Source: Pseudolabrys sp.
GTDB lineage: Bacteria > Pseudomonadota > Alphaproteobacteria > Rhizobiales > Xanthobacteraceae
Length of the DNA: 64,000 nucleotides
Assembly (NCBI GenBank): GCA_029980465.1
Contig: JARYIJ010000001.1
Coordinates: 930,001 to 994,000 of the forward strand
Reading direction: 5' to 3'
Shown: in pieces, positions 1 through 64,000 of the stretch
Layout: every line of letters begins with the position of its first letter
Position numbering within the stretch: the first letter of the stretch is position 1
The notes under the pieces: model-generated
Seen by the model: the letters and a program-made list of their open reading frames with translations, nothing else
What the model was told of the DNA's origin: nothing
Databases searched by the model: none
Translations under genes and position numbers: made by a program

Positions 1-501
1 TATAATGTGGGCGGTCTTGTTGTCGGCAACACCGTCTTCCCGCCCTGCACCCCATACGGCGTTGTAAAGCTCTTAGAGCACGAGCGCGTTCCAATCGAAG
101 GTAAGAACGTCGTTGTTGTGGGCGCCAGCAACATTGTCGGCAAGCCGATGGCTCTAATGCTGATGCAAAAAGACGCGACGGTTTGCATCTGTCACGCCAA
201 AACTCGAGATCTTGCCCAGTTCACTATCCTGGCGGACATCTTGGTCGTGGCTGCCGGATATCCGAAATTGATTCTTGCCCCCATGGTAAAGACTGGCGCT
301 GTGGTTATCGATGTCGGGATTAATCGGTTGCCAACTGGTCAACTTGTCGGAGATGTCGACTTCGAGGAAGTTCGTAAAAAAGCAGCGCTCATCACACCCG
401 TCCCCGGCGGGGTTGGCCCTATGACAGTGACGATGCTCCTGGAAAACACGATTTCAGCTGCCGAACGCAAGACGGCGAAAGCTGACTCAATATCGATATG
501 A
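1..501 (+). CDS. folD: FolD C-terminal part (methylenetetrahydrofolate dehydrogenase/cyclohydrolase), cut by the window edge
   Basis: This is the C-terminal half of the bifunctional folate enzyme that interconverts 5,10-methylene-, methenyl- and 10-formyl-tetrahydrofolate in the cytosol. The open frame runs back to base 1 (Tyr-Asn-Val-Gly-Gly), so the GTG at 7 is internal and the N-terminal catalytic half lies outside the window. Visible family marks are the CTPYG segment, the nucleotide-binding stretch [12 protein letters not shown], the segment VIDVGINR, and the closing [16 protein letters not shown]. Codon use is less GC-biased than in the core genes further right, which suggests transfer. 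No folate partner is in the window, and the downstream neighbours are a recombinase module, so this may be an accessory folD copy on an island. Function is sure; accessory status is inferred. Confidence 0.93.
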
Positions 502-969
502 GGCACCTTGAGGTAACGGTGGCGGACGCACCCTTCTCCGATTCCCACCGGCGAATGCTTACAGCGAACCGCGGAAGACAAGGTTCGGGCAAACGAAGAC
601 AGGCGGGCTTCAGAGACCGGGTCTCGGCGCTCCCGTAGTCTCCGAGGTTCGGACGACGTTCCGCAAAACCTTCGGGAACCAAAAAGGAATTTCGCCCCTG
701 GCAGCCGCTGAATGCTGGTTTAGCGATGAAGTTGGCTGAGGGAAAGGGATTCGAAGCCGCGATATGGCTGAGATGAAAACGATCCTTTCTCTCGAAATTC
801 AGCAACAAGACTATCCATAAAGGACTGGCTTTCGGTCTCTAACAGAGCAGTACTGACGTCAGTTTCAAGCGCCAACCTTGCGCTTTGAGATCCTGCCCCG
901 CCGGCTTGAATGCTGAGGTGGGGCTTCGGTGGTGCGGTGCCAGGCCGCTTCGTTCACCGGAGGACCTCG
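502..969. other. Non-coding stretch between folD and the DUF3489 gene
   Basis: I see no convincing gene here; open frames in all phases are short and their products are unlike known families. A perfect 12-bp palindrome (ACTGACGTCAGT) lies at 852-863, about 107 bases before the DUF3489 start, and could be an operator or chance. A possible ribosome site (GGAGG at 959-963) precedes the ATG at 970. Confidence 0.5.
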
Positions 970-1308
970 ATGCCAAAATCTACGAAGAAAAAATGCGCTA
1001 CCTTACCGAGGATTGCCGCTGCCGCGGCAACAGGCGCAACTTCATCTAAAAGCAAACCCCGTCCGGCCAAAACCGCGCAGCTCTCCAAACAATCTCGTGT
1101 CGTCGCGATGCTTCGCTCGCCGAAAGGTGCGACCATTGCAGCGATGATGAAGGCGACGGGCTGGCAACAACACTCGGTCAGAGGGTTCCTAGCTGGGGTT
1201 ATTCGCAAGCGTCTCAAGTTGACGCTGAAGTCAGAGATGATCAGCGGTAATCGCGTTTATCACGTCGAACCCGCGAACATACCTACCAATCGAAGCAAAT
1301 CTACCTGA
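970..1308 (+). CDS. DUF3489 protein of a mobile-element-associated module
   Basis: The 112-residue product has a basic, low-complexity N-terminus (residues 1-45, Lys/Ala/Ser-rich) followed by a winged-helix-like DUF3489 domain recognisable by the segments AMLRSPKGATIAAMM, ATGWQQHSVRGF and NRVYHV. I start it at the ATG at 970 because GGAGG lies just upstream and the earlier frame extension looks like no protein. The next gene starts 10 bases after its stop, and that gene overlaps the recombinase by 4 bases, so the three form one operon. DUF3489, DUF2924 and serine recombinase genes commonly occur together in Alphaproteobacteria. The biochemical role of DUF3489 is not known to me; DNA binding is a guess from the helix-turn-helix look. 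Confidence 0.85.
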   Translation: MPKSTKKKCATLPRIAAAAATGATSSKSKPRPAKTAQLSKQSRVVAMLRSPKGATIAAMMKATGWQQHSVRGFLAGVIRKRLKLTLKSEMISGNRVYHVEPANIPTNRSKST

Positions 1309-1318
1309 GCATCGCGAT

Positions 1319-1816
1319 ATGGCTCGCGTCACAATCAATCAGACGCCGACCAGCCAAAAGTCTCTTGATGCTGAGATTGTGAGCCTGCGCGACCTCAGCT
1401 TCAAAGAGCTTAAGGCCCGGTGGCGAACCGTATTTCGGCGAGAAGCGCCCGCTCATGTCCCTCGTCATCTGCTGTTGCGAACCCTCGCCTACCGCCTACA
1501 GGTCAATGCCTTCGGCGATCTCGATGAGGACGCCAAGAAGGTTCTCGATCGAGCCGCTTCGTTGAACGGAGATCAAAGTCGAGAGGCCGATCTCAACCCG
1601 ATGGCCACCAACATCCAGCAGGGCACGATCCTGTCCCGCGAGTGGAACGGTCGTATACACCGGGTCGCGGTGCTGGCCGGTGGCTTTGCCTGGAACGGCA
1701 AGACCTATCCGAGCCTCTCTAAGGTGGCCTTTGAGATCACCGGTACACGCTGGAACGGCCCCCGGTTCTTTGGCTTGCGGGACAAGACCGCTGCCATGTC
1801 GGGAGCCAGTTCATGA
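1319..1816 (+). CDS. DUF2924 protein of the recombinase module
   Basis: This 165-residue protein matches the DUF2924 family. The N-terminal third contains the segment [14 protein letters not shown], followed by a helix with [12 protein letters not shown]. The C-terminal half has [18 protein letters not shown] and a conserved aromatic stretch with [20 protein letters not shown] and [10 protein letters not shown]. The family is typically encoded just upstream of a large serine recombinase, as here, where the stop overlaps the recombinase ATG (ATGA at 1813-1816). It appears complete although its partner is broken. Function is unknown; a helper role in recombination is inferred only from neighbourhood. 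Confidence 0.87.
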
Positions 1817-2289
1817 GGGTCCGTTCCAAAAAAAAGTCGGCTCGCTGTGCGATCTATACCCGCGTCTCGACCGATCAGAGCCTCGATCAGGACTTCAACT
1901 CACTCGACGCCCAATACGATGCCTCCCAGGCCTATATCCGGAGCCAGGCCCACGCCGGCTGGAACTTGATCCGGACCAAATACGATGACGGCGGCTTCTC
2001 GGGCGTCAATACAGACCGCCCTGCTCTTCAGCGCCTGCTGGATGACGTCCGGGCCAACAAGATCGATATCATCGTCGTCTACAAGGTGGACCGACTCACC
2101 CGGTCGCTCGCTGATTTCGCCAAACTGGTCGAGCTGTTCGACCAGCACAACGTCTCGTTCGTCTCGGTAAAGGGCCGCAGACGGCGGCGTTTTGGCGGAT
2201 TCAGGGAAATTCATCGGCACGAGAAACTGCGTGGTGGGCCCGGGAGGACTCGAACCTCCAACCAGACCGTTATGAGCGGTCGGCTCTAA
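1813..2289 (+). pseudogene. Truncated serine recombinase, N-terminal catalytic domain only
   Basis: The first ~120 residues form a resolvase/invertase catalytic domain: YTRVSTDQ with the nucleophile Ser19, then [19 protein letters not shown] and the helix-anchoring [11 protein letters not shown]. Homology ends at VSFVSV, close to base 2170. Large serine recombinases continue there with a glutamine-rich motif and several hundred further residues (recombinase and zinc-ribbon domains). Here the frame runs into an Arg/Gly-rich tail that enters the tRNA gene on the other strand and stops at 2289. The gene has therefore lost its C-terminal DNA-binding half by deletion or recombination against the tRNA-flanking sequence. 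It is almost certainly unable to recombine DNA by itself. The 4-base overlap with the DUF2924 gene shows that the 5' end is intact. Confidence 0.88.
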
Positions 2290-2307
2290 CCATTGAGCTA
2301 CGGGCCC
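2232..2307 (-). tRNA. tRNA with CAU anticodon, probably tRNA-Ile2 (lysidine type)
   Basis: Read on the minus strand, the 76-nt sequence folds as a cloverleaf: a GGGCCCG/CGGGCCC acceptor stem, an anticodon stem GACCG/CGGTC with the loop CTCATAA (anticodon CAU), a T-arm with loop TTCGAGT, discriminator A and an encoded CCA. CAU can belong to initiator Met, elongator Met or the isoleucine tRNA whose C34 is modified to lysidine. The acceptor stem and the overall sequence favour Ile2, but I cannot separate this from elongator Met with certainty. The broken recombinase gene ends against it. Confidence 0.9.
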
Positions 2308-2371
2308 TGCCGGCACCGTTCTAGCAAGATCGCACACAAGGGCAATCGCACTTCAAAAACACTGCGTCGGC

Positions 2372-3340
2372 TTACATTTTCAGCAGGCGCTTGGCGTTGC
2401 CGCTGGCGATCTTGACCTTGTCCTCGCCCGACAGCGGGATTCGTGACAGCCACTCGACGGCCGGGCGGTTGTCGATGACAAACGGCCAGTCGATCGCAAA
2501 CAGCAGCCGGTCGACGCCCATCTCCATGACGCAGCACAGCAGCGCCGGATCCGAGAAGAAGCCGCTGGTGGTGAGCCAGAAGTTATTGGTGAAGATCTGG
2601 CGGAATTCGAGAGACTTCTGCCCCGGCCGCTTGAGCGAGCTGTCGATGCGCCACAGCAGGAACGGAAGCGTCTCGCCGAAGTGGCCGAGAATGATCTTGA
2701 GCTTCGGATGCTTCTCGAACACGCCGGACAGCACCAGGCGGATCGCCTGCGTCGCCGTGTCGATCGTGTAACCCCAGGCCGGGCGCACGACCAGCGGAAA
2801 GTCCTTCACATAGTCCTTGAGATAAATGTCGGTGATGCGTGGATCGGGCAGCGCCGGATGCAGATAGATCGGCACGTCGAGCGCTTCGGCACGTTCGAAG
2901 ATCGGCCAGAATTTCCTGTCGTCGAGATACTCGCCGTTCGCGGTACCGTGAATCATCACGCCCTTGAAGCCGAGCCTGGTGACGGCGCGCTCCATCTCGT
3001 CTGCCGCGCCTTTGACGTCGGACGTCGGCAGCGCGGCAAAGCCGGCAAAGCGTTTCGGGTTGGCCGCAATCTGCGCCGCGAGCCGATCATTGACGGCCCG
3101 GGTCATCACCGCAGCCGTGTCAGCCGGCAGCTTCTGGGCCGACGGCGCGCCGTGCGACAGCACCTGAACGTCGACGCCGGCCGCATCCATCTCCTTGATG
3201 CGCAGGTCGGCGAAGTCATAGAGCCGCTTGTCGATCTCGCCGCCCTTGGGAGCCTCTAGACCTGTGAAAGTCCCGGCGAGTTCGGGGTCCCAATAATGTT
3301 CCTCGATGGCGATGATCGGGCAATGCGGGTTCGACAGCAT
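2372..3340 (-). CDS. Amidohydrolase-2 family protein (resorcylate/ACMS decarboxylase-like)
   Basis: The 322-residue protein belongs to the metal-dependent amidohydrolase-2 family (PF04909), which includes gamma-resorcylate, 2,3-dihydroxybenzoate and aminocarboxymuconate-semialdehyde decarboxylases. The metal-binding set is visible: Glu13-x-His15 in the first strand, His161 in IYLHPA, His220 in ILGHFGE and Asp284 in AIDWPF. Length is normal for non-oxidative aromatic decarboxylases. No signal peptide is seen, so it should be cytosolic. It stands alone next to a tRNA. The substrate cannot be read from sequence, but gentisate and hydroxyquinol dioxygenase genes elsewhere in the window make a resorcylate-type aromatic acid a reasonable idea. 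Confidence 0.85.
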   Translation of the reverse strand: MLSNPHCPIIAIEEHYWDPELAGTFTGLEAPKGGEIDKRLYDFADLRIKEMDAAGVDVQVLSHGAPSAQKLPADTAAVMTRAVNDRLAAQIAANPKRFAGFAALPTSDVKGAADEMERAVTRLGFKGVMIHGTANGEYLDDRKFWPIFERAEALDVPIYLHPALPDPRITDIYLKDYVKDFPLVVRPAWGYTIDTATQAIRLVLSGVFEKHPKLKIILGHFGETLPFLLWRIDSSLKRPGQKSLEFRQIFTNNFWLTTSGFFSDPALLCCVMEMGVDRLLFAIDWPFVIDNRPAVEWLSRIPLSGEDKVKIASGNAKRLLKM

Positions 3341-3485
3341 GAAAGAGCCTCCGGAAACGGGAAAATGCGACTGACGTTCCTATCAATCGTCAGAGGGCGT
3401 GTCACGGCCCGGCAGATCGTGGGCCGTGACTCGCAATGCGTGTGCCGGCTTGCAAGCGCCAATGTCGAATTGCTTACCGACGCGA

Positions 3486-4178
3486 GTGCGACTCAGTTAT
3501 GCATCAGCCGTGCTTCCGATACTGCGGACAACCTTTGTGGGCAGCGTGCTTGTCGTGCTGGCCCTCCTCGCCGGATTCGAAGCGCCGGTTCCGGCGCCGC
3601 GCATCGGCATTTCGGCGCCCGCACGAGGTCCGTTGATCGACGCCGGGACGCACCCGGAATGGTATCAATTTTATGTGCAGGCCGCCTATCGCCGCGCCGA
3701 AGAGCTCGACCGGCTGCGCGAGTTGCCATCGGCGCCGACCGTATTGAGTGTCGAGCCGCCTTCGGATGAAGTGCCTCCTCCCGCAGCTGCAGCCGGCATT
3801 CCTATCGCAGGCCTTCCCTCCGCTGCCGATCAGCCGGCGCCGCCGCCGTCAGATCCCGCAATCGGCGACATCACCAGCTCAATCGATGCGCCGTCGTCCG
3901 GCACGATGCAGGTTGACATCGGCGAAGCATCGTCGACCGAATTGCCATTGCGGGAGCGAGACATGACTCCGCCCGTGCAATCGCCGGCGACAATCAAGCC
4001 GGCACGAGAAAGCGGGCGCAAAGCGGCCAAACCGGTGCACGCAAAAACTGGAAGCCAGCGGAGCGCGAAGCAAGCCACCAAACAGAAACCGGCGCAACCT
4101 GGGGCCGCACCCGATCTCTTCACCGCATTATTTGGAAAGCCGGCAGGCGAACAACCAAAGCCGGCTCAGCCACACTAA
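3486..4178 (+). CDS. Membrane-anchored proline/alanine-rich hypothetical protein
   Basis: The product (~230 residues) begins with one hydrophobic segment (TTFVGSVLVVLALLAGF), followed by a conserved-looking patch (GPLIDAGTHPEWYQFYVQAAYRRAEELDRL). A long disordered Pro/Ala/Ser region and a Lys-rich tail ending in a short amphipathic segment (LFTALFGKP) follow. I recognise no domain. The start is uncertain: GTG at 3486 gives a compact signal-anchor, while ATG at 3462 or 3399 would add residues without protein-like character. It is most likely an inner-membrane protein with a periplasmic disordered tail. Its stop codon overlaps, tail to tail, the stop of the lytic transglycosylase gene on the other strand, so the two are convergent. 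Confidence 0.65.
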   Translation: MRLSYASAVLPILRTTFVGSVLVVLALLAGFEAPVPAPRIGISAPARGPLIDAGTHPEWYQFYVQAAYRRAEELDRLRELPSAPTVLSVEPPSDEVPPPAAAAGIPIAGLPSAADQPAPPPSDPAIGDITSSIDAPSSGTMQVDIGEASSTELPLRERDMTPPVQSPATIKPARESGRKAAKPVHAKTGSQRSAKQATKQKPAQPGAAPDLFTALFGKPAGEQPKPAQPH

Positions 4179-4756
4179 TGTGACAGCATCGCCTCGTCGG
4201 CAGTGGCCGTCTGTATGGATGTGTCGCTGACGAGCGTCGTCTTGGCGGGCCTGGCGCTCGGGGCCGGCTGCGTTTCCATCGCGAAGGCTTGGGTCGCTTG
4301 CGGATTCTTGATGCCGCGGTTCGGGTCGACGGCGTCAAGTACGCCCTTGCGCTTGGCGGCATAATAATAGCCGCCGGCATAGAGCGCGACGGCCCGGTCG
4401 GGATTGCCGCCCGCTACCTTGTACGCGTTGGCAAGATATCTCACCGCATAGGTCATGTTGGTATCGGCGTCGAGCAGACCGGCGGCATTGCCGCGATAGC
4501 CCATGCCGCGCGCGGTCGCAAGCTTGATCTGCATCAGGCCGTAATTGCCCTTGCTGACGACGCGCGGATTACCGCGGCTCTCGCGATGAATGACGCGACG
4601 GATCAGGGATTCCGGAATTCCATTAGCGGCCGCATGCTTGGCAACAAGGGCGTCGAGGCTTGCCTTGTTGCCGTTGGCGTCGATCGGCTGCGCATTGATC
4701 GGCGCGGCAAGCAACGCGCAACAGCTGGCGAACGCGATGGCGGTCAGGATTCGCAT
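4175..4756 (-). CDS. Exported lytic transglycosylase, SLT domain
   Basis: A 193-residue periplasmic protein that should cleave the glycan strand of peptidoglycan. The first ~22 residues are a signal peptide (MRILTAIAFASCCALLAAPINAQ). The SLT/lysozyme-like domain follows, with the catalytic Glu in HRESRGNP, the conserved GLMQIK, and AVRYLANAY. A short disordered tail closes it. I chose the ATG at 4756 because it opens the signal peptide and a G-rich ribosome site precedes it; the frame extends 51 codons further upstream without protein-like sequence. It is a single-domain enzyme, shorter than Slt70, like many rhizobial SLT proteins. Confidence 0.9.
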   Translation of the reverse strand: MRILTAIAFASCCALLAAPINAQPIDANGNKASLDALVAKHAAANGIPESLIRRVIHRESRGNPRVVSKGNYGLMQIKLATARGMGYRGNAAGLLDADTNMTYAVRYLANAYKVAGGNPDRAVALYAGGYYYAAKRKGVLDAVDPNRGIKNPQATQAFAMETQPAPSARPAKTTLVSDTSIQTATADEAMLSH

Positions 4757-4981
4757 GATAAGCCCCCACTCGATGTGCGGAATGGGGCCGCTTGTCGGGG
4801 CGAAGTCCGGCGATAATGTGGCGCAAAAGTTCCAGTGCAGGCCGCGTCGATCAATACCGCGAGCGAATAAATCCTCTAAATGCCTGCAACACGGAGGATT
4901 TTCTCGCAAACAATCTGGGAGCGCGAATGGCCCAAGCGTGGATTAAAAGTTACACGCCCATGCCGGGCCGAAACCGCGATC

Positions 4982-5131
4982 CTAGAAATCGACGAACGGC
5001 GAGCGCCGGTGCGCCGCGCGCGCCATCTCCTGCGCGTCGGCGGACGCGTCAAGGACACCTTGCGTGACACGCACGACGGCGGCCAGCATCAGCTTCAGAA
5101 CCGCCGGCAGGCGGACTGCAAATGTAAACAT
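4982..5131 (-). CDS. Small protein of 49 residues, second gene of a two-gene unit
   Basis: This short frame encodes a hydrophobic N-terminal half (MFTFAVRLPAVLKLMLAAVV), an acidic/alanine middle and a compact end RRSPFVDF. It begins 26 bases after the stop of another small gene on the same strand (5158-5379), so the two probably share a transcript. Its amphipathic, membrane-leaning character and clean C-terminal motif look more like a real small protein than chance, but I do not recognise a named family. Function unknown. Confidence 0.5.
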   Translation of the reverse strand: MFTFAVRLPAVLKLMLAAVVRVTQGVLDASADAQEMARAAHRRSPFVDF

Positions 5132-5157
5132 CGTTTCGTCTTTCGATTAGCCGCGGG

Positions 5158-5379
5158 TCAATACTGCGAATTCAGGAAGCGCTGCTCAATCACCCGCTCG
5201 GCGGTATCGGTCATCTTGCCGCCGCTGAGCGCCAGGTAGCGTGAGATCTCCAAATCGGCTTGATGATGGCGCGACACCACCATGGCGCGGAGCAGGCGCG
5301 ACAACAAACCCGGCTTGGCCGGTTTGCCGGTCGCGACGCGCGCGTTCGGAGCGGAAAGCGCTGTGGAGAGGAAAGCCAT
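5158..5379 (-). CDS. Small hypothetical protein of 73 residues
   Basis: The product starts with a short hydrophobic/alanine stretch (MAFLSTALSAPNA), continues with a basic helix (LLSRLLRAMVVSRHHQADLEISRYLAL) and ends with a helical, charged segment (DTAERVIEQRFL). The spread of charged residues over predicted helices argues for a real gene. It precedes another small gene by 26 bases. I recognise no domain. A cytosolic helical protein or small regulator is possible but not shown. Confidence 0.6.
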   Translation of the reverse strand: MAFLSTALSAPNARVATGKPAKPGLLSRLLRAMVVSRHHQADLEISRYLALSGGKMTDTAERVIEQRFLNSQY

Positions 5380-5757
5380 GATCGCATCATCCTTTTCAGG
5401 TTCGACGATCCCAGAACGTTCCCTTTCTTGCTTTTGTTGCCCCGTAAATAGGAGGATTCGGCGGGAGTGAGCAGTCGCAATCCGACATAAATCCTATGCA
5501 CGGAAGCATGCGCGCATTGCTGGCATGTCGCGGCGTCGTACTTGAAATGTCATGTCGCGTAGGCCGGCGGCGCGCATGATTCTTCCCCGGCTCGTTACAT
5601 GCGGGCAGGACGGCGGCACAGGCGCAACGGCCTCACCGGTAACCTGTATTGGCTTTTTGGCCCTGCACGAGCCCCTCGCTCACGGGCATGTGTTGCATTG
5701 TGTAGTGCGCATCCCGCCATTCCTGCTTAAACCGCCCCCCAACCACGGGAGCACGCC
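5380..5757. other. Non-coding stretch upstream of msrA
   Basis: No convincing gene is seen. The stretch holds the upstream regions of the divergent small-gene unit (minus strand) and of msrA (plus strand). A 69-codon open frame ending at 5761 overlaps the msrA start and looks like chance. A possible weak ribosome site (GGGAGCA) lies before the msrA ATG. Confidence 0.5.
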
Positions 5758-6468
5758 ATGATCTCGACCCGCCGCTTCGCCGTTGCCGCTATCGTTGCGT
5801 CGTTGGCCGGCTTTTCCGCGCTGCCGGCACGTGCCGACGGCATCGTGACGATCGCCCCGCCTTCGGCGGACGCGCCAGCATCCGGCGCGAGCCTCGAAAC
5901 CGCCGTGCTGGCGGGCGGATGCTTCTGGGGCATCCAGGCCGTCTATCAGCACGTCAAGGGCGTCACCAATGCCGTGTCCGGTTATGCCGGCGGCACCGTG
6001 AAGAATCCCGATTATGAAACCGTATCGAGCGGAACGAGCGGCCATGCCGAATCCGTGAAGATCACATTCGATCCGCGCATCGTCTCCTACGGCAAGATCC
6101 TGCAAATCTTCTTCTCGGTTGCGCACAATCCGACCACGCTGGACCGTCAGGGCCCCGACGAGGGCACGCAGTACCGCTCGGAAATCTTTCCGCAGAGCGA
6201 GGCGCAGGCGACGATCGCGCGCGACTACATCGCACAGCTCGACGCCTCACATGCCTTCAAGTATCCGATCGTCACCAAGATCGGCACGGTCGGGACGCCA
6301 TTCTATCCGGCCGAGTCCTATCATCAGGACTACGCGACGCTGCACCCATACGCGCCGTACATCGTGTTCAACGATGCACCGAAGATCGCCAATCTGAAAA
6401 AGACGTTCCCCGGGTTGTGGCGCGACAAGCCCGTCACGGTCGCGGCGGCTGGCGGGGTCGGCGGCTGA
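5758..6468 (+). CDS. msrA: Exported peptide-methionine (S)-S-oxide reductase with a single cysteine
   Basis: This 236-residue protein reduces methionine-S-sulfoxide in proteins. An N-terminal signal peptide (about 26 residues, cleavage near ARADG) sends it to the periplasm. The MsrA domain follows, with the catalytic motif GCFWG (Cys55), the segments SGYAGG and GHAESVKI, the motif DRQGPDEGTQYRS, and the late motif AESYHQDY. The only cysteine in the whole protein is Cys55, so the resolving cysteines found at the C-terminus of enzymes such as E. coli MsrA are absent. Regeneration must use a direct external thiol or a partner protein. The stop is 3 bases from the convergent thioesterase stop. 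No MsrB lies next to it. Confidence 0.93.
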   Translation: MISTRRFAVAAIVASLAGFSALPARADGIVTIAPPSADAPASGASLETAVLAGGCFWGIQAVYQHVKGVTNAVSGYAGGTVKNPDYETVSSGTSGHAESVKITFDPRIVSYGKILQIFFSVAHNPTTLDRQGPDEGTQYRSEIFPQSEAQATIARDYIAQLDASHAFKYPIVTKIGTVGTPFYPAESYHQDYATLHPYAPYIVFNDAPKIANLKKTFPGLWRDKPVTVAAAGGVGG

Positions 6469-6471
6469 GCG

Positions 6472-6855
6472 TCACTTCGGAATCGGACGCGGCTTGCCGT
6501 TGTCGTCGACGGCGACGAAGGTGAAGTTCGCGTCCGTGACCTTCTCGTGGTGATAGGTCTGGAAGCGCCGCGCCCAGGCCTCGACGTGAATCTTCATGGA
6601 CGTGCGGCCGATACCACCGACCTCGGTATAGACCTCGAGCACATCGCCGACCTTGACCGGGCGGATGAACTGGACACCGTCCATCGCCACCGTGACGACG
6701 CGGCCCCGCGCCCGCTCGACCCCGGCGATGCCGCCGGCCTGGTCCATGCGCGACAGCACCCAGCCGCCGAAGATGTCGCCGTTGGCATTGGTATCCGCCG
6801 GCATGGCGCTGATGCGCACGGTGAGCGCGCCGCGCGGCTGTTCGGTCCCGCTCAC
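6472..6855 (-). CDS. Acyl-CoA thioesterase, hotdog fold (YciA-like)
   Basis: A 127-residue cytosolic hotdog-fold thioesterase. The family motif is clear: MPADTNANGDIFGGWVLSRMDQAGGI with the catalytic Asp in the NANGDIFGG turn, followed by VTVAMDGVQFIRPVKVGDVLEVY and a C-terminal beta strand FTFVAVDDNGKPRPIP. It should hydrolyse short- to medium-chain acyl-CoA. I start it at the GTG at 6855, which overlaps the stop of the upstream aminotransferase gene (GTGA at 6855-6852). This gives the normal family length and implies translational coupling. A long upstream extension of the frame lies inside the aminotransferase gene and is not protein-like. Confidence 0.9.
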   Translation of the reverse strand: MSGTEQPRGALTVRISAMPADTNANGDIFGGWVLSRMDQAGGIAGVERARGRVVTVAMDGVQFIRPVKVGDVLEVYTEVGGIGRTSMKIHVEAWARRFQTYHHEKVTDANFTFVAVDDNGKPRPIPK

Positions 6856-8039
6856 GCCGGCACCGCCTTGGCGAGATACTCGACCGCGGCGGCCGCGCCG
6901 TTCTTGCCGTGCGGGATGCCGAGCGCGGCAAGCCCCATCTCGACCACGCCCAGCGTGCCGAGGATCATCGGCGCGTTGACGTGGCCCATATGCGCGATGC
7001 GGAAGCCCCGGCCCTCGGACTTGCCGAGCGCCCGGCCGAGCACGACGCCGCATTTCTGCGCACAGTAATCGACCAGCGGCTGCGCGCTCTCGCCGCCGGT
7101 GGTGACGACCGCGGTCACCGTATCGCAGCGCTCATCCGGCTCGGAAATGTTGAAGGCGATGGCTTGGCCTTCCGACCAGACGTCGACCGCGCGCCGCGTC
7201 GCCTCCGCCAGCAGGCGGTGCCGCGCGAACACGTTCTCGAGTCCTTCGGCCAGGATCATGTCGAGCGCCGCGCGCAGGCCGAACAGCAGGTGCTCGGGCG
7301 GCGTGCCGCAATATTTGTGGTAGTGCACCTCGCCGTCGCGGAAGGTCCAGTCCCAGTACGGCGTGCGCATGCCGGCCTTCTTGTGCGCCGCGCGCGCCCG
7401 CGGCCCGGCCGCGGTGAAGCCGAGCCCCGGCGGCGTCATCAGTCCCTTCTGCGAGCCGGCCATGGCGACGTCGACGCCCCAGGCGTCCATCGCGAACGGC
7501 ACGCAACCAAGCGAGGCCACCGTGTCGACCATCAGCAGCGCGTCGTGACCCGCCGCGCGGACCGCCGCGCCGATCGCCTCGATATCGTTGACGACGCCCG
7601 ACGCCGTGTCGATCTGCGCCACCAGCAGCGCCTTGATCTCGCCTTTCGCGTCCTTCCGTAGCCGCGCCTCGACCGCCTCGGGCCGCACCGCGCGGCGGAA
7701 ATCGCCGGGCAGCACCTCGACCTCGGCGCCGAGCATCTTCGCCGCGTCGCCCCAGCCGATGGCGAAGCGCCCGCTCTCGAGCACCAGCACCTTATCGCCG
7801 CGCGACAGCACGTTGGTGAGCGCGGCCTCCCAGGCGCCGTGGCCGTTGGCGGCGTAGATGTAGGTCTTGCCCGCGGTGCCGAAAATCGTCGACAGGTCGC
7901 GCAGCAGGCCGTCGGTCAGCGCCACCGCCGGACCGGCGTAGATGTCGATCGCCGGCCGCTGCATCGCCTGCAGCACGGCGTCGGGCATCACAGTCGGCCC
8001 CGGAATGGCGAGGAATTCACGGCCAGCAGCAACGGACAT
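6852..8039 (-). CDS. Class V aminotransferase, alanine/serine-glyoxylate aminotransferase family
   Basis: The 395-residue PLP enzyme is of the AGXT/SgaA family, which transfers an amino group to glyoxylate from serine or alanine, or acts on related 2-amino acids. Marks are the N-terminal IPGPTVMP, the substrate-loop region AANGHGAWEAALTNVL, the PLP-phosphate Asp in LMVDTVASLG, the Schiff-base lysine in GSQKGLM, and GFRIAHMGHVN near the end. I prefer the ATG at 8039; a TTG two codons upstream is possible. The gene overlaps the downstream thioesterase start by 4 bases. The pairing with a thioesterase is not explained by classical serine-cycle chemistry. The exact amino donor is not readable from sequence. 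Confidence 0.9.
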   Translation of the reverse strand: MSVAAGREFLAIPGPTVMPDAVLQAMQRPAIDIYAGPAVALTDGLLRDLSTIFGTAGKTYIYAANGHGAWEAALTNVLSRGDKVLVLESGRFAIGWGDAAKMLGAEVEVLPGDFRRAVRPEAVEARLRKDAKGEIKALLVAQIDTASGVVNDIEAIGAAVRAAGHDALLMVDTVASLGCVPFAMDAWGVDVAMAGSQKGLMTPPGLGFTAAGPRARAAHKKAGMRTPYWDWTFRDGEVHYHKYCGTPPEHLLFGLRAALDMILAEGLENVFARHRLLAEATRRAVDVWSEGQAIAFNISEPDERCDTVTAVVTTGGESAQPLVDYCAQKCGVVLGRALGKSEGRGFRIAHMGHVNAPMILGTLGVVEMGLAALGIPHGKNGAAAAVEYLAKAVPA

Positions 8040-8194
8040 CGGCAACTCTCTGGATTTCGGACGACGCGCGGGATTGCACGCCTGTGCCTAGCACGTCCGG
8101 CTGCGCGTTCGGATCACGATTGTTGATGGGATTTATCAATGGACTGGGTCTGCGACGTTGCTGAGTGGCGCTGCGCCGGCTCCATTTTCCGCCG

Positions 8195-8220
8195 TCATGG
8201 CCGGGCTCGACCCGGCCATC
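8195..8220. repeat. REP-like palindrome
   Basis: The sequence ATGGCCGGG-CTCGA-CCCGGCCAT forms a 9-bp inverted repeat inside a short flanking unit (GTC before, CCATG after). The same palindrome, with a different loop, occurs near 9939 and at 30918, where it serves as a terminator. It is of the intergenic REP class common in Bradyrhizobium-like genomes. Confidence 0.7.
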
Positions 8221-8439
8221 CATGAGACGACGCGACATTGTCGGACTTTCGTAAGGTCGCTCTTCGCGGGAATTCGCGATGGATCACCGGGTCGTAGGCG
8301 TCCTTTAGGACGCCGTTCTTCGAACGGCTATGCCCGGTGATGACGCAGAAGGTACGTCATTGTTCGTGCCTCCGCCGACAAGCAGCCACGCGTCATCGCC
8401 CCCGTTGCTTGGACGGCGCGGGGGCGCCGGAAGTCCCTG

Positions 8440-8830
8440 TCGTCCCTTCCCCCGTTCTTTGTTCTCGCGAATTGGGCAAGCCCAAAGCGCGAAATAACGA
8501 GGGCGCGCGGAACGCCGGGTGTCAGCCACACCCGCGGCCCCGTGTGGATGAAAAAGCAAACCACACGAGATCAGTCACCACGGAGCGCCGACGGGACCGG
8601 CGTTCCGCGCGCGATGTGGCGGGACTTGCTTCGCGGACCCCGGTGGACATTGCTCCACCGCGTGCCGGCACCCGCGCCGGCGGGCCGCGACTTGGGCCCC
8701 GTCCGGAGCGCGCTCACGTCACGAGCGCGCTCCGGCCATCGCACGGCCGGACGGCTTTCGCCGTCTCGGCCTTCCCGCCCCGCGTCCGGCGACGCTGGCC
8801 TTACGCCCCTCGTTATCGGGGCGGGATTTC
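8440..8830. repeat. GC-rich dispersed element of the Bradyrhizobium intergenic type
   Basis: This non-coding block carries internal inverted segments (for example the CGCGCGGAACGCC and GGCGTTCCGCGCG arms at about 8494 and 8600, and GGAGCGCGCTCACGTC / ACGAGCGCGCTCC near 8710-8730) and ends with an inverted pair around GCCCCTCGTTATCGGGGC at 8805-8822. From memory, similar blocks with a gene-like GC content recur between genes in Bradyrhizobium-type genomes. No second copy is in this window, so the repeat status rests on recall. Confidence 0.4.
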
Positions 8831-8897
8831 TTGACTATAATCCTATAGGAATAAATGTCAAGAGGACCCGGAGACCGCGTCTCGAGACGCCGCGCTG

Positions 8898-9085
8898 CGT
8901 TTATCGGGCCGCGCTTCGCGCGGACCCGTTTGGCGCAGCGCCTCAGGGTCTGACTCGAAAAGAGCCCGTCAGAATCAACGGCGTGTCCCGGACGCGGTGC
9001 AGCACGAGCCATCAGCGCGTTTACGCGCGTCTTCGACGCGCTATGGCGCCGTGGTGCACCGCAGAGCCGGGACCCCGGTTATATG
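8898..9085 (+). repeat. Dispersed repeat, copy A
   Basis: This copy shares long near-identical stretches with copy C (48119-48345, same strand) and copy B (19958-20240, opposite strand). Shared blocks are CTGACTCGAAAAG, AATCAACG-CGTGTCCCGGACG, CGCGGTGCAGCAC, CTTCGACGCGCTATGGC, and CCGCAGAGCC-GGACCCCGGTT. It contains its own inverted segment around the GCGCGTTTACGCGC hairpin. It codes for nothing recognisable; frames through it produce artificial N-terminal extensions of neighbouring genes. Confidence 0.8.
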
Positions 9086-9142
9086 GAATCATTTCCGGCC
9101 CAGCAGGATGAGGGCGGAGAAGCGGCGACGCGTGACGAGCCG

Positions 9143-9760
9143 CTACAGCCTGTCGCCGGCGCCGGGGTCGGCATCGGGCGTGCCGGTGGCGCCGGGCCGC
9201 GACCCGCCAGTGCCGCGATTGTCGGCCGGGCCGTCGGCACCCGGATGGCCCATGCCCATGCCGGGACTCGTGCCCGAACCCGTGCCCATGCCTGAACCTT
9301 TACCGTTAGTGCCGTCGCTGCCGTCCTCGTCATGCGACGGCGACGCGGCGCGCTTCATCGCCGCCAGCTCGCGCATCAGCCGGCCGGCGGCGCGGACGCA
9401 ATCGTCGAGGCTCTGCTGCGGCGGGCAGCGGATGTCGACGCGGTCGCGGCCGTGCTGGAAGCGGAAGATGGCGCCCGCAAACGGCGGACGGCGCGGACCG
9501 CCCCCCATCATGTCCATCATCCAGCGACGCATGAGCGCGCCGTCACGATCGCGCCAGCCGTCGTGGCCGCGCTCCTCGTCACGGCCGCGGTCGCGATAGT
9601 CGCCGGAGTCGCTGTCATCGTCGGAGGCCGCGCCGGTGGTCTGCGGCCCACCGCTATAGCCGTTGCTGTTGCCGTCGCCGCTTTGCGCCAGCGCCGGCGA
9701 GACGGAACCGAAGGCCGCGGCCGACATCGCGACCGCGAGCGCCAGAGGAAGGAGTTTCAT
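9143..9760 (-). CDS. Secreted low-complexity hypothetical protein
   Basis: The 205-residue product has a clear signal peptide (MKLLPLALAVAMSAAAFGSVSPALAQ). A Ser/Gly/Asp-rich linker, an Arg/Asp-rich segment, a short conserved-looking core (FAGAIFRFQHGRDRVDIRCPPQQSLDDCVRAAGRLMRELAAM) with two cysteines, and a Gly/Pro/Asp-rich tail follow. The core with two cysteines could be a small disulfide-bonded periplasmic domain. I start at 9760 because the signal peptide begins there. I do not recognise the family. Confidence 0.6.
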   Translation of the reverse strand: MKLLPLALAVAMSAAAFGSVSPALAQSGDGNSNGYSGGPQTTGAASDDDSDSGDYRDRGRDEERGHDGWRDRDGALMRRWMMDMMGGGPRRPPFAGAIFRFQHGRDRVDIRCPPQQSLDDCVRAAGRLMRELAAMKRAASPSHDEDGSDGTNGKGSGMGTGSGTSPGMGMGHPGADGPADNRGTGGSRPGATGTPDADPGAGDRL

Positions 9761-9877
9761 GTGTTCGCTCTCCCGGGTTGAGCCCCCGCGAGGAGCGAAC
9801 GCCCACCCCACCGCCGCGTTCCTGCGCCGGAGAGAAGAAACAGCGTCCGGCGACTATCGCCAACGTGCCTTTACTGG

Positions 9878-9897
9878 ATGCCTGCTTTCGCAGGCAT
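9878..9897. repeat. Short perfect hairpin ATGCCTGC-TTTC-GCAGGCAT
   Basis: An 8-bp perfect inverted repeat with a 4-base loop stands alone between genes. Sequences of this kind are widespread intergenic REP-like hairpins in rhizobial genomes. It has no T-run, so it is not an intrinsic terminator. Confidence 0.6.
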
Positions 9898-9934
9898 GAC
9901 AGCTGAGGGAGACGCTAAGCAATACCTTCACCGC

Positions 9935-10024
9935 GTCATGGCCGGGCTGGTCCCGGCCATCCCGATTCTTGAGGCAAGCCGTGTCAGCCTAAGCGAGATC
10001 GCCGGGACAAGCCCGGCGATGACG
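9935..10024. repeat. Composite REP element (two facing palindromes)
   Basis: Two palindromes lie about 35 bases apart: ATGGCCGGG-CTGGT-CCCGGCCAT at 9939 and ATCGCCGGG-ACAAG-CCCGGCGAT at about 9999. Both flanks carry GTCATGG / ATGACGTGG in facing orientation, so the unit as a whole is an imperfect inverted repeat, as in BIME structures. It lies 3' of rpoD. Confidence 0.7.
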
Positions 10025-10052
10025 TGGAATTACCAGTTGTCGAGGAACGAGC

Positions 10053-10087
10053 ACCCCCCGGATCAGCGCGTCGCACTGTCGGGGGGT
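10053..10087 (-). terminator. Hairpin just downstream of rpoD, possible terminator
   Basis: ACCCCCCG at 10053-10060 pairs with CGGGGGGT at 10080-10087, giving an 8-bp G/C stem whose 3' arm lies 13 bases past the rpoD stop codon (minus-strand reading). There is no T-run, so it may act with Rho or only protect the 3' end. Confidence 0.4.
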
Positions 10088-10100
10088 TAAAGGCTTCCGC

Positions 10101-12299
<2,199 letters not shown>

Positions 12300-12568
12300 C
12301 GCGCTCTCTTCCTTTGGCCCGCGTCGCGCCGCGCGCGGGACTAAACCAACACTCTATATGTACGTCCGGCCGGCTCGCGCCGGCGGTCTTCGCGCCGGAC
12401 GACCCGGCGGCCACGGCCTCCCGGCCATGGCGAAAGGGGCCGCCCGAAACGGCAGCCCCGAATCAGCGGCTAGTTTGGGCGGGGCCCGCTTAAACCCCGA
12501 TTAACCCTAGGCGATACGACCGATCATCCCGAGTCTCAAGACGATTCTGACGGGCCCATTCCGGCGCC

Positions 12569-14560
12569 CTAAAGGCTGCGCGCCGGCCGCCCCGACGACG
12601 CCCCGAAGCCCTCGATCAGCGCCTCGGTCCCCTCGGCCGCCGCAAGCCGCGCCTTGACGTCGCGAAGCCGCAGATAATTGGCCTCACTGCCGTCGGCGCC
12701 GAGCGCCTGCTCGGCCTCCTTGAGCTCCTTAAGTAGGGAATGCCAGTGCCGATGCAAGCCAACGAGCTGCTGCCAGGTCACCAGAACATCGGCCGGGGCG
12801 GCCTCCGGCCGGACCCCCCAGACGTCCGCCGTGGTGATCGAGCGGGTCAGCCGCTCCAGCGTCTCGCCGAAGCCGCGCCGGGTGAGTTCCGTCCGCAACG
12901 CCGCCGGATCCGGCGAGCCCGAATGACTCTCGCCGTCCTGCCCGCCGGTACCTCCCCCATGGGCGAACTCGTCGATGATCGCGTTTTTCAGCCGTTCGGC
13001 GTCGAGATGCCGGAACTCGAGGTGGCCGAGCTCCTCGACGTGGTCGTGCAGCAGCCACGGATGGTTGAGCGCCGCCTGCAGGATGAGGGCCTCGCGGCGC
13101 GGGATCGCGGTGCGGTGGCCGAGATAAAGCGGGCTCGCCGCCATCTGCTGGCTGACCACGGCATAGGGATTCTGGGTGTACGGCCCCGCCCTGCGGCCGC
13201 CAGCCACCACGCGCGGGCCGGACGCCCAGTTGCCCCGGTGCTCGCGCCGCTGCTGTGCGAAGCCGCGCGGGCCGGACCCGTAACTCTGTTGCGGCGCGAA
13301 CAGCGCGCGCACCTTTTCGCCGAAATCCTGCCGGTAGTAGCGGCGCACGCTGTCGTCGACGATCGATGCCGTGATCTCGTTCATGCGCGCCTCGAGCGCG
13401 GCGCGCCGCTCCGGCGTATCGAACGACGTCGCCTCGGTCTCGCGCGCCCACAACACCTGCGCGAGCGGCCGCGCCGCCGCCAGCACCTCGGCGATCGCCT
13501 CGCGGCCGCCGGCGCGGAACAGGTCGTCAGGGTCCTGCCCTTCGGGCAGCATCGCAAAGCGCAGGCTCTTGCCGGGCTTCAACCGGGGCAGCGCCAGGTC
13601 GGCGGCGCGATAGGCGGCGCGGATGCCGGCCTTGTCGCCGTCGAAGCAGAGGATCGGCTCGTCGGCCATCTTCCAGACGAGGCCGAGTTGCTCGTCGGTC
13701 AGCGCGGTGCCGAGCGGCGCCACCGCGGCCGGATAACCGGCGCGCACCATCGCGATGACGTCGACATAGCCTTCGACCACGACGACGTCGGCGCCGTCGT
13801 GCGCCGCCTGCCGCGCCGCCGCGCCGTTGTAGAGATTGCTGCCCTTGTGAAAGAGCGTCGTCTCCGGCGAGTTGAGATACTTGGCCGGCGCGTCCTTCTC
13901 CAACGCGCGACCGCCGAACGCAACGATGCGCCCGCGCAAATCGGTGATCGGGAACATCACGCGATCGCGGAAGCGGTCGAACGGCACCGGAATGTCGTCG
14001 CCCGACACCAGCAGGCCGCACTCGACCATGTCCGGCACCGGCACGCCCTGATTGCCGAGAAACTCCTTCAACGCATGACGCTCGCCGCTGGCATAGCCGA
14101 GCCTGAACTTGAGCTGCACGGATGAATCGAGACCGCGGTCGGCGAGATAGCCGCGCGCCCGCGCGCCGCCGCGGCCGGCCAGCGTATCAGCGAAGTATTT
14201 GGCCGCGAGCTCCATCACGTCGTGGAGCGACTTGCGGTGCTTGTCGCGCGCCTCGTCCTCGCGCGAGACTTTGGGCAGCGGCATGCCCGCCATCTGCGCC
14301 AGGCGCTCGACGGCCTCTGGAAACGTCACGCCGTCGGTCAGCATCATGAAGTCGAAGATCGAGCCGTTCTTGCCCGACGAGAAATCGAACCACGCCTGCT
14401 TCTGGTCGTTGACGAAGAAGGACGGCGTCTTCTCCTTGTTGAACGGCGACAGCCCCTTCCATTCGCGTCCAGCGCGCGCGAGCTTGACGCGCTTGCCGAC
14501 GACTTCCGAAACCGGAAGCCGGGCCTTCAGCTCTTCAAGAAATTCCGGCGAAAAGCGCAT
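12569..14560 (-). CDS. dnaG: DNA primase DnaG with degenerate zinc-binding domain
   Basis: The 663-residue primase makes RNA primers at the replication fork. The N-terminal zinc-finger-like domain (1-100), the RNA polymerase core with toprim motifs (EGYVDVIAM, then the Asp-rich CFDGDKAGIRAA) and the C-terminal helicase-binding region are all present. At the four positions where classical DnaG has Cys/His/Cys/Cys the protein has Ser38, Asn41, Asp59 and Ser62, so no zinc site is possible. From memory this loss is shared by other Rhizobiales. The gene precedes rpoD on the same strand. Confidence 0.97.
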   Translation of the reverse strand: MRFSPEFLEELKARLPVSEVVGKRVKLARAGREWKGLSPFNKEKTPSFFVNDQKQAWFDFSSGKNGSIFDFMMLTDGVTFPEAVERLAQMAGMPLPKVSREDEARDKHRKSLHDVMELAAKYFADTLAGRGGARARGYLADRGLDSSVQLKFRLGYASGERHALKEFLGNQGVPVPDMVECGLLVSGDDIPVPFDRFRDRVMFPITDLRGRIVAFGGRALEKDAPAKYLNSPETTLFHKGSNLYNGAAARQAAHDGADVVVVEGYVDVIAMVRAGYPAAVAPLGTALTDEQLGLVWKMADEPILCFDGDKAGIRAAYRAADLALPRLKPGKSLRFAMLPEGQDPDDLFRAGGREAIAEVLAAARPLAQVLWARETEATSFDTPERRAALEARMNEITASIVDDSVRRYYRQDFGEKVRALFAPQQSYGSGPRGFAQQRREHRGNWASGPRVVAGGRRAGPYTQNPYAVVSQQMAASPLYLGHRTAIPRREALILQAALNHPWLLHDHVEELGHLEFRHLDAERLKNAIIDEFAHGGGTGGQDGESHSGSPDPAALRTELTRRGFGETLERLTRSITTADVWGVRPEAAPADVLVTWQQLVGLHRHWHSLLKELKEAEQALGADGSEANYLRLRDVKARLAAAEGTEALIEGFGASSGRPARSL

Positions 14561-14918
14561 CAGTACGAATTCACGAGTCCGGATTCAGGGGTGTCGATTC
14601 GTGAGTCGCCCATCATAGGCCAGGCGGCGGGGAGATAGTGCGGCGAACGGCGCCCTGCCCGGACCGGCTTGGCTTTTGCGGCCTTTTCCTAGTTTTCCAC
14701 ACCCCTCCAGCCGCCAACCGGTTTGTCTGGCAAAAGTCAGCCGTCGTGACCGACGCGCTGTCTCTGCTGGTCTTCGGCGGACTGTTGACGATCGTCGCGA
14801 TTGATCATGCGTCCGCCGACACCGAGCATATCAAGCCTGAGGCCCTGATTGCCATGCTCCACGACTTCGGCGTGCAGTAGCGGGCGGCGAAACACGCTTC
14901 CGCCGCCCACCGTTGCAC
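14561..14918. other. Intergenic stretch between dnaG and the GST-like gene
   Basis: Apart from a possible 44-residue membrane peptide frame (14747-14880) I see no gene. The dnaG promoter should lie in the first 100 bases on the minus strand. Confidence 0.4.
14747..14880 (+). CDS. Possible small single-helix membrane protein (44 residues)
   Basis: From a GTG at 14747 the frame encodes a hydrophobic segment (LSLLVFGGLLTIVAIDHA) followed by a charged helix ending in MLHDFGVQ. The character is that of a small membrane protein, but there is no good ribosome site and I recognise no family. A longer frame from 14638 exists. This call is weak. Confidence 0.25.
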
Positions 14919-15671
14919 TCACGCTGCCAGCGCGGGAGCCCAGGCATGCTCGGGGTAATATTGCCGCATCATGCGATCGGTATAGGCGACGAGATTCGGA
15001 TAGCTCTCGGCGCGACGGCGCAGCGGCGACTCGAAGAACGGCGTGAGAATGCCCGCCATCATGCCGAACATCGTGGCATCGACGCCGGTCGGCTGCTCGC
15101 CCATCAGATACGGCTTGTCGCCGAGCAACGCGGAGAGCGCGAGCAATGAGCGGTCGCCGAGATCGAGAATCTCGTCGGCCGAATGCCGCGTCATGCCGAC
15201 CTCGAAATAGCGGCGCGCGACCTTGGCAAGCGTGTCCTTGCGCAACTGATCGCGGATATGAGCGGGCGCATCGTCGAAGAAATGCGCCGGGCCGGCTTCG
15301 AAATTCGCCGGGATCATCCAGCGGGCATAGCCCGACGCCCAGTTGAAGTGATTCTCCAGCATGCGCTCGATCGCCCAGGCTTGCGCGCGCTCGGCGGCGG
15401 ACAGCCCTTCATCCAGATCGACGCCGTACTTCTTCTCGATATGGGCGCGGATGAAGTGGGAGTCGGCGATCAGCCTGCCGCGGTCCTCGATGTAGGGAAG
15501 CTGGCCCTTGGGCGACATGTCCGGCATGGCCTTCTCCTTGCGATACGGCAGGCCGGCCATTTTCAAATGGACCTCGGTCTTGGTGCAGAACGGGCTGACC
15601 TCGGGAAGGCCAAAACCGGGGCCGAAGGCGAACAACTTGATCGGATTTGAGGGGGTCATGCGAGGGCTCAT
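14919..15671 (-). CDS. Glutathione S-transferase family protein
   Basis: The 250-residue protein has a thioredoxin-like N-terminal domain with the segment VSPFCTKTEVHLKMAGLPYR (a cysteine in the active-site position), the cis-Pro loop KGQLPYIEDRG and a DSHFIRAHIEKKYG helix. An all-helical C-terminal domain follows, containing YLMGEQPTGVDATMFGMMAGI. It resembles the Faxc/metaxin-like branch of the family rather than classical detoxifying enzymes. The ATG at 15671 is chosen because AAGGAGA lies just upstream; an internal ATG at 15659 is possible. The gene stands alone, with repeats upstream. Substrate unknown. Confidence 0.85.
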   Translation of the reverse strand: MSPRMTPSNPIKLFAFGPGFGLPEVSPFCTKTEVHLKMAGLPYRKEKAMPDMSPKGQLPYIEDRGRLIADSHFIRAHIEKKYGVDLDEGLSAAERAQAWAIERMLENHFNWASGYARWMIPANFEAGPAHFFDDAPAHIRDQLRKDTLAKVARRYFEVGMTRHSADEILDLGDRSLLALSALLGDKPYLMGEQPTGVDATMFGMMAGILTPFFESPLRRRAESYPNLVAYTDRMMRQYYPEHAWAPALAA

Positions 15672-15825
15672 GGGATGTGTCTCCTTGATGGAGGCCTCTC
15701 CTACTGCCAAGCTCCTGCCAACATGGTGTCAGGAGCCAGCAGTTAGATCGAATTCACTGCGTCATCCCGAGGTGGAATTCTTGGACCTAAGCACTCATCG
15801 AGCGGCATTCCCCGCGCGCGGCGCG

Positions 15826-15937
15826 CCACGCTGTGGTGCGCCGCAGACGCGGATCCCGGTTCACTTGAAACAATCGGGGTTCCGGGTCGGCAGCGCAGCG
15901 TTTCACGCTGCACTGCGCCCGGGACACGAGATTGAAT
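15826..15937 (+). repeat. Partial copy of the dispersed repeat (right half)
   Basis: The stretch matches the right half of copy C: a GTGG-GC-CCGCAGA block, the CCCGGTT-ACTTG region, an AATCGGGGTTCCGGGTC block and the ending CAGCGCAGCG-TTTCACGCTGC-CCCGGGACACGAG. It ends at the start of the WYL regulator gene. No coding content. Confidence 0.6.
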
Positions 15938-15941
15938 CGCC

Positions 15942-16640
15942 ATGAGACGCGCCGACCGCCTGTTCCAGATCATCCAGATTTTGCGCCGCAGCCGGCAGCC
16001 GGTGACCGCCGACGCCATCGCGCGCGAGCTCGAAGTGTCGGTCCGCTCCGTCTACCGCGACGTCGCCGACCTGATCGGCCAGCGCGTGCCGATCCGTGGC
16101 GAGGCCGGTATCGGCTACGTGCTGGAGAACGGCTTCGATCTGCCGCCGCTGATGCTGACGTCCGACGAGATCGAGGCCGCCGTGCTCGGCGCGCAATGGG
16201 TGTCGCGCCGCGGCGACCCGGCGCTGTCGCGCGCCGCGCTCGACCTCATTGCCAAGATCGTCGCCTCGGTGCCGGAGAAGCTGCGGCCCTATGCGCTCGA
16301 GCCGTCCGGCGCGACGCCGCCGGCCTGGAAGAAAGAGCCGGACCACATCGACATGGCGCAGGTCCGCACGCAGATCCATGCCGGCCGCAAGATCGCGCTG
16401 CGCTATCGCGACGAGAACGGCCGCGAGACCGCGCGCACGATATGGCCGGTCGCCGTCGGCTATCTCGACACGGTGCGCCTGCTCATCGCCTGGTGCGAGC
16501 TGCGCAACGACTTCCGTCACTTCCGCACCGATCGCGTCATCGCCGCCGAATTCCTCGGCGAGCGCTATCCGGAGCGTCCGGCGACGCTGCGGCACAAATG
16601 GCGGCAGATGCTTGGCGTCGAGTCGCCAAGGGACACCTAA
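15942..16640 (+). CDS. YafY-type transcriptional regulator, HTH-11 plus WYL domain
   Basis: The 232-residue protein opens with a winged helix-turn-helix (residues 1-60: MRRADRLFQIIQILRRS, then TADAIARELEVSVRSVYRDVADL) and ends with a WYL ligand-sensing domain (about 135-230: IALRYRDENGRET-ARTIWPVAVGYLDTVRLLIAWCELRNDFRHFRTDRV). Proteins of this type are small-molecule- or nucleic-acid-responsive regulators. It has no clear operon partner; the next gene faces it. The ATG at 15942 is the natural start because the HTH begins there. Target genes unknown. Confidence 0.9.
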   Translation: MRRADRLFQIIQILRRSRQPVTADAIARELEVSVRSVYRDVADLIGQRVPIRGEAGIGYVLENGFDLPPLMLTSDEIEAAVLGAQWVSRRGDPALSRAALDLIAKIVASVPEKLRPYALEPSGATPPAWKKEPDHIDMAQVRTQIHAGRKIALRYRDENGRETARTIWPVAVGYLDTVRLLIAWCELRNDFRHFRTDRVIAAEFLGERYPERPATLRHKWRQMLGVESPRDT

Positions 16641-16669
16641 CGGCGCGAGGCGCCGACATTGAACCACAC

Positions 16670-16765
16670 TCCGCTCATTCCCGCGCAAGCGGGAATCCAG
16701 AGCAAGTTGAAATGCCCAGTATTTTGGCTCTGGGTCCCCGCTTCCGCGGGGACGAGCGGTGATTC
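16670..16765. repeat. Pair of short hairpins between convergent genes
   Basis: Two inverted repeats, CATTCCCGC-GCAA-GCGGGAATC at about 16677 and GTCCCCGC-TTCC-GCGGGGAC at about 16734, lie in the gap between the convergent regulator and methyltransferase genes. They are of the REP-like type found between genes in related genomes and may also stabilise 3' ends. Confidence 0.6.
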
Positions 16766-16866
16766 AATGCAACCGGATCACGCACTAGCGGCGCGAGGCG
16801 CCGACGGACAACAACACCCCATCGCGCGGATGTGGCGCGATGGGGAGGAGATGAACGTCGACTCCG

Positions 16867-17706
16867 TCAGCGCTTGACGATGACGACCTCGAGATACTCG
16901 CCCGGCACCACCATCGTGCCGTCCTTGGCGACGTTCAGGCGGTCGATCAGCGCCGCGATGTCGGCGAGCATCGACGCCTGCGCGTCGGCCGGCAGCGCTG
17001 CGACCGCCTTGTGAACCGGGCCGTAATAGGTCTTGAACACGTCGATCCAGTGCTGCGCCGAGCGATAGCGGAACATGAAGTCGCGCGGCGGCGCTGCGAT
17101 CGAGGCAGCGCCGGCGCCGAACAGCTCGCGCAGATGCGCGGGCGTGCCCCACAGCAGCGGCGACTTCACGCCGGCCGGCGGCGGCATATATTTGCCGATC
17201 ACCTTGAACAACTGGCCGATGAAGCCTTCGGGCGTCCAGTTGGCGAGGCCGATCTTGCCGCCGGGCTTGCAGACGCGCATCATCTCCGATGCCGCCTTGG
17301 CCTGGTCCGGCGTGAACATCACGCCATAGGTCGACACCACGACGTCGAAGCTGTTGTCGGCAAACGGCAGCGCCTCGGCATCGGCTTCCTTGAAATCGAT
17401 CGCCCAGCCTTCCGCCTCGGCGCGAATCCTGCCGCGCTTGAGCAGCGCGCCGACATAGTCGGTCGAGGTGACGCGGCACCAGCGCCGCGCCGCCGCGAGC
17501 GTGACGTTGCCGTTGCCGGCGGCGACATCGAGCACGCTTTGGCCGGCGCGCAAGTCGAGCGCCTCGCACAACGTCTCGCCGACGATCTGGAGCGTCGCGC
17601 CGACGACGGCATAGTCTCCGGACGACCACGCGCCCTGCTGACGGGTCTTGATGGCATTGAGGTCGACGGCCGGCGCTGAATCGGTCTTGCTCACTGCGAC
17701 GTTCAT
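16867..17706 (-). CDS. Class I SAM-dependent methyltransferase
   Basis: The 279-residue cytosolic protein carries a Rossmann methyltransferase fold. Motif I is VLDVAAGNGNVTLAAAR (about 60-75), the acidic end of strand 2 is TSTDY, motif II is ADAEALPFADNSFDVVVSTYGVMF, and motif III is CKPGGKIGLANW. It resembles the UbiE/SmtA-like broad class with no substrate signature. It is transcribed divergently from the AraC-TPR regulator gene across 145 bases containing two inverted repeats, so that regulator is a likely controller. Substrate unknown. Confidence 0.87.
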   Translation of the reverse strand: MNVAVSKTDSAPAVDLNAIKTRQQGAWSSGDYAVVGATLQIVGETLCEALDLRAGQSVLDVAAGNGNVTLAAARRWCRVTSTDYVGALLKRGRIRAEAEGWAIDFKEADAEALPFADNSFDVVVSTYGVMFTPDQAKAASEMMRVCKPGGKIGLANWTPEGFIGQLFKVIGKYMPPPAGVKSPLLWGTPAHLRELFGAGAASIAAPPRDFMFRYRSAQHWIDVFKTYYGPVHKAVAALPADAQASMLADIAALIDRLNVAKDGTMVVPGEYLEVVIVKR

Positions 17707-17775
17707 GGGATGACCCCTTTTTTCCAGTGGGGAAACTGGCCGAGTTGAGCGCTCGCGGCAGGTCCGCGGCTATCC

Positions 17776-17810
17776 GTATTCCGCAATACAGTTCAAAATC
17801 CGCAGGATTT
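17776..17810. promoter_or_regulatory. Two adjacent inverted repeats in a divergent promoter region
   Basis: GTATT-CCGC-AATAC (17776-17789) and AAATCC-GCA-GGATTT (17796-17810) are two perfect small palindromes whose centres are about 20-21 bases apart, that is two helical turns. Both contain a TCCGCA core. They lie between the methyltransferase start (17706) and the AraC-type regulator start (17852), so they are candidate operators for that regulator. Confidence 0.45.
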
Positions 17811-17851
17811 GCCGTAGAATATCTTTATCGGCGCTTTGAAGGCCGGGCACC

Positions 17852-19045
17852 ATGGACAACGGGCGATTGTCGCAGTTCGACTTCGGCGGACTGATGAACC
17901 GCGCTCGCGAGGCGTTGCCGGCCGACCTCGCCCGCGCCGTCAAATGGATCAACTCCCATCTGTCGGAGCCGGTACGCATCGATATGCTGGCGCAGGTTGC
18001 CGGCGTGCCGCCGCGCACGCTTGAAGCCCACTTCCGCCAGTACCTCAACACGACGCCGCTCGGCTGGCTGCGCCGCATGCGGCTCGCCGCCGCGCGCCAG
18101 GCCTTGCTGACCTCCGGCGGCGCGGTCAGCGTGACCGCGGCGGCGACGCGGGCCGGATTCAGCCAGCTCGGACGCTTCTCCGGCGCCTATCGCGAGGCGT
18201 TCGGCGAATTGCCGTCGCAGACACGGCGGCGCGCGGGACAACACGGACCGCGCGGCGCTGGCGAGATCGACGACCGCGCCGTGCTGCTGACGTGGCGCGC
18301 GGTCACCGAGGCCTATCAGGTCGCGCCGGATAGTTGCAGCGCCGCGCTCGACGACGTCGCGCAGGCGCAGGAACTGGCGCCGCGCTACGGCCTCGCCAAG
18401 GCGCTGCAAGCCTGGTGCATCGGCCAGAGCGCGGTTCACAATTTCCATATGCAGGACTTGAACGCTCAAGGCGGCGGCCGTGCGCAGTCGATCGGCCTGG
18501 CGGCGGAAGCCGAAGCGCTCGCGCCCGATGACGCGCTGGCGCTGAGCCTGTGCAGCGGCGCGCTGACGCTAGCGCACCGCCTCGACGACGCCGATCGGCT
18601 GATCGAGCGCGCCATCGCAATGGACCCGTGGTCGGCGCTAATCTGGCTGCGGCGCGGCTGGATCTCGGCCTATAGCGGCGACAGCGACGCCGCGATCCGC
18701 GAGCTCGATCTGACGATGCGGCTGATGCCGTTCGAGCCGGTCCGCCATATCGTGCTGATCGGCATCGGCTGCGCGCATTTCGCCGCCGGCCGGTACGACC
18801 ACGCCGCGCGCTGGGTCCGTGAAGGCGTGAAGGCGAACCCTGGCTCGTTCTGGGCCGAGCGCGTCGCCATCGCCGCGGCCGCCCATCTCGGCGCGCGCGG
18901 CGAGGCACGGCGCGGCGCACGCGCGCTGCTGCGCAAGGACCCCGACTTCACGATCGAGACGGCGCGCCGGGCATGGCCGGTGACGCCGGATTTCCGCGCG
19001 CGGCTGGGCGACGGCCTCGCGCTCGCCGGCGTGCCGCGCGCCTGA
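17852..19045 (+). CDS. AraC-type regulator with N-terminal HTH and C-terminal TPR-like region
   Basis: The 397-residue protein has its AraC-type DNA-binding domain at the N-terminus (about 25-125: AVKWINSHLSEPVRIDMLAQVAGVPPRTLEAHFRQ, then LGWLRRMRLAAARQALL and AATRAGFSQLGRFSGAYREAFGELP). A linker and ~270 residues of helical repeats follow (AEALAPDDALALSLCSGAL, RAIAMDPWSALIWLRRGWISAYSGDSDAAIRELDLTMRLMP). In classical AraC proteins the HTH is C-terminal, so this order is reversed. The helical repeats could sense a protein partner or ligand. It is divergent from a methyltransferase gene and probably regulates it. Confidence 0.85.
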   Translation: MDNGRLSQFDFGGLMNRAREALPADLARAVKWINSHLSEPVRIDMLAQVAGVPPRTLEAHFRQYLNTTPLGWLRRMRLAAARQALLTSGGAVSVTAAATRAGFSQLGRFSGAYREAFGELPSQTRRRAGQHGPRGAGEIDDRAVLLTWRAVTEAYQVAPDSCSAALDDVAQAQELAPRYGLAKALQAWCIGQSAVHNFHMQDLNAQGGGRAQSIGLAAEAEALAPDDALALSLCSGALTLAHRLDDADRLIERAIAMDPWSALIWLRRGWISAYSGDSDAAIRELDLTMRLMPFEPVRHIVLIGIGCAHFAAGRYDHAARWVREGVKANPGSFWAERVAIAAAAHLGARGEARRGARALLRKDPDFTIETARRAWPVTPDFRARLGDGLALAGVPRA

Positions 19046-19070
19046 AACAGCGCGCGCGAATTGAAGTCGA

Positions 19071-19904
19071 TTATGCCGGCTTGAGCGCGGAAAAACGTCC
19101 GCCGCCGAGCGCCGCTTCGTTCACCAGCGCGACGAAGCGCACGTAGCTTTCATAGAAGGCATCGTGTCCCGCCGCGGTCTTGGCCGCCTGCGCCTCGCCG
19201 CGCAGCTTGAGATACATCGCGAGACGTTCTTTCAGGATGGCAGCCCATTCGGCGGTGAGGTCCTGCGGCGGCTCGACGGCAAAGCCGCAGCTTTCGATCA
19301 GCGCGACATAGGCCGGCATGTCCATCTGGCTGGTGACGGCCATGCCCGCCCACATGAGCTTCGCGTCGGCGTCCGAGAACGGCTTGTGCGCCACCCAATC
19401 GGTGAAGGCGAGCCGGCCGCCGGGCTTGAGGATGCGATGCGCCTCGCGCAGCGCTCTTGCCTTGTCGGGGACGTGCAGGAAAGCCTCCTGGCTCAACACG
19501 GCATCGACGCTGCGGTCGGCGAGCGGCACCGCCATCACGTCGCCTTCGATGACGCGGACCTTGTCTTGCAGGCCGACGAGGCGGGTGAGTTCGTTGGCGC
19601 CTTTGACGCGCGCGGGCGTCAGCTCGATGCCGGTGACGTCGACGCCGTAATGCGTCGCGTAGTAGCGCGCCGGACCGGCGAGGCCGGCGCAGAAATCCGC
19701 AACCTTCCAGCCGGGCTGGAGCCGCGCGGCCTTCGCCAGCGCGTCGTTGGCGGCAAGGCCGCCGTAGTGATCCTGATCGTGCGGCAGCAACTCGTCCGGC
19801 GCGACATTGTCGAGGTTGCCGCGCGCCGTCATCAGCTTGGCGCGGATGATGTCGGCCGAGATCGGATGGCGCTCGTAGAAGTCGATGGCGGAGCGGATGG
19901 TCAT
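19071..19904 (-). CDS. Class I SAM-dependent methyltransferase (sarcosine/glycine methyltransferase-like architecture)
   Basis: The 277-residue protein shows motif I as WKVADFCAGLAGPARYYA (about 66-83), DVTGIELTPARVKGANEL, the acidic turn VIEGDVMAVPLADRSVDAVLSQEAFLHVPDKARAL and LKPGGRLAFTDWV. The leader with a HYGGL segment before the fold recalls small-molecule N-methyltransferases such as those making sarcosine or dimethylglycine, and cyclopropane-synthase-like enzymes. No biosynthetic neighbours confirm this. It is convergent with the AraC-TPR gene. Substrate unknown. Confidence 0.85.
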   Translation of the reverse strand: MTIRSAIDFYERHPISADIIRAKLMTARGNLDNVAPDELLPHDQDHYGGLAANDALAKAARLQPGWKVADFCAGLAGPARYYATHYGVDVTGIELTPARVKGANELTRLVGLQDKVRVIEGDVMAVPLADRSVDAVLSQEAFLHVPDKARALREAHRILKPGGRLAFTDWVAHKPFSDADAKLMWAGMAVTSQMDMPAYVALIESCGFAVEPPQDLTAEWAAILKERLAMYLKLRGEAQAAKTAAGHDAFYESYVRFVALVNEAALGGGRFSALKPA

Positions 19905-20349
19905 GTTCCTTCAACCCTCATCCTGACAGCCTGACCGGAAATGATGCCGGGTTTTCAAGCTTGTGTCCCGGGCGCAGCGCAGCGTGAAACGATGCGCTGC
20001 AGACCCGGGATCCCGGTTTCTTGGTCACTAAAAACCGGGGTCCCGGCTCTGCGGTGCATCACTTTGCCATAGCGCGTCGAAGATGCGCTATGGCTCGTGC
20101 TGCACCGCGTCCGGGACACGTCGTTGATTTTGATGGGTCTTTTCGAGTCAGACTCTGAGGAGCCCGAGTCAACGGGTCCGCGCAAAGCGCTGCCCGATGA
20201 TAAACTCCGCAAAGACGTCTCGAAGGATGAGGACCGAACAATGGCGTCACGGTTCGAGACGCACCACGCAAGTCGGGCCTGCCCGACTTGCGCAAGAATA
20301 GACCGATGTCGGGTAAACCCGACATCGGTGGCGCTCCTCACCATGAGGA
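19905..20349. other. Gene-free stretch holding repeat copy B
   Basis: No gene is seen between the methyltransferase start and the yqeY stop. About 280 of the 445 bases are the dispersed repeat. The remainder next to yqeY contains two short inverted units (CAAGTCGGGC-CTG-CCCGACTTG at about 20270 and CGATGTCGGG-TAAA-CCCGACATCG at about 20306) that would be hairpins 3' of yqeY. Confidence 0.6.
19958..20240 (-). repeat. Dispersed repeat, copy B (longest copy)
   Basis: Read on the minus strand, this copy matches copies A and C through CTGACTCGAAAAGACCCATCAAAATCAACG-CGTGTCCCGGACGCGGTGCAGCACGAGCCATA, then the GCGCATCTTCGACGCGCTATGGC hairpin, then CCGCAGAGCCGGGACCCCGG and a terminal GGTCTGCAGCGCATCGTTTCACGCTGCGCTGCGCCCGGGACACAAGCTTG block. 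It also keeps an upstream part (GGCAGCGCTTTGCGCGGACCCGTT) matching copy A. Length and internal hairpins suggest a mobile or structural non-coding element. Confidence 0.8.
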
Positions 20350-20802
20350 TCAGGAGCTCAGCTTCGCCTTCACCAGTCCCGACGCCTTGCCCATGTCCAT
20401 CTGCCCGGCGTACCGGCCGCGCAAGAGGCCGATCACCTTGCCCATGTCCTTCATGCCGGCGGCGGCGCTCTCCTTGATCGCGGCGTCGATGGCGGCGGCC
20501 ATCTCGGCGTCCGGCATCTGCTTCGGCAGGTAGCCGGAGATGATGGCGATCTCTTCTTCCTCCTGCTTCACCAGGTCGGCGCGACCGCCCTTCCTGTAGA
20601 GCTCGACCGACTCCTGGCGCTGCTTGATCATCTTCTGCAGGATCGTCAGCACTTCGGCGTCGCCGAGCGGCTTGCCCGTGGTGCGCGCCTCGATGTCGGC
20701 GTTCTTGAGCGTCGAATTGACCATGCGCAGCGTCGAGACGGCGCGCTCGTTCCTGGCCTTCATCGCCTCGGTCAGGGCCTTGTTGATGTCGTCGCGGAGC
20801 AT
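20350..20802 (-). CDS. GatB/YqeY domain protein
   Basis: The 150-residue protein is a full-length YqeY family member: MLRDDINKALTEAMKARNERAVSTLRMVNSTLKNADIEAR at the start, SGYLPKQM in the middle, and GKVIGLLRGRYAGQMDMGKASGLVKAKL at the end, the domain shared with the tail of GatB. It may bind tRNA or assist aminoacyl-tRNA amidation, but no role is firmly established. It starts 42 bases after the stop of the carboxymuconolactone decarboxylase-like gene on the same strand. Synteny with carA and dnaG nearby is usual in Alphaproteobacteria. Confidence 0.93.
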   Translation of the reverse strand: MLRDDINKALTEAMKARNERAVSTLRMVNSTLKNADIEARTTGKPLGDAEVLTILQKMIKQRQESVELYRKGGRADLVKQEEEEIAIISGYLPKQMPDAEMAAAIDAAIKESAAAGMKDMGKVIGLLRGRYAGQMDMGKASGLVKAKLSS

Positions 20803-20844
20803 GAAGTCTCTTTCCTGGAATGATTGTTGTTGCAGGCGGCAGGG

Positions 20845-21255
20845 CTATTTCACCTTGCCCATCTCCTTGAGCACCTCGTTGGCCGCCATGAACGCATCGA
20901 GGCCGGCCGGAATGCCGCAATAGGCGGTCGCGTGAATGAGGATTTCCTTGATCTCGTCGACGGTGACGCCGTTGGTGATGGCGCCGCGCACGTGCAGCTT
21001 GAGCTCGTGCACCCGGCCAAGCGCGGTCAGCATCGCGAGGTTGATCTTGCTGCGCGTCTTCTTGTCGAGCGTCGGCCGGCCCCAGGCATAGCCCCAGCCC
21101 CATTCGGTGGCGATGTGCTGGATCGCCATCGTGAATTCGTTGGCATTGTTGAGCGAGCTGTCGACGTAGTCGTCGCCCAGCACCTCGCGGCGCAGCTTGA
21201 GCCCGCGCTCGAACAGGTCGCCCATCGTTTCCTTGGGGTCGTGCTGATGGCCCAT
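20845..21255 (-). CDS. Carboxymuconolactone decarboxylase family protein
   Basis: The 136-residue all-helical protein has the CMD signature: LTALGRVHELKLHVRGAITNGVTVDEIKEILIHATAYCGIPAG, with one cysteine in the AYCG position and a His pair, but no CxxC peroxidase pair. 4-Carboxymuconolactone decarboxylase (PcaC) acts in the protocatechuate branch. However, this gene lies 19 bases downstream of a gentisate dioxygenase gene on the same strand, so it may act on another ring-cleavage product. Length is close to PcaC (~130). Assignment to PcaC proper is uncertain. Confidence 0.85.
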   Translation of the reverse strand: MGHQHDPKETMGDLFERGLKLRREVLGDDYVDSSLNNANEFTMAIQHIATEWGWGYAWGRPTLDKKTRSKINLAMLTALGRVHELKLHVRGAITNGVTVDEIKEILIHATAYCGIPAGLDAFMAANEVLKEMGKVK

Positions 21256-21274
21256 CGTGATGTCCCGCCGCCGG

Positions 21275-22399
21275 CTAGTTGATGCGCTGGTGGCCCTGGT
21301 TCTCGCCGAATGCTTCCTCGCGGTAAAGCCCGAGCGCGTGCATCACCGGCAAATCGTTGAAGCAGAACAGGCAGGCGTCGTCGGACGCCGAGGCGTTGCC
21401 GTGCTCGTGGAAGGCCCACGACGGCACGCAGAAGATGTCGTGGCGCTTCCAGTCGAAGCGCTTGCCGCCGATGATCGAATAGCCCTCGCCCTTGGCGACC
21501 TGATAGACCGACGAGCCGGTATGACGATGCGCGCGCGTCTTCTCGCCGGGACGCAGCATCTGCATCGAGGCGCCGATCGTCTGCATCACCGGGCCGCCGG
21601 TCTGCGGATTGACGTAATTCATCAGAACGCCGTCGAACGGCGAGCCGTCGGTCGCGCTAGCGTAGCGTGCGAGCGACTCGTAGGTCGGCTCCCACTCGTA
21701 TTTGAGCAGCGGCGAATACTTCTTGTCCCAGTCGCTGCCGGCCGGCGCGAGACCCGGCCCGCCCCATGAGTTGGTGGCATCGTCGACCGGATAGCCGACC
21801 GGCTGCTGCATGTCGGGATGCACCTTGTAGAAGTTCGCCTCGAGCGCGTTGACGAGCGGGATGTCGAGCCCGTCCTGCCAGATGCATTCGGAGCCGGAGG
21901 CGTCGACGCCGTGCTCGTGCCACGAGCCGTTCGGCGTGAGCACGAAGTCGTTCTCGCCGAGCGTCATCTTGTGGCCGTCGACGATGGTGTAGGCGCCCCT
22001 GCCTTCCATGATGAAGCGCAGCGCCGAGGCCGAATGCTGGTGCGCCGAGGCGACCTCGCCCGGCTTCATCACCTGCAGGCCGGAATAGAGCCAGCCGACG
22101 GCGGCGGCGACATCGCGCCGGCCGGGATTGTTGAGATAGATGACGCGGCGGCCGGCCTTCTCCGGCGACACCAGCTCGAGCGAGCGCAGCACGTGGTCGC
22201 GCAGGTCGGCATAACGCCACAGCACCGGCTGCGACTCGGACTTCGGCTCCCACGGCTCGATCTTGTTGGCGACGGTCCACAACGCCGCGGCGTCGAATCG
22301 CTCGAGGTCGCCGTAATAGGCCGCGAGTTCCGGCGTATCCTCCACATTGGCCCGTCCGGCCACGTCTTCCCGGTAGTTTTCGCGCGCTGGACCGGTCAT
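21275..22399 (-). CDS. Gentisate 1,2-dioxygenase family, bicupin ring-cleavage enzyme
   Basis: The 374-residue Fe(II) dioxygenase is expected to open the ring of gentisate (or 1-hydroxy-2-naphthoate/salicylate-type substrates). The first cupin carries the metal ligands in GEVASAHQHSASALRFIMEG (His-x-His) and in SWHEHG. The second cupin repeats the pattern as KTRAHRHTGSSVYQV and WAFHEHG. I chose the ATG at 22399 because a strong ribosome site (AAGGAGG) lies just upstream; longer starts overlap the carA gene region. It heads an operon with the CMD-like gene and yqeY and is divergent from carA. The later steps of the gentisate path are not in the window. Confidence 0.9.
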   Translation of the reverse strand: MTGPARENYREDVAGRANVEDTPELAAYYGDLERFDAAALWTVANKIEPWEPKSESQPVLWRYADLRDHVLRSLELVSPEKAGRRVIYLNNPGRRDVAAAVGWLYSGLQVMKPGEVASAHQHSASALRFIMEGRGAYTIVDGHKMTLGENDFVLTPNGSWHEHGVDASGSECIWQDGLDIPLVNALEANFYKVHPDMQQPVGYPVDDATNSWGGPGLAPAGSDWDKKYSPLLKYEWEPTYESLARYASATDGSPFDGVLMNYVNPQTGGPVMQTIGASMQMLRPGEKTRAHRHTGSSVYQVAKGEGYSIIGGKRFDWKRHDIFCVPSWAFHEHGNASASDDACLFCFNDLPVMHALGLYREEAFGENQGHQRIN

Positions 22400-22491
22400 T
22401 CCCGCCTCCTTCATAACCACGGAGGAAAGGCCGGAACCGGCCCTTGCCTCGCCCGCCATAATACGCAAGTAAGTGGCCAGAGAAACCAACC

Positions 22492-23700
22492 ATGCCCCAG
22501 CAGCAAACATCCGGCGGATGGGCTGAGCCCAAAGCCACCGCACTCCTGGTGCTGGCCGACGGAACCGTATTTGAAGGCGCCGGCCTCGGCGCCACCGGTC
22601 ATGCCGTTGGCGAGGTCTGCTTCAACACGGCGATGACGGGCTACGAGGAAATCCTCACCGATCCGTCCTACGCCGGGCAGATCATCACCTTCACCTTCCC
22701 GCACATCGGCAATGTCGGCACCAACCGCGACGACATCGAAAGCGTGAACATGGCGGCGCGGCCGGGAGCCTGCGGCGTCATTCTTCATTCCGCGATCACC
22801 GCGCCGTCGAACTACCGCTCGGCCGAGCATCTCGACGCCTGGCTCAAGGCGCGCAACGTCATCGGCCTGTCCGGCATCGACACGCGGGCGCTGACGTCGC
22901 TGATCCGCGAGAAGGGCATGCCGAACGCGGTGATCGCGCACCAGCCATCCGGCACGTTCGATCTCGCCGCGCTCAAGACAGAAGCCGCGGCCTGGCCCGG
23001 CCTCGTCGGCATGGATCTCGTGCCGCAAGTCACGAGCGCGCAGCGTTTCTCCTGGGACGAGACGCCGTGGGAATGGGGCAAGGGCTACGGCAAGCAGACC
23101 GCGCCCGAATTCCACGTTGTCGCGGTCGACTACGGCATCAAGCGCAACATCCTGCGGCTGCTCGCCGGCGTCGGCTGCAAGGTCACGGTGGTGCCGGCGA
23201 CGACGACGGCCGATGAGATCATGGCGCTGAAGCCGGACGGCGTGTTCCTGTCGAACGGCCCGGGCGATCCGGCCGAGACCGGCAAATATGCCGTGCCGGT
23301 CATCAAGCAGGTGATCGAGACCGGCACGCCGACCTTCGGCATCTGTCTTGGCCACCAGATGCTTGGCATCGCGGTCGGCGGCAAGACCGTGAAGATGCAT
23401 CAGGGCCATCACGGCGCCAATCATCCGGTGAAGGACGTGACGACCGGCAAGGTCGAAATCACGTCGATGAACCACGGCTTCGCGCTCGACAAGGACTCGC
23501 TGCCGAAGAACGTCGAGCAGACGCACTTCTCGCTGTTCGACGGCTCGAACTGCGGCATCGCGCTGAGAGACAAGCCGGTGTTCTCGGTGCAGTACCACCC
23601 CGAGGCGTCGCCCGGCCCGCGCGATTCGCACTATCTGTTCATGCGCTTCGTCGACATGATGCGCGCCAACAAGGCCGGCAAGCAGCGCAAGATTGCTTAG
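22492..23700 (+). CDS. carA: Carbamoyl-phosphate synthase small subunit
   Basis: The 402-residue glutaminase subunit frees ammonia from glutamine for CarB, feeding arginine and pyrimidine synthesis. The N-terminal CPSase_sm domain is clear (LVLADGTVFEGAGLGA, CFNTAMTGYEEILTDPSYAGQI), followed by a class I amidotransferase domain (from about 205) with VDYGIKRNILRLL, the nucleophile Cys near residue 285 in GICLGHQ and the His/Glu pair in QYHPEASPGP. The gene is separated from carB by about 3.2 kb of unrelated genes, as is common in Alphaproteobacteria. Its stop overlaps, tail to tail, the nucleoside phosphorylase gene. Confidence 0.97.
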   Translation: MPQQQTSGGWAEPKATALLVLADGTVFEGAGLGATGHAVGEVCFNTAMTGYEEILTDPSYAGQIITFTFPHIGNVGTNRDDIESVNMAARPGACGVILHSAITAPSNYRSAEHLDAWLKARNVIGLSGIDTRALTSLIREKGMPNAVIAHQPSGTFDLAALKTEAAAWPGLVGMDLVPQVTSAQRFSWDETPWEWGKGYGKQTAPEFHVVAVDYGIKRNILRLLAGVGCKVTVVPATTTADEIMALKPDGVFLSNGPGDPAETGKYAVPVIKQVIETGTPTFGICLGHQMLGIAVGGKTVKMHQGHHGANHPVKDVTTGKVEITSMNHGFALDKDSLPKNVEQTHFSLFDGSNCGIALRDKPVFSVQYHPEASPGPRDSHYLFMRFVDMMRANKAGKQRKIA

Positions 23701-24485
23701 CTCAAGCTATCCGCAAGCGGCACCAGCGATTCGAGCACGACGAGTGCGTCCGCCGTGCCATCCGCTTCCCCCTTTTCAAAATCATCTCCAGCCTGTCCCA
23801 TCATGTTGGTGACATGCGCAAGGCAGAGCACCGATTGGCCGTTTGCGCGCGCGAAGGCGTAGAGCGCGGCCGCCTCCATTTCGACGGCGAGAATGCCTTC
23901 GGCGGCCGCCGCCTCTATCGCTTCAGCGGTTTCGCGAAACGGCGCGTCGGTCGTCCAGGTTGCGCCTGTGAAGACACGTTGTCCTGTATCGGCCAGGGCG
24001 CGCCTGGCTTTCGCGATGAGTCCCGCATCCGCTTCGGCATAGTCGGCGGGCGGCGCATAGTGATAACTCGTTCCCTCATCGCGCAGGGCACGGTCGATAA
24101 TGACGAAATAAGGTGTCGGGCCGGATGAGGTTATTTGCCCTGATGAGGTCAGGCTAATGAGCAGTTGGCAACCCGAGGCGCACAACTCCTCGGCAATGAG
24201 CACTGCAAAGGAAGAGCCGACTGCACAGCCGATGATGCCGACGGTGCGGCCAGCGAGTGTGAAGACGTCAAGCTGCGTGTGATAGCAGGGCCATGCGTCG
24301 AAGCGTTTGGCGCGCCCATCCGCCCGCAAGCGGCGCACAATGTCGCCATCCGGGTCGAGAATACAGACGGGAGGCACCGGCACGTCCGGCAGCCCCTTTT
24401 GCCGCCGCGCCTCACGTAGCAAGGCGGCTGGCCGAAATATCGACGCAGCATTTGTCAGCTTCGTGCGCAGGATCGGCGGCTTCAC
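23697..24485 (-). CDS. Nucleoside phosphorylase family protein (PNP/UDP type)
   Basis: The 262-residue protein matches the PNP_UDP_1 fold: the phosphate-loop region GIIGCAVGSSFAVLIAEEL, a central sheet with LISLTSSGQI, and the ribose-binding EMEAAALYAFARANGQ segment (EMEAAA is the family hallmark). Such enzymes cleave purine or pyrimidine nucleosides, or methylthioadenosine. The base specificity cannot be read. It starts at a GTG that overlaps the stop of the upstream methyltransferase (GTGA), so the two are coupled. The pairing with a methyltransferase suggests a modified nucleoside or SAM-derived nucleoside as substrate. Confidence 0.82.
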   Translation of the reverse strand: MKPPILRTKLTNAASIFRPAALLREARRQKGLPDVPVPPVCILDPDGDIVRRLRADGRAKRFDAWPCYHTQLDVFTLAGRTVGIIGCAVGSSFAVLIAEELCASGCQLLISLTSSGQITSSGPTPYFVIIDRALRDEGTSYHYAPPADYAEADAGLIAKARRALADTGQRVFTGATWTTDAPFRETAEAIEAAAAEGILAVEMEAAALYAFARANGQSVLCLAHVTNMMGQAGDDFEKGEADGTADALVVLESLVPLADSLS

Positions 24486-25090
24486 GATGGAACCAAGCCG
24501 CGCCGAAAGACAATGCCGTAATGATAAGGCGGGAGCTCCACGATGCGTTCGAAGGCGAGCCCCCCGGCTTCGACAGATTGGCGCGTTTCCTGCGGACTCA
24601 TGCGCAGTTCGGTTTTCGGGCCGCGCGGCTCGCGCAGCACGACCGTTTCTTCACGGGGGCGCTTATGCCAGTTGACGATAGCAAACACGCCTTGGTCTTT
24701 AAGGGTATTGCGAACGGCGCGCACAAGGCGCGCCCGATCGGGAACGCCATGAAAAACATTCGCCATGAAGATGAAGTCGGCAGGCGCCGCCAGCGAGGCG
24801 ACGCTGAACGCGTCCCCAACGTTAAAGACGGCGTTCGACACGCCTGCTTTTTCGAGCCGCTGACGGGTGACCTCGACCAGCGCCGGGTCGATATCAATGG
24901 CGTTCACGCGCGCGGCGACGCGCGCCATTGGCAGTGTGAACCAGCCATCGCCGCAGCACAGATCCACGGCGCTGTCGCCGGTTTTGAGGCCAACGCGCGC
25001 GAGAACGTCCGCGGGATCAGGCCATAGCGTTTCCCACCAGCCGGTATTCGGCATCTCCGTCCCGACGAAGAATCCTTCAAGCCGGCTCAT
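24482..25090 (-). CDS. Class I SAM-dependent methyltransferase, coupled to the nucleoside phosphorylase
   Basis: The ~202-residue protein has the start MSRLEGFFVGTEMP and a conserved WWETLWPDPADVL segment, then motif I AVDLCCGDGWFTLPMAR, INAIDIDPALVEVTRQRLE-like, GDAFSVASLAAPADFIFMANVFHGVPD and LKDQGVFAIVNWHKRPREE. The ending PPYHYGIVFRRG is compact. I choose the ATG at 25090; a GTG at 25138 is open but would put the start within 10 bases of the palindromic operator. It is transcribed away from a broken ArsR-type gene, with the perfect palindrome at 25146-25165 between them. Substrate unknown. Confidence 0.82.
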   Translation of the reverse strand: MSRLEGFFVGTEMPNTGWWETLWPDPADVLARVGLKTGDSAVDLCCGDGWFTLPMARVAARVNAIDIDPALVEVTRQRLEKAGVSNAVFNVGDAFSVASLAAPADFIFMANVFHGVPDRARLVRAVRNTLKDQGVFAIVNWHKRPREETVVLREPRGPKTELRMSPQETRQSVEAGGLAFERIVELPPYHYGIVFRRGLVPS

Positions 25091-25145
25091 GGGGGCCTGT
25101 TGCAGGTGGTCATCGCCCTCGCGTATAGGGCCCGCCACGGATATG

Positions 25146-25165
25146 ATTCAACTAGTCAGTTGAAT
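25146..25165. promoter_or_regulatory. Perfect 20-bp palindromic operator (ATTCAACT-AGTC-AGTTGAAT)
   Basis: Two perfect 8-bp arms flank a 4-base centre. It lies in the ~100-bp gap between the methyltransferase start and the ATG of the ArsR-type remnant. AT-rich TTCAA/TTGAA palindromes are typical ArsR/SmtB-family targets, so this is probably the operator of the now broken regulator. It stands out from the GC-rich surroundings. Confidence 0.7.
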
Positions 25166-25194
25166 GATCATTTTAGGAGAATGGTCTGTCAAGG

Positions 25195-25365
25195 ATGAGC
25201 GCGAAGCCTGCCATCTATGAATCACTTGCCGAGGTGGCGCAGGCGCTGGGTCATGTGCACCGTCTCGAATTGCCGGAGCATCTCGCACGGGGCGAACGAA
25301 CCGTTGAACAGCTTTCGGCGCGTCTCCCAACGGGAGAGGTTGCAGCGAGACATCGAAACCCATGA
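25195..25365 (+). pseudogene. ArsR-family regulator remnant, first ~45 residues
   Basis: From the ATG at 25195 (AAGG upstream) the frame reads MSAKPAIYESLAEVAQALGH then RLELPEHLARGERTVEQLSAR, which is the N-terminal helix and first HTH helix of ArsR-family repressors of the kind often fused to a rhodanese domain. The match ends at the recognition-helix position; 56 codons in total are followed by TGA at 25363-25365, overlapping the next gene (ATGA). The recognition helix and effector part are gone, so it cannot be a normal repressor. A deletion that joined this start to the upstream region of the following methyltransferase gene explains the layout. Confidence 0.7.
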
Positions 25366-26069
25366 GCAACTGGATCGACTTCTACGATCTGCGCCACTCG
25401 CTCATCTACGTGAATGCGCGGCACCGCGACGTGCACTACCGGACGATCGCCGCCGGCATCCGCGATTACATCCCGTCGCCGACCGCCACTGTGATCGACT
25501 GGGGCTGCGGCGAAGCGACCTCCGCGGCGACGATCGCCGACGCGGCCGGGCATCTCACGATGGTCGAGGCGGCGCCCAATGTGCGCGGCGCGCTCAATGC
25601 GCGTTACGGCGCCAACAAGAAAATCTCCGTCCTGACGCCGGACGAAGCCGCCGCGCTGCCCGAGCATTCGGCGGACCTCATCATTCTGCATTCGGTCGCC
25701 CAATACCTGACACGGCAAGAGCTCGACGGCATGCTCGCGACGTTCCACCGCCTGCTCAAGCCCGGCGCGCTGCTCATCGTTGGTGACATCGTGCCGCCCG
25801 GTCTCGCCGCGCCGAAGGCGGCGCTGTCGCTGCTCAAGTTCGCCGCGCGCAACGGCTTCCTGTTCGCCGCCATCCGCGGCCTCATCCGCATCGCGCTGTC
25901 GGACTATCTCAAGCTCAACAAGAAGGTCGGGCTCACGCACTACAGCGAGGCCGACATGCTGGCGATATTGCGCTCCCACGGCTTTGTCGCCGCGCGCGCC
26001 GAAGAGAACATCGGCCACAACCAGTGGCGCATGACATTTCTGGCGCGGCCGGCATCAACCGGCCGTTAA
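25362..26069 (+). CDS. Class I SAM-dependent methyltransferase
   Basis: The 235-residue protein carries motif I as VIDWGCGEATSAATIADAAG (about 45-62), followed by LTMVEAAPNVRGALNARYG, LPEHSADLIILHSVAQYLTRQEL and LKPGALLIVGDIVPPG. A hydrophobic segment follows (ALSLLKFAARNGFLFAAIRGLIRIAL), perhaps a membrane-associating helix. The start overlaps the stop of the ArsR remnant. It may have been a stand-alone gene whose promoter was replaced by the deletion. Substrate not readable; polyketide, lipid or saccharide methylation are all possible. Confidence 0.82.
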   Translation: MSNWIDFYDLRHSLIYVNARHRDVHYRTIAAGIRDYIPSPTATVIDWGCGEATSAATIADAAGHLTMVEAAPNVRGALNARYGANKKISVLTPDEAAALPEHSADLIILHSVAQYLTRQELDGMLATFHRLLKPGALLIVGDIVPPGLAAPKAALSLLKFAARNGFLFAAIRGLIRIALSDYLKLNKKVGLTHYSEADMLAILRSHGFVAARAEENIGHNQWRMTFLARPASTGR

Positions 26070-26133
26070 CCTGAAACGCCGGTTCGCCGCCCGATAAGTC
26101 CACGGCAAGGACTATTCCGCTATTCATGCGCCC

Positions 26134-26209
26134 GGCCCGGTGGCGGAGTGTTTACGCGGAGAACCCCGCAAGGTTCTCGAGCCAGGTTCAATTCCTGGCC
26201 GGGCCTCCA
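26134..26209 (+). tRNA. tRNA-like gene without a normal anticodon arm (Leu/Ser-type)
   Basis: The 76-nt unit has a perfect 7-bp acceptor stem (GGCCCGG/CCGGGCC), discriminator T and an encoded CCA. The D arm is short, of class II type (GCG-GAGTGTTTA-CGC), and the T arm is perfect (CCAGG-TTCAATT-CCTGG). Between them, where an anticodon arm plus a long variable arm would be expected, there is only one hairpin, GAGAACC-CCGCAA-GGTTCTC (26159-26178). Its 6-base loop and lack of T33 do not make an anticodon loop; CCGCAAGG resembles the loop of a class II variable arm. The simplest reading is a Leu/Ser-type tRNA that lost its anticodon arm. It could be a pseudogene, a non-translational tRNA-like RNA, or an attachment-site relic. 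Confidence 0.55.
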
Positions 26210-26335
26210 ATCTTCTCTTCAGCCCGCGACATTTCGGCAGACACGCGCCTTCGGGCGAAAGCGCTCGCGCCGGCTTTAAGCCCGGCAGACAGAAACTCGC
26301 CGGAACCACCCTCGCGACTCGTCCGTTGTCTGGAC

Positions 26336-26731
26336 ATGAAACAGGCCTTCTCCGCTCTCGCCGTGGCAGCGGCGCTGCTGACCGTGCCGGCGCTCGCCCA
26401 GGGTCCCTTTCCCACGGCGCCAACGCAGCAGCAGCAAGAGCAGCAGCAGCAAGAGCAGAAGCCGCCGATCCCGCAACGCTCGGTGAAGATCACCGCCGAA
26501 GAGGGCTACGTCATCAAGGAGAACGTGAAGGACACCAAGCCGGCGGACGTGGCCGCGAAGGACATCGAGATCGGCGGCAAGGCGCCCGACGGTGTCGCGC
26601 TCCACGACTTCCCCGACTTCGTGCTGCAGAAGGTGTCGGCGGTCAAAGGCTTCAAATACTTCGTCACCAGCGACCGGCAGGTCGCCGTCGTCTCGTCCAA
26701 TGGCCAGACCATTGCCGACCTCCTGAAATAA
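26336..26731 (+). CDS. Exported DUF1236-like protein
   Basis: The 131-residue product has a signal peptide (MKQAFSALAVAAALLTVPALAQ), a Gln/Glu repeat (QQQQEQQQQEQ, from tandem CAG-type codons at about 26427-26459) and a C-terminal domain of DUF1236 type: ITAEEGYVIKENV, IGGKAPDGVALHDFP and VKGFKYFVTSDRQVAVVSSNGQTIADLL. These small periplasmic domains are common in Bradyrhizobium relatives and lack an assigned function. I use the ATG at 26336 because the signal peptide begins there; the frame extends upstream through the tRNA-like gene. A terminator hairpin follows about 135 bases downstream. Confidence 0.8.
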   Translation: MKQAFSALAVAAALLTVPALAQGPFPTAPTQQQQEQQQQEQKPPIPQRSVKITAEEGYVIKENVKDTKPADVAAKDIEIGGKAPDGVALHDFPDFVLQKVSAVKGFKYFVTSDRQVAVVSSNGQTIADLLK

Positions 26732-26865
26732 GAACGGCCGAATAAGGGGCCGCGACAAAGCCGCCTCGCTCCCTTTGGGACGGAGAGGCCGAGGCCCTTC
26801 CCTTTGCCCCCGATTCTGGTCTAAGCACCCCTCGCGCGGGGCCCGCCCCGCCGGGGGGGCCGAAA

Positions 26866-26890
26866 GCGCGCGAAAGCGCGCCCTTTTTTT
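26866..26890 (+). terminator. Intrinsic terminator 24 bases before carB
   Basis: GCGCGC-GAAA-GCGCGC followed by CC and seven T residues (26884-26890) is a textbook Rho-independent terminator. It closes the DUF1236-like transcript, but because carB starts at 26914 it also lies inside any carB leader starting upstream of it. Confidence 0.8.
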
Positions 26891-26913
26891 GTCTGCCGAT
26901 TGCCCGGAGCCGC

Positions 26914-30213
<3,300 letters not shown>

Positions 30214-30421
30214 GCGGACCTTTTCGGCCGCCAGGGCGTTGGGGCGGCGGCGAATTGAGGCCGGACAGGCAAGATCGCGGTGCGGATGACCTCCCCCGCG
30301 GTCGGTGTTTTTTACGCCGGTCTCGTCGCGAAACGGACTCCGGATGGCGAAAACCCGCTGCCGGAGTCGAATTACGAATGCCTACCGGCATCTCGGATAC
30401 CGGCAGGAAGGAGACGAGGAA

Positions 30422-30895
30422 ATGGACAAGATTCCGATGACAGCGGCGGGTTACACCGCGCTCGAGACCGAGCTCAAGCACTGCCAGGCCGTCGAGCGTC
30501 CGCGCATCATCCAGCAGATCACCGAAGCGCGCACGCATGGCGACTTGTCGGAGAACGCCGAGTATCACGCCGCGAAGGAACAGCAATCGATCAACGAAGG
30601 CCGCATCGCCGAGCTCGAGGACAAGCTCGCGCGCGCCGACGTGATCGACGTCTCCAAGCTGTCCGGTGAAACCATCAAATTCGGCGCGACCGTCACGCTG
30701 ATCGACGAGGACACCGAGGAGAAGAAGGTGTGGCAGATCGTCGGCGAGCCGGAAGCGGACGCCAAGGCCGGCAAGATCTCGATCACCTCGCCGCTGGCGC
30801 GCGCGTTGATCGGCAAAGCGAAGGGTGCCTCGATCGAGGTGAACACGCCCGGCGGCGCCAAGGCCTACGAAGTCAAGAAGGTGGAATGGCGCTGA
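30422..30895 (+). CDS. greA: Transcription elongation factor GreA
   Basis: The 157-residue protein stimulates transcript cleavage by backtracked RNA polymerase. The N-terminal coiled coil (about 1-75) has the start [17 protein letters not shown] and the tip region [17 protein letters not shown] with the acidic residues needed for cleavage. The C-terminal FKBP-like domain contains [26 protein letters not shown] and [19 protein letters not shown] ribosome site (AAGGAGA) precedes the ATG at 30422; earlier in-frame starts are not conserved. A terminator follows at 30917. The carB-greA order is typical of Rhizobiales. Confidence 0.97.
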
Positions 30896-30916
30896 CGCCC
30901 TTTCCTCTCTCGAATG

Positions 30917-30949
30917 AATGGCCGGGCTCGTCCCGGCCATTTTTATTTT
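30917..30949 (+). terminator. greA terminator built from a REP-like palindrome
   Basis: AATGGCCGGG-CTCGT-CCCGGCCATT followed by TTTATTTT, 22 bases past the greA stop, forms a 10-bp stem with a T-rich tail. The same palindrome, without the T-run, occurs at 8195 and 9939, so a REP-type sequence has been put to use as an intrinsic terminator. Confidence 0.75.
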
Positions 30950-30963
30950 CGGGACAGCCGTAG

Positions 30964-32151
30964 TCAGCGCGCGGCGGCCGACGGCATCGCCCGCAGATAG
31001 AGCGCGATCAGGAGTCCCCCCGCCGCCGCGGCTGCGCCGATCAGGAACACGCTGCCATAACCGGCCCGGTCGGCGAGCAGCCCGGCCACAGGGCCGGTCA
31101 ACCCGTAGGCAAGATCCTGAAAGGCGGCGTAGCCACCCAATGCCGTGCCGCGCAGATGCGGCTCGACGAGATGAATGACCTCCCGTCCCATCGCCGGAAA
31201 GATCATCGAGCAACCGAGCCCCGTCAGAAACGCACCGGCGAGCGCCACGGCTGGATCGGGTGCGCTCCAGATCATCACCTGCCCGACGGTCTCAACCGCA
31301 AGCGATCCGATTGCGACCGGCAGACCGCCGACACGATCCGGCAGGTGACCGAAGAGGACGCGAACGAGAACGAAACCACCGCCGAACGCCGTCAGGCCGA
31401 GCCCGGCATAGCTCCAGTGGCGGTCGAGAAAATAGAGCACGAAGAACGCGCCGATGGCTGCAAAGCCGATGCCCTGAAGTCCGACGATGAAGCCGTGCCG
31501 CCAAATCCTGCCGATCACGGACCAGAACGGCGGGCGCCTGGCGTCGGGATGCGTGGCGACACCGGCCATCCGCCAGATTCCGAGCAGGCTGAGGCCGGGC
31601 AGAAGCGCGCTGATCGCCATGGCGCCGGCAAAACCGAAACGGTCGAACAGCGCGAGGCCGATCGGGCCGCCGATAGCGAGCGCGCCGTAGATGGCGGCGC
31701 CGATCAGCGCCAGAACGCGCGACGAGTGGGCGGGACCGACGATGCCGACGCCCCAGGCGATCACGCCGACGCCGACCAGGCTCTCGCCGAGGCCGAGCAG
31801 CAGCCGGCCCGTCAGCAGAACGAGAAACGCCGGCAGAGGCGCATAAGAGAGAAGGCCCGCGAGCGATGTCGTCAGCGCTCCGGCCAGATAGAGCGCGAGC
31901 CCGCGTCTCACCGAGAGCTTGGCGCCGCGGCGATCCGACAGGACGCCGGCATATCCCCGCGTGACGATGGTGGAGAAAAAAGCGATGCCGACGCCAAGGC
32001 CCGCCCACACATTGCCGAGTCCGAGCCGCTCGGCCACGTAGACCGGTACGATCGGCAACGGCATGGCGACGCAAAGGTAGGAGAGAAAAAGAACGGCTGT
32101 CAGCAGCAGAAGGCGTCGCTGGCCGGGGTCGCGTGTCGATTGGAATGCCAC
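30964..32151 (-). CDS. MFS transporter (drug/arabinose efflux-like, YhhS type)
   Basis: The ~395-residue inner-membrane protein has 12 predicted membrane segments in two halves. The antiporter-type loop motif between helices 2 and 3 is GVLSDRRGAKLSVRRGLALY, and the segment GRLLLGLGESLVGVGVIAWGVGIVG resembles the YhhS/UPF0226 branch. I prefer the GTG at 32151, preceded by CTGGAG, to a GTG at 32199 that adds 16 polar residues. It is convergent with greA. A Lrp-type regulator gene starts upstream on the same strand and ends 37 bases before the longer possible start of this gene (32199), so the regulator may control it, as in amino-acid exporters. Substrate unknown. Confidence 0.87.
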   Translation of the reverse strand: MAFQSTRDPGQRRLLLLTAVLFLSYLCVAMPLPIVPVYVAERLGLGNVWAGLGVGIAFFSTIVTRGYAGVLSDRRGAKLSVRRGLALYLAGALTTSLAGLLSYAPLPAFLVLLTGRLLLGLGESLVGVGVIAWGVGIVGPAHSSRVLALIGAAIYGALAIGGPIGLALFDRFGFAGAMAISALLPGLSLLGIWRMAGVATHPDARRPPFWSVIGRIWRHGFIVGLQGIGFAAIGAFFVLYFLDRHWSYAGLGLTAFGGGFVLVRVLFGHLPDRVGGLPVAIGSLAVETVGQVMIWSAPDPAVALAGAFLTGLGCSMIFPAMGREVIHLVEPHLRGTALGGYAAFQDLAYGLTGPVAGLLADRAGYGSVFLIGAAAAAGGLLIALYLRAMPSAAAR

Positions 32152-32236
32152 GGCGTTCTCCAGGCTGTTCCCCGGCCGACGGAGTCGCGACGATACCACG
32201 TGTCATGCGAGCGTCCCCGCCGCGCTGCTTGCGCGA

Positions 32237-32737
32237 TTACTCGCCGTCCATCGGCACCATCGCCGCGTCCTTGGAATTGCGCAGCGTCAGCGACGTCTTG
32301 ACGTTGCGCACATGCGGCGCGGCGGTGAGCTTTTCGACGAAGGCCTGGAAGGTCTTGAGGTCTGGCGCGACGCACTTCAGCACGAAGTCAATCTCGCCCG
32401 ACAGCATCCAGCATTCACGCACCAGAGACTGCGACCGCACGAATTTCTCGAAGGCCTGGAGATCGGGATCGGCCTGACTCGACAGGTGGACGAAGGCGAA
32501 CACCACGACCTCGTATCCGAGCAGCTTCTCGTCGAGCAGCCCCCGGTAGCCCCTAATATAGCCGGCTTCCTCGAGCGCCCGGACCCGGCGCAGACAGGGT
32601 GGCGCCGAAATCCCGACCCGCCGGGCCAGTTCCACGTTGGTCATGCGGCCGTCGGCTTGAAGCTCCTTCAAGATCTTGCGGTCGATGGCATCGAGGCGGT
32701 GCAAGGCGAGAACTCCCCCAAATCCGGGAACATCCAT
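32237..32737 (-). CDS. Lrp/AsnC family transcriptional regulator
   Basis: The 166-residue protein has the Lrp HTH (about 12-60: LDAIDRKILKELQADGRMTNVELARRVGISAPPCLRRVRALEEAG, the recognition-helix signature APPCLRRVRALE) and a C-terminal RAM domain (about 75-155) with VRECWMLSGEIDFVLKCVAPDLKTFQAFV. These proteins are amino-acid-responsive octamers. I use the ATG at 32737; long upstream extensions of the frame cross the divergent trxB promoter. A 32-base inverted repeat lies directly upstream (32741-32772). The position between an MFS gene and trxB is conserved in relatives as far as I recall. Confidence 0.92.
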   Translation of the reverse strand: MDVPGFGGVLALHRLDAIDRKILKELQADGRMTNVELARRVGISAPPCLRRVRALEEAGYIRGYRGLLDEKLLGYEVVVFAFVHLSSQADPDLQAFEKFVRSQSLVRECWMLSGEIDFVLKCVAPDLKTFQAFVEKLTAAPHVRNVKTSLTLRNSKDAAMVPMDGE

Positions 32738-32740
32738 ACC

Positions 32741-32772
32741 GCGAAATAAAGTTACGCGAAAGATTATTGCGC
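32741..32772. promoter_or_regulatory. Inverted repeat upstream of the Lrp-type gene
   Basis: GCGAAATAA (32741-32749) and TTATTGCGC (32764-32772) form 9-base arms matching at 8 positions, 14 bases apart, in an AT-rich island between the divergent lrp-type and trxB genes. It begins 4 bases before the regulator ATG. Spacing and AT content fit autoregulation by an Lrp protein, but no binding is shown. Confidence 0.45.
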
Positions 32773-32927
32773 ATGGGTACCGCGGCAACATCCAGCCTGT
32801 TGGTCGCGGGGTTGCGTGTCTTGCATAGCTCCCAGAAAGACATATGTTGCCCGAGCATAAAGAACCGGCTGGTCCGGTCAGGGCCCCATCACGGGAGGCC
32901 TTCATTCGCCAGGGGGCGAATAACGCG

Positions 32928-33893
32928 ATGTCCAAGACGATCCACGCCAAGGTGGTCATTATCGGCTCGGGGCCTGCGGGCTACACAGCCGCGATCTACG
33001 CCGCCCGCGCCATGCTCGAGCCCATCCTGCTGCAGGGCATCCAGCCTGGCGGCCAGCTCACCATCACCACCGACGTCGAGAACTATCCCGGCTATGCCGA
33101 CGTCATCCAGGGCCCCTGGCTCATGGAGCAGATGCAGAAGCAGGCCGAGCATGTCGGCACCAGGATCATCACCGACACGGTGACAAAAGCCGAGCTCAAC
33201 CAGCGTCCATTCCGCCTCACCTGCGACTCCGGCGACATCTATCTTGCCGAGGCGCTGATCATCGCGACCGGTGCGCAAGCGCGCTGGCTCGACCTGCCCT
33301 CCGAGCAGAAATTCAAAGGCTATGGCGTGTCGGCCTGCGCCACCTGCGACGGCTTCTTCTACCGCAACAAGAACGTTATCGTGGTCGGCGGCGGCAATAC
33401 CGCGGTCGAGGAAGCGCTATTCCTCACCAACTTCGCCAGCAAGGTCACGGTGGTGCACCGGCGCGACAGCTTCCGCGCCGAGAAAATCCTGCAGGACCGC
33501 CTGTTCAAGCATCCGAAGATCGACGTGATCTGGGACACGACGCTTCACGACGTGGCGGGCGACGAGAACCCGCTCAAGGTGCGCACCGTCAAGCTCAAGA
33601 ACGTGAAGACCGGCGCGGTCACCGAGAAGGCCGTCGACGGCGTCTTCATCGCCATCGGCCATTCGCCCTCCTCCGAGCTTTTCGCCGGCCAGATCGACAT
33701 GAAGCCGTCCGGCTACATCGTCACCAGAGGCTATTCGACGGCAACGTCGGTGTCGGGCGTGTTCGCCGCCGGTGACGTCACCGACGAGATTTACCGGCAG
33801 GCCGTCACCGCCGCCGGGCAAGGCTGCATGGCGGCGCTCGAGGCGCAGAAATTTCTTCATGCGCAGGAGTCGCATCGCGCCGCGGCCGAATAG
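32928..33893 (+). CDS. trxB: Thioredoxin-disulfide reductase
   Basis: The 321-residue flavoenzyme passes electrons from NADPH to thioredoxin. The FAD-binding GSGPAGYTAAIYAARA, the redox-active CATC (137-140) in ACATCDGFFYRN, the NADPH-binding VGGGNTAVEEAL and HRRDSFRAEKI, and the closing GVFAAGDVTDEIYRQAVTAAGQGCMAA are all in the expected order. I use the ATG at 32928 (MSKTIHAK); an earlier in-frame ATG at 32844 adds 28 residues of poor conservation. The LysR gene starts 17 bases after its stop, so the two are probably cotranscribed, a layout conserved in Rhizobiales. Confidence 0.97.
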   Translation: MSKTIHAKVVIIGSGPAGYTAAIYAARAMLEPILLQGIQPGGQLTITTDVENYPGYADVIQGPWLMEQMQKQAEHVGTRIITDTVTKAELNQRPFRLTCDSGDIYLAEALIIATGAQARWLDLPSEQKFKGYGVSACATCDGFFYRNKNVIVVGGGNTAVEEALFLTNFASKVTVVHRRDSFRAEKILQDRLFKHPKIDVIWDTTLHDVAGDENPLKVRTVKLKNVKTGAVTEKAVDGVFIAIGHSPSSELFAGQIDMKPSGYIVTRGYSTATSVSGVFAAGDVTDEIYRQAVTAAGQGCMAALEAQKFLHAQESHRAAAE

Positions 33894-33910
33894 GCGCAAA
33901 GAGAACGATC

Positions 33911-34819
33911 ATGGCCAACGGCACGACGATGGACTGGGACAAGCTGAAGGTGTTCCACGCCGCAGCGGAGGCGGGCTCCTTCACGCATGCGGGCGAGCGG
34001 CTCGGCCTGTCGCAGTCAGCGGTGTCGCGCCAGGTCTCGGCGCTTGAATCCGAGCTCTCGGTTTCGCTGTTTCACCGCCACGCGCGCGGCCTGATCCTCA
34101 CCGAACAGGGCGAACTGCTCTACCGCACCGCGCACGAAGTCTTCATGAAGCTCGAGGCGGCGCGCACGAAGCTCACCGACAGCCGCGAGCGGCCGAACGG
34201 CGAGCTCAAGGTATCGACCACGCCGGGCATCGGTGTGGACTGGCTGACGCCCAAGCTCGGCGAATTCCTCGATCTCTATCCCGACATTCAGATCACGCTG
34301 ATCACCTCGGAGGAAGAACTCGACCTCGCCATGCGCGAGGCCGACGTCGCCATTCGTCTGCGCCAACCGACGCAACCTGACCTCATCCAGCGCAAGCTGT
34401 TCTCGGTGCATTTTCACGCTTACGCGTCGCCGGATTATCTCAAACGCTTCGGCACGCCGCGCACGCACGAGGAGCTCGACAAACACCGCATCGTGCTGCT
34501 CGGCGGTCATGTGCCGCCGCATTTCCAGAACCGGCGCTTTCTGCTCGAAGCTGCCCGCGAGGGCAAAGGCGAGCGTACGCCAAGCTTCACGGTCAACAAC
34601 GTGCTCGGCCTGCTGCGGGCCTGCCAGCGCGGCCTCGGCATCGCGATGCTTCCCGATTATCTCGTCGAGGAGAACGGCGGCCTCGTGCAGTTGTTCGGTG
34701 ACGCGGAAGCGCTCGCGCTCGACGCATTCTTCGTCTACCCGGAAGAACTCAAGTCCGTGGCGCGCGTGCAGGTGTTTCGCGACTTCCTCGTCGCCAACGC
34801 GCAGCGCTGGAATTTCTAG
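33911..34819 (+). CDS. LysR regulator of the LsrB/VtlR type
   Basis: The 302-residue protein has a LysR winged HTH (about 8-67: MDWDKLKVFHAAAEAGSFT, LGLSQSAVSRQVSALE) and a periplasmic-binding-like effector domain (about 95-300). Position directly after trxB and overall sequence match LsrB of Sinorhizobium, a redox-linked regulator, whose Brucella orthologue VtlR activates the AbcR2 small RNA. The only cysteine is Cys238 (LLRACQRGLG), the effector-domain position I recall as redox-relevant in LsrB. Here a candidate LysR box and an AbcR-like RNA gene follow the stop codon. The family call is firm; the LsrB/VtlR equivalence is from context. Confidence 0.88.
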   Translation: MANGTTMDWDKLKVFHAAAEAGSFTHAGERLGLSQSAVSRQVSALESELSVSLFHRHARGLILTEQGELLYRTAHEVFMKLEAARTKLTDSRERPNGELKVSTTPGIGVDWLTPKLGEFLDLYPDIQITLITSEEELDLAMREADVAIRLRQPTQPDLIQRKLFSVHFHAYASPDYLKRFGTPRTHEELDKHRIVLLGGHVPPHFQNRRFLLEAAREGKGERTPSFTVNNVLGLLRACQRGLGIAMLPDYLVEENGGLVQLFGDAEALALDAFFVYPEELKSVARVQVFRDFLVANAQRWNF

Positions 34820-34829
34820 CGGGTAAGTT

Positions 34830-34842
34830 TCAGCATAGCTGA
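34830..34842. promoter_or_regulatory. LysR-type T-N11-A palindrome
   Basis: TCAGC-ATA-GCTGA is a perfect 13-base T-N11-A palindrome 10 bases after the LysR stop codon. Its centre lies about 59 bases before the proposed start of the small RNA, the usual place for a LysR activator's recognition site. Confidence 0.55.
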
Positions 34843-34858
34843 CATGCGGCGCGGTGCG

Positions 34859-34887
34859 TTGTTTGTGCGGCTTGGATGCGGTTATTG
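34859..34887 (+). promoter_or_regulatory. Candidate promoter of the small RNA
   Basis: TTGTTT (34859-34864), a 17-base spacer and TTATTG (34882-34887) would start transcription near 34894-34896, right at the foot of the first hairpin. The -10 is weak, in keeping with a gene that needs an activator. Confidence 0.45.
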
Positions 34888-34894
34888 AAGATCG

Positions 34895-35009
34895 TCGCTG
34901 AGCACCGGGGTATCCTCCCAGAGTCACCGGTGTTCAGCAGTTCCCCTCTGGAAGACACCGGCCCCACGCCGGTTGACTAAGCCGGGCTCCCCTGTGGAGC
35001 CCGGTTTTT
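34895..35009 (+). ncRNA. Trans-acting small RNA resembling AbcR (alpha-r15 family)
   Basis: The region folds into three hairpins. The first has a 12-bp stem (GCTGAGCACCGG 34897-34908 with CCGGTGTTCAGC 34927-34938) and an 18-base loop holding TATCCTCCCAGAG, a strong anti-Shine-Dalgarno sequence. A single-stranded link holds a second one (GTTCCCCTCTGG, 34940-34951). The second hairpin is ACCGGC-CCCAC-GCCGGT, and the third is the terminator CCGGGCTCC-CCTGT-GGAGCCCGG followed by five T (34982-35009). Length (~115 nt), three-stem plan and two exposed CCUCCC/CCCCUC motifs match what is known of AbcR RNAs, which with Hfq block translation of ABC-transporter mRNAs. No protein frame fits here. Confidence 0.72.
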
Positions 35010-35161
35010 CTTTGACGCCGTCAAATGACGAACTGTCGCACCCGCGTCATGCCGGAGGTCCGTTCATCACAAATTGCGACGAAAGACGAACGGCGATAAA
35101 ATTGTTTTTAATCTTCGAACAATAAGCGGCGCGCCAACGCCAAGATGCCAGGGGAAAGCTC

Positions 35162-36040
35162 ATGTCTTACGTCACGGAAAAAAATCTCACCGATGTCGTT
35201 CTCAAACGCTGGGAAGACATTCCGGATCCGCGTCTGCGGGAAATAATGCAATCCCTCATCAAGCACCTGCATGCATTCGTGCGCGACATCGAACCGACCG
35301 GCGAGGAGTGGTTCAAGGCGATCGACTTCATCACCCGGACCGGCAAGATGTCCGACAACAAGCGGCAGGAGGTGATCCTGTTCTCGGACGTGACCGGCGT
35401 CAGCATGCTGGTCGACGCCATCAATCACCGCGTACCGACCGGCGCGACTCCGTCGACCGTCGAAGGGCCGTTCCACGTTGCCGATGCCCCGCATATCGAG
35501 CATGGCGGTAGCATGGCCGTGGGCGCGCCGGGCATTCCGACCTTTGTCACGGGGACTGTGCGGGGGCTCGACGGCAAGCCGATTGCGGGCGCGATTCTCG
35601 ACCTGTGGCAGACCGACGGCGAGGGTTTATACGAGTCCCAGCGCGGCAGCGAGGAGCCGTGGATGAGGGGCATCTATCATTCCCAGGCCGACGGCAGCTA
35701 TGCGGTCCGCACCGTGGCCCCGATCGCCTACACCATCCCGATGGATGGCACCGTAGGCGCGCTCATGGACAAGACTGAGATCAGTCATATGCGCCCGGCG
35801 CATATCCATTTCGCCGTCAGCGCCCCCGGCCACAAGGGGGTCGTCACCCACCTCTTCCGGAAGGGCGATCAGTACATCGAAACCGACGTGGTCTATGGCG
35901 TGAAGGAGCCCCTGATCGTGGAGTTCACGAAAAAGTCAGGAGGGAAGACGCCGACCGGGGAGGTGCTGAACGAGCCGTTCTACGAGGTGCACTACGACTT
36001 TGTGCTGCAAAAGGAGGCGGCTGCAAAAGCTGCCGCCTGA
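35162..36040 (+). CDS. Intradiol ring-cleavage dioxygenase, hydroxyquinol/catechol 1,2-dioxygenase type
   Basis: The 292-residue non-haem Fe(III) enzyme cleaves a 1,2-diphenol between the hydroxyls. An N-terminal helical dimerisation domain (about 20-100, with TRTGKMSDNKRQEVILFSDVTGVS) precedes the catalytic beta-sandwich. Iron ligands are the Tyr in GEGLYESQ, the Tyr in VAPIAYTIPMDG and the His pair in MRPAHIHFAVSAPGHKGVVTHLF. The subclass looks closer to hydroxyquinol dioxygenase than to catechol or chlorocatechol enzymes, but substrate is not proven. It stands alone after the small RNA gene and ends in a terminator. The usual partner, maleylacetate reductase, is not in the window. Confidence 0.9.
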   Translation: MSYVTEKNLTDVVLKRWEDIPDPRLREIMQSLIKHLHAFVRDIEPTGEEWFKAIDFITRTGKMSDNKRQEVILFSDVTGVSMLVDAINHRVPTGATPSTVEGPFHVADAPHIEHGGSMAVGAPGIPTFVTGTVRGLDGKPIAGAILDLWQTDGEGLYESQRGSEEPWMRGIYHSQADGSYAVRTVAPIAYTIPMDGTVGALMDKTEISHMRPAHIHFAVSAPGHKGVVTHLFRKGDQYIETDVVYGVKEPLIVEFTKKSGGKTPTGEVLNEPFYEVHYDFVLQKEAAAKAAA

Positions 36041-36073
36041 CGCACCCGGGCCACTTTGCAATTAAGTCACACT

Positions 36074-36102
36074 GGCTGCCCTTTTGGGCAGCCTTTGTTG
36101 TT
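36074..36102 (+). terminator. Intrinsic terminator of the dioxygenase gene
   Basis: GGCTGCCC-TTTT-GGGCAGCC followed by TTTGTTGTT, 34 bases past the stop codon, is a clear Rho-independent terminator. Confidence 0.85.
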
Positions 36103-36188
36103 ATTTGAGTAACTCGGCGGGACTATTAGCAAGTGAAAGTGTTATTGGTGAGACTCGCCAAGCATTAGTCCCAGTCGGGAGAACGTCC

Positions 36189-38405
36189 GTGCGGAAGTCA
36201 CGTATTTCGTCGCTGTTGGCCGGTGCGGCCTTCGGCCTTGTGTTGGTTGCGTCAGCGCAGACCGCCCGGGCCGAAACCAAGGACGGCGCACAAGTTCCTG
36301 GTACCAGTCAGATTCCGCCGGCGGCCGCCCAAGACCCGAGCCCGGCGCAGGGCACGCCGGCAGCCGCCACTCCGGCCGCCGAAGCGAAAGTTCCCGCCGA
36401 CACCAAGCCCGCCGATACGGCACAGGCGCCATCCGCCGAGACCAAGCCGGCAGAAGCCGCGGCTCCGGTTGAGCCAAAGGCAGCCGACACCGCCGCCAAG
36501 GCCACCGAGACCAAGGCCACAGAGACCAAGGCCACCGAGACCAAGGCGACTGAGGCCAAGCCGGACGAGAAAAAGCCCACCGACACCGCAGCAGCCCCTG
36601 CCGCCGCCAAGCCGGCCGATACGGCCTCGACGCCCGCTGCGACCAAGGCAGCCGATACTGCCTCGGCCCCTCAATCCAATCCTGATGCCAAGCCGGTCAC
36701 CGAGGCCGCCAAGCCGGCGAGCGCAGACGATCTCGTGACGGCGAAGCTGCGCGATCTCACCGGCAGCAAGCTCGACCGCTACTTCCCGCGCAAGAACGAG
36801 CGCGCGGCGGTGGAGGCGTTCTACAAGGACCGCAATTTCGCGCCGTTCTGGATCGTCAATGGCGTCGAGAGCGACCGCGCCAAGGCCGCCGTCGCCTATC
36901 TCGGCCACGTCGACCGCGACGGCCTGGAGCCGTCGGATTATCCCGTGCCGGATTTCGCCGCCGCGACCGGCCCCGACGCGCAGGCCGATGCCGAACTCAA
37001 GCTGATGGCCTCGGTGATGACTTATGCGCGTCACGCACTTTACGGGCGCGTCGCCTGGAGCCGCGTCTCCGCTGACATCTTCTACAACTCGCCGAAGCCG
37101 GACGCGTCCGGCATCCTCAAGACTTTGGCCGAGTCGACCGACATGGCGGCGACCCTCGACGGCTTCGAGCCGCAATTCGCCGAATACAAGAAGCTCAAGG
37201 CCGCGCTGGCCGACGTCCGCAACAACGGCAAGGCCGACGAGAAGCAGCCGGAAGCCAAGGCGGCGCCGCGGGTCGTGATCCCGGAAGGCAAGATTTTGCG
37301 TCCGGGCATGAAAGATCCGCGCGTGACGCTGCTGCGCAAGCGGCTCGACGTCGGCAACGTCGACAACACGCTTTATGACGATGAGGTGCGCGACGCGGTG
37401 CGCGCGTTCCAGACCAGCGCCGATCTCGACGCCGACGGCAATGTCGGTCCCTTCACGGTGCGCGCGCTCAACGGCGAGAAGGCGCCCGAGGCTAAGAAGG
37501 CCGGCAGGACCGAGGACATCATCGTCGTCAACATGGAGCGCTGGCGCTGGCTGCCGCGCGACCTCGGCGAGAACCACGTCATCGTCAACATCCCGGATTA
37601 CCGCCTGACGCTGTACCATGACGGCAGCGTCTATTGGTCGACCAAGATCGTGGTCGGCCAGCCAGCGAAGCCGACCCCGCTGATCACCGCGGAAATGAAG
37701 TTCATCACGGTCAACCCGACCTGGAACGTGCCGCCGTCGATCATCGAGAACGAATATCTGCCGGCGTTGCGCGAAGACCCGACCGCGCTCGACCGCATCG
37801 GCCTCAAGCTCGAAGAGGGACCGGACGGCACCGTCCGCATCTGGCAGCCGCCGGGAGCGGCCAACGCGCTCGGCCGCATCCGCTTCAACTTCCCCAACAA
37901 GTTCCTCGTCTATCAGCACGATACGCCGGACAAGTATCTGTTCGCGAAGGCCAAGCGCGCCTACAGCCATGGCTGCATGCGCGTTCAGGATCCCGTGACA
38001 TACGCGGAGAAGCTGCTGTCGCTGACGTTGCCGCAGGAGCACTACACCGAGGCGCGCATCCAGAAGATGTACGGCGACAGCGAGATCAACATCAACTTCC
38101 CGCAGTCGAAGTTCATTCCGGTCCACATCACGTATCAGACCGCGTTCGTCGATCAGGATGGCAAGCTGCAATTGCGTGACGACGTTTACGGCCGCGACGC
38201 CAAGATGATCGCGATCCTCAAGGGCGAGCGCAAAGTGGCCGACATCCCGGTCGAGCGCCCGCCGAACTCCTCGGCCAAGCCGGTCCGCGTTCAGCCGGGC
38301 CTCTATGGCGGCGGTCCCCGCGACGACGGTCCCGGTAACTTCTTCCAGTGGATTTTCGGCGGTGGGCCGCGTGGCCCGTCCGGCCGGGTCATCACCTACC
38401 GCTAG
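36189..38405 (+). CDS. L,D-transpeptidase (YcbB/LdtD-like) with disordered N-terminal region
   Basis: The ~738-residue exported protein makes 3-3 crosslinks in peptidoglycan. After a signal peptide (VRKSRISSLLAGAAFGLVLVASAQTARA) comes ~150 residues of Ala/Lys/Thr/Pro-rich repeats (15-bp DNA repeats at 36501-36560). A scaffold domain (about 185-340), a peptidoglycan-binding domain with PRVTLLRKRLDVG and VRAFQTSADLDADGNVGPFTVRALN (about 365-430), and the YkuD catalytic domain follow, with the motif SHGCMRV holding the nucleophile Cys596. I start at the GTG at 36189 because the signal peptide begins there; the earlier frame extension is unlikely. A disordered low-complexity arm is unusual in this family and may cross the periplasm. 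Confidence 0.9.
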   Translation: MRKSRISSLLAGAAFGLVLVASAQTARAETKDGAQVPGTSQIPPAAAQDPSPAQGTPAAATPAAEAKVPADTKPADTAQAPSAETKPAEAAAPVEPKAADTAAKATETKATETKATETKATEAKPDEKKPTDTAAAPAAAKPADTASTPAATKAADTASAPQSNPDAKPVTEAAKPASADDLVTAKLRDLTGSKLDRYFPRKNERAAVEAFYKDRNFAPFWIVNGVESDRAKAAVAYLGHVDRDGLEPSDYPVPDFAAATGPDAQADAELKLMASVMTYARHALYGRVAWSRVSADIFYNSPKPDASGILKTLAESTDMAATLDGFEPQFAEYKKLKAALADVRNNGKADEKQPEAKAAPRVVIPEGKILRPGMKDPRVTLLRKRLDVGNVDNTLYDDEVRDAVRAFQTSADLDADGNVGPFTVRALNGEKAPEAKKAGRTEDIIVVNMERWRWLPRDLGENHVIVNIPDYRLTLYHDGSVYWSTKIVVGQPAKPTPLITAEMKFITVNPTWNVPPSIIENEYLPALREDPTALDRIGLKLEEGPDGTVRIWQPPGAANALGRIRFNFPNKFLVYQHDTPDKYLFAKAKRAYSHGCMRVQDPVTYAEKLLSLTLPQEHYTEARIQKMYGDSEININFPQSKFIPVHITYQTAFVDQDGKLQLRDDVYGRDAKMIAILKGERKVADIPVERPPNSSAKPVRVQPGLYGGGPRDDGPGNFFQWIFGGGPRGPSGRVITYR
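36501..36560 (+). repeat. In-frame tandem repeat, four 15-base units
   Basis: Four copies of GCCACCGAGACCAAG and close variants encode ATETK-type pentapeptides in the disordered arm of the L,D-transpeptidase. Such a tract can change length by slippage without breaking the frame. Confidence 0.85.
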
Positions 38406-38431
38406 ACCACAGGCATTTTCGCGAACAAGGC

Positions 38432-38461
38432 GGCGGCTCTCGGGGCCGCCGTCTTCGTTTT
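38432..38461 (+). terminator. Probable terminator of the L,D-transpeptidase gene
   Basis: GGCGGC-TCTCGGG-GCCGCC followed by GTCTTCGTTTT lies 26 bases past the stop. The stem is short but GC-rich and the tail T-rich. Confidence 0.65.
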
Positions 38462-38512
38462 GGGTGTGGCTGCCCCGCGCGCGCCGGATGACAAAAACAT
38501 GCATTTTACGGT

Positions 38513-39991
38513 ATGGGAAAGGCGAAATCGCGCCCCCGTGCCGCCTGTCAGGTGATTGATTTGACCGATTTTATTCCGGCCCACCCGCCCCGATTTACCG
38601 AGACGCCGTCGGCATGGCGCCGGCTTCAAGCCGGCCGCAAGAACTTCCTCGCCATGTGGGAGGAAGAGGCATTCGAGACCGACGTCAGCATGATCCGGAT
38701 CCTGCTGCGTCAGGCCCTGCTCTGCAACAATCCCGAGTCGGTGCAGTACGCCTTCAGCATCAAGAACGAGAGCTTTGAGCGTAAATCGCCGCAGATGCGG
38801 TTCGCCTTGTCGCCGCTGCTGGGCGACGGCCTGTTCGTCAGCGACGGCGAAATCTGGCGCCAGCGCCGCAAGATCATCACGCCGATCGTGCACATCTCGC
38901 AGCTTGGCCGGTTCGCGCCGGCGATGATCGACGTCGCCAACGAAGCCAGCGAACGCTGGAGTGCGATGGATGGCCAAACCATCGACGTCCTGAACGAAAC
39001 GGCGAAGATGACCGCCGAGATCATCTGCCGCGCCGTGTTCGGGCAAAAGCTCGGACACGATTTCGCATCGCAGATCGTCGACGGCTTCAGCGAATATCAG
39101 CGGCTGATCGACCAGATTGACCTGTTCGCCTGGTTGAGCATTCCCGACTGGGTGCCGCGGCGCAAGAATTGGGCGATCCAGAGCTCGGTCCAGCGCATCC
39201 ACGCCGTGCTGACCGAGGTCATCGAGAAGTGCCGCATTCAGAAGGACAGTGGCGAATACGCCATCATCCACCGCCTGTTCGACGCCCGCGACGAAAGCGG
39301 CCGACCGCTGTCCGACGCCGCAATCCGTAATGAGATCGCCGTGCTGTTCATGGCCGGCCACGAGACCACGGCAAACAGCCTGACGTGGAGCTGGTACCTG
39401 ATCTCGCAGGCGCCGGAGGTCGAGGCCAAGCTGCATTACGAGCTCGAGCGCGTGCTGGGCGGGCGGACGCCGACGCTGGCTGACGTGCCCGAACTGATCT
39501 ATACGCGCGCGATCTTTGAGGAAGCGATGCGGCTCTATCCGCCGGTGCCGATCCTGCCGCGCGAAGCCCTGGTCGACGAGCAGTTCAAGACGCTGCGAAT
39601 CCCGAAGGGCACGCTGGTGTTTGTCGTGCCGTGGCTGCTGCACCGTCACAAGAATCTGTGGGACAGACCGGACCATTTCGTGCCGGAGCGCTTCCTGCCG
39701 GACGCCGCAGCGAAAATCTCGAAGTTCGCCTATGTGCCGTTCAGCATCGGCCCGCGCGTCTGCGCCGGGCTGTCGTTCGGCCTGCACGAGGCCATTTTGT
39801 GCCTCGCGACGCTCGCCCAGCGTTTCACGCTGCGGCTGGCGAACGGACATGAGGTGATGCCGGTGTGCCGTTTGACGACACGGCCGGACGGCGGCATGCC
39901 GATGGTGCTGCAGACCCGCGAGCGCAAGACGATGGCGCCGACCGCTGTGCCGGATGCCGTGGCGGCCTGCCCCTATCACCATAATGCCTGA
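38513..39991 (+). CDS. Cytochrome P450
   Basis: The 492-residue haem monooxygenase has all P450 marks: the I-helix AGHETT (281-286), the ExxR pair Glu337/Arg340 in EEAMRLYPPVPILPREA, the PERF-type loop VPERFLPD and the haem loop FSIGPRVCAGLSFG with the axial Cys417. No membrane anchor is seen, so it is soluble, needing separate ferredoxin partners that are not in the window. Sequence resembles the CYP4/CYP102-like fatty-acid hydroxylase side rather than hopanoid or camphor types. Its last 8 bases overlap the acyltransferase gene, so translation is coupled, which points to a lipid or fatty acyl substrate. Confidence 0.95.
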   Translation: MGKAKSRPRAACQVIDLTDFIPAHPPRFTETPSAWRRLQAGRKNFLAMWEEEAFETDVSMIRILLRQALLCNNPESVQYAFSIKNESFERKSPQMRFALSPLLGDGLFVSDGEIWRQRRKIITPIVHISQLGRFAPAMIDVANEASERWSAMDGQTIDVLNETAKMTAEIICRAVFGQKLGHDFASQIVDGFSEYQRLIDQIDLFAWLSIPDWVPRRKNWAIQSSVQRIHAVLTEVIEKCRIQKDSGEYAIIHRLFDARDESGRPLSDAAIRNEIAVLFMAGHETTANSLTWSWYLISQAPEVEAKLHYELERVLGGRTPTLADVPELIYTRAIFEEAMRLYPPVPILPREALVDEQFKTLRIPKGTLVFVVPWLLHRHKNLWDRPDHFVPERFLPDAAAKISKFAYVPFSIGPRVCAGLSFGLHEAILCLATLAQRFTLRLANGHEVMPVCRLTTRPDGGMPMVLQTRERKTMAPTAVPDAVAACPYHHNA

Positions 39992-40958
39992 GACAGCGCC
40001 GCCGCTGCGCTGGCTGTTCGAGGATCCCGACCGCCGGTGTCAGGCGTTTCGCTACTGGTTTCGCGATCCTGTCGTCGGCACCGTCAATCTCGGTATCCAC
40101 TACGGCATGCGCCTGCTGCCGATCGACGCCGCGTCATGGATCGGCGCGCATCTTGGTGCCTTCGCCAAATATCGCTACCCCGACAGCGATGCTCGCGCCC
40201 GCAAGCTCTGGATCAGGATCCGGCCGGAGGAGGCGGATGAGGTCGACGAAGCGATCGCCCGATTGTGGCGCAACGTCGGACGCACGATGGTGGAGTTTTC
40301 GGTTCTCGATCGCTTGTGGGACGAGGGACGGATCACGCTGGTCGGGAAGGAGAATGTCGAGGCGGCGCGCGCGGCGAACCGCCCGCTGATCGGCATCGGC
40401 CTGCATCTCGGCAACTGGGAAACGATCGGCCTGACGCTTGCGCATCTCGGCTTCGAGGGCGGCGTCATCTACATGCCGCCGGACAACCGGTTTGACCACG
40501 CCATCGCCAACGTGGCGCGCGGACGGATCGCCAGGAAAATCCTCGGCCAGAGCGTGCAGGAGGTCGCGATCAAGGCCCGGCCCAATGCCGCGGCCGAGGC
40601 GTTCCTGCTGCTGGCGCGGCAGAAAAAGCAGCTTCTCGTCTACGCCGACGAGCTGTCGCGCGGACGCGTGTGGGCGCCGGCATTCGGCCGCGAGCTTCGC
40701 ATCAACGGCAACATCGGCAACATCGTGCGTCTCGCGCGGCTGACGAACGCCGTGGTCGTGCCGATCTATTGCGTGAGACTTGGCGAGACGGCGAATTTCC
40801 GCGTCATCGTGCTGCCCCCCATCGAACTGGCCAGGACGGAAGACCGTGACGCCGATATCGCGACGAACGTTGCCGCGATCGACAGGCTGATCACGCCGGT
40901 CATCCGCGACCATCTCGACCAGTGGTTCTTCGGGCTCGACTTCGAGTTCGACGGCTAG
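39984..40958 (+). CDS. Lysophospholipid/lipid A-type acyltransferase (HtrB/LpxL-like)
   Basis: The ~324-residue protein belongs to the LPLAT/HtrB family that adds late acyl chains to lipid A or other lipids at the inner membrane. The catalytic HX4E motif is GLHLGNWET, and the following GVIYMPPDNRFDHAI, LARQKKQLLVYADE and TNAVVVPIYCVR segments are family-typical. There is a single N-terminal hydrophobic/amphipathic part rather than a clear membrane anchor. I use the ATG at 39984, which overlaps the P450 stop (39989-39991) by 8 bases. Pairing of a P450 with an acyltransferase suggests that a hydroxylated acyl chain is attached to a lipid. Substrate not proven. Confidence 0.88.
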   Translation: MPETAPPLRWLFEDPDRRCQAFRYWFRDPVVGTVNLGIHYGMRLLPIDAASWIGAHLGAFAKYRYPDSDARARKLWIRIRPEEADEVDEAIARLWRNVGRTMVEFSVLDRLWDEGRITLVGKENVEAARAANRPLIGIGLHLGNWETIGLTLAHLGFEGGVIYMPPDNRFDHAIANVARGRIARKILGQSVQEVAIKARPNAAAEAFLLLARQKKQLLVYADELSRGRVWAPAFGRELRINGNIGNIVRLARLTNAVVVPIYCVRLGETANFRVIVLPPIELARTEDRDADIATNVAAIDRLITPVIRDHLDQWFFGLDFEFDG

Positions 40959-41058
40959 ATTGTGATGTTGCGCGGGAATGAGCGGAGTGTGATTTGATCC
41001 GCGTGGTTCACACTCCAGGCTGGCGGCGCGGCAAGCCGTCCGAATTGTCATGAGAGCA

Positions 41059-41135
41059 TGGTACAGGCGGGTGGGCTCGAACCACCGACCTCCGGTTCCA
41101 CAGACCGGCGCTCTAACCAACTGAGCTACGCCTGC
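41059..41135 (-). tRNA. tRNA-His (GUG) with A73 and no G at -1
   Basis: The minus-strand sequence folds with acceptor GCAGGCG/CGCCTGT, anticodon stem CCGGT/ACCGG with loop CTGTGGA (anticodon GUG), T arm GTGGG-TTCGAGC-CCACC and encoded CCA. The discriminator is A73 and the base before position 1 is T, not G. Most bacteria have G at -1 and C73; loss of both is known for tRNA-His of many Alphaproteobacteria. Confidence 0.95.
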
Positions 41136-41194
41136 ACATTCGGCGGCGGGAAACTAGGAGGCGAGCACCGGTTTGGCAAGCCGCCGTTCCCGCG

Positions 41195-41225
41195 CAAAAA
41201 GAAAGGCCCGGGCGAGCCGGGCCTT
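41195..41225 (-). terminator. Intrinsic terminator of the first phasin gene
   Basis: On the minus strand AAGGCCCGG-CTCGC-CCGGGCCTT is followed by a T-rich run (TTTCTTTTT), 22 bases past the phasin stop. It also separates the phasin from tRNA-His. Confidence 0.8.
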
Positions 41226-41246
41226 GATCGTATCGTCGCCGGAAAA

Positions 41247-41780
41247 TCAGGCCGCCTTCTTCATCGCATTGGTGAAGCTGGTCTTGATCGGCTCCATGGT
41301 CTCGGTGCCGACCTTCTGCGCACAGGCGCCAAGATCCTTGGCCTGGGCCGTCAGCGTCTCGAACTGCTCGCGCATGTAGCCGGTCGACAGTTCGACGACC
41401 TCGGACAACGTCTTGGCGCCAAGCAGCGCGCCGAACAGGTCGAACGCGGCGTTGGTGTTGGCGCGGGCGTTCTCGACCACCTTGAGGCCGTAGTCGCAGG
41501 CGCCCTTGGAGGCCGTCGCGTAGGTGTCTTCCATCACATCGGTCGCCTCTTCGGCGACAGACTTGAATTTCTCATAGCCTTCCTTGGCCTGGGCGATGCC
41601 CTTCTCGGCCATCTCGCGGAATGCCGCCGGCATTTCCATGCTCGGCATCTCGAACTTCGGCATTTCAAACTTCGGAATCTCGAACTTGGGCAGTTCGAAC
41701 TTCGGGGCCTCGACCTTCGAAGCCTCGAGGACGGGGGTCTTCGGCTTGGCTTTTGCAGCCGACGGGGTGGTTTCAGCCAT
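41247..41780 (-). CDS. Phasin family protein with a PKFEM repeat leader
   Basis: The 177-residue protein has an N-terminal stretch of repeats (residues 20-52: VEAPKFELPKFEIPKFEMPKFEMPSMEM), encoded by imperfect 15-base repeats, followed by a helical phasin domain (about 55-175) with MAEKGIAQAKEGYEKFKSVAEEATDVMEDTY and VVELSTGYMREQFETLTAQAKDLGACAQKV. Phasins coat polyhydroxyalkanoate granules or act as helical coat proteins. The palindrome at 41884-41901 upstream is a candidate operator for a PHA-responsive repressor. A second phasin gene lies about 200 bases further up on the same strand. No PHA synthase is in the window. Confidence 0.9.
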   Translation of the reverse strand: MAETTPSAAKAKPKTPVLEASKVEAPKFELPKFEIPKFEMPKFEMPSMEMPAAFREMAEKGIAQAKEGYEKFKSVAEEATDVMEDTYATASKGACDYGLKVVENARANTNAAFDLFGALLGAKTLSEVVELSTGYMREQFETLTAQAKDLGACAQKVGTETMEPIKTSFTNAMKKAA

Positions 41781-41883
41781 GGCGTGCTTCCCTTGGACTT
41801 TAGACGGAATACTGATGTAGCCGCGCTACTCAAAACCGATCGCGGCTGGCGTATTGATGTCCCTAGCACAAGGATTGGTGCGT

Positions 41884-41901
41884 TGCAATAAAAATATTGC
41901 A
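41884..41901. promoter_or_regulatory. TGCAATA-AAAA-TATTGCA palindrome before the phasin gene
   Basis: A perfect 7-bp inverted repeat (41884-41890 and 41895-41901) with a 4-base centre lies ~105 bases before the phasin start. A second TTGCACTGCACAA unit directly follows (41897-41909). TTGC/GCAA boxes of this kind are the known target type of PhaR repressors in Alphaproteobacteria. It stands out as a long AT-rich island. Confidence 0.55.
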
Positions 41902-41984
41902 CTGCACAATAGGCACATAGCGGGCCTTCCCCTACTCGGGGGTTATCCCGTTCGACCCAAGCCCTCGCTCTGCCGGTATGTTGC

Positions 41985-42347
41985 CTAGCCGCCCGCCATT
42001 TTTGCGGTCTTCTGGCTCAACTCCTTGGCCTGCTCGGTCAGGGTGGCCATCTGCTGCTTCACATAGTCTGAATGCAGTTGCATGACCTCCTGGGCATCCT
42101 TGGCGCGCGCCAGGCGCTGCGCGAAGTCGAAGGAGCTGGCGATATTGTTTTCGGCATAGCGCATCGCGAGCTGGCCGATGTTCATGGCCTCGCTGCGGGC
42201 GCTGTTGGCGGTATTTTCCGCCGTCGCGACGGCGTGCCGGGCGGCCGCGATGTAACTGTCGAAGGCTTGCTTGGCCTGGGAAACGCTCTTCTCGACAAAC
42301 GCGCGCATCTCTGGCGGAACTTCGAAATTCGGCATGTTCGTACTCAT
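41985..42347 (-). CDS. Phasin family protein, short
   Basis: The 120-residue helical protein matches the phasin domain without a leader: VPPEMRAFVEKSVSQAKQAFDSYIAAARHAVATAE, NIGQLAMRYAENNIASSFDFAQRLARAKDAQEVMQLHSDYVKQQMATLTEQAKELSQKT. It is paired with the longer phasin gene downstream, as in many Bradyrhizobium relatives where several phasins coexist. A ribosome site (AGGAGG) lies before the ATG at 42347. Function on PHA granules is inferred from the family. Confidence 0.9.
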   Translation of the reverse strand: MSTNMPNFEVPPEMRAFVEKSVSQAKQAFDSYIAAARHAVATAENTANSARSEAMNIGQLAMRYAENNIASSFDFAQRLARAKDAQEVMQLHSDYVKQQMATLTEQAKELSQKTAKMAGG

Positions 42348-42560
42348 GACGTCCTCCTGGGCCGGCTCGTGCCCTCGCTGTAGCGGCCTTTTGCAATACT
42401 AACGCTATCCGAGGCCCGAGGGAGCAGCTGCGACAAAATTAACTGTACCGGCGGTTCGTGGTTAAAGAGCCGTTACCGCGCGTGGACGCTACGCAACCGC
42501 GGCCGTATTAAGTCTTTATTAGCCGTGATGCCGCGCACGAGGACCACGCGCACGAGGACC

Positions 42561-45425
42561 ATGGGCGATACCGCAACCAAACTGACGAGCGACCCTCGCC
42601 TGCTCGCACACGCGCTGAGCCCGATGCCGGCGTGGCTGTGGAGCGCGGACGCATCGCGCCTTTACTGGGCCAACCCGGCGGGTGCCGCGCTGTTCGACGC
42701 GGCGAACCTCGACGCGCTCACGGCGCTCCGCTTCGACCGCGGTCACACCGCCGCCGCCCGGGTGGCGCGGCTCGCCGAAAGCTTGCCGGACAACGGCGCC
42801 TGGCGGCTCGAACGGCTGCGCGGCTTCGGCGGCGTGATCGGCAGTGCGCTGATGTGCCAATGCGCGCGCTTTGCGATGGCGGACGGCGCCCAAGCCGTGC
42901 TCGTCATCGCCGGCGAACGCGCCGGATTGAGCCTGCCGTTCGAGACCCGGCTGCAGCGGTTCCTTGCCGACGCGCCGGCGACGCTCGCGGCGTTCACGAG
43001 CGACGGCCGGCTCATCGCGGCCAATCCGGCCGCCGCGCCGCAGATCGACGGCATCGCGACGCTCGAGAGCATCGGCGCGCAGACACTCGGCGAACGGGCG
43101 ATGCGCGAGGGCCGCGCCGAAGCCGTGACAAAGCTCGGCGCGACGGCACTCGATCGGGTCAATGCAGGCGATTCCCCGGTCCTGCTGCTGTCGCTCGCGC
43201 CCACGGGCGTCGATGCGGCAATACAGGAACCGGTTAGCGCCTCGCCGCCGGCTCAACCAACGCCGTCCACGCCGAGTAGCACGAGCGAACCGGCACGCTT
43301 GCGCTTCGTCTGGCAGATGGACGCGGCCAAAATCTTCACGATCGCCTCCGGCGATTTCGTGTCGCTGATCGGGCCGCAAAGCGCGGCCCTGCTCGGACGG
43401 CCGTGGGCCGACATTGCCGGCGAGGTCGATCCGGGCGGCCGCGTCGCCGCGGCGATTGCGAGCGGCACGACCTTCAGCAACATTGCGATCGGCTGGCCGA
43501 TCGACGGCGAGCGCGTTGCCGTCGAGCTTTCGGGTGTCCCTACTTTCGACGCCGACCGGACGATCCAGGGCTATCGCGGCTTCGGCATCTGCCGCGTTGC
43601 CGCGCGCCTGCGGGACCTTGCGGCGCACCGTGCAGCAACGCCACCGCCTGCCGAGCCGGCCGCCGTGACTGGAACGCCACCCGCCGAGACGACGGCGCCG
43701 GTCGAACCGCAGGTAAAAGCCGAAAGCAGCAACGCGACCGTCGTGCCATTCCCGGCACCGGAGCGGCCGGCGCTCAACGAGAAGGAAGCGATCGCGTTCG
43801 ACGAACTCGCGCGAACGCTCAGTGACCGGCTTAAGGGCACGACGCCGATCGCCGACGACGACTTCGGCGACCGCCACGAGCAGGCTGCTCATGCGATGTC
43901 CGAACCACCGGTACGGGCCGCCTCAACGCCGGCTCCGCCCGCGCGCCCGCCGGTCTCGTCCGAGAGTGAGTTGCCGATCGTCGACCGGCTGCCGCTCGGC
44001 ATCCTGATCTACCGGCTCAACGACCTCATTTATGCCAACCGCGCCTTTCTCGACTGGACTGGTTACGCCAGCCTGCAGGCGCTGCGCGACGCCGGCGGCC
44101 TCGACAGCCTGTTCATCGAGAGCGCGCCGGACACCGATGGCAACGGCCACGGCAAGGCGCTGATCATCACGACGCCGGCCGGCAAGCAGATGCCGGTGCA
44201 GGGGCGCCTGTTCTCGACGCAATGGGCGGGCGAGAGCGCGCTGGTGCTGATGCTCAACACGGAGCCCGCGCCGCCGGCCAGCCGTGATCTCGAGCTGTCG
44301 GCGCGGCGCGCCGAAGTCGAGAACCGCGAGCTCAAGGCCGTTCTCGACACCGCGACCGACGGCATCGTGCTGCTCGACCGCGACCGCCGCATCCGGTCCG
44401 CCAACAGCAGCGCCCAGGCGCTGTTCGGCTTCGAGCCCGCCGAGTTCGCCGCGATGGTGCTCGACGAGCTGTTTCCGCCGGAGAGCAAACGTGCCGTGCT
44501 CGATTACTTCGACGGCATTGCGCGCGGCGGCAGCGCCGCCTTGCTCAATCCCGGCCTCGAAATCACCGGACGCGTTCGCGGCGGCGGCCTGGTGCCGTTG
44601 CATCTGTCGGTTGGGCCGATCGAAGGCGGCGCCAAATTCTGCGCCGTGTTCCGCGACATCACGGCCTGGAAGCGCACCGAGGAAGACCTCATCAACGCAC
44701 GGCGTCAGGCCGAGAGCGCGTCCGCCGCAAAGTCGGATTTCCTCGCCAAGATCAGCCACGAGATCCGCACGCCGCTCAACGCCATCATCGGCTTCTCCGA
44801 GGTGATGATCGAAGAGCGCTTCGGCCCGATCGCCAACGACCGTTACCGGCAATACCTGCGCGACATCCATACCTCCGGCGAACACCTGATCTCGCTGCTC
44901 AACGAATTGCTCGACCTGTCGAAGATCGAGGCCGGCAAGCTCGATCTGACCTTCGGCGGCGTCAATCTCAACGACCTGACGCAGCAATGCGTCGCCATTA
45001 TGCAGCAGCAGGCCAATCGCGAACGCGTCATCATCCGTTCCTCGCTCGCGGCCAACCTGCCGCAGATCGTCGCCGACGCCCGCTCGATCCGGCAGATCGT
45101 GCTCAACCTGCTGTCGAACTCGATAAAGTTCACCGGCGCGGGCGGACAGGTCATCGTGTCGACGGCGGTGACCGACAGCCGCGGCGTCGTGCTGCGCGTG
45201 CGCGATACCGGTGAAGGCATGAGCGACCAGGAGCTCAAGGCGGCGCTCGAGCCGTTCCGGCAACTGGCGACGGCCTCGCGCTGGGGCTCGAGCGGCACCG
45301 GGCTCGGCCTGCCCATCACCAAGACGCTGGCCGAGGCCAACCATGCCGTATTCAACATCAGCAGCACGGTGCATGACGGAACGCTGGTCGAGGTCTCCTT
45401 TCCGGCGTCACGCGTGCTGGCCTGA
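42561..45425 (+). CDS. PAS-domain sensor histidine kinase, PdhS/PleC/DivJ-like core
   Basis: The ~954-residue cytosolic kinase has no membrane segment. A Pro/Ala-rich variable front (about 1-450) with PAS-like parts is followed by a PAS pair (about 470-700: DRLPLGILIYRLNDLIYANRAFLDWTGY; TDGIVLLDRDRRIRSANSSAQALFGFEP). The HisKA domain holds His733 in FLAKISHEIRTPLNAIIGFSEVMIEERFGPI, and the ATPase domain has N box LNLLSNSIKF, G1 VRDTGEGMSD and G2 GSSGTGLGLPI. The HisKA stretch resembles PdhS/PleC/DivJ kinases acting on DivK in the cell cycle. Starts at GTG 42525 or ATG 42528 are possible, but ATG 42561 has a better ribosome site. Its response regulator is not adjacent. Confidence 0.87.
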   Translation: MGDTATKLTSDPRLLAHALSPMPAWLWSADASRLYWANPAGAALFDAANLDALTALRFDRGHTAAARVARLAESLPDNGAWRLERLRGFGGVIGSALMCQCARFAMADGAQAVLVIAGERAGLSLPFETRLQRFLADAPATLAAFTSDGRLIAANPAAAPQIDGIATLESIGAQTLGERAMREGRAEAVTKLGATALDRVNAGDSPVLLLSLAPTGVDAAIQEPVSASPPAQPTPSTPSSTSEPARLRFVWQMDAAKIFTIASGDFVSLIGPQSAALLGRPWADIAGEVDPGGRVAAAIASGTTFSNIAIGWPIDGERVAVELSGVPTFDADRTIQGYRGFGICRVAARLRDLAAHRAATPPPAEPAAVTGTPPAETTAPVEPQVKAESSNATVVPFPAPERPALNEKEAIAFDELARTLSDRLKGTTPIADDDFGDRHEQAAHAMSEPPVRAASTPAPPARPPVSSESELPIVDRLPLGILIYRLNDLIYANRAFLDWTGYASLQALRDAGGLDSLFIESAPDTDGNGHGKALIITTPAGKQMPVQGRLFSTQWAGESALVLMLNTEPAPPASRDLELSARRAEVENRELKAVLDTATDGIVLLDRDRRIRSANSSAQALFGFEPAEFAAMVLDELFPPESKRAVLDYFDGIARGGSAALLNPGLEITGRVRGGGLVPLHLSVGPIEGGAKFCAVFRDITAWKRTEEDLINARRQAESASAAKSDFLAKISHEIRTPLNAIIGFSEVMIEERFGPIANDRYRQYLRDIHTSGEHLISLLNELLDLSKIEAGKLDLTFGGVNLNDLTQQCVAIMQQQANRERVIIRSSLAANLPQIVADARSIRQIVLNLLSNSIKFTGAGGQVIVSTAVTDSRGVVLRVRDTGEGMSDQELKAALEPFRQLATASRWGSSGTGLGLPITKTLAEANHAVFNISSTVHDGTLVEVSFPASRVLA

Positions 45426-45612
45426 CCGGGCGCGGCAAATCGTCTATTTCGTCCTCGCTGGGACTTCCGCTCCTGTTTGACGGCAGATCCGGGCCGTCCC
45501 GTCGCCGCGGCATGTGGCCTTGAAAGCGTCACAGATGCTGCCCAGGATTTGGCCAACGGAACAGCCGATGTATAATTTCAAGAATCGGCGCTGAATCATT
45601 GGAAAACCCCTC

Positions 45613-47529
45613 GTGAACGCAGTCACTGCCCTCAAACGGCTGGGCTTGGCGCTGGCCGCGCTGATCGTGATTGCATTCGGGTCGATCTGGGTCCTGTCGT
45701 TCTTCATATCGGTCGACGCCGTGCGCGAGCAGGCCAAGGCCGAGATTCGGGCGGCGACGGGCCTTGAACCTGTCTTTCGCGGACAATCCAGCGTCCGCCT
45801 GTTCCCGGCCGGCAGCGTGACTTTCCACGACGTGCTGCTTGCCGACGGCAAAAACTCGGCTCTGGTCGCCGAGCGGCTGGTCGCCAACCTGCGGTTCTTC
45901 CCCCTCCTGCTCGGGCACGTCGAAACCGCCGACGTCATGCTGGAGCATCCGACGATCACCGTCGACATCGAGCGCTCCGGCCACTCGAACTGGGCCACGC
46001 TGCTCGACCGTCTGGTGCGCGGCCGCGGTGACAAGCTTCACGCTCGGCAGCCGATTTTCTCGGCGGTACGCATTCAGGACGGCACGGTCATCCTGAACGA
46101 CAAGACCAAGTCGTCGGTCGAGCGCTTCGATCACGTCAACATGTCTCTGGCGTGGCCGGGCATCTCGAAGAGCTTCGGCGCAACCGGACACTTCGACTGG
46201 CGCGGCGAGACGCTGGAGGGCAGCGTCACGCTGGCCGATTTCTCGGCGGCGCTGTCCGGCGCGGCGAGCGGCATCAAGCTGCGCCTGACCGGCCAGCACG
46301 GCAAGCTCGCGTTCGATGGCAACCTCAGCACGAAGCCGACACTCAAGATCAGTGGCGTCCTTGCCGCCGATTCTCCGTCGCTGCGCAAGACTCTTCTGTG
46401 GGCCGGCGCCAACGCACCGCCCGGCGGTGGCTTCGAAAAAGTTGCGATCAAGGCCGACACCAACGTCGTCGGCGGCACCGTCGCGTTATCGAACGTCAAC
46501 ATCGAGCTCGACCACAATCGCGCCGAAGGCGTGCTGACGTTCGCCTTCGACGGCCGGCGAACGCTGCAAGGGACGCTGGCGGCCGACATGCTCGATCTGC
46601 GGCCCTACGTCTCGGCAATCAAATTCGTCGACGCTGACCAGCGCGAGTGGAACGACGGGCACGTCTCGCTCGACGGCATGACCGGCTTCGACGTCGACCT
46701 GAGGCTGTCGGCGGCGACGGTGCTGCTGTCGAACGCCAAGCTCGGCCGCACGGCGATCGCCGCCAACCTTCGCGACGGCCAGCTTGTGCTAACCGTCGGT
46801 GAATCCCAGGCGTTCGGCGGCATCATCAAGGGCGCCATCACGCTCGGCGACATCGCGAACGGCCTGAACCTCAAGTCGCAATTGCAGTTCAGCGACGTCG
46901 ATCTCGACAGTTGTCTCACGCAGCTCTTCAACCTGCGCAGGCTCGAGGGCAAGGGCAACATCTCGCTCGCGGTCAGCGGAACGGGCGACAGCATCCTCGG
47001 CGTCACCCGCACGCTCAACGGCACCGTCAATCTCGTCGGCACCGACGGCGCGCTGGTCGGCCTCAACGTCGAGCAATTGCTGCGGCGGCTCGAGCGGCGT
47101 CCGCTGTCCGGCGGCGCCGAATTGCATACCGGCCGCACGCCCTATCAGCGCATCGAGATCGGGCTCAACATCACCAACGGCAAGGTCACGGTCGACGATG
47201 TGAAGATCGAAGGCTCGGCGGTGCGTCTCGCGCTCGGCGGTTCGGCATCGATCCCCGCGCGCAACCTCAACCTGACCGGCACGGCCACGCTGCTGTCGGC
47301 GGCTACGGGCAACGACTTCGAGCTGCCGTTCGTCGTTCAGGGCTCGTGGGACGACCCGATCGTCCTGCCCGACGCACAGCTCCTGATCCGGCGTTCCGGC
47401 GCCGCCGCGCCGCTGCTCAACGCGGTGCGCGGGCACCTCAACCGCGACACCGTCCGTTCCGCGATCGAGCGCCTGACGGGACAGACCGGCGCGGCGCCCG
47501 CGCCGGCCGACACAGCGCCGCAGAAATAG
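45613..47529 (+). CDS. AsmA family protein
   Basis: The ~638-residue protein starts with a membrane anchor (LGLALAALIVIAFGSIWVLSFFISV), then the AsmA front (VDAVREQAKAEIRAATGLEPVFRGQSSVRLFPAGSVTFHDVLLAD). Long beta-rich periplasmic parts follow, and a C-terminal AsmA_2 domain (about 400-600) contains LEGKGNISLAVSGTGDSILGVTRTLNGTVNLVGTDGALVGLNVEQLLRRLE. The family is now seen as bridge-like lipid-transfer or outer-membrane biogenesis proteins. The start is GTG at 45613. It is convergent with the CheY-like gene, 13 bases apart. Confident family call; the precise lipid is unknown. Confidence 0.9.
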   Translation: MNAVTALKRLGLALAALIVIAFGSIWVLSFFISVDAVREQAKAEIRAATGLEPVFRGQSSVRLFPAGSVTFHDVLLADGKNSALVAERLVANLRFFPLLLGHVETADVMLEHPTITVDIERSGHSNWATLLDRLVRGRGDKLHARQPIFSAVRIQDGTVILNDKTKSSVERFDHVNMSLAWPGISKSFGATGHFDWRGETLEGSVTLADFSAALSGAASGIKLRLTGQHGKLAFDGNLSTKPTLKISGVLAADSPSLRKTLLWAGANAPPGGGFEKVAIKADTNVVGGTVALSNVNIELDHNRAEGVLTFAFDGRRTLQGTLAADMLDLRPYVSAIKFVDADQREWNDGHVSLDGMTGFDVDLRLSAATVLLSNAKLGRTAIAANLRDGQLVLTVGESQAFGGIIKGAITLGDIANGLNLKSQLQFSDVDLDSCLTQLFNLRRLEGKGNISLAVSGTGDSILGVTRTLNGTVNLVGTDGALVGLNVEQLLRRLERRPLSGGAELHTGRTPYQRIEIGLNITNGKVTVDDVKIEGSAVRLALGGSASIPARNLNLTGTATLLSAATGNDFELPFVVQGSWDDPIVLPDAQLLIRRSGAAAPLLNAVRGHLNRDTVRSAIERLTGQTGAAPAPADTAPQK

Positions 47530-47542
47530 CGGACCGGCTTCG

Positions 47543-48025
47543 CTAGCTGACGATGTCTTCCGCCCCGACCTTGCGCGGCTCGGGGCCATAATAATCGCCG
47601 ATCTGCACGATCGCGCGCGGCTGCGCGACAATCGAGAGCAGACGATCCGCCAGCGCCTTGGCCGACACCGGCTTGGTGAGGAATTCGTTGACCCCGGCCC
47701 GCACCGCCTCAACGATGCGTTTGCGGTTGCCGTGGGCGCTCAGCATGATGATCGGGATGTCCGGCAGCGGGAACACGCCGGGCGACCGCACGATGCGCAC
47801 GAATTCCATGCCGTTGAGCAGCGGCATCTCCCAGTCGAGGATCACGGCGGCCGGCGACACCTCGCGGATCACGTCGAGCCCCGCGAGACCGTCACCGGCC
47901 TCGTGAATGGTCTTGACGCCGATGTTGATCAGCAGGCTGCGCACCATCTTGCGCATGTAGGCATTGTCGTCGACTACCAGCACCGACAAATGCTGGAAGA
48001 GAGCATCGAGATGCTTGGTCTGCAT
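47543..48025 (-). CDS. Single-domain response regulator (CheY-like)
   Basis: The 160-residue protein has a receiver domain (about 12-130): acidic pair Asp19-Asp20 in VLVVDDNAYMRKMV, phospho-acceptor Asp64 in VILDWEMPLLNGMEFV, Ser/Thr switch in IIMLSAHGN, and the Lys in FLTKPVSAKAL. A C-terminal tail without a known output domain follows (AQPRAIVQIGDYYGPEPRKV). I use the ATG at 48025; the open frame continues upstream into a dispersed repeat and gives an artificial leader. Its partner kinase is not adjacent; the PAS kinase 2.6 kb away is one possibility. Confidence 0.9.
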   Translation of the reverse strand: MQTKHLDALFQHLSVLVVDDNAYMRKMVRSLLINIGVKTIHEAGDGLAGLDVIREVSPAAVILDWEMPLLNGMEFVRIVRSPGVFPLPDIPIIMLSAHGNRKRIVEAVRAGVNEFLTKPVSAKALADRLLSIVAQPRAIVQIGDYYGPEPRKVGAEDIVS

Positions 48026-48360
48026 TTCCGGAACGCGCGCCTCTCTTGCGGCGCGGATGTGATCATCATTCCATGAACGCCGGGTAAAGCCGGAAAGCTC
48101 GATTTTTACGGCTGTCCTTAGAGTCTGACTCGAAAAGGGCCCATCAAAATCAACGGCGTGTCCCGGACGCGGTGCAGCACAAGCCATAAGCGCGTTTACG
48201 CGCGTCTTCGACGCGCTATGGCGCCGTGGTTCACCGCAGAGCCAGGACCCCGGTTATATGCAAAGAAATCGGGGCCCCGGGTCTGCAGCGCATCACTTCG
48301 TGCTGCGCTGCAGACCCGGGGCACGAGCTTGAAAACCCGGAATCATTTTCGGTCACACTC
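48026..48360. other. Gene-free stretch dominated by repeat copy C
   Basis: The 335 bases between the CheY-like start and the glpK stop hold repeat copy C and no gene. The promoter of the CheY-like gene must lie in the first ~90 bases on the minus strand or within the repeat. Confidence 0.55.
48119..48345 (+). repeat. Dispersed repeat, copy C
   Basis: This copy matches copy A over its first 150 bases almost without gaps and extends through GGGGCCCCGGGTCTGCAGCGCATCACTTCG-TGCTGCGCTGCAGACCCGGGGCACGAGCTTG, an end shared with copy B and the partial copy at 15.8 kb. The end is itself a long hairpin (GGGTCTGCAGCGCA / TGCGCTGCAGACCC). Confidence 0.8.
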
Positions 48361-49848
48361 TTAGAACTCCGACCGTGTGCGGCGCAGCGCCTGTCGCCAG
48401 CCTCGCCATTTGCGTTCGCGCTCGTCCTCGGACATCTGCGGCTCGAACCGGTGGTCGAGCCGCCACGTCCGGGCAAATTCATCAAGGTCCGGGCACAGCC
48501 CCGCGGCGCGGCTGGCGAGGTAGGCGGCGCCGAGCGACGTCGTCTCCAGAATCGCCGGCCGGTCGACCGGGCTTGCAAGAATGTCGGCAAGAAATTGCAT
48601 CGTGTCGTCGCTCGCCGTCATGCCGCCGTCGACGCGCAACGCCGTCGCGGCGCGGCCGGCGGATGGCCAGTCGGCGTGCATAGCCTCGATGAGATCGCGG
48701 GTCTGATAGCCCACCGCCTCCAGGGTGGCGCGCGCCAGTTCGGCGGCGCCGCTGTTGCGCGTGAGGCCGAAAATCGCGCCGCGGGCGTTGGGATCCCACC
48801 ATGGCGCGCCGAGACCGGTAAAGGCCGGCACCAGATAAACCTGCTCCGCCGGATCGGCGCGCCGCGCCAGCGCATCGAGCTCGCTCGATGCCGAAATGAC
48901 GCCGAGCTTGTCGCGCAGCCATTGCACGGCCGCGCCGGCGATGAAGATCGAGCCTTCGAGGGCGTAGGTCCGCTTGCCGTCGAGCTGATAGGCGATGGTC
49001 GTCAGCAGCCGGTGACGCGAGGTCACACGCTCGGTGCCGGTGTTGAGGACAGCGAAGCATCCCGTGCCATAGGTGGACTTCACCATGCCCGGCCTGAAGC
49101 AGCCCTGTCCGACCGTCGCGGCCTGCTGGTCGCCGGCGCAGCCGAGAATGCGGATCGGCCCGCCGAACAGCGCCGGATCGGTCACGCCGAAATCGCCGGA
49201 ACAGTCGCGCACCTCGGGCAGCAATGACCGGGGCACATTGAACAGCCGAAGCAGATCGCCGTCCCATGCGCCCCGTTCGATGTCGAACAGCAAGGTGCGC
49301 GCCGCGTTGGTCGCATCGGTGACGTGCGCGCGGCCGCCGGTGAGCCGCCACATCAGGAAGCTGTCGATGGTGCCGAATGCGAGCCTGTCCGCGGACGATC
49401 GCGCGCCCTCGATGTTGTCGAGCAGCCAGGCAATCTTGGTCGCCGAGAAATAAGGATCGAGCAACAGCCCGGTGCGCGCCGAAATCCGCGGCTCCTCGCG
49501 GCGCAACGTCTCGCACAGCGCCGCCGTGCGGCGGTCCTGCCAGACGATGGCGTTATAGAGCGGCTTACCGCTGTCGCGGTCCCACAGGACCGTCGTCTCA
49601 CGCTGATTGGTGATGCCGATGCCGGCGATCTGCGGAGCGGTGTATCCGGCCTCCGCCATCGCTTCGCGCGCCGTCTCGACCGTCGCGGTCCAGATCGCTT
49701 CCGGATCGTGCTCGACCCAGCCGGGCGACGGAAATATCTGCGGCAATTCACGTTGTGCCGTGGCGCGAGGTACCAACGCCGCATCGAACACGGTTGCGCG
49801 CGTCGAGGTCGTCCCCTGATCGATGGCGATGAGCGCGCCGGCTGTCAT
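48361..49848 (-). CDS. glpK: Glycerol kinase
   Basis: The 495-residue FGGY-family kinase phosphorylates glycerol at the start of its catabolism. Marks are the ATP loop [16 protein letters not shown], the substrate segment [47 protein letters not shown], and the C-terminal ATP-binding [18 protein letters not shown] start at the ATG at 49848, which overlaps the glpD stop (ATGA at 49848-49845); earlier starts are inside glpD. Neither glpF nor glpR is in the window. Downstream is the repeat region. Confidence 0.96.
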
Positions 49849-51329
49849 GCCGCCTCGGATGCCATGAACTGCGCCAACGCATCGGCGTCCCTGGCCGACG
49901 CCCGCAATCCCGTCTTGGTGCGCCGCCAAAGGATATCTTCGGCAGACTGCGCCCATTCATTGCGCATGAGGTAACGCACTTCGGCGCCGGTAAGCCCACC
50001 AGCGAATGCCGGGCCGAGATCGGCGGGAGAGGCCGCGTCGCCCAGAATGCGTTCGAGACGCGTGCCATACGCGCGCACCATCCGCTCGGTCTGGATGGCA
50101 TCGAGGAAGCTCCATCTCGCGCGCGCCTGCTCCACCTGCGCGTCGATCCGGTCGGGTGCAAAATCGCCACCCGGCAAATGCGACATCGCGGTCCACGGTG
50201 GACGAAGTTCGAAGACATGCGCAAGGCGCGCCAGCGCGGCTTCGGCCAGCCGGCGCGCCGTCGTGATCTTGCCGCCGTAAACGGTGAGCAGCGGCGCCCC
50301 GCCGGATTTTTCGTCGAGCGCCAGCGTGTAATCGCGCGTGACATCCTCGGGCTTCCTCGAGCCGTCGTCATGCAGCGAGCGAATCCCGGCGAACGCCCAA
50401 ACCACGTCATCCGGCGCGATCGGCAGACGGAAATAGCGGTTCATCGCATCGCACAGGTACGAAATCTCGCCGCCATCGGGCGCCGGCGCGCCCACGTCGC
50501 CGATGAACTCCTCGTCCGTCGTGCCGATCAGCGTGAAGTCGCGCGCGAACGGCAGCGCGAAAAACACGCGGCCGTCCGGCGCCTGCAGCGTGTAGGCGCG
50601 GTCGTGATCGAACGTGCGCGGCACCACGATATGGCTGCCTTTGACGAGTCGGGCCGGATCGGCGAGCGGCACGCCCAGCACGCTCTCGGCCACCGGCGCA
50701 ATCCATGGCCCGGTCGCGTTGACGAGGACGCGGGCGCTCGCGGTCTGACGCCGGCCGCGATTGTCGAGCGCAAGCTGCCATTCGCCCCGACGTTCGGCGC
50801 GCACGCAGCGGGTGCGGGTGCGGATGTCGGCACCGCGCTCTTTGGCGTCGAGCGCATTGAGGACAACGAGGCGGGCATCGTCGACCGAACAGTCGGAATA
50901 TTCGAAGCCGTAGCGAACGCCGCCCTTGAGCGGGCGGGCGGCCGGATCCTGCGTGAGATCGACGGTCCTGGTCGGCGGCAGGATGTCGCGCGCGGCAAGG
51001 CGATCATAAACGAACAGGCCCGCCCGCAGGACCGCCGCTTCGAGAAAACCGCCGTGCGGCGGCAGCATGAAGCGCAACGGCCGCACGATATGCGGCGCCG
51101 TGCGCAGCAGCACCTCACGCTCCGCCAGCGCCTCATGCACCAGGCGGAAGGCGCGCTGGCGCAGGTAGCGCAGCCCGCCATGGATGATCTTGCTGGATGC
51201 CGACGATGTTCCGGATGCGAGATCGCCCTGCTCGACCAGAAGCACGCGCAAGCCACGGCCTGCCGCATCCCGCGCGATGGCGGTGCCGTTGATGCCGCCT
51301 CCCAGGATGGCGAGGTCGAATTCGGCCAT
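49845..51329 (-). CDS. glpD: Glycerol-3-phosphate dehydrogenase, FAD type
   Basis: The 494-residue flavoprotein oxidises glycerol 3-phosphate to dihydroxyacetone phosphate at the inner membrane and feeds the quinone pool. The FAD-binding start [53 protein letters not shown] is textbook, followed by [31 protein letters not shown] and [15 protein letters not shown]. The gene overlaps glpK by 4 bases, so the two are translated together. The divergent neighbour is a glutamine amidotransferase. Confidence 0.96.
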
Positions 51330-51495
51330 GTGCTTGATTCGGTTTGTTCTTGGGCAGCATGATCGCCCGGGCCGGCGGCCTCAAGGCGGCCTCATCCCCG
51401 ATGCCACAGAAATTATTGACGGTTGCCAACTGGCCCCGTGTTCGCCATATCGGGGCGTCACAAGGCTCCCGTCGCCCACCCCAGCGCGAAGCGCA

Positions 51496-52362
51496 ATGCC
51501 ATCCCCCCGCCTGCTCGTCATCGAAGGCAATAATCGCAAGACCATGGCCGAACATGTCGCCGCCGGCGGCATCGAGGCCAGCCAGGGCTACTCCAACCTG
51601 CTGCGCGAATTGCTGCCCGGCGCCATCGTCGACATCGCCTACCCGGCCGACACCACAGCGTTGCTGCCGGACGGCCAGGCGCTCGAAGGCTATGACGGCG
51701 TCGCCATCACCGGTTCGGGTCTCCACGTCTACGAAAGCAATCCCGAGGTGACCCGGCAAGTTGAACTGGTGCGCGCGGTGCTCGATGCTGGCACGCCGGT
51801 GTTCGGCTCCTGCTGGGGCCTGCAGGTCCTGACCACCGCCGCGGGCGGCACGGTGCGGCGCAATCCGCAGGGCCGCGAGATCGGCTTTGGCCGCGGCATC
51901 CGGCTCACCGATGTCGGCCGCAGGCATCCGATGTACGCCGGCAAGATGGACGTCTTCAACGCGCCGACGGTCCATCTCGACGAGGTCGTCACGCTGGCGC
52001 CGAACATGACGGTGCTTGCCAGCAACGCCGCGTCGACGGTGCAGAGCGCGGAGATCAAGACGCCAAAGGGCACCGCGTGGGGCGTGCAATATCACCCCGA
52101 ATACCCGCTGCGCGAGGTCGCCGTCATCGTGCGGCGCATCGGGCCGCGGCTGATCGAGGAAGGCTTTTTCCTCAACACGGGCGACATCGGCGCCTTCGCC
52201 GAGGACCTCGACGCGCTCGGCAAGGATCCCGCCAACAAGCGGCTGGCCTGGCGGTACGGCATCAGCAAGAACGTGCTCGACAAGAAGCTGCGCGTCAGCG
52301 AAGTGGCGAACTGGATCGAGTTTCAGGTGCTGCCAACGCGCGTCAAGCGCGGGCGCGGATAA
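51496..52362 (+). CDS. Class I glutamine amidotransferase-like protein
   Basis: The 288-residue protein has a class I amidotransferase fold: LVIEGNNRKTMAEH at the start, the nucleophile Cys near residue 106 in PVFGSCWGLQVLTTAAGG, and His-x-Glu near 199-203 in QYHPEYPLREVAV. It resembles stand-alone GATase proteins of the GMP synthase/gamma-glutamyl type, with a C-terminal extension (about 235-288) rich in basic residues. I use the ATG at 51496. It precedes an SDR gene by 56 bases. Partner synthetase not seen; substrate unknown. Confidence 0.87.
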   Translation: MPSPRLLVIEGNNRKTMAEHVAAGGIEASQGYSNLLRELLPGAIVDIAYPADTTALLPDGQALEGYDGVAITGSGLHVYESNPEVTRQVELVRAVLDAGTPVFGSCWGLQVLTTAAGGTVRRNPQGREIGFGRGIRLTDVGRRHPMYAGKMDVFNAPTVHLDEVVTLAPNMTVLASNAASTVQSAEIKTPKGTAWGVQYHPEYPLREVAVIVRRIGPRLIEEGFFLNTGDIGAFAEDLDALGKDPANKRLAWRYGISKNVLDKKLRVSEVANWIEFQVLPTRVKRGRG

Positions 52363-52418
52363 TCGCGGCGACGGAACGGTTCCGCTGCGCCGTCCGTTAG
52401 AGTCACGGGAGGACGTGC

Positions 52419-53114
52419 ATGGATTTCTCCAATCGCGATGTCGTTGTCACCGGCGGCACCGGCGCACTCGGCTCGGCGGTGGTCGGCCTTCTGCTCGAGG
52501 CCGGCGCGCGCTGCCACGTTCCCTATCTTCATGCCGCCGAGGCCGACCGCTTCAAGTACCGCAGCCACAAGGCGGTGACGCTCGTCCCGGACGTCAATCT
52601 GACCGAGGAAGCCGCGGTCGCACGCGTCTATGACCGCATCGGCACGCTGTGGGCGTCGATCCACATCGCCGGCGGCTTTGCCGCCGGCTCGGTCGCCGAC
52701 ACCGGCAAGGCGCAGTTGCTCGGACAGATCGAGACCAATCTCGTGTCGTGCTTCCTGTGCTGCCGGGCCGCCGTGAAGGCGATGGCTGGGAAAGGCGGCC
52801 GCATCGTCAACGTGGCGTCGCGGCAGGCGCTGGAATGGCGCACGGGCGCGGGGCTGTCGGCCTATACGGTGAGCAAGGCCGGCGTCGCGGCGCTGACCAC
52901 GACCTTGGCCGAGGAAGTCGCCAAGGATGGCATCCTGGTCAACGCCGTCGCGCCGTCGATCATGGACACGCCGGCGAACCGCACCGCGATGCCGAAGGCC
53001 GATTTCGCGGCATGGCCCAAGACCGAAGAGGTCGCGGCGACCATCCAGTTCCTGGCCTCTCCCGGCAACATGGTGACGCGCGGCGGCATCGTGCCGGTTT
53101 ACGGCAAGAGCTGA
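52419..53114 (+). CDS. Short-chain dehydrogenase/reductase
   Basis: The 231-residue NAD(P)-dependent oxidoreductase has the SDR cofactor loop TGGTGALGSAVVGLL, the structural segment IHIAGGFAAGSVADT (replacing NAG), the catalytic Ser region IVNVASRQAL and the active-site YTVSK, followed by VNAVAPSIMDTPANR. A ribosome site (GGGAGGA) lies before the ATG at 52419. It follows the GATase gene on the same strand and may be cotranscribed. It is convergent with the malonyl-CoA decarboxylase gene. Substrate unknown. Confidence 0.9.
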   Translation: MDFSNRDVVVTGGTGALGSAVVGLLLEAGARCHVPYLHAAEADRFKYRSHKAVTLVPDVNLTEEAAVARVYDRIGTLWASIHIAGGFAAGSVADTGKAQLLGQIETNLVSCFLCCRAAVKAMAGKGGRIVNVASRQALEWRTGAGLSAYTVSKAGVAALTTTLAEEVAKDGILVNAVAPSIMDTPANRTAMPKADFAAWPKTEEVAATIQFLASPGNMVTRGGIVPVYGKS

Positions 53115-53185
53115 CCAAGAGTTGACTATGCCGCCCTCACGAAGGCGAGGAGCCATACGCGCCGTGCCCGGCCGGGACGACACAT

Positions 53186-54553
53186 TCAACCGGCGACTGG
53201 AACGAGCTCAAGCGGCGGCTGCGCCAGCCGCTGCACGGCCGGCGACGCGATCACGGTGCGGCCCTCGGCATAGGCCTCGTGGTTCTTTTCGATCTCGTCG
53301 AGATCGTAAAGATAGTTCACCATCAGCCCATCACCCTGCTCGATCGCGCGCTCGGACGTGTCGCCGAGCCAGTTGATGCGCTCGAGCCGGGCGCCATTGC
53401 CGAGATGAAAGCGGGCGACGGCGTCGACGGGCAAGCCGCGCTTGTTGCGCGCGCGCAGATAGTACCAGGCCGCGGCGCGCAGCATCGGCTCCCTGAGCTG
53501 ATCGAACACGACCGGATCGGTCCACCAGAACGGGCGCTCAGCCAGCGACAGCGCGGCGCGGTCACCCGAAAGGATTGCGGGGGATGATTCCTGCGCCAGT
53601 TCGCTCTTGAGCCAGCGCGCGAAACCGACGACCGGCGACAGCGTGACGAACGTCGTCAGCTTCGGCAGCTCGCGGCTGATGTCCTCGACTACCTGCTTGA
53701 TCAGGAAGTTGCCGAACGACACACCGGCGAGGCCGCGCTGGCAGTTCGAGATCGAATAGAACACCGCGACACGGGCCCGATCCGGCTCGACGAAGTTCTG
53801 GCGCGTGCTGGCGAGGATCGGCGCGATGGCGCCGGGAATCTCCCGATCGAGCGCGACCTCGACGAAGATGAGCGGATCGTCGGCCAGCGCCGGATGGAAG
53901 AAGGCGAAGCAGCGCCGGTCCGGCGGGTCGATGCGGCGGCGCAGGTCGTCCCAATCGCGGATCTCGTGCACGGCCTCGTAGCGGATGATCTTCTCGAGAA
54001 TGTTGGCCGGCGTGGACCAGTCGATCCGGCGCAGCACCAGGAAGCCCCGGTTGAACCAGGACGAGAACAGATGGACAAAGTCGCTGTCGAGCGCCCGCAG
54101 GTCGTCGCGGCGGTTGAGCACATCCATCAACTGCTCGCGCATGCGCACCAGCGCCCGCGTGCCACCTGGCGCCAGGTTCAGCCGCCTGAACAGCTCCTGC
54201 CGGCGCGGTTCCGACGCGGCGTGAAGCTCGGCCGCCGTCGCATCACCCGGTTCCGTCTCCCAAGCCTTGATGGCGGCATCGAGCCGCGTCCGGTCGGGGC
54301 CGAACTTGGTCGCCAGCGATTCGAAAAAGGCGATGCGCGGGCCGACGGTCAGGTCGTTGTAGCGCGCCAGAATTTCGGTCGCGAGCGCGACACCGGACGC
54401 CTCGCCACGCCGCGACAGCAGATGATCGCACAGCTCGACCAGCGACTCGGACCGCATCGCGGCGTCGCCGCGGCGTTCGCGGCGCAGCAGCGCGCGTCCG
54501 CGGTCCGAGATCGTCTGGAGCAGGTCGCCGAAGAACGAGGTATTCATCGGCAC
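53186..54553 (-). CDS. matA: Malonyl-CoA decarboxylase
   Basis: The 455-residue protein converts malonyl-CoA to acetyl-CoA and CO2. An N-terminal helical domain (about 1-170, with LVELCDHLLSRRGEASGVALATEILARY) precedes the GNAT-like catalytic domain, which shows the active-site Ser region ARVAVFYSISNCQRGLAGVSFGNFLIKQVVEDI, DAVARFHLGNGARLERINWLGDT and MVNYLYDLDEIEKNHEAYAEG. I keep the GTG at 54553 because GGAGG lies eight bases upstream; an ATG two codons later is less well placed. It follows three TRAP transporter genes by 14 bases on the same strand, as in rhizobial malonate (mat) operons. Confidence 0.93.
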   Translation of the reverse strand: MPMNTSFFGDLLQTISDRGRALLRRERRGDAAMRSESLVELCDHLLSRRGEASGVALATEILARYNDLTVGPRIAFFESLATKFGPDRTRLDAAIKAWETEPGDATAAELHAASEPRRQELFRRLNLAPGGTRALVRMREQLMDVLNRRDDLRALDSDFVHLFSSWFNRGFLVLRRIDWSTPANILEKIIRYEAVHEIRDWDDLRRRIDPPDRRCFAFFHPALADDPLIFVEVALDREIPGAIAPILASTRQNFVEPDRARVAVFYSISNCQRGLAGVSFGNFLIKQVVEDISRELPKLTTFVTLSPVVGFARWLKSELAQESSPAILSGDRAALSLAERPFWWTDPVVFDQLREPMLRAAAWYYLRARNKRGLPVDAVARFHLGNGARLERINWLGDTSERAIEQGDGLMVNYLYDLDEIEKNHEAYAEGRTVIASPAVQRLAQPPLELVPVAG

Positions 54554-54567
54554 GATCGTATCCTCCG

Positions 54568-55884
54568 CTACTTTCCAGGCCCCATCAGATGGTTAGGCAA
54601 CCATGTGGCAATTTCCGGGAAGAAGCACAAGATAACGATCGCCAGCATCATGCAGATGACATAGGGCAGCGTGCCCCACATCACCTTGGCAAGCGGCACG
54701 TCCGGCGCGATCGCGTTGACGATATAGATATTCAGCCCGACCGGCGGGTGAATCAGGCCGATTTCCATGTTGATCGTCAGGATGACGCCGAACCAGATCG
54801 GGTCGAATCCGGCCGCCGTGATAATGGGCAGCAGGATCGGACTGGTCATCAGGATGATCGCGGCCGGCGGGATGAAGAAGCCGCTCACCAGCAGGAAGAT
54901 ATTGATGAGGAACATCAACACCCACTTGTTGGCGTGCATGTCGGCGATGCCCTGCGCCAGCGTCTGCGTCAGGTAAAGCGACGTCAGCATGTAGCCGAAC
55001 AGCACCGCCGCCGCGATGATGGTGAGGATCATCACCGACTCGCGCAGCGTGTCGCGCAGGATGTGCCAGATCTGCTCGGGCTTGTAGAGCCGGTAGATGA
55101 CGATGGCGAGGATCAGGCACAAGGCGGCGCCGACGCCTGCCGCCTCCGACGGCGTCGCGATGCCGCCGTACAGCGTGTACATAACGCCGAGGATGATGAC
55201 GATGAAGGGCGCGATCTTCGGAACGGCCGAGAACTTCTGCCCCCACGAATAGCGGAATCCGGCGGCGTGAGATCTGAAGCCCTTGCGCCAAATCGCGAAA
55301 ATCGTCCACAGCATGAACAGGCTGGTGAGCAGCAACCCCGGCAGGACGCCGGCGATGAACAGGCGACCGATCGAGGTTTCCGTCGCAATGCCGTAGAGAA
55401 TGAACGTCACCGACGGCGGGATGAGAATGCCGAGCGTGCCGCCGGCGCAGATCGAGCCGGTCGCCACCTCGTCCGGATAGCCGCGGCGCCGCATCTCCGG
55501 GATGCCCATCTTGCCGATGGCGGCGCAGCAGGCCGGTGACGAGCCGGTCAGCGCCGCGAAGATCGCGCAGGCGCCGAGATTCGACACGACAAGGCCGCCC
55601 GGCAGGCGATAGAGCCAGCGATCGAGCGCCTCGTAGAGGTCCTTGCCGGCCGGCGACGAACCGATCGCCGCGCCCATCATCACGAACATCGGGATCGCGA
55701 CCAGCGTGAAATCGTCGAGTCCGGACCACAGCGTCTCGGCAACGACGTGCAGGCTGCCCAATCCCTGGAAAATCACGAGGAACCCGACAGCAATGGCGCC
55801 GAGCCCGAACGCCACCGGAATGCCGGATACCAGCATCAGCAGCGTGACGACGAGAACGATCGCGCCTTCTGTTGTCGGGCTCAT
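54568..55884 (-). CDS. TRAP transporter large permease (DctM type)
   Basis: The 438-residue inner-membrane protein has about 12 membrane segments with DctM family marks: a start GAIVLVVTLLMLVSGIPVAFGLGAIAV, TLGILIPPSVTFILYGIATETSIGRLFIAGVLPGLLL and GLIHPPVGLNIYIVNAIAPDVPLAKVMWGTLPYV. It forms the sodium-coupled channel for the substrate delivered by the solute-binding protein. It overlaps dctQ by 4 bases (ATGA) and is followed by the malonyl-CoA decarboxylase gene 14 bases later. Neighbourhood predicts malonate or a related dicarboxylate as substrate. Confidence 0.93.
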   Translation of the reverse strand: MSPTTEGAIVLVVTLLMLVSGIPVAFGLGAIAVGFLVIFQGLGSLHVVAETLWSGLDDFTLVAIPMFVMMGAAIGSSPAGKDLYEALDRWLYRLPGGLVVSNLGACAIFAALTGSSPACCAAIGKMGIPEMRRRGYPDEVATGSICAGGTLGILIPPSVTFILYGIATETSIGRLFIAGVLPGLLLTSLFMLWTIFAIWRKGFRSHAAGFRYSWGQKFSAVPKIAPFIVIILGVMYTLYGGIATPSEAAGVGAALCLILAIVIYRLYKPEQIWHILRDTLRESVMILTIIAAAVLFGYMLTSLYLTQTLAQGIADMHANKWVLMFLINIFLLVSGFFIPPAAIILMTSPILLPIITAAGFDPIWFGVILTINMEIGLIHPPVGLNIYIVNAIAPDVPLAKVMWGTLPYVICMMLAIVILCFFPEIATWLPNHLMGPGK

Positions 55885-56447
55885 CCGGCGCCTCCCAGGG
55901 CCTGCTCGGCCTGAGCGCGCGCGACGTCCTCGGCGCTCTCCTTGTCCGTCATTCCGAACGGCGGCTCGCGACCGGTCACCAGCGCGATAATATCGACGAT
56001 GTATTGGAGCGTGAGCAGGAACAGGCCGACCGGCATGGTCAGCAGCGGAATCCAGAGCCGCGATCGCCAGACCGTGTCCGACAACCAGCGCTCGCTATAG
56101 GCCTGGTACCAATAGGCCGAGCACAGCACAAACGCCACGGCGCAAAACGCGACCGCGACCAGGCTGGTCGCAAGCGCCAACCAGTAGCGCGCATTCGGGC
56201 CGATGTGCAGCGGCAGGATGTCGACGTTGACGTGGCCGCGCGTCATCAGAACGTACGGGCTGCTGATGAAGGTCGCGCCGACGATGGAATAGGTCACGAT
56301 GTCGATCTGCCAGATCGTCGTGGCATCGAAGATATAACGCTCGATGACCATATCGCAGATGACGAGCACCGCGATGCCGACAAGCAGGGCACCGATGACG
56401 CCGGTGACGCGCGACAGGAACTTCACCGCCTGGATGAAGGAATCCAT
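55881..56447 (-). CDS. TRAP transporter small permease (DctQ type)
   Basis: The 188-residue protein has four membrane segments (VTGVIGALLVGIAVLVICDMVI, YSIVGATFISSPYVLMT, YWLALATSLVAVAFCAVAFVLCSA and LLTMPVGLFLLTLQYIVDIIALV), normal for DctQ, with the GHVNVDILP motif. It partners DctM. It overlaps the dctM start and lies 65 bases downstream of the solute-binding gene, with a terminator-like hairpin in the gap. The tail after the last membrane segment is polar and short. Confidence 0.92.
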   Translation of the reverse strand: MDSFIQAVKFLSRVTGVIGALLVGIAVLVICDMVIERYIFDATTIWQIDIVTYSIVGATFISSPYVLMTRGHVNVDILPLHIGPNARYWLALATSLVAVAFCAVAFVLCSAYWYQAYSERWLSDTVWRSRLWIPLLTMPVGLFLLTLQYIVDIIALVTGREPPFGMTDKESAEDVARAQAEQALGGAG

Positions 56448-56474
56448 TTAGATTGTCCGATTATTCCCCATGGA

Positions 56475-56499
56475 AAAACCGGCGGCCGAGGCCGCCGGC
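56475..56499 (-). terminator. Intraoperonic terminator between dctP and dctQ
   Basis: On the minus strand CCGGCGGCC-TC-GGCCGCCGG is followed by TTTTTCC. It lies after the solute-binding gene stop and before the small permease start. Partial termination would give more binding protein than permease. Confidence 0.75.
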
Positions 56500-56512
56500 T
56501 TCCCGCCTCTCG

Positions 56513-57505
56513 TTACTTCACCGCCAGAGCTTCGTCGATCAGCTTCTGGCCGTTCGGCACATCCTTTGCGAACTTGGCGAAGGAGCTCTTCTTGGCCAAA
56601 GCCATCCACGCATCGTACTCATCGTTGGTCAGCGTGACGACCTTGTCCTTGTGGTCCTCGAACTGCTTGATGGTCTCGTTATTCACCGCGCTCGCCTTGC
56701 CCTCGTAATAGGCCTGCGCTTTCTTGCCGGCGGCGATGATCGCATCCTGCTGCTTCTTGTTGAGCTTCTCGAAGTTCTTCTTCGACATCAGCACCGGCTC
56801 GTACATGAACCACAAGGCATTGTCGCCCGGCGCGGTCAGGCAGGTGGTGACCTCGTAGAGACGGGTCGAGCCGAACGTGCCGAGGCTGGTGTCGGTGGCG
56901 TCGATAACGCCGGTCTGGAACGCGTTATAGACCTCGTTGGAGGGCGGCGTGACGATGCTGGCGCCGGCCGCTTCCCACATCGCGGCGAAGGTCGGACCCG
57001 CGGCGCGGAACTTCATGCCCGCCAGATCCTTCGGATGCTGGATGCATTTGCCTTTTGCAGCCATGCCGCCGGCGAACCAGGCATCGGACAGCACGATCAC
57101 GCCGTGCTTCTCGATCTCGGCGCGCATGTCCTTCATGAACTGGGAGTCGTTGATGCGCTTGGCGCGGTCCTGGTTGCGGATCAGTCCTGGCATCAGCGTG
57201 GCGCTGAAGGCCGGCACCTTGCCGCTGGCGTAGTCGAGCGGGAACAGCGCGATGTCGAGCTGGCCGTTGACCATCGCGTTCCACTGATCTTTCGGCTTGA
57301 ACAGCGACGCGCCCGGATAAACTTGGACATTGATGCCAACGTTGGCGGCGCCGACGTCCTTGGCAATCATCTGCACCATGTCATCGCGGACGTCGCCCTT
57401 GCCACCCGGGAATTGGTGCGACGCACGCAACGTCACCTGCGCCTGGGCCGACGCCGTCATAACGACCGCAGTCGCGCAGGCAAGCAAAACGGTTGTCAGT
57501 TTCAT
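56513..57505 (-). CDS. TRAP transporter solute-binding protein (DctP type)
   Basis: The 330-residue periplasmic protein has a signal peptide (MKLTTVLLACATAVVMTASAQAQ) and the DctP fold: VTLRASHQFPGGKGDVRDDMVQMIAKDV, GINVQVYPGASLFKPKDQWNAMVNGQLDIALFPLDYASGKVPAF, the arginine/carboxylate-binding region GMKFRAAGPTFAAMWEAAGASIVTPPSNEVYNAFQTGVIDATDT. It captures the substrate for DctQM. The ATG at 57505 is preceded by a GGGAGGAGA ribosome site. It is the first gene of the transport operon and is divergent from the CoA-transferase gene across 238 bases. Confidence 0.93.
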   Translation of the reverse strand: MKLTTVLLACATAVVMTASAQAQVTLRASHQFPGGKGDVRDDMVQMIAKDVGAANVGINVQVYPGASLFKPKDQWNAMVNGQLDIALFPLDYASGKVPAFSATLMPGLIRNQDRAKRINDSQFMKDMRAEIEKHGVIVLSDAWFAGGMAAKGKCIQHPKDLAGMKFRAAGPTFAAMWEAAGASIVTPPSNEVYNAFQTGVIDATDTSLGTFGSTRLYEVTTCLTAPGDNALWFMYEPVLMSKKNFEKLNKKQQDAIIAAGKKAQAYYEGKASAVNNETIKQFEDHKDKVVTLTNDEYDAWMALAKKSSFAKFAKDVPNGQKLIDEALAVK

Positions 57506-57743
57506 CAGGTCTCCTCCCTCAAAATCCGTTTTTTGCAACGCGGTACGTTGCGTTTGTTTGATGCTGCCAGTCTAGCTGACCGGCAGCGTGTCGCGCCCCG
57601 GCAATCTTAACCAGCCGTGCGTCATGTTGCCATAGCACGACAGTCACCCACCCAAGTCAGCAAAGTCGGCATAGTCTGGCCAGAGCCGGATCACCTCTCT
57701 ATAACCGCGCTGCAAAAAAGTCACTTGTTGAGGAGTTGTCCGA

Positions 57744-58916
57744 ATGTCGAAGCCGTTGGCGGGCCTGCGTGTCCTCGAGCTTGCGCGCATCCTGGCGGGG
57801 CCGTGGGCCGGCCAGATCCTCGCCGACCTCGGCGCCGACGTCATCAAGGTCGAGCGCAAGGGCGCCGGCGACGACACTCGCGTCTGGGGCCCGCCCTTTG
57901 TCGAAGGCGTCGACGGCAAGCCGATCGGCTCCGCCTATTTTCACTCGGCCAATCGCGGCAAGCGGTCGATCGAGCTCGATTTCGAGGACCCTGAAGGCCA
58001 GCGGCTGGTCAGGAAGCTCGCGGCGCGCTCCGACGTGCTGATCGAGAACTTCAAGGTCGGCGGCCTCGCCAAGTTCGGTCTCGACTACAAGAGCCTCGCG
58101 CCCGAGTGCCCGCGCCTGATCTACTGCTCGGTCACCGGATTTGGCCAGGACGGGCCGTACGCCAAACGCGCCGGCTATGACCTGATGGCGCAGGGCATGG
58201 GCGGCGTCATGGACCTCACCGGCATGGCAGACGGCGAGCCGACCCGCATCGGCATCCCGATGTCGGACATCTTTACGGGCGTCTATTCGGTGGTCGGCAT
58301 CCTCGCCGCCCTGCACGAGCGCGAGCGCACCGGCAAGGGCGCCCATGTCGACACTGCGCTGGTCGATTCCACCGTCGGCGTGCTGTCGAACCAGGCGCTG
58401 AACTATCTGGTGTCGGGCAACATTCCGAAGCGGATCGGCAACGCGCACGCCAACATCGTGCCGTATCAGGTGTTCCCGGTGTCGGACGGCTTCATCATCA
58501 TCGCCACCGGCAATGACGGGCAGTACGCCAAGCTGTGCAACGTGCTCGGCGCGCCGGAGCTCGCCACCGATCCGCGCTACATCAACAATGTCGAGCGCCT
58601 CAAAAACCGCGCCGAGCTGATCGGCAAACTGTCGGCCCTGACGATCGCGATGTCGAGCAAGGACCTGCTCGGCAAGCTCGAGGCGCAATCGGTACCGGCC
58701 GGACCGATCAACAATCTCGAGCAGGTCTTCAACGACCCGCAGGTGGTCCATCGCGGCATGAAGCTGGAGAATCCGAGCAAGGCCGCCAAGGCCGGCGCGA
58801 TTCCCGGCGTGCGCACGCCAATCGTCATCGACGGCTGGCGCGCAGCGTCCGGACGCCCCGCGCCGCTGCTCGGCGAGCATACGCAGGATATCCTCAAGGA
58901 GATCGGCGAGGCCTAG
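57744..58916 (+). CDS. CaiB/BaiF (class III) CoA-transferase
   Basis: The 390-residue enzyme moves CoA between acids through an aspartyl intermediate. It shows the family start LAGLRVLELARILAGPWAGQILADLGADVIKVERKGAGDDTR, the catalytic Asp175 in GIPMSDIFTGVYSVVGILAALHERERTGKGAHVDTALVDS, FPVSDGFIIIATGNDGQYAKLCNVLG and the C-terminal LLGEHTQDILKEIG. Its gene is divergent from a TRAP operon that ends in malonyl-CoA decarboxylase. A role in forming malonyl-CoA or a substituted malonyl-CoA is therefore plausible, although family members act on many acids (formate, oxalate, carnitine, succinate). Acid specificity not readable. Confidence 0.92.
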   Translation: MSKPLAGLRVLELARILAGPWAGQILADLGADVIKVERKGAGDDTRVWGPPFVEGVDGKPIGSAYFHSANRGKRSIELDFEDPEGQRLVRKLAARSDVLIENFKVGGLAKFGLDYKSLAPECPRLIYCSVTGFGQDGPYAKRAGYDLMAQGMGGVMDLTGMADGEPTRIGIPMSDIFTGVYSVVGILAALHERERTGKGAHVDTALVDSTVGVLSNQALNYLVSGNIPKRIGNAHANIVPYQVFPVSDGFIIIATGNDGQYAKLCNVLGAPELATDPRYINNVERLKNRAELIGKLSALTIAMSSKDLLGKLEAQSVPAGPINNLEQVFNDPQVVHRGMKLENPSKAAKAGAIPGVRTPIVIDGWRAASGRPAPLLGEHTQDILKEIGEA

Positions 58917-58941
58917 ACCGAGCCCCTTCCCGTCGCCGCTT

Positions 58942-60123
58942 TCACTTTTCTGCCGTCTTGCGCCGCCCCAGCGACCCCCACTCCCAGAAGGCGACGATCA
59001 GCAGAATGACGGTCGTCATCGCCGACAGGGTGAGCGGGGTCACCGCTTGCGTCACGAGCGCGGTCAACGCCAGCAGGCCAAGGCCGATGAGATGCGAAAG
59101 CGGCAGGTTCGGCGCGGACAATCTCTTGAACAGCGTATTGCCGGCCAGATAGAGCGCCGGGCCGCCGATGACGGCCAGCGCGGTCGCCGGCTCGACACGC
59201 CCCGCCGGGTGATGCAGCACCAGCTCGTCGCCGACGGCGGCGACGATGATGCCGGCGACGATCAGGATATGCAGGTAGGTATAGCCGCTGCGCGCCAGCC
59301 GGCCGGGATCGCTCGACCTTGCGATATGCTCGCTCGAGCGTTCGGCGCCGATGTTGAAATAGATCGCCCACATCGCCACGCTGCCGGCAAAACCGGCGAC
59401 AAACGCGGCGATAGCCTGCGCCGTCCACGACAGTTCGGCGAAATTGGCGCCCGTGATCAGGATCGATTCACCGAGCGCAATGATGACGAAAAGGCCGCAG
59501 CGCTCGGCAAGATGCCCGCCTTCGACCACCCAGTCCGCCGTGGTCGAGCGGCCGAGACCCGGAATGCGAAAACCGGCAGCCGGCGCCGTGGTCTCCAGCG
59601 CAACGGCGATGCCCCAGAGAACGAGCCGGTAAGGTCCCTCGGCCAGCGCCCCGATCAGCCAGAATGGCGCGTCGGCGAGATGCCAGAGCCCGATGCGGAC
59701 GAAGTTGTAGAAATTCGATTCGTCGTGCCGCGCCAGCGCCCATAGCATGAACATGTTGCGCAGCGACTGCATGACGATGTAAGCGGCCGCAAAGGCGATG
59801 GCGCGATCCTCGAAGGCGCGCGGAATCGATGCTGACAGGACGAGGCCGACCAGCATCAGGACGAACAGCAGGACGCGAACGACCGGCTTGTCGGGATCGA
59901 GCCAGTTGGTGATCCAGGCCATGTCGACCCAGGTCCACCACATCGCCAGCAGCAGCACGGCGATCTGCACCGCGCCGAGCGCGGACAGGTTGTGCAGCAG
60001 GCCGTGCGAGAGCTGAGTGACCGCGAACACGAAGACCAGGTCGAAGAACAGCTCGACCGAGGTGACGCGGTGATGATCGTGTCCGTGCCGGACCCGGAGA
60101 TAATTGCGTTGCGCTGAAAACAT
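58942..60123 (-). CDS. Low temperature requirement A (LtrA) family membrane protein
   Basis: The 393-residue integral membrane protein has the LtrA signature: RVTSVELFFDLVFVFAVTQLSHGLL at the start, MWWTWVDMAWITNWLDPDKPVVRVLLF, a VEGGHLAERCGLFVIIALGESILITGA block with the conserved ERCGLFVIIALGES and, in the last third, further hydrophobic helices. About 11-12 membrane segments. The family's name comes from Listeria cold growth, but no activity is established. It is convergent with the CoA-transferase gene. It is unlikely to belong to the malonate-type unit. Confidence 0.9.
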   Translation of the reverse strand: MFSAQRNYLRVRHGHDHHRVTSVELFFDLVFVFAVTQLSHGLLHNLSALGAVQIAVLLLAMWWTWVDMAWITNWLDPDKPVVRVLLFVLMLVGLVLSASIPRAFEDRAIAFAAAYIVMQSLRNMFMLWALARHDESNFYNFVRIGLWHLADAPFWLIGALAEGPYRLVLWGIAVALETTAPAAGFRIPGLGRSTTADWVVEGGHLAERCGLFVIIALGESILITGANFAELSWTAQAIAAFVAGFAGSVAMWAIYFNIGAERSSEHIARSSDPGRLARSGYTYLHILIVAGIIVAAVGDELVLHHPAGRVEPATALAVIGGPALYLAGNTLFKRLSAPNLPLSHLIGLGLLALTALVTQAVTPLTLSAMTTVILLIVAFWEWGSLGRRKTAEK

Positions 60124-60195
60124 GGCTCGCTGCCGCCCGTGGTCACGGACGGTAATCGGCCTCAGGTCGTCCCTGCAACCTGCGGGAGCGCCCCC

Positions 60196-61392
60196 TCATG
60201 CCGCTGTTCCGCCGCGATTCCAGCCGCGGGCGCCCTCGCCGTAAATCTCGTGGCCGCCGTCAGTCACCACCACGGTGTCCTCGAGCTTGATGAAGCCGCG
60301 CGCCGGATGGCGCAGCGTCGTCTCGACCGATACCACCATGCCGCTCTCCAGCGGCTTGTCGCGATGCTCGGCCCGGTACGGTATCGGGCCGCGCTCGGTC
60401 AGCCGCGGCGCCTCGTGGCTGACGAGGCCCATGCCATGGGCGAGGAAATCCATGTGATTATGGTGCCTGGAGCGCGCCACCAGCGGCTCCGCCGCCGCGT
60501 AAAGCTCGCGGCCGAGCGCGCCGGGGCGGATCGCCTTGAACGCGGCGCGCTGGATCGCCTCGATCTCGCCGAGCAGATCGACCAGTTCGGCGTCCGGCTC
60601 GCCCTGGATCGCCATCCGGCAGATGTCGCCGATGTAGCCGTGATAGTTGCCGCCGGAATCCAGCGACAGGATATCGCCCTTTTCCCAGCGCTGCTCGGTC
60701 GGCGCGCGATTGAGGCTCGACCCCGCGGTGATGAGACAATACTCGAAGGTGAGGCCGCGGTTGACCTCCTCGCGGCGCAGCGCTTCGGCAAGCTCGCGCT
60801 TAGTCGCGCCCGGTCCATGCTTCGCGATGACCGCCTGCATCGACTCGATCACCGCGTCGGACGCGAACTTCAGCTTGCGCAGCTCGTCCGGCGTCTTCAG
60901 CGCACGCTGGCGGTCGAGCACGATGCTGGCGTCGACCAGCTCGGCGTCGGGAAATGCCGCGCGCAAGACGTTGGCAGCGTCGTACGGCAGGAAGCCGAAC
61001 TCGGCGCCAATGCGGCGCGGCTTCAGGCCAACCTTCTTGATCATGTCGACTGCCATCTGCATCGCATCGGCGGAGCCGTTCGAGGCGGTGACGGTCTGCG
61101 GCGTCCACAGTGGATTGGCGTCGGTCTGCCATTTCTCGAGGCGATGGCCGACATAGCCCGCCTTGTCGGGCTGCCCTTTCGGATAGACCAGCACCGGCAG
61201 GTAGCGCGTGACCGCGGTCGCGTCCATGTAATCGAAGAAATCGGCGCGGTGGCCGCCGAGCAGGTATTGCACATTGTGCTTCGAGGTCGCGACGATGAGA
61301 TCGATATTCTCGTCGTCCATCAGGCGATCGAGCCGGGTCCTGTCGAAGGGAATCCTGGCAGCGAGGTCCGCTTGTGGCGCCGGCGTCAGCAT
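60196..61392 (-). CDS. M24 family metallopeptidase (Xaa-Pro aminopeptidase-like)
   Basis: The 398-residue cytosolic protein has a creatinase-type N-terminal domain (about 10-160) and a pita-bread catalytic domain (about 165-395). Metal ligands can be placed: Asp in ILSLDSGGNYHGYIGD with its second Asp, His in FLAHGMGLVSHEA, Glu in VVSVETTLR and Glu in FIKLEDTVVV. Such proteins cleave Xaa-Pro peptides or act as creatinase-like hydrolases. I use the ATG at 61392; an earlier frame extension is Arg-rich and unlikely. Adjacent to an MFS transporter gene (93 bases upstream), so it may be part of a peptide or amino-acid-derivative use unit. Confidence 0.9.
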   Translation of the reverse strand: MLTPAPQADLAARIPFDRTRLDRLMDDENIDLIVATSKHNVQYLLGGHRADFFDYMDATAVTRYLPVLVYPKGQPDKAGYVGHRLEKWQTDANPLWTPQTVTASNGSADAMQMAVDMIKKVGLKPRRIGAEFGFLPYDAANVLRAAFPDAELVDASIVLDRQRALKTPDELRKLKFASDAVIESMQAVIAKHGPGATKRELAEALRREEVNRGLTFEYCLITAGSSLNRAPTEQRWEKGDILSLDSGGNYHGYIGDICRMAIQGEPDAELVDLLGEIEAIQRAAFKAIRPGALGRELYAAAEPLVARSRHHNHMDFLAHGMGLVSHEAPRLTERGPIPYRAEHRDKPLESGMVVSVETTLRHPARGFIKLEDTVVVTDGGHEIYGEGARGWNRGGTAA

Positions 61393-61485
61393 GATGCGTG
61401 TCCCAGTGTCCGGTTGGTGCCGATGATGGGCTGTCAGGCTAATCCTCCTCGCGCCTCGCGTCCAACGCCCGCGCCGCCGCAATTT

Positions 61486-62913
61486 TCAGTCGATGAATGT
61501 CAGCGGCCGCGCCACGGTTTCGAGCGGCTTGCGTTCCGCGGCAACGCCCCACCGCCATGCAATCAGCCCGCCCGCAATCATCAGGACGGCGCCCAGCAGA
61601 TAGCCGCCAAACACGCTGTTACGCGAACCTGTATCGATGAGCCAGCCGAACAGCGCCGGACCGGCGATGCCGCCGACGCCGGTTCCGATCGCATAGAACA
61701 CGGCGATGGCCAGAGCGCGCATTTCCAGCGGGAACGTCTCGCTCACCGTGAGATAGGCCGAGCTCGCCGCGGCCGACGCGAAAAAGAAGATCACCATCCA
61801 GCCGGCGGTTTGCGCCTGCGCGCTGATGAGGCCGCGCGCGAACAGATCACCGACTAGCGCAAGCAAGACGCCAGAGATGATGTAAGTCAGCGCGATCATC
61901 GGCCGCCGGCCCCAGATATCGAACAGACGGCCGAGAAAGACCGGGCCGGTGAAATTTCCGGCGGCGAACGGCAGCAGGTACCAGCCGACGGCATCGGCGC
62001 GCACGCCGTAGAAGTCGGTCAGCACCAACGCGTAGGTGAAGAAGATCGCGTTGTAGAAAAAAGCCTGCGCAGCCATCAGGCTCAGGCCGACCAGCGCGCG
62101 CGTGCGGTGCACGACAAATAAAGTGCGAAAGACGTCGGCCATCGGCGTCGCGCGGCGTGCATGGAGCTTCGCGCGCGGCAGACCGTCCGACGGCCACGGT
62201 CCGACGCCGGCGCGCGCTTCGATGCCGTCGACGATGCGCTCCGCCTCGGCGAGGCGCCCGTGTGTCATCAGCCAGCGCGGGCTTTCCGGAATCCACAGCC
62301 GCATGAAGAAGATCACGAGCGCGAGCGCGGCGCCGATCAGGAAAGCGAGACGCCAGCCGAGGTCGACGGGAAAAAGGCCGGTGTCGAGCAGCACCAGAGA
62401 GCCGAGCGCGCCGAGCGCCGCGCCGACCCAGAAGCTGCCATTGATGACGAGATCGGTCCAGCCGCGCACCCGCGCCGGCACCAGCTCCTGGATGGTCGAG
62501 TTGATCGCCGCATATTCGCCGCCGATGCCGGCGCCGGTGATGAAGCGGAAGGCGGCGAAACTCGCGACGTTCCAGGACAGCGCCGTCGCCGCCGTGGCGA
62601 CAAGATAGACGCTCAACGTGATGAAGAATAATTTTTTGCGGCCGAGCCGGTCGGTGAGCCAACCGAAAAACAGCGCGCCGAGCACGGCGCCGGCGAGATA
62701 AGCGCTCGAGGCGAGGCCGATCTCGGTATTGCTGAAATGAAGCGCCGGGCTCTGCTTCAGCGCGCCCGACAGGGCGCCGGCCAGCGTCACTTCGAGGCCG
62801 TCGAGAATCCACGTGACGCCGAGCGCCACCACCACCAGCGTGTGGAAGCGGCTCCACGGCAGCCGGTCGAGCCGGGCTGGAATGGTCGTCTCGACGATGG
62901 GTTCGGCCGCCAT
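61486..62913 (-). CDS. MFS transporter (sugar porter/aromatic-acid type)
   Basis: The 475-residue inner-membrane protein has 12 predicted membrane segments and family marks: LVVVALGVTWILDGLEVTLAGALSGAL, the motif FGWLTDRLGRKKLF between helices 2 and 3, RFITGAGIGGEYAAINSTIQELVPARVRG, and PESPRWLMTHGRLAEA after helix 6. It resembles sugar/acid proton symporters of the YdjE/AAHS branch. The M24 peptidase gene follows 93 bases downstream on the same strand. Substrate not determined. Confidence 0.9.
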   Translation of the reverse strand: MAAEPIVETTIPARLDRLPWSRFHTLVVVALGVTWILDGLEVTLAGALSGALKQSPALHFSNTEIGLASSAYLAGAVLGALFFGWLTDRLGRKKLFFITLSVYLVATAATALSWNVASFAAFRFITGAGIGGEYAAINSTIQELVPARVRGWTDLVINGSFWVGAALGALGSLVLLDTGLFPVDLGWRLAFLIGAALALVIFFMRLWIPESPRWLMTHGRLAEAERIVDGIEARAGVGPWPSDGLPRAKLHARRATPMADVFRTLFVVHRTRALVGLSLMAAQAFFYNAIFFTYALVLTDFYGVRADAVGWYLLPFAAGNFTGPVFLGRLFDIWGRRPMIALTYIISGVLLALVGDLFARGLISAQAQTAGWMVIFFFASAAASSAYLTVSETFPLEMRALAIAVFYAIGTGVGGIAGPALFGWLIDTGSRNSVFGGYLLGAVLMIAGGLIAWRWGVAAERKPLETVARPLTFID

Positions 62914-63003
62914 GCGCCTGCCTCAACGCGCGGGCGTGGGCATCGTTCACCGGCGAGCCGGCCCGCGCCACCCATTGTCCACAGCGCGCCCGGCGCACGG
63001 CGA

Positions 63004-63201
63004 TCAGCGTTTCTGGGCGGACCTGCGGGCTTTCGCGGGGCGGCGGCGAATTCGGGCCGCAGGGCCGATCGGGCGGCCGGCCGCGACTTCGTCGGCATTG
63101 CCGACCTCCTCGCAGATCAGGCAAACGGCCACAGCACGGCCATTGGCGACCTGAATCTGCGCCAACTCACAGCGGCAATATGAGCAGAGCAATGTGCGCA
63201 T
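63004..63201 (-). CDS. Small zinc-ribbon-like protein (65 residues)
   Basis: The product has two CxxC knuckles spaced like a zinc ribbon, CSYC (7-10) and CLIC (27-30), followed by a basic Arg/Lys/Ala-rich tail. One more cysteine follows the first knuckle (CRCEL). It may bind zinc and nucleic acid or a partner protein, or be a small regulator. It is 90 bases upstream of the MFS gene on the same strand. I recognise no named family. Confidence 0.6.
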   Translation of the reverse strand: MRTLLCSYCRCELAQIQVANGRAVAVCLICEEVGNADEVAAGRPIGPAARIRRRPAKARRSAQKR

Positions 63202-63314
63202 GAGCGCGCTCCTTATTGTGCTCCTTGCGCCGTATTGACGGCGACCGGATTATCCCGCAGCGATTCGTGTGGCGACATCAAGATCCCGCTCCCGACTGTC
63301 CGGCCGTTTCACCA

Positions 63315-63758
63315 ATGGATTCCGACACCCTCCGCAGACTGCACTACGCCGCCGCGATCGCCATCGGCGTATTCGCGGCGATGGCGGTGCACATCCTGCT
63401 CACCGTGCTCGGCCTCGGCATCGACACCGTGCTGCGGGATGCGCGTCCGTCGAGCCATGCCGAATTCGTCTCGGCGCTGGCATGGTGGGCAATCGCCGCC
63501 ACGGGATTCATCGGTGGCTGGGCCGCCGGCGCTTATCTGATCGCGGCGGCGCGCGAGCGCGACGCCGTGTACCGGCTCGCCCGGCGGTTCCTGATCGCGG
63601 TCGTCGTCGTGGTGTCGACTGCGGCGGGCCTGCTCAGCAAGACCGGCTCGGCGGCCGGCACAGTCGACGTCATCGCCAGCGGCACCGCGCTCGGCCTCGG
63701 CCTGATCTGTGCATTCTGCGGCGCCCGCTTCGCTTATCTCAACGCCGAGCAGGTGTAG
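63315..63758 (+). CDS. Small inner-membrane protein of unknown function
   Basis: The ~147-residue protein has four predicted membrane helices (AAAIAIGVFAAMAVHILLTVLG, ALAWWAIAATGFIGGWAAGAYLI, RRFLIAVVVVVSTAAGLL and VIASGTALGLGLICAFCGARFAYL). No domain is recognised. The ATG at 63315 opens a compact start (MDSDTLRRLHY); the frame continues upstream but with weaker sequence. It is divergent from the zinc-ribbon gene and its function is unknown. Confidence 0.65.
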   Translation: MDSDTLRRLHYAAAIAIGVFAAMAVHILLTVLGLGIDTVLRDARPSSHAEFVSALAWWAIAATGFIGGWAAGAYLIAAARERDAVYRLARRFLIAVVVVVSTAAGLLSKTGSAAGTVDVIASGTALGLGLICAFCGARFAYLNAEQV

Positions 63759-64000
63759 CGCGAACCGGGCAAACGCCATCGTCCCTGTTGTTAGTGACGC
63801 GGGGGTGTCGTCCTTCCTTTCCCTGCCTCCGCGGGGACAAGCTTCTCCCTTCGGCCTTGGTCGAAGGGGATGGAGTGCCTATCGCGCACCATCGGGCCTT
63901 GTGGCGACGAGGCCCGCACGCCTGGTGAGGCGTGTCGCGCGCCTACGACAGGGCGATAGAAAAATCAGATGGCAGCGTGAATGGTCGCGAGACAGCACCG
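63759..64000. other. Window end, no gene seen
   Basis: The last 242 bases show a few short inverted pieces (CTCCGCGGGGACAAG, CCTTCGGCCTTGGTCGAAGG and GGCCTTGTGGCGACGAGGCC) but no credible gene. The stretch may be cut by the window edge. Confidence 0.4.

Follow-up and report, generated by a model that had tools for sequence, protein, structure and literature searches.

Control of AbcR1 by LsrB/VtlR has been proven in Sinorhizobium meliloti and Agrobacterium tumefaciens in gel-shift, reporter or RNA-blot experiments, according to the accounts of the two systems (PMC8844928, PMC7486931), and these accounts already contain the trxB-lsrB-abcR layout and its synteny in alphaproteobacteria. In A. 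tumefaciens C58, VtlR (Atu2186) is described in the gene order trxB-vtlR-abcR with a box, the motifs M1 and M2, and two tandem RNAs, abcR1 and abcR2, downstream on the same strand (PMC7486931). The consensus of the VtlR/LsrB box is given as GCAT-N3-TG-N3-T (PMC7486931, PMC8844928). For S. meliloti, the RNA is reported to adjoin lsrB, with the box at -61 to -49 and the -35/-10 pair just below it; AbcR1 and AbcR2 are in tandem, AbcR2 is under RpoH1, and LsrB is reported to have three cysteines (PMC8844928, PMC3712013). In Brucella abortus and B. melitensis, VtlR, the LysR ortholog behind trxB, is described as the activator of AbcR2, which is encoded opposite the second gene downstream (PMC5461406, PMC12595884). 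The Brucella AbcR RNAs carry the six-base motifs M1 CUCCCA and M2 GUUCCC, as defined in PMC5461406.

We analysed a stretch of 64,000 nucleotides from Pseudolabrys sp., a member of the Xanthobacteraceae, which is referred to as the window. On its plus strand, trxB, lsrB, an LsrB box, a weak promoter, a structured region about 115 bases long and a strong terminator follow each other. The order, box and motifs thus resemble those of A. tumefaciens C58 and the RNA also adjoins lsrB as in S. meliloti, whereas the window has one RNA in place of the two tandem RNAs of these species; in contrast to Brucella, the RNA directly follows the regulator gene, although the six-base motifs are identical. Judged from these sequence features, the locus very likely represents the known LsrB/VtlR-AbcR circuit as it occurs in Xanthobacteraceae, in which LsrB would activate the RNA and the RNA would repress transporter mRNAs. 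What is new is the near-universal pairing of lsrB with the RNA in Xanthobacteraceae, where no sampled genome passes the Rfam cut-off; further additions are the evidence for a box that travels together with the RNA and the lack of the redox cysteine pair. Descriptions of Xanthobacteraceae RNA copies were not found in the parts of the cited literature that deal with the circuit, and an earlier description elsewhere is possible. A well-studied regulator-RNA circuit known from plant symbionts and animal pathogens is thereby extended to a large group of bacteria that live free in soil and water, and an entire family turns out to be missed by the public RNA model.

The regulator is an LsrB/VtlR-type protein encoded behind trxB

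The LysR gene (33911-34819, plus strand; stop codon 34817-34819) encodes a protein of 302 amino acids with LysR domains. Its top match among solved structures was 9HH1, which is A. tumefaciens LsrB as described in PMC11975290; the match was full-length with an E value of 6e-111, whereas the runner-up reached 4e-40. The identity to the Agrobacterium protein was 56% overall, and 51 of 64 residues were identical in the DNA-binding part. Directly upstream lies trxB (32931-33893, plus strand, predicted start codon) for thioredoxin-disulfide reductase, which scored 417 bits with NCBIfam TIGR01292 against a cut-off of 343. From the full-length match and the trxB neighbour, the gene is assigned as an LsrB/VtlR ortholog, in agreement with the first-pass annotation, which had likened the LysR gene to VtlR and LsrB, regulators next to trxB. 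A search of a plasmid collection gave no match.

An AbcR/alpha-r15-type RNA follows lsrB

The RNA was placed at 34895-35009 on the plus strand, with a predicted 5' end. Rfam RF02345 (ar15) has the same motifs and terminator and aligned with it over the full length (1-112), but the score of 23.6 bits was below the curated cut-off of 40, which leaves the locus unmatched by Rfam. Even so, no other site in the 3.77 Mb genome scored higher than this sub-threshold match. The matches that ranked second and third with Rfam (loci L003 and L004), both weak, were not detected by a model built solely from the related LysR set (R1) and were dismissed as chance. Since none of the 150 sampled Xanthobacteraceae genomes passed the ar15 cut-off, the low score is ascribed to the narrow seed of RF02345.

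A second model (R2), built from 30 loci of the LysR set with the window and its closest relatives excluded, scored 60.9 bits with an E value of 1.3e-14 on the window RNA. Thus, the covariance check against alpha-r15/AbcR, which had been suggested from the sequence, fell short with Rfam and succeeded with the independent model. When 34 RNA sequences including that of the window, drawn from 80 related LysR loci, were aligned, 11 of the 16 predicted pairs had changes on both sides. The two-sided change cells numbered 28, compared with 4.9 in shuffles, and none of 500 shuffles reached 28. The covariation was present in three helices, and the signal dropped when the structure was slid. In genome G172, the LsrB of which is 93% identical to the Agrobacterium protein, R1 detected two tandem RNAs right behind LsrB; this pair is the published abcR1-abcR2 layout. 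Elsewhere in the window, R2 matched weakly at 63223-63373 (17.1 bits, with a roughly calibrated E value of 0.004) with no R1 match, which is probably due to chance.

The predicted fold of the RNA was -60.2 kcal/mol versus -40.4 kcal/mol for shuffles (z -5.05), and the reverse strand folded less strongly relative to its shuffles (z -3.04). The third of the three main hairpins is the strong intrinsic terminator (34979-35009, plus strand), which consists of a 12-pair stem and a T run. The RNA of about 115 nt with three hairpins and a strong terminator therefore stands as first annotated. M1 (34915-34920) and M2 (34940-34945), both on the plus strand, match the Brucella motifs of PMC5461406 exactly. 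M1 forms the six-base loop of hairpin 1 and is unpaired with probabilities of 0.89-0.99. M2 is located between hairpins 1 and 2 and is partly inside a small hairpin, UUCC-CCUCU-GGAA, in which UUCC pairs with GGAA; the UCC bases are unpaired with probabilities of only 0.13-0.19. Of the two exposed anti-Shine-Dalgarno runs that had been proposed, M1 is thus open, whereas M2 is exposed only in part. Taken together, sequence and structure identify the RNA as an AbcR/alpha-r15 homolog.

The hairpins are located directly behind lsrB and end in a strong terminator, as would be the case if they were a mere terminator region of lsrB with no trans-acting role. M1 and M2 are, however, near-invariant, three helices covary, and copies of the RNA are present away from lsrB. 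Since the conserved single-stranded motifs and the conserved upstream box contradict a terminator-only reading, we consider it exceedingly improbable and retain the AbcR assignment.

Two further features of the RNA were observed. The sequence CUCUGGAAG after M2 (34940-34954 and its equivalents in relatives) is almost invariant and closes the mini-hairpin over M2, which may gate target pairing. In L075, L080, L083, L084 and other Ancylobacter/Bosea loci, the RNA is shorter and the M1 loop is lost, and M2 and the box have been retained.

The box is found at a near-constant distance from the RNA

The perfect 13-base T-N11-A palindrome of the first-pass annotation is present at 34830-34842 as TCAGCATAGCTGA, with perfect arms TCAGC/GCTGA and a 3-base centre that is not self-complementary. 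It was rejected as the conserved element, because its left arm varies among relatives. The element kept in relatives is GCATAGCTGACATGC (GCAT-N7-ATGC; 34833-34847, plus strand), which overlaps the palindrome but is shifted. The published consensus is matched exactly at 34833-34845, which corresponds to -62 to -50 given the predicted start at 34895 and nearly coincides with the position in S. meliloti. The score of the window box (17.8) alone is within chance for 64 kb, as ten random sequences peaked at 11.7-20.8. However, of the 76 loci with an RNA, 75 have the box at 53-62 bases upstream of where the RNA model starts (about -57), the exception being L050 with its best copy at -95. It is therefore the conservation and the fixed spacing, not the single score, that place the box beyond chance.

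The probable promoter (34859-34888, plus strand) is weak and was missed by a consensus scan. Alignment with relatives (TTG, CATANT) favours the TTG of TTGTTT at 34859-34864 and the -10 TATTGA at 34883-34888 with a spacer of 18 over the proposed pair with a 17-base spacer, which reads TTATTG as the -10. The -10 of the window is weaker than in relatives. Either promoter reading predicts a start near 34895, so that this part of the original proposal is retained.

In five loci (L014, L025, L031-L033), lsrB and the RNA are about 1.2 kb apart and the box remains with the RNA; the three of them that were examined have a gene of about 350 codons in between. The box likewise stays with the RNA in L011, where opposite-strand genes separate it from lsrB, and precedes many unlinked RNA copies in other families. 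Because the box accompanies the RNA irrespective of intervening genes and linkage, it belongs to the RNA. Were the box instead a site for autoregulation or an unrelated LysR site, with no control of the RNA by LsrB, its location near the lsrB stop would be accounted for, in line with the trxB-lsrB autoregulation by LsrB reported in A. tumefaciens, but its distance would not be fixed to the RNA rather than to lsrB when genes intervene, nor would it precede unlinked copies. This explanation is thus very unlikely, and control of the RNA through the box is preferred.

As for minor observations, the intervening gene in the three examined loci encodes a membrane-transporter-like protein with a His-rich tail. 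L048 and L051 have two tandem LsrB boxes, 37-39 bases apart, before one RNA.

Linkage of lsrB and the RNA is widespread

Among 150 Xanthobacteraceae genomes, 145 contained the regulator and 113 an R1 match. The RNA was downstream of lsrB on the same strand within 2 kb in 109 of these 113, with a median gap of 119 bases. Across the order, R1 matched in 49 of 150 genomes and the RNA was linked in 34 of the 49; since R1 was fitted on a single part of the order, absence further out is weak evidence. No recognisable RNA was found near the LysR gene in L040, L052, L053 and L062 when flanks of 1.5-3 kb were searched, which possibly reflects losses or relocations of the RNA; L036, where the contig ends, was left out of this group. 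The wide spread of the linked layout makes it plausible that the compact arrangement of regulator and RNA is ancestral, as had been suggested for the window.

The close linkage bears on the origin of the transcript. The interval from the LysR stop to the RNA yielded no terminator, so that read-through from lsrB must traverse the RNA, and this, like the short median gap, would be expected if the RNA were mainly a processed 3' end of the trxB-lsrB mRNA sharing its terminator and not independently transcribed. Nevertheless, a box and a promoter at fixed spacing precede the RNA, and the box is kept where opposite-strand genes (L011) or, in other genomes, long distances separate the RNA from lsrB. 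We therefore regard a processed 3' end as unlikely and favour transcription from the promoter of the RNA itself.

The proposed redox cysteine pair is absent from most sampled LsrB proteins

A. tumefaciens LsrB has four cysteines, whereas the window LsrB has one, C238, which aligns with C236 of the Agrobacterium protein. According to the structural report, C236 is not conserved and its replacement by Ser is without effect, while C144 and C273 are a conserved pair for which a disulfide is proposed (PMC11975290). The positions of C144 and C273 are occupied by V146 and V275 in the window LsrB, which thus does not have the pair that defines disulfide redox sensing as proposed for A. tumefaciens. 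The idea that Cys238 makes the regulator redox-tuned consequently finds no support, since C238 corresponds to the residue replaceable by Ser and the pair is Val/Val. A single cysteine could still be modified or form an inter-subunit bond, so that redox sensing of some kind is conceivable, although none of the present results supports it.

The pair was absent from all 81 proteins of the LysR set, and C238 was also absent from the Ancylobacter and Bosea group. The pair was likewise absent from 39 of 40 LsrB proteins sampled across the order from about twenty further families, which were hand-picked for spread and are not a random sample. These results suggest that something other than the redox switch attributed to LsrB holds the circuit together, and the occurrence of the circuit in non-pathogenic, single-copy species makes the question of the LsrB signal testable there. 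We give an even chance to the view that, across most of the order, the LsrB-AbcR circuit is old and has no disulfide switch, that LsrB proteins with the conserved box and RNA usually have zero or one cysteine, that the Agrobacterium pair is recent, and that LsrB mainly answers another signal. If so, the signal is perhaps a small molecule in the substrate domain.

Proposed mechanism and candidate targets

In the proposed mechanism, LsrB, encoded just behind trxB, would bind the box (34833-34847), which lies about 55 bases upstream of the RNA start, and activate the weak promoter. The promoter would yield a single AbcR-type RNA, which is about 115 nt long and ends at a terminator of its own. The RNA would then pair with the ribosome-binding regions of mRNAs via M1, and via M2 after opening of the small hairpin, and lower the translation or stability of the targets, mainly mRNAs of ABC-transporter genes. 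Box conservation and the experiments in relatives indicate that LsrB very probably switches on the RNA; pairing and repression of ABC-transporter mRNAs are inferred by analogy with the characterised relatives. Besides repressing such mRNAs, AbcR/alpha-r15 RNAs bind Hfq. A strict search for the M2-complementary AGGGGAAC before ATG gave eight places, none of which was recognised as an ABC-transporter gene. Brucella VtlR is described to control DUF1127 genes as well (PMC5461406, PMC12595884), whereas the DUF1127 genes here have no box and were rejected as further LsrB targets.

Two other LsrB-type boxes were observed in this genome. The box with the best score in the window (19.0), GCATTGCTGGCATG at 5513-5529, is a second strong copy and sits between a minus-strand ORF of 73 amino acids (5161-5379) and a putative MsrA ORF (5758-6468); three relatives of the 73-aa ORF were checked and had no convincing box. 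Outside the window, the box GCATGGCTGCCATG (locus L093, 1501-1514; C1:2349132) scored 22.1 and lies ~125 bases upstream of where a secreted-looking protein, another candidate target of LsrB, probably starts.

What the first reader, a model, noticed from the sequence alone, without database searches (positions are those of the whole stretch)
38513..40958. P450 gene overlapping an HtrB-type acyltransferase: a lipid-tailoring pair
Seen: the P450 stop lies inside the start of a lipid A-type acyltransferase gene (8-base overlap), with complete catalytic motifs in both. Inference: co-translation implies a shared substrate, for example hydroxylation of an acyl chain before or after transfer onto lipid A, ornithine lipid or a hopanoid-linked lipid. 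The electron-transfer partners are elsewhere.
Basis: partly seen in the sequence, partly recalled or inferred. Interest (0 to 1): 0.55.

Follow-up and report, generated by a model that had tools for sequence, protein, structure and literature searches.

The report
P450–acyltransferase pair for polyketide-made sphingolipids
Two overlapping genes, an oxygen-inserting enzyme and a fatty-acid-transferring enzyme, travel across many bacteria with genes for an unusual polyketide-built sphingolipid, so they most likely decorate that lipid rather than ordinary lipid A.

Summary
In detail: a complete P450 gene (38513-39991) overlaps by 8 nt a complete LpxL-superfamily acyltransferase (AT) gene (39984-40958). 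The proposed substrates (lipid A, ornithine lipid, hopanoid) are not supported. In relatives the pair sits with a type I PKS, an SPT-like alpha-oxoamine synthase (AOS) and an SDR, the genes of the sga/rkp-1 sphinganine pathway; in two Legionellales MAGs all five form one run. Of 50 genomes with this P450, 47 have the AOS, against 26 of 277 family genomes without it. The AT follows the P450 directly in 41 of 80 loci. The window's genome has a PKS-AOS operon 1.5 Mb away. I infer that the P450 hydroxylates the PKS-made sphingoid chain and the AT acylates it, probably on the new hydroxyl. Against: no close KDSR-type SDR and no KpsC/KpsS in this genome; three genus-mates have the P450 without the AOS; 17 of 50 P450 genomes lack the AT. 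A P450/acyltransferase branch of this pathway was not found in the library searched. No chemistry was tested.

The parts
38513..39991 (+). cytochrome P450, 492 aa, fold nearest to long-chain-lipid hydroxylases
   Evidence: Pfam p450; intact motifs; nearest folds CYP97, CYP184A1 with oleic acid, CYP4B1, CYP102A1
39984..40958 (+). LpxL-superfamily acyltransferase, 324 aa, separate clade from the genus's own LpxL
   Evidence: PF03279; HX4E motif; tree; fold like PatA and LpxM
39984..39991 (+). 8-nt overlap ATGCCTGA of AT start and P450 stop (likely translational coupling, inferred)
   Evidence: sequence; 4- or 8-nt overlaps in 27 of 41 AT-adjacent loci elsewhere

Best explanation
The pair is a tailoring module of a polyketide-type sphingolipid pathway (sga/rkp-1 type). 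An iterative type I PKS builds a long acyl chain and an SPT-like AOS joins it to an amino acid, probably serine, to give a 3-keto-sphinganine (in this genome both genes lie at G000:C1:2451029-2459907, 1.5 Mb from the pair). An SDR reduces the ketone. The P450 hydroxylates the long chain. The AT then acylates the lipid, most likely on the hydroxyl that the P450 made, as LpxL and LpxM acylate a chain hydroxyl, less likely on the amino group. Shown here: the genes, their intact motifs, the conserved overlap, operon linkage in relatives and genome-wide co-occurrence. Inferred: substrate, order and position of each step. Graded: membership in the PKS/AOS pathway about 0.75; hydroxylation followed by O-acylation about 0.4.
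For: Five genes in one run, PKS-AOS-P450-AT-SDR, in L223 and L234. PKS, AOS and SDR next to the pair in the relatives G024, G004 and G073. AOS present in 47 of 50 P450 genomes against 26 of 277 P450-lacking family genomes; in a class sample of 385, 4 of 5 P450 genomes against 9 of 380 others. The window's genome has a complete PKS (KS-AT-DH-ER-KR-ACP) whose gene overlaps the AOS gene by 4 nt. The nearest solved relative of the AOS is serine palmitoyltransferase. P450 fold neighbours act on long lipids; AT fold neighbours acylate lipids and glycolipids (their acceptors recalled). A Shinella plasmid carries capsule genes, SDR-AOS-PKS and P450-AT together.
Against: In this genome the pair and the PKS-AOS are 1.5 Mb apart, and there is no close KDSR-type SDR (best of 37 SDR matches 34%). 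Three genus-mates (G022, G029, G031; 94, 90 and 89% complete) and G156 (88%) have the P450 but no AOS. Three of 50 P450 genomes lack the AOS and 17 of 50 lack the AT. Four family genomes have the AT without the P450, three of them with the AOS, which fits an N-acyltransferase acting on unhydroxylated sphinganine better than my order. 26 of 41 AOS genomes in the family lack the P450. The sampled genomes are related, so the Fisher p-values overstate independence.
Confidence: 0.6

Rival explanations
1. The AT is the ceramide-type N-acyltransferase of PKS-derived sphingolipids, and the P450 hydroxylates the base or its N-acyl chain independently.
For: AT beside SDR-AOS-PKS without the P450 in G233 (L123); P450 without AT in 17 of 50 genomes.
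Against: AT without P450 is rare (4 of 20 in the family, all draft genomes of one genus, 79-91% complete). The nearest solved folds, LpxM and PatA, acylate hydroxyls (recalled).
Confidence: 0.25
2. The pair modifies the lipid anchor of a capsular or other surface polysaccharide: a PKS/AOS lipid carries the polysaccharide, as proposed for the rkp-1 lipid carrier. This adds a purpose to the best explanation rather than excluding it.
For: KpsC-type genes directly upstream of the P450 in L173, L193 and L247; capsule or polysaccharide export genes beside the pathway in G004, G073 and the G300 group, in Shinella and in the rkp-1 region; rkp-1 lipid carrier in print.
Against: No KpsC/KpsS (PF05159) in this genome, and none of my capsule-export models hits within about 20 kb on either side of its PKS-AOS. 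MYb115 makes the lipid as free and phosphoglycerol sphinganines.
Confidence: 0.3
3. One reading: hydroxylation and acylation of lipid A, ornithine lipid or a hopanoid-linked lipid.
For: PF03279 membership; LpxM-like fold.
Against: Separate clade from the genus's LpxL; no curated cut-off reached; patchy distribution that follows the AOS, whereas LpxL-like genes are nearly universal in the genus.
Confidence: 0.08
4. The co-occurrence with PKS-AOS is indirect: both ride in exchangeable surface-polysaccharide islands without a shared substrate.
For: Pair and PKS-AOS are apart in many genomes: same contig in 13 of 28 compared, within 60 kb in 10 of those.
Against: Single-run operons with short overlaps in Legionellales, and the AOS is nearly always present even where the two are unlinked.
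Confidence: 0.15

Closest known systems
sgaAB(C) PKS-derived sphingolipid pathway of Pseudomonas fluorescens MYb115 (PMC12134224)
   Same: Iterative type I PKS next to an SPT-like AOS; KDSR-like SDR in relatives of the window's genome
   Different: P450 and acyltransferase are not mentioned there (0 occurrences in its main text); here they are linked to the pathway. The window's genome lacks a close SDR
rkp-1 region of Sinorhizobium (rkpA-G-H-I-J), K-antigen lipid carrier
   Same: PKS-AOS-SDR order and homology
   Different: The rkp-1 region read here has no P450 and no AT of this kind; it has a KpsC-type and a sulfatase-fold gene, and PF05159 is absent from the window's genome
LpxL/LpxM (HtrB/MsbB) late lipid A acyltransferases and mycobacterial PatA
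   Same: PF03279 domain, HX4E motif and fold
   Different: Separate clade; no curated cut-off reached; tied to P450 and AOS rather than universal
Fungal sphinganine-analogue clusters (fumonisin, sphingofungin)
   Same: Same logic of PKS, AOS, KDSR-type SDR (fungal KDSRs named in PMC12134224 section 8) and P450 (recalled)
   Different: Fungal; no LpxL-type acyltransferase known to me (recalled); no homology tested beyond the AOS hit to SphA

Membership tests
Cytochrome P450 | Haem-Cys loop, ExxR, I-helix acid/Thr motif, P450 fold | tested here: met
LpxL/LpxM lipid A late acyltransferase | PF03279 domain and HX4D/E motif | tested here: met
LpxL/LpxM lipid A late acyltransferase | Equivalog-level score, or grouping with the genus's own LpxL | tested here: not met
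   86 bits against a cut-off of 273 for the best model; opposite sides of a 100/100 branch
LpxL/LpxM lipid A late acyltransferase | Acylates Kdo2-lipid IVA | not testable with these tools
   needs biochemistry
sga-type PKS sphingolipid pathway | Iterative type I PKS and SPT-like AOS in the same genome | tested here: met
   G000:C1:2451029-2459907
sga-type PKS sphingolipid pathway | KDSR-like SDR of the same family as in relatives | tested here: not met
   best of 37 SDR matches 34% identity, E 2e-20
sga-type PKS sphingolipid pathway | Pair encoded beside the PKS-AOS (a mark of this proposed branch, not of MYb115) | tested here: not met
   1.5 Mb apart in this genome; side by side in G024, G004, G073, L223, L234, L226
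sga-type PKS sphingolipid pathway | Product is a sphinganine | not testable with these tools
   needs lipidomics
rkp-1/Kps capsule lipid system | KpsC/KpsS-type gene (PF05159) | tested here: not met
   0 matches in G000; 3 of 43 genomes in the genus, all weak

The most novel reading that the evidence does not exclude
Many Proteobacteria make a hydroxylated and acylated, polyketide-built sphingolipid by a five-enzyme line (PKS-AOS-SDR-P450-LpxL-type acyltransferase), a bacterial counterpart of the fungal sphinganine-analogue logic, in which the P450 creates the hydroxyl that a repurposed lipid A-type acyltransferase then esterifies; in capsule-bearing species this lipid anchors surface polysaccharide.
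Probability: 0.3. Interest if true: 0.75.

Novelty: new variant of a known kind. Interest (0 to 1): 0.6.

Why it matters
Bacterial sphingolipids made by a PKS were reported only in 2025 (PMC12134224). If this pair belongs to them, they are not only free and phosphoglycerol sphinganines: there is a widespread branch with oxidised, acylated forms, made by recruiting an LpxL-type enzyme. It gives a testable product for a P450 and an acyltransferase that annotation files under lipid A, and it bears on the open question of what the rkp-1 lipid carrier of K antigens is.

Tried and rejected
Lipid A, ornithine lipid and hopanoid as substrates: rejected as main reading. Kdo-capsule anchor in this organism: not supported (on L249, L130, L250). 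Viral contigs hold no relative of the P450. The single-sequence search of solved structures with the AT found nothing up to E 1; the alignment did. Genes directly upstream in the window (L,D-transpeptidase, intradiol dioxygenase, LysR) and downstream (tRNA-His, phasins, histidine kinase) gave no link to lipids of this kind. I did not search for redox partners. Paralogous P450s as a control: by my hand reading, 155 of 296 family genomes have only a more distant P450 match and 6 of those have the AOS, against 15 of 19 with the ortholog.

Thresholds were set after seeing score gaps. In the family, P450 E<=1e-100 and AOS E<=1e-120 lie in clear gaps; the AT limit (E<=1e-28) does not, since G277 (7e-29) lies near an LpxL at 5e-25, but the tree places G277's AT in the pair clade. 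In the class sample the P450 limit of 500 bits is also a choice: weaker matches follow at 471 bits and below. The counts were tallied by me from the tables.

Full report
What is there. The P450 gene (38513-39991) and the acyltransferase gene (39984-40958) are both complete and overlap by 8 nt. The P450 has all haem-enzyme motifs; the acyltransferase (AT) has the HX4E motif of the LpxL superfamily. The AT model is confident (pLDDT 93), and its nearest solved folds are PatA and LpxM. The P450 model (pLDDT 86) is nearest to CYP97, CYP184A1 with oleic acid, CYP4B1 and CYP102A1.

The AT is not the organism's lipid A enzyme. Of 43 genomes in the genus 42 have some match to the AT, but only 5 have a close one (E<=1e-50); the rest are LpxL-like genes of 24-31% identity. 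A tree of 67 proteins puts the 41 pair-type ATs and 26 genus LpxL-type proteins on opposite sides of one branch with 100/100 support, length 2.38 (the branch is long and the root arbitrary). No NCBIfam lipid A model reaches its cut-off.

Neighbours in relatives. In G024, G004 and G073 the pair lies beside an SDR, a class I/II PLP enzyme and a type I PKS. The PLP enzyme is an alpha-oxoamine synthase (AOS) whose best solved relative is serine palmitoyltransferase. This is the gene set of the sgaABC sphinganine pathway of P. fluorescens MYb115, where SgaB has SPT activity in vitro and the products are C24-C28 sphinganines and their phosphoglycerol forms (PMC12134224; abstract, sections 7-9 and passages read), and of the rkp-1 region of Sinorhizobium, said to make a lipid carrier for K antigen (PMC4881576, passages). 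WcbR/RkpA are type I PKSs of capsule clusters (PMC3908369, passages); the rkp-1 gene list is in PMC7902896 (passages). The original rkpGHIJ paper is not held.

The window's own genome has the PKS (2507 aa, KS-AT-DH-ER-KR-ACP) and the AOS, their genes overlapping by 4 nt, at C1:2451029-2459907, 1.5 Mb from the pair, beside a RgpF-like gene, a HAD phosphatase, a GlcNAc 2-epimerase-type gene, sulfate-activation genes and a DegT aminotransferase.

Co-occurrence. In 296 family genomes: P450 19, AT 20, both 16 (side by side in 11), AOS 41; P450 with AOS 15 of 19 and AT with AOS 16 of 20 (Fisher p 3e-11 and 3e-12, not corrected for relatedness). In 13 of those 15 the AOS lies within about 30 kb of the P450; the exceptions are G000 and G155, and G155 has a PKS piece on the P450 contig. 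P450 without AOS: G022, G029, G031, G156. In a class sample of 385: P450 (>=500 bits) 5, AOS (>=600 bits) 13, both 4.

Wider. In them the AT follows the P450 directly in 41; of these the overlap is 4 nt in 20, 8 nt in 7, another length in 5, and there is a gap of 1-32 nt in 9. The AOS lies in the flanks (up to 10 kb) in 11 of 80, a PKS only in 2 more. Two Legionellales MAGs (L223, L234) carry PKS-AOS-P450-AT-SDR in one direction with gaps of at most 12 nt. Of 50 of these genomes 47 have the AOS at 532 bits or more, exceptions G326, G351 and G353; 33 have the pair-type AT, 30 next to the P450 and 3 elsewhere. So the dependence is nested, AT within P450 within AOS, with exceptions.

Mechanism. 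Shown: gene content, motifs, linkage and co-occurrence. Inferred: PKS chain, condensation with serine, reduction, chain hydroxylation by the P450, acylation by the AT. I favour acylation of the new hydroxyl because LpxL and LpxM act on chain hydroxyls (recalled) and because the AT rarely occurs without the P450. The four AT-only genomes (G153, G196, G217, G233), three of them with the AOS, speak for N-acylation instead. In G233 the AT sits beside SDR-AOS-PKS, with an IS66 transposase upstream.

Capsule link. KpsC-type genes directly precede the P450 in L173, L193 and L247; a Shinella plasmid carries capsule genes, SDR-AOS-PKS and P450-AT within 25 kb. The ORF at the rkpI place and its Shinella and Caballeronia counterparts are sulfatase-superfamily proteins, as LTA synthase is (the likeness to LTA synthase is from the Caballeronia annotation), which would fit a phosphoglycerol step (inference). 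But the window's genome has no PF05159 gene, so a Kdo-linked capsule is not its likely use here.

Novelty. Searches for these genes together found no paper in the held library that links a P450 and an LpxL-type acyltransferase to PKS sphingolipids, judged by their listings and the papers read; most subscription papers are not held.

Noticed in passing
L104 13597-14106 (G005:C188): A 169-aa open frame joins stretches matching residues 13-57 and 449-491 of the P450: a deletion remnant (or misassembly), followed with an 8-nt overlap by a HAD phosphatase gene.
   Followed up: partly
L130 13915-14436 and L104 14099-14638: The HAD phosphatase next to the AOS in the window's genome is 46% identical to the one after the P450 remnant in G005, a second indirect link between the two loci.
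   Followed up: partly
L130 15602-18408: Sulfate-activation genes (APS kinase/GTPase and PAPS-reductase-fold) beside the PKS-AOS suggest a sulfated glycan or lipid.
   Followed up: no
L262 15382-16920: The ORF at the rkpI place of Sinorhizobium meliloti Ak57 is missing from the plasmid gene table; it is a sulfatase-superfamily protein.
   Followed up: partly
L102 9172-10692 (G022) and L100 9015-10454 (G031): P450 orthologs in genomes without a detected AOS; G022 also lacks the AT. Their role is unexplained.
   Followed up: no
window 35162-36040: Intradiol ring-cleavage dioxygenase gene, with a LysR-type regulator gene at 33911-34819.
   Followed up: no
window 26134-26209: ARAGORN reports an odd tRNA with a four-base anticodon (cgca), probably a false call.
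   Followed up: no
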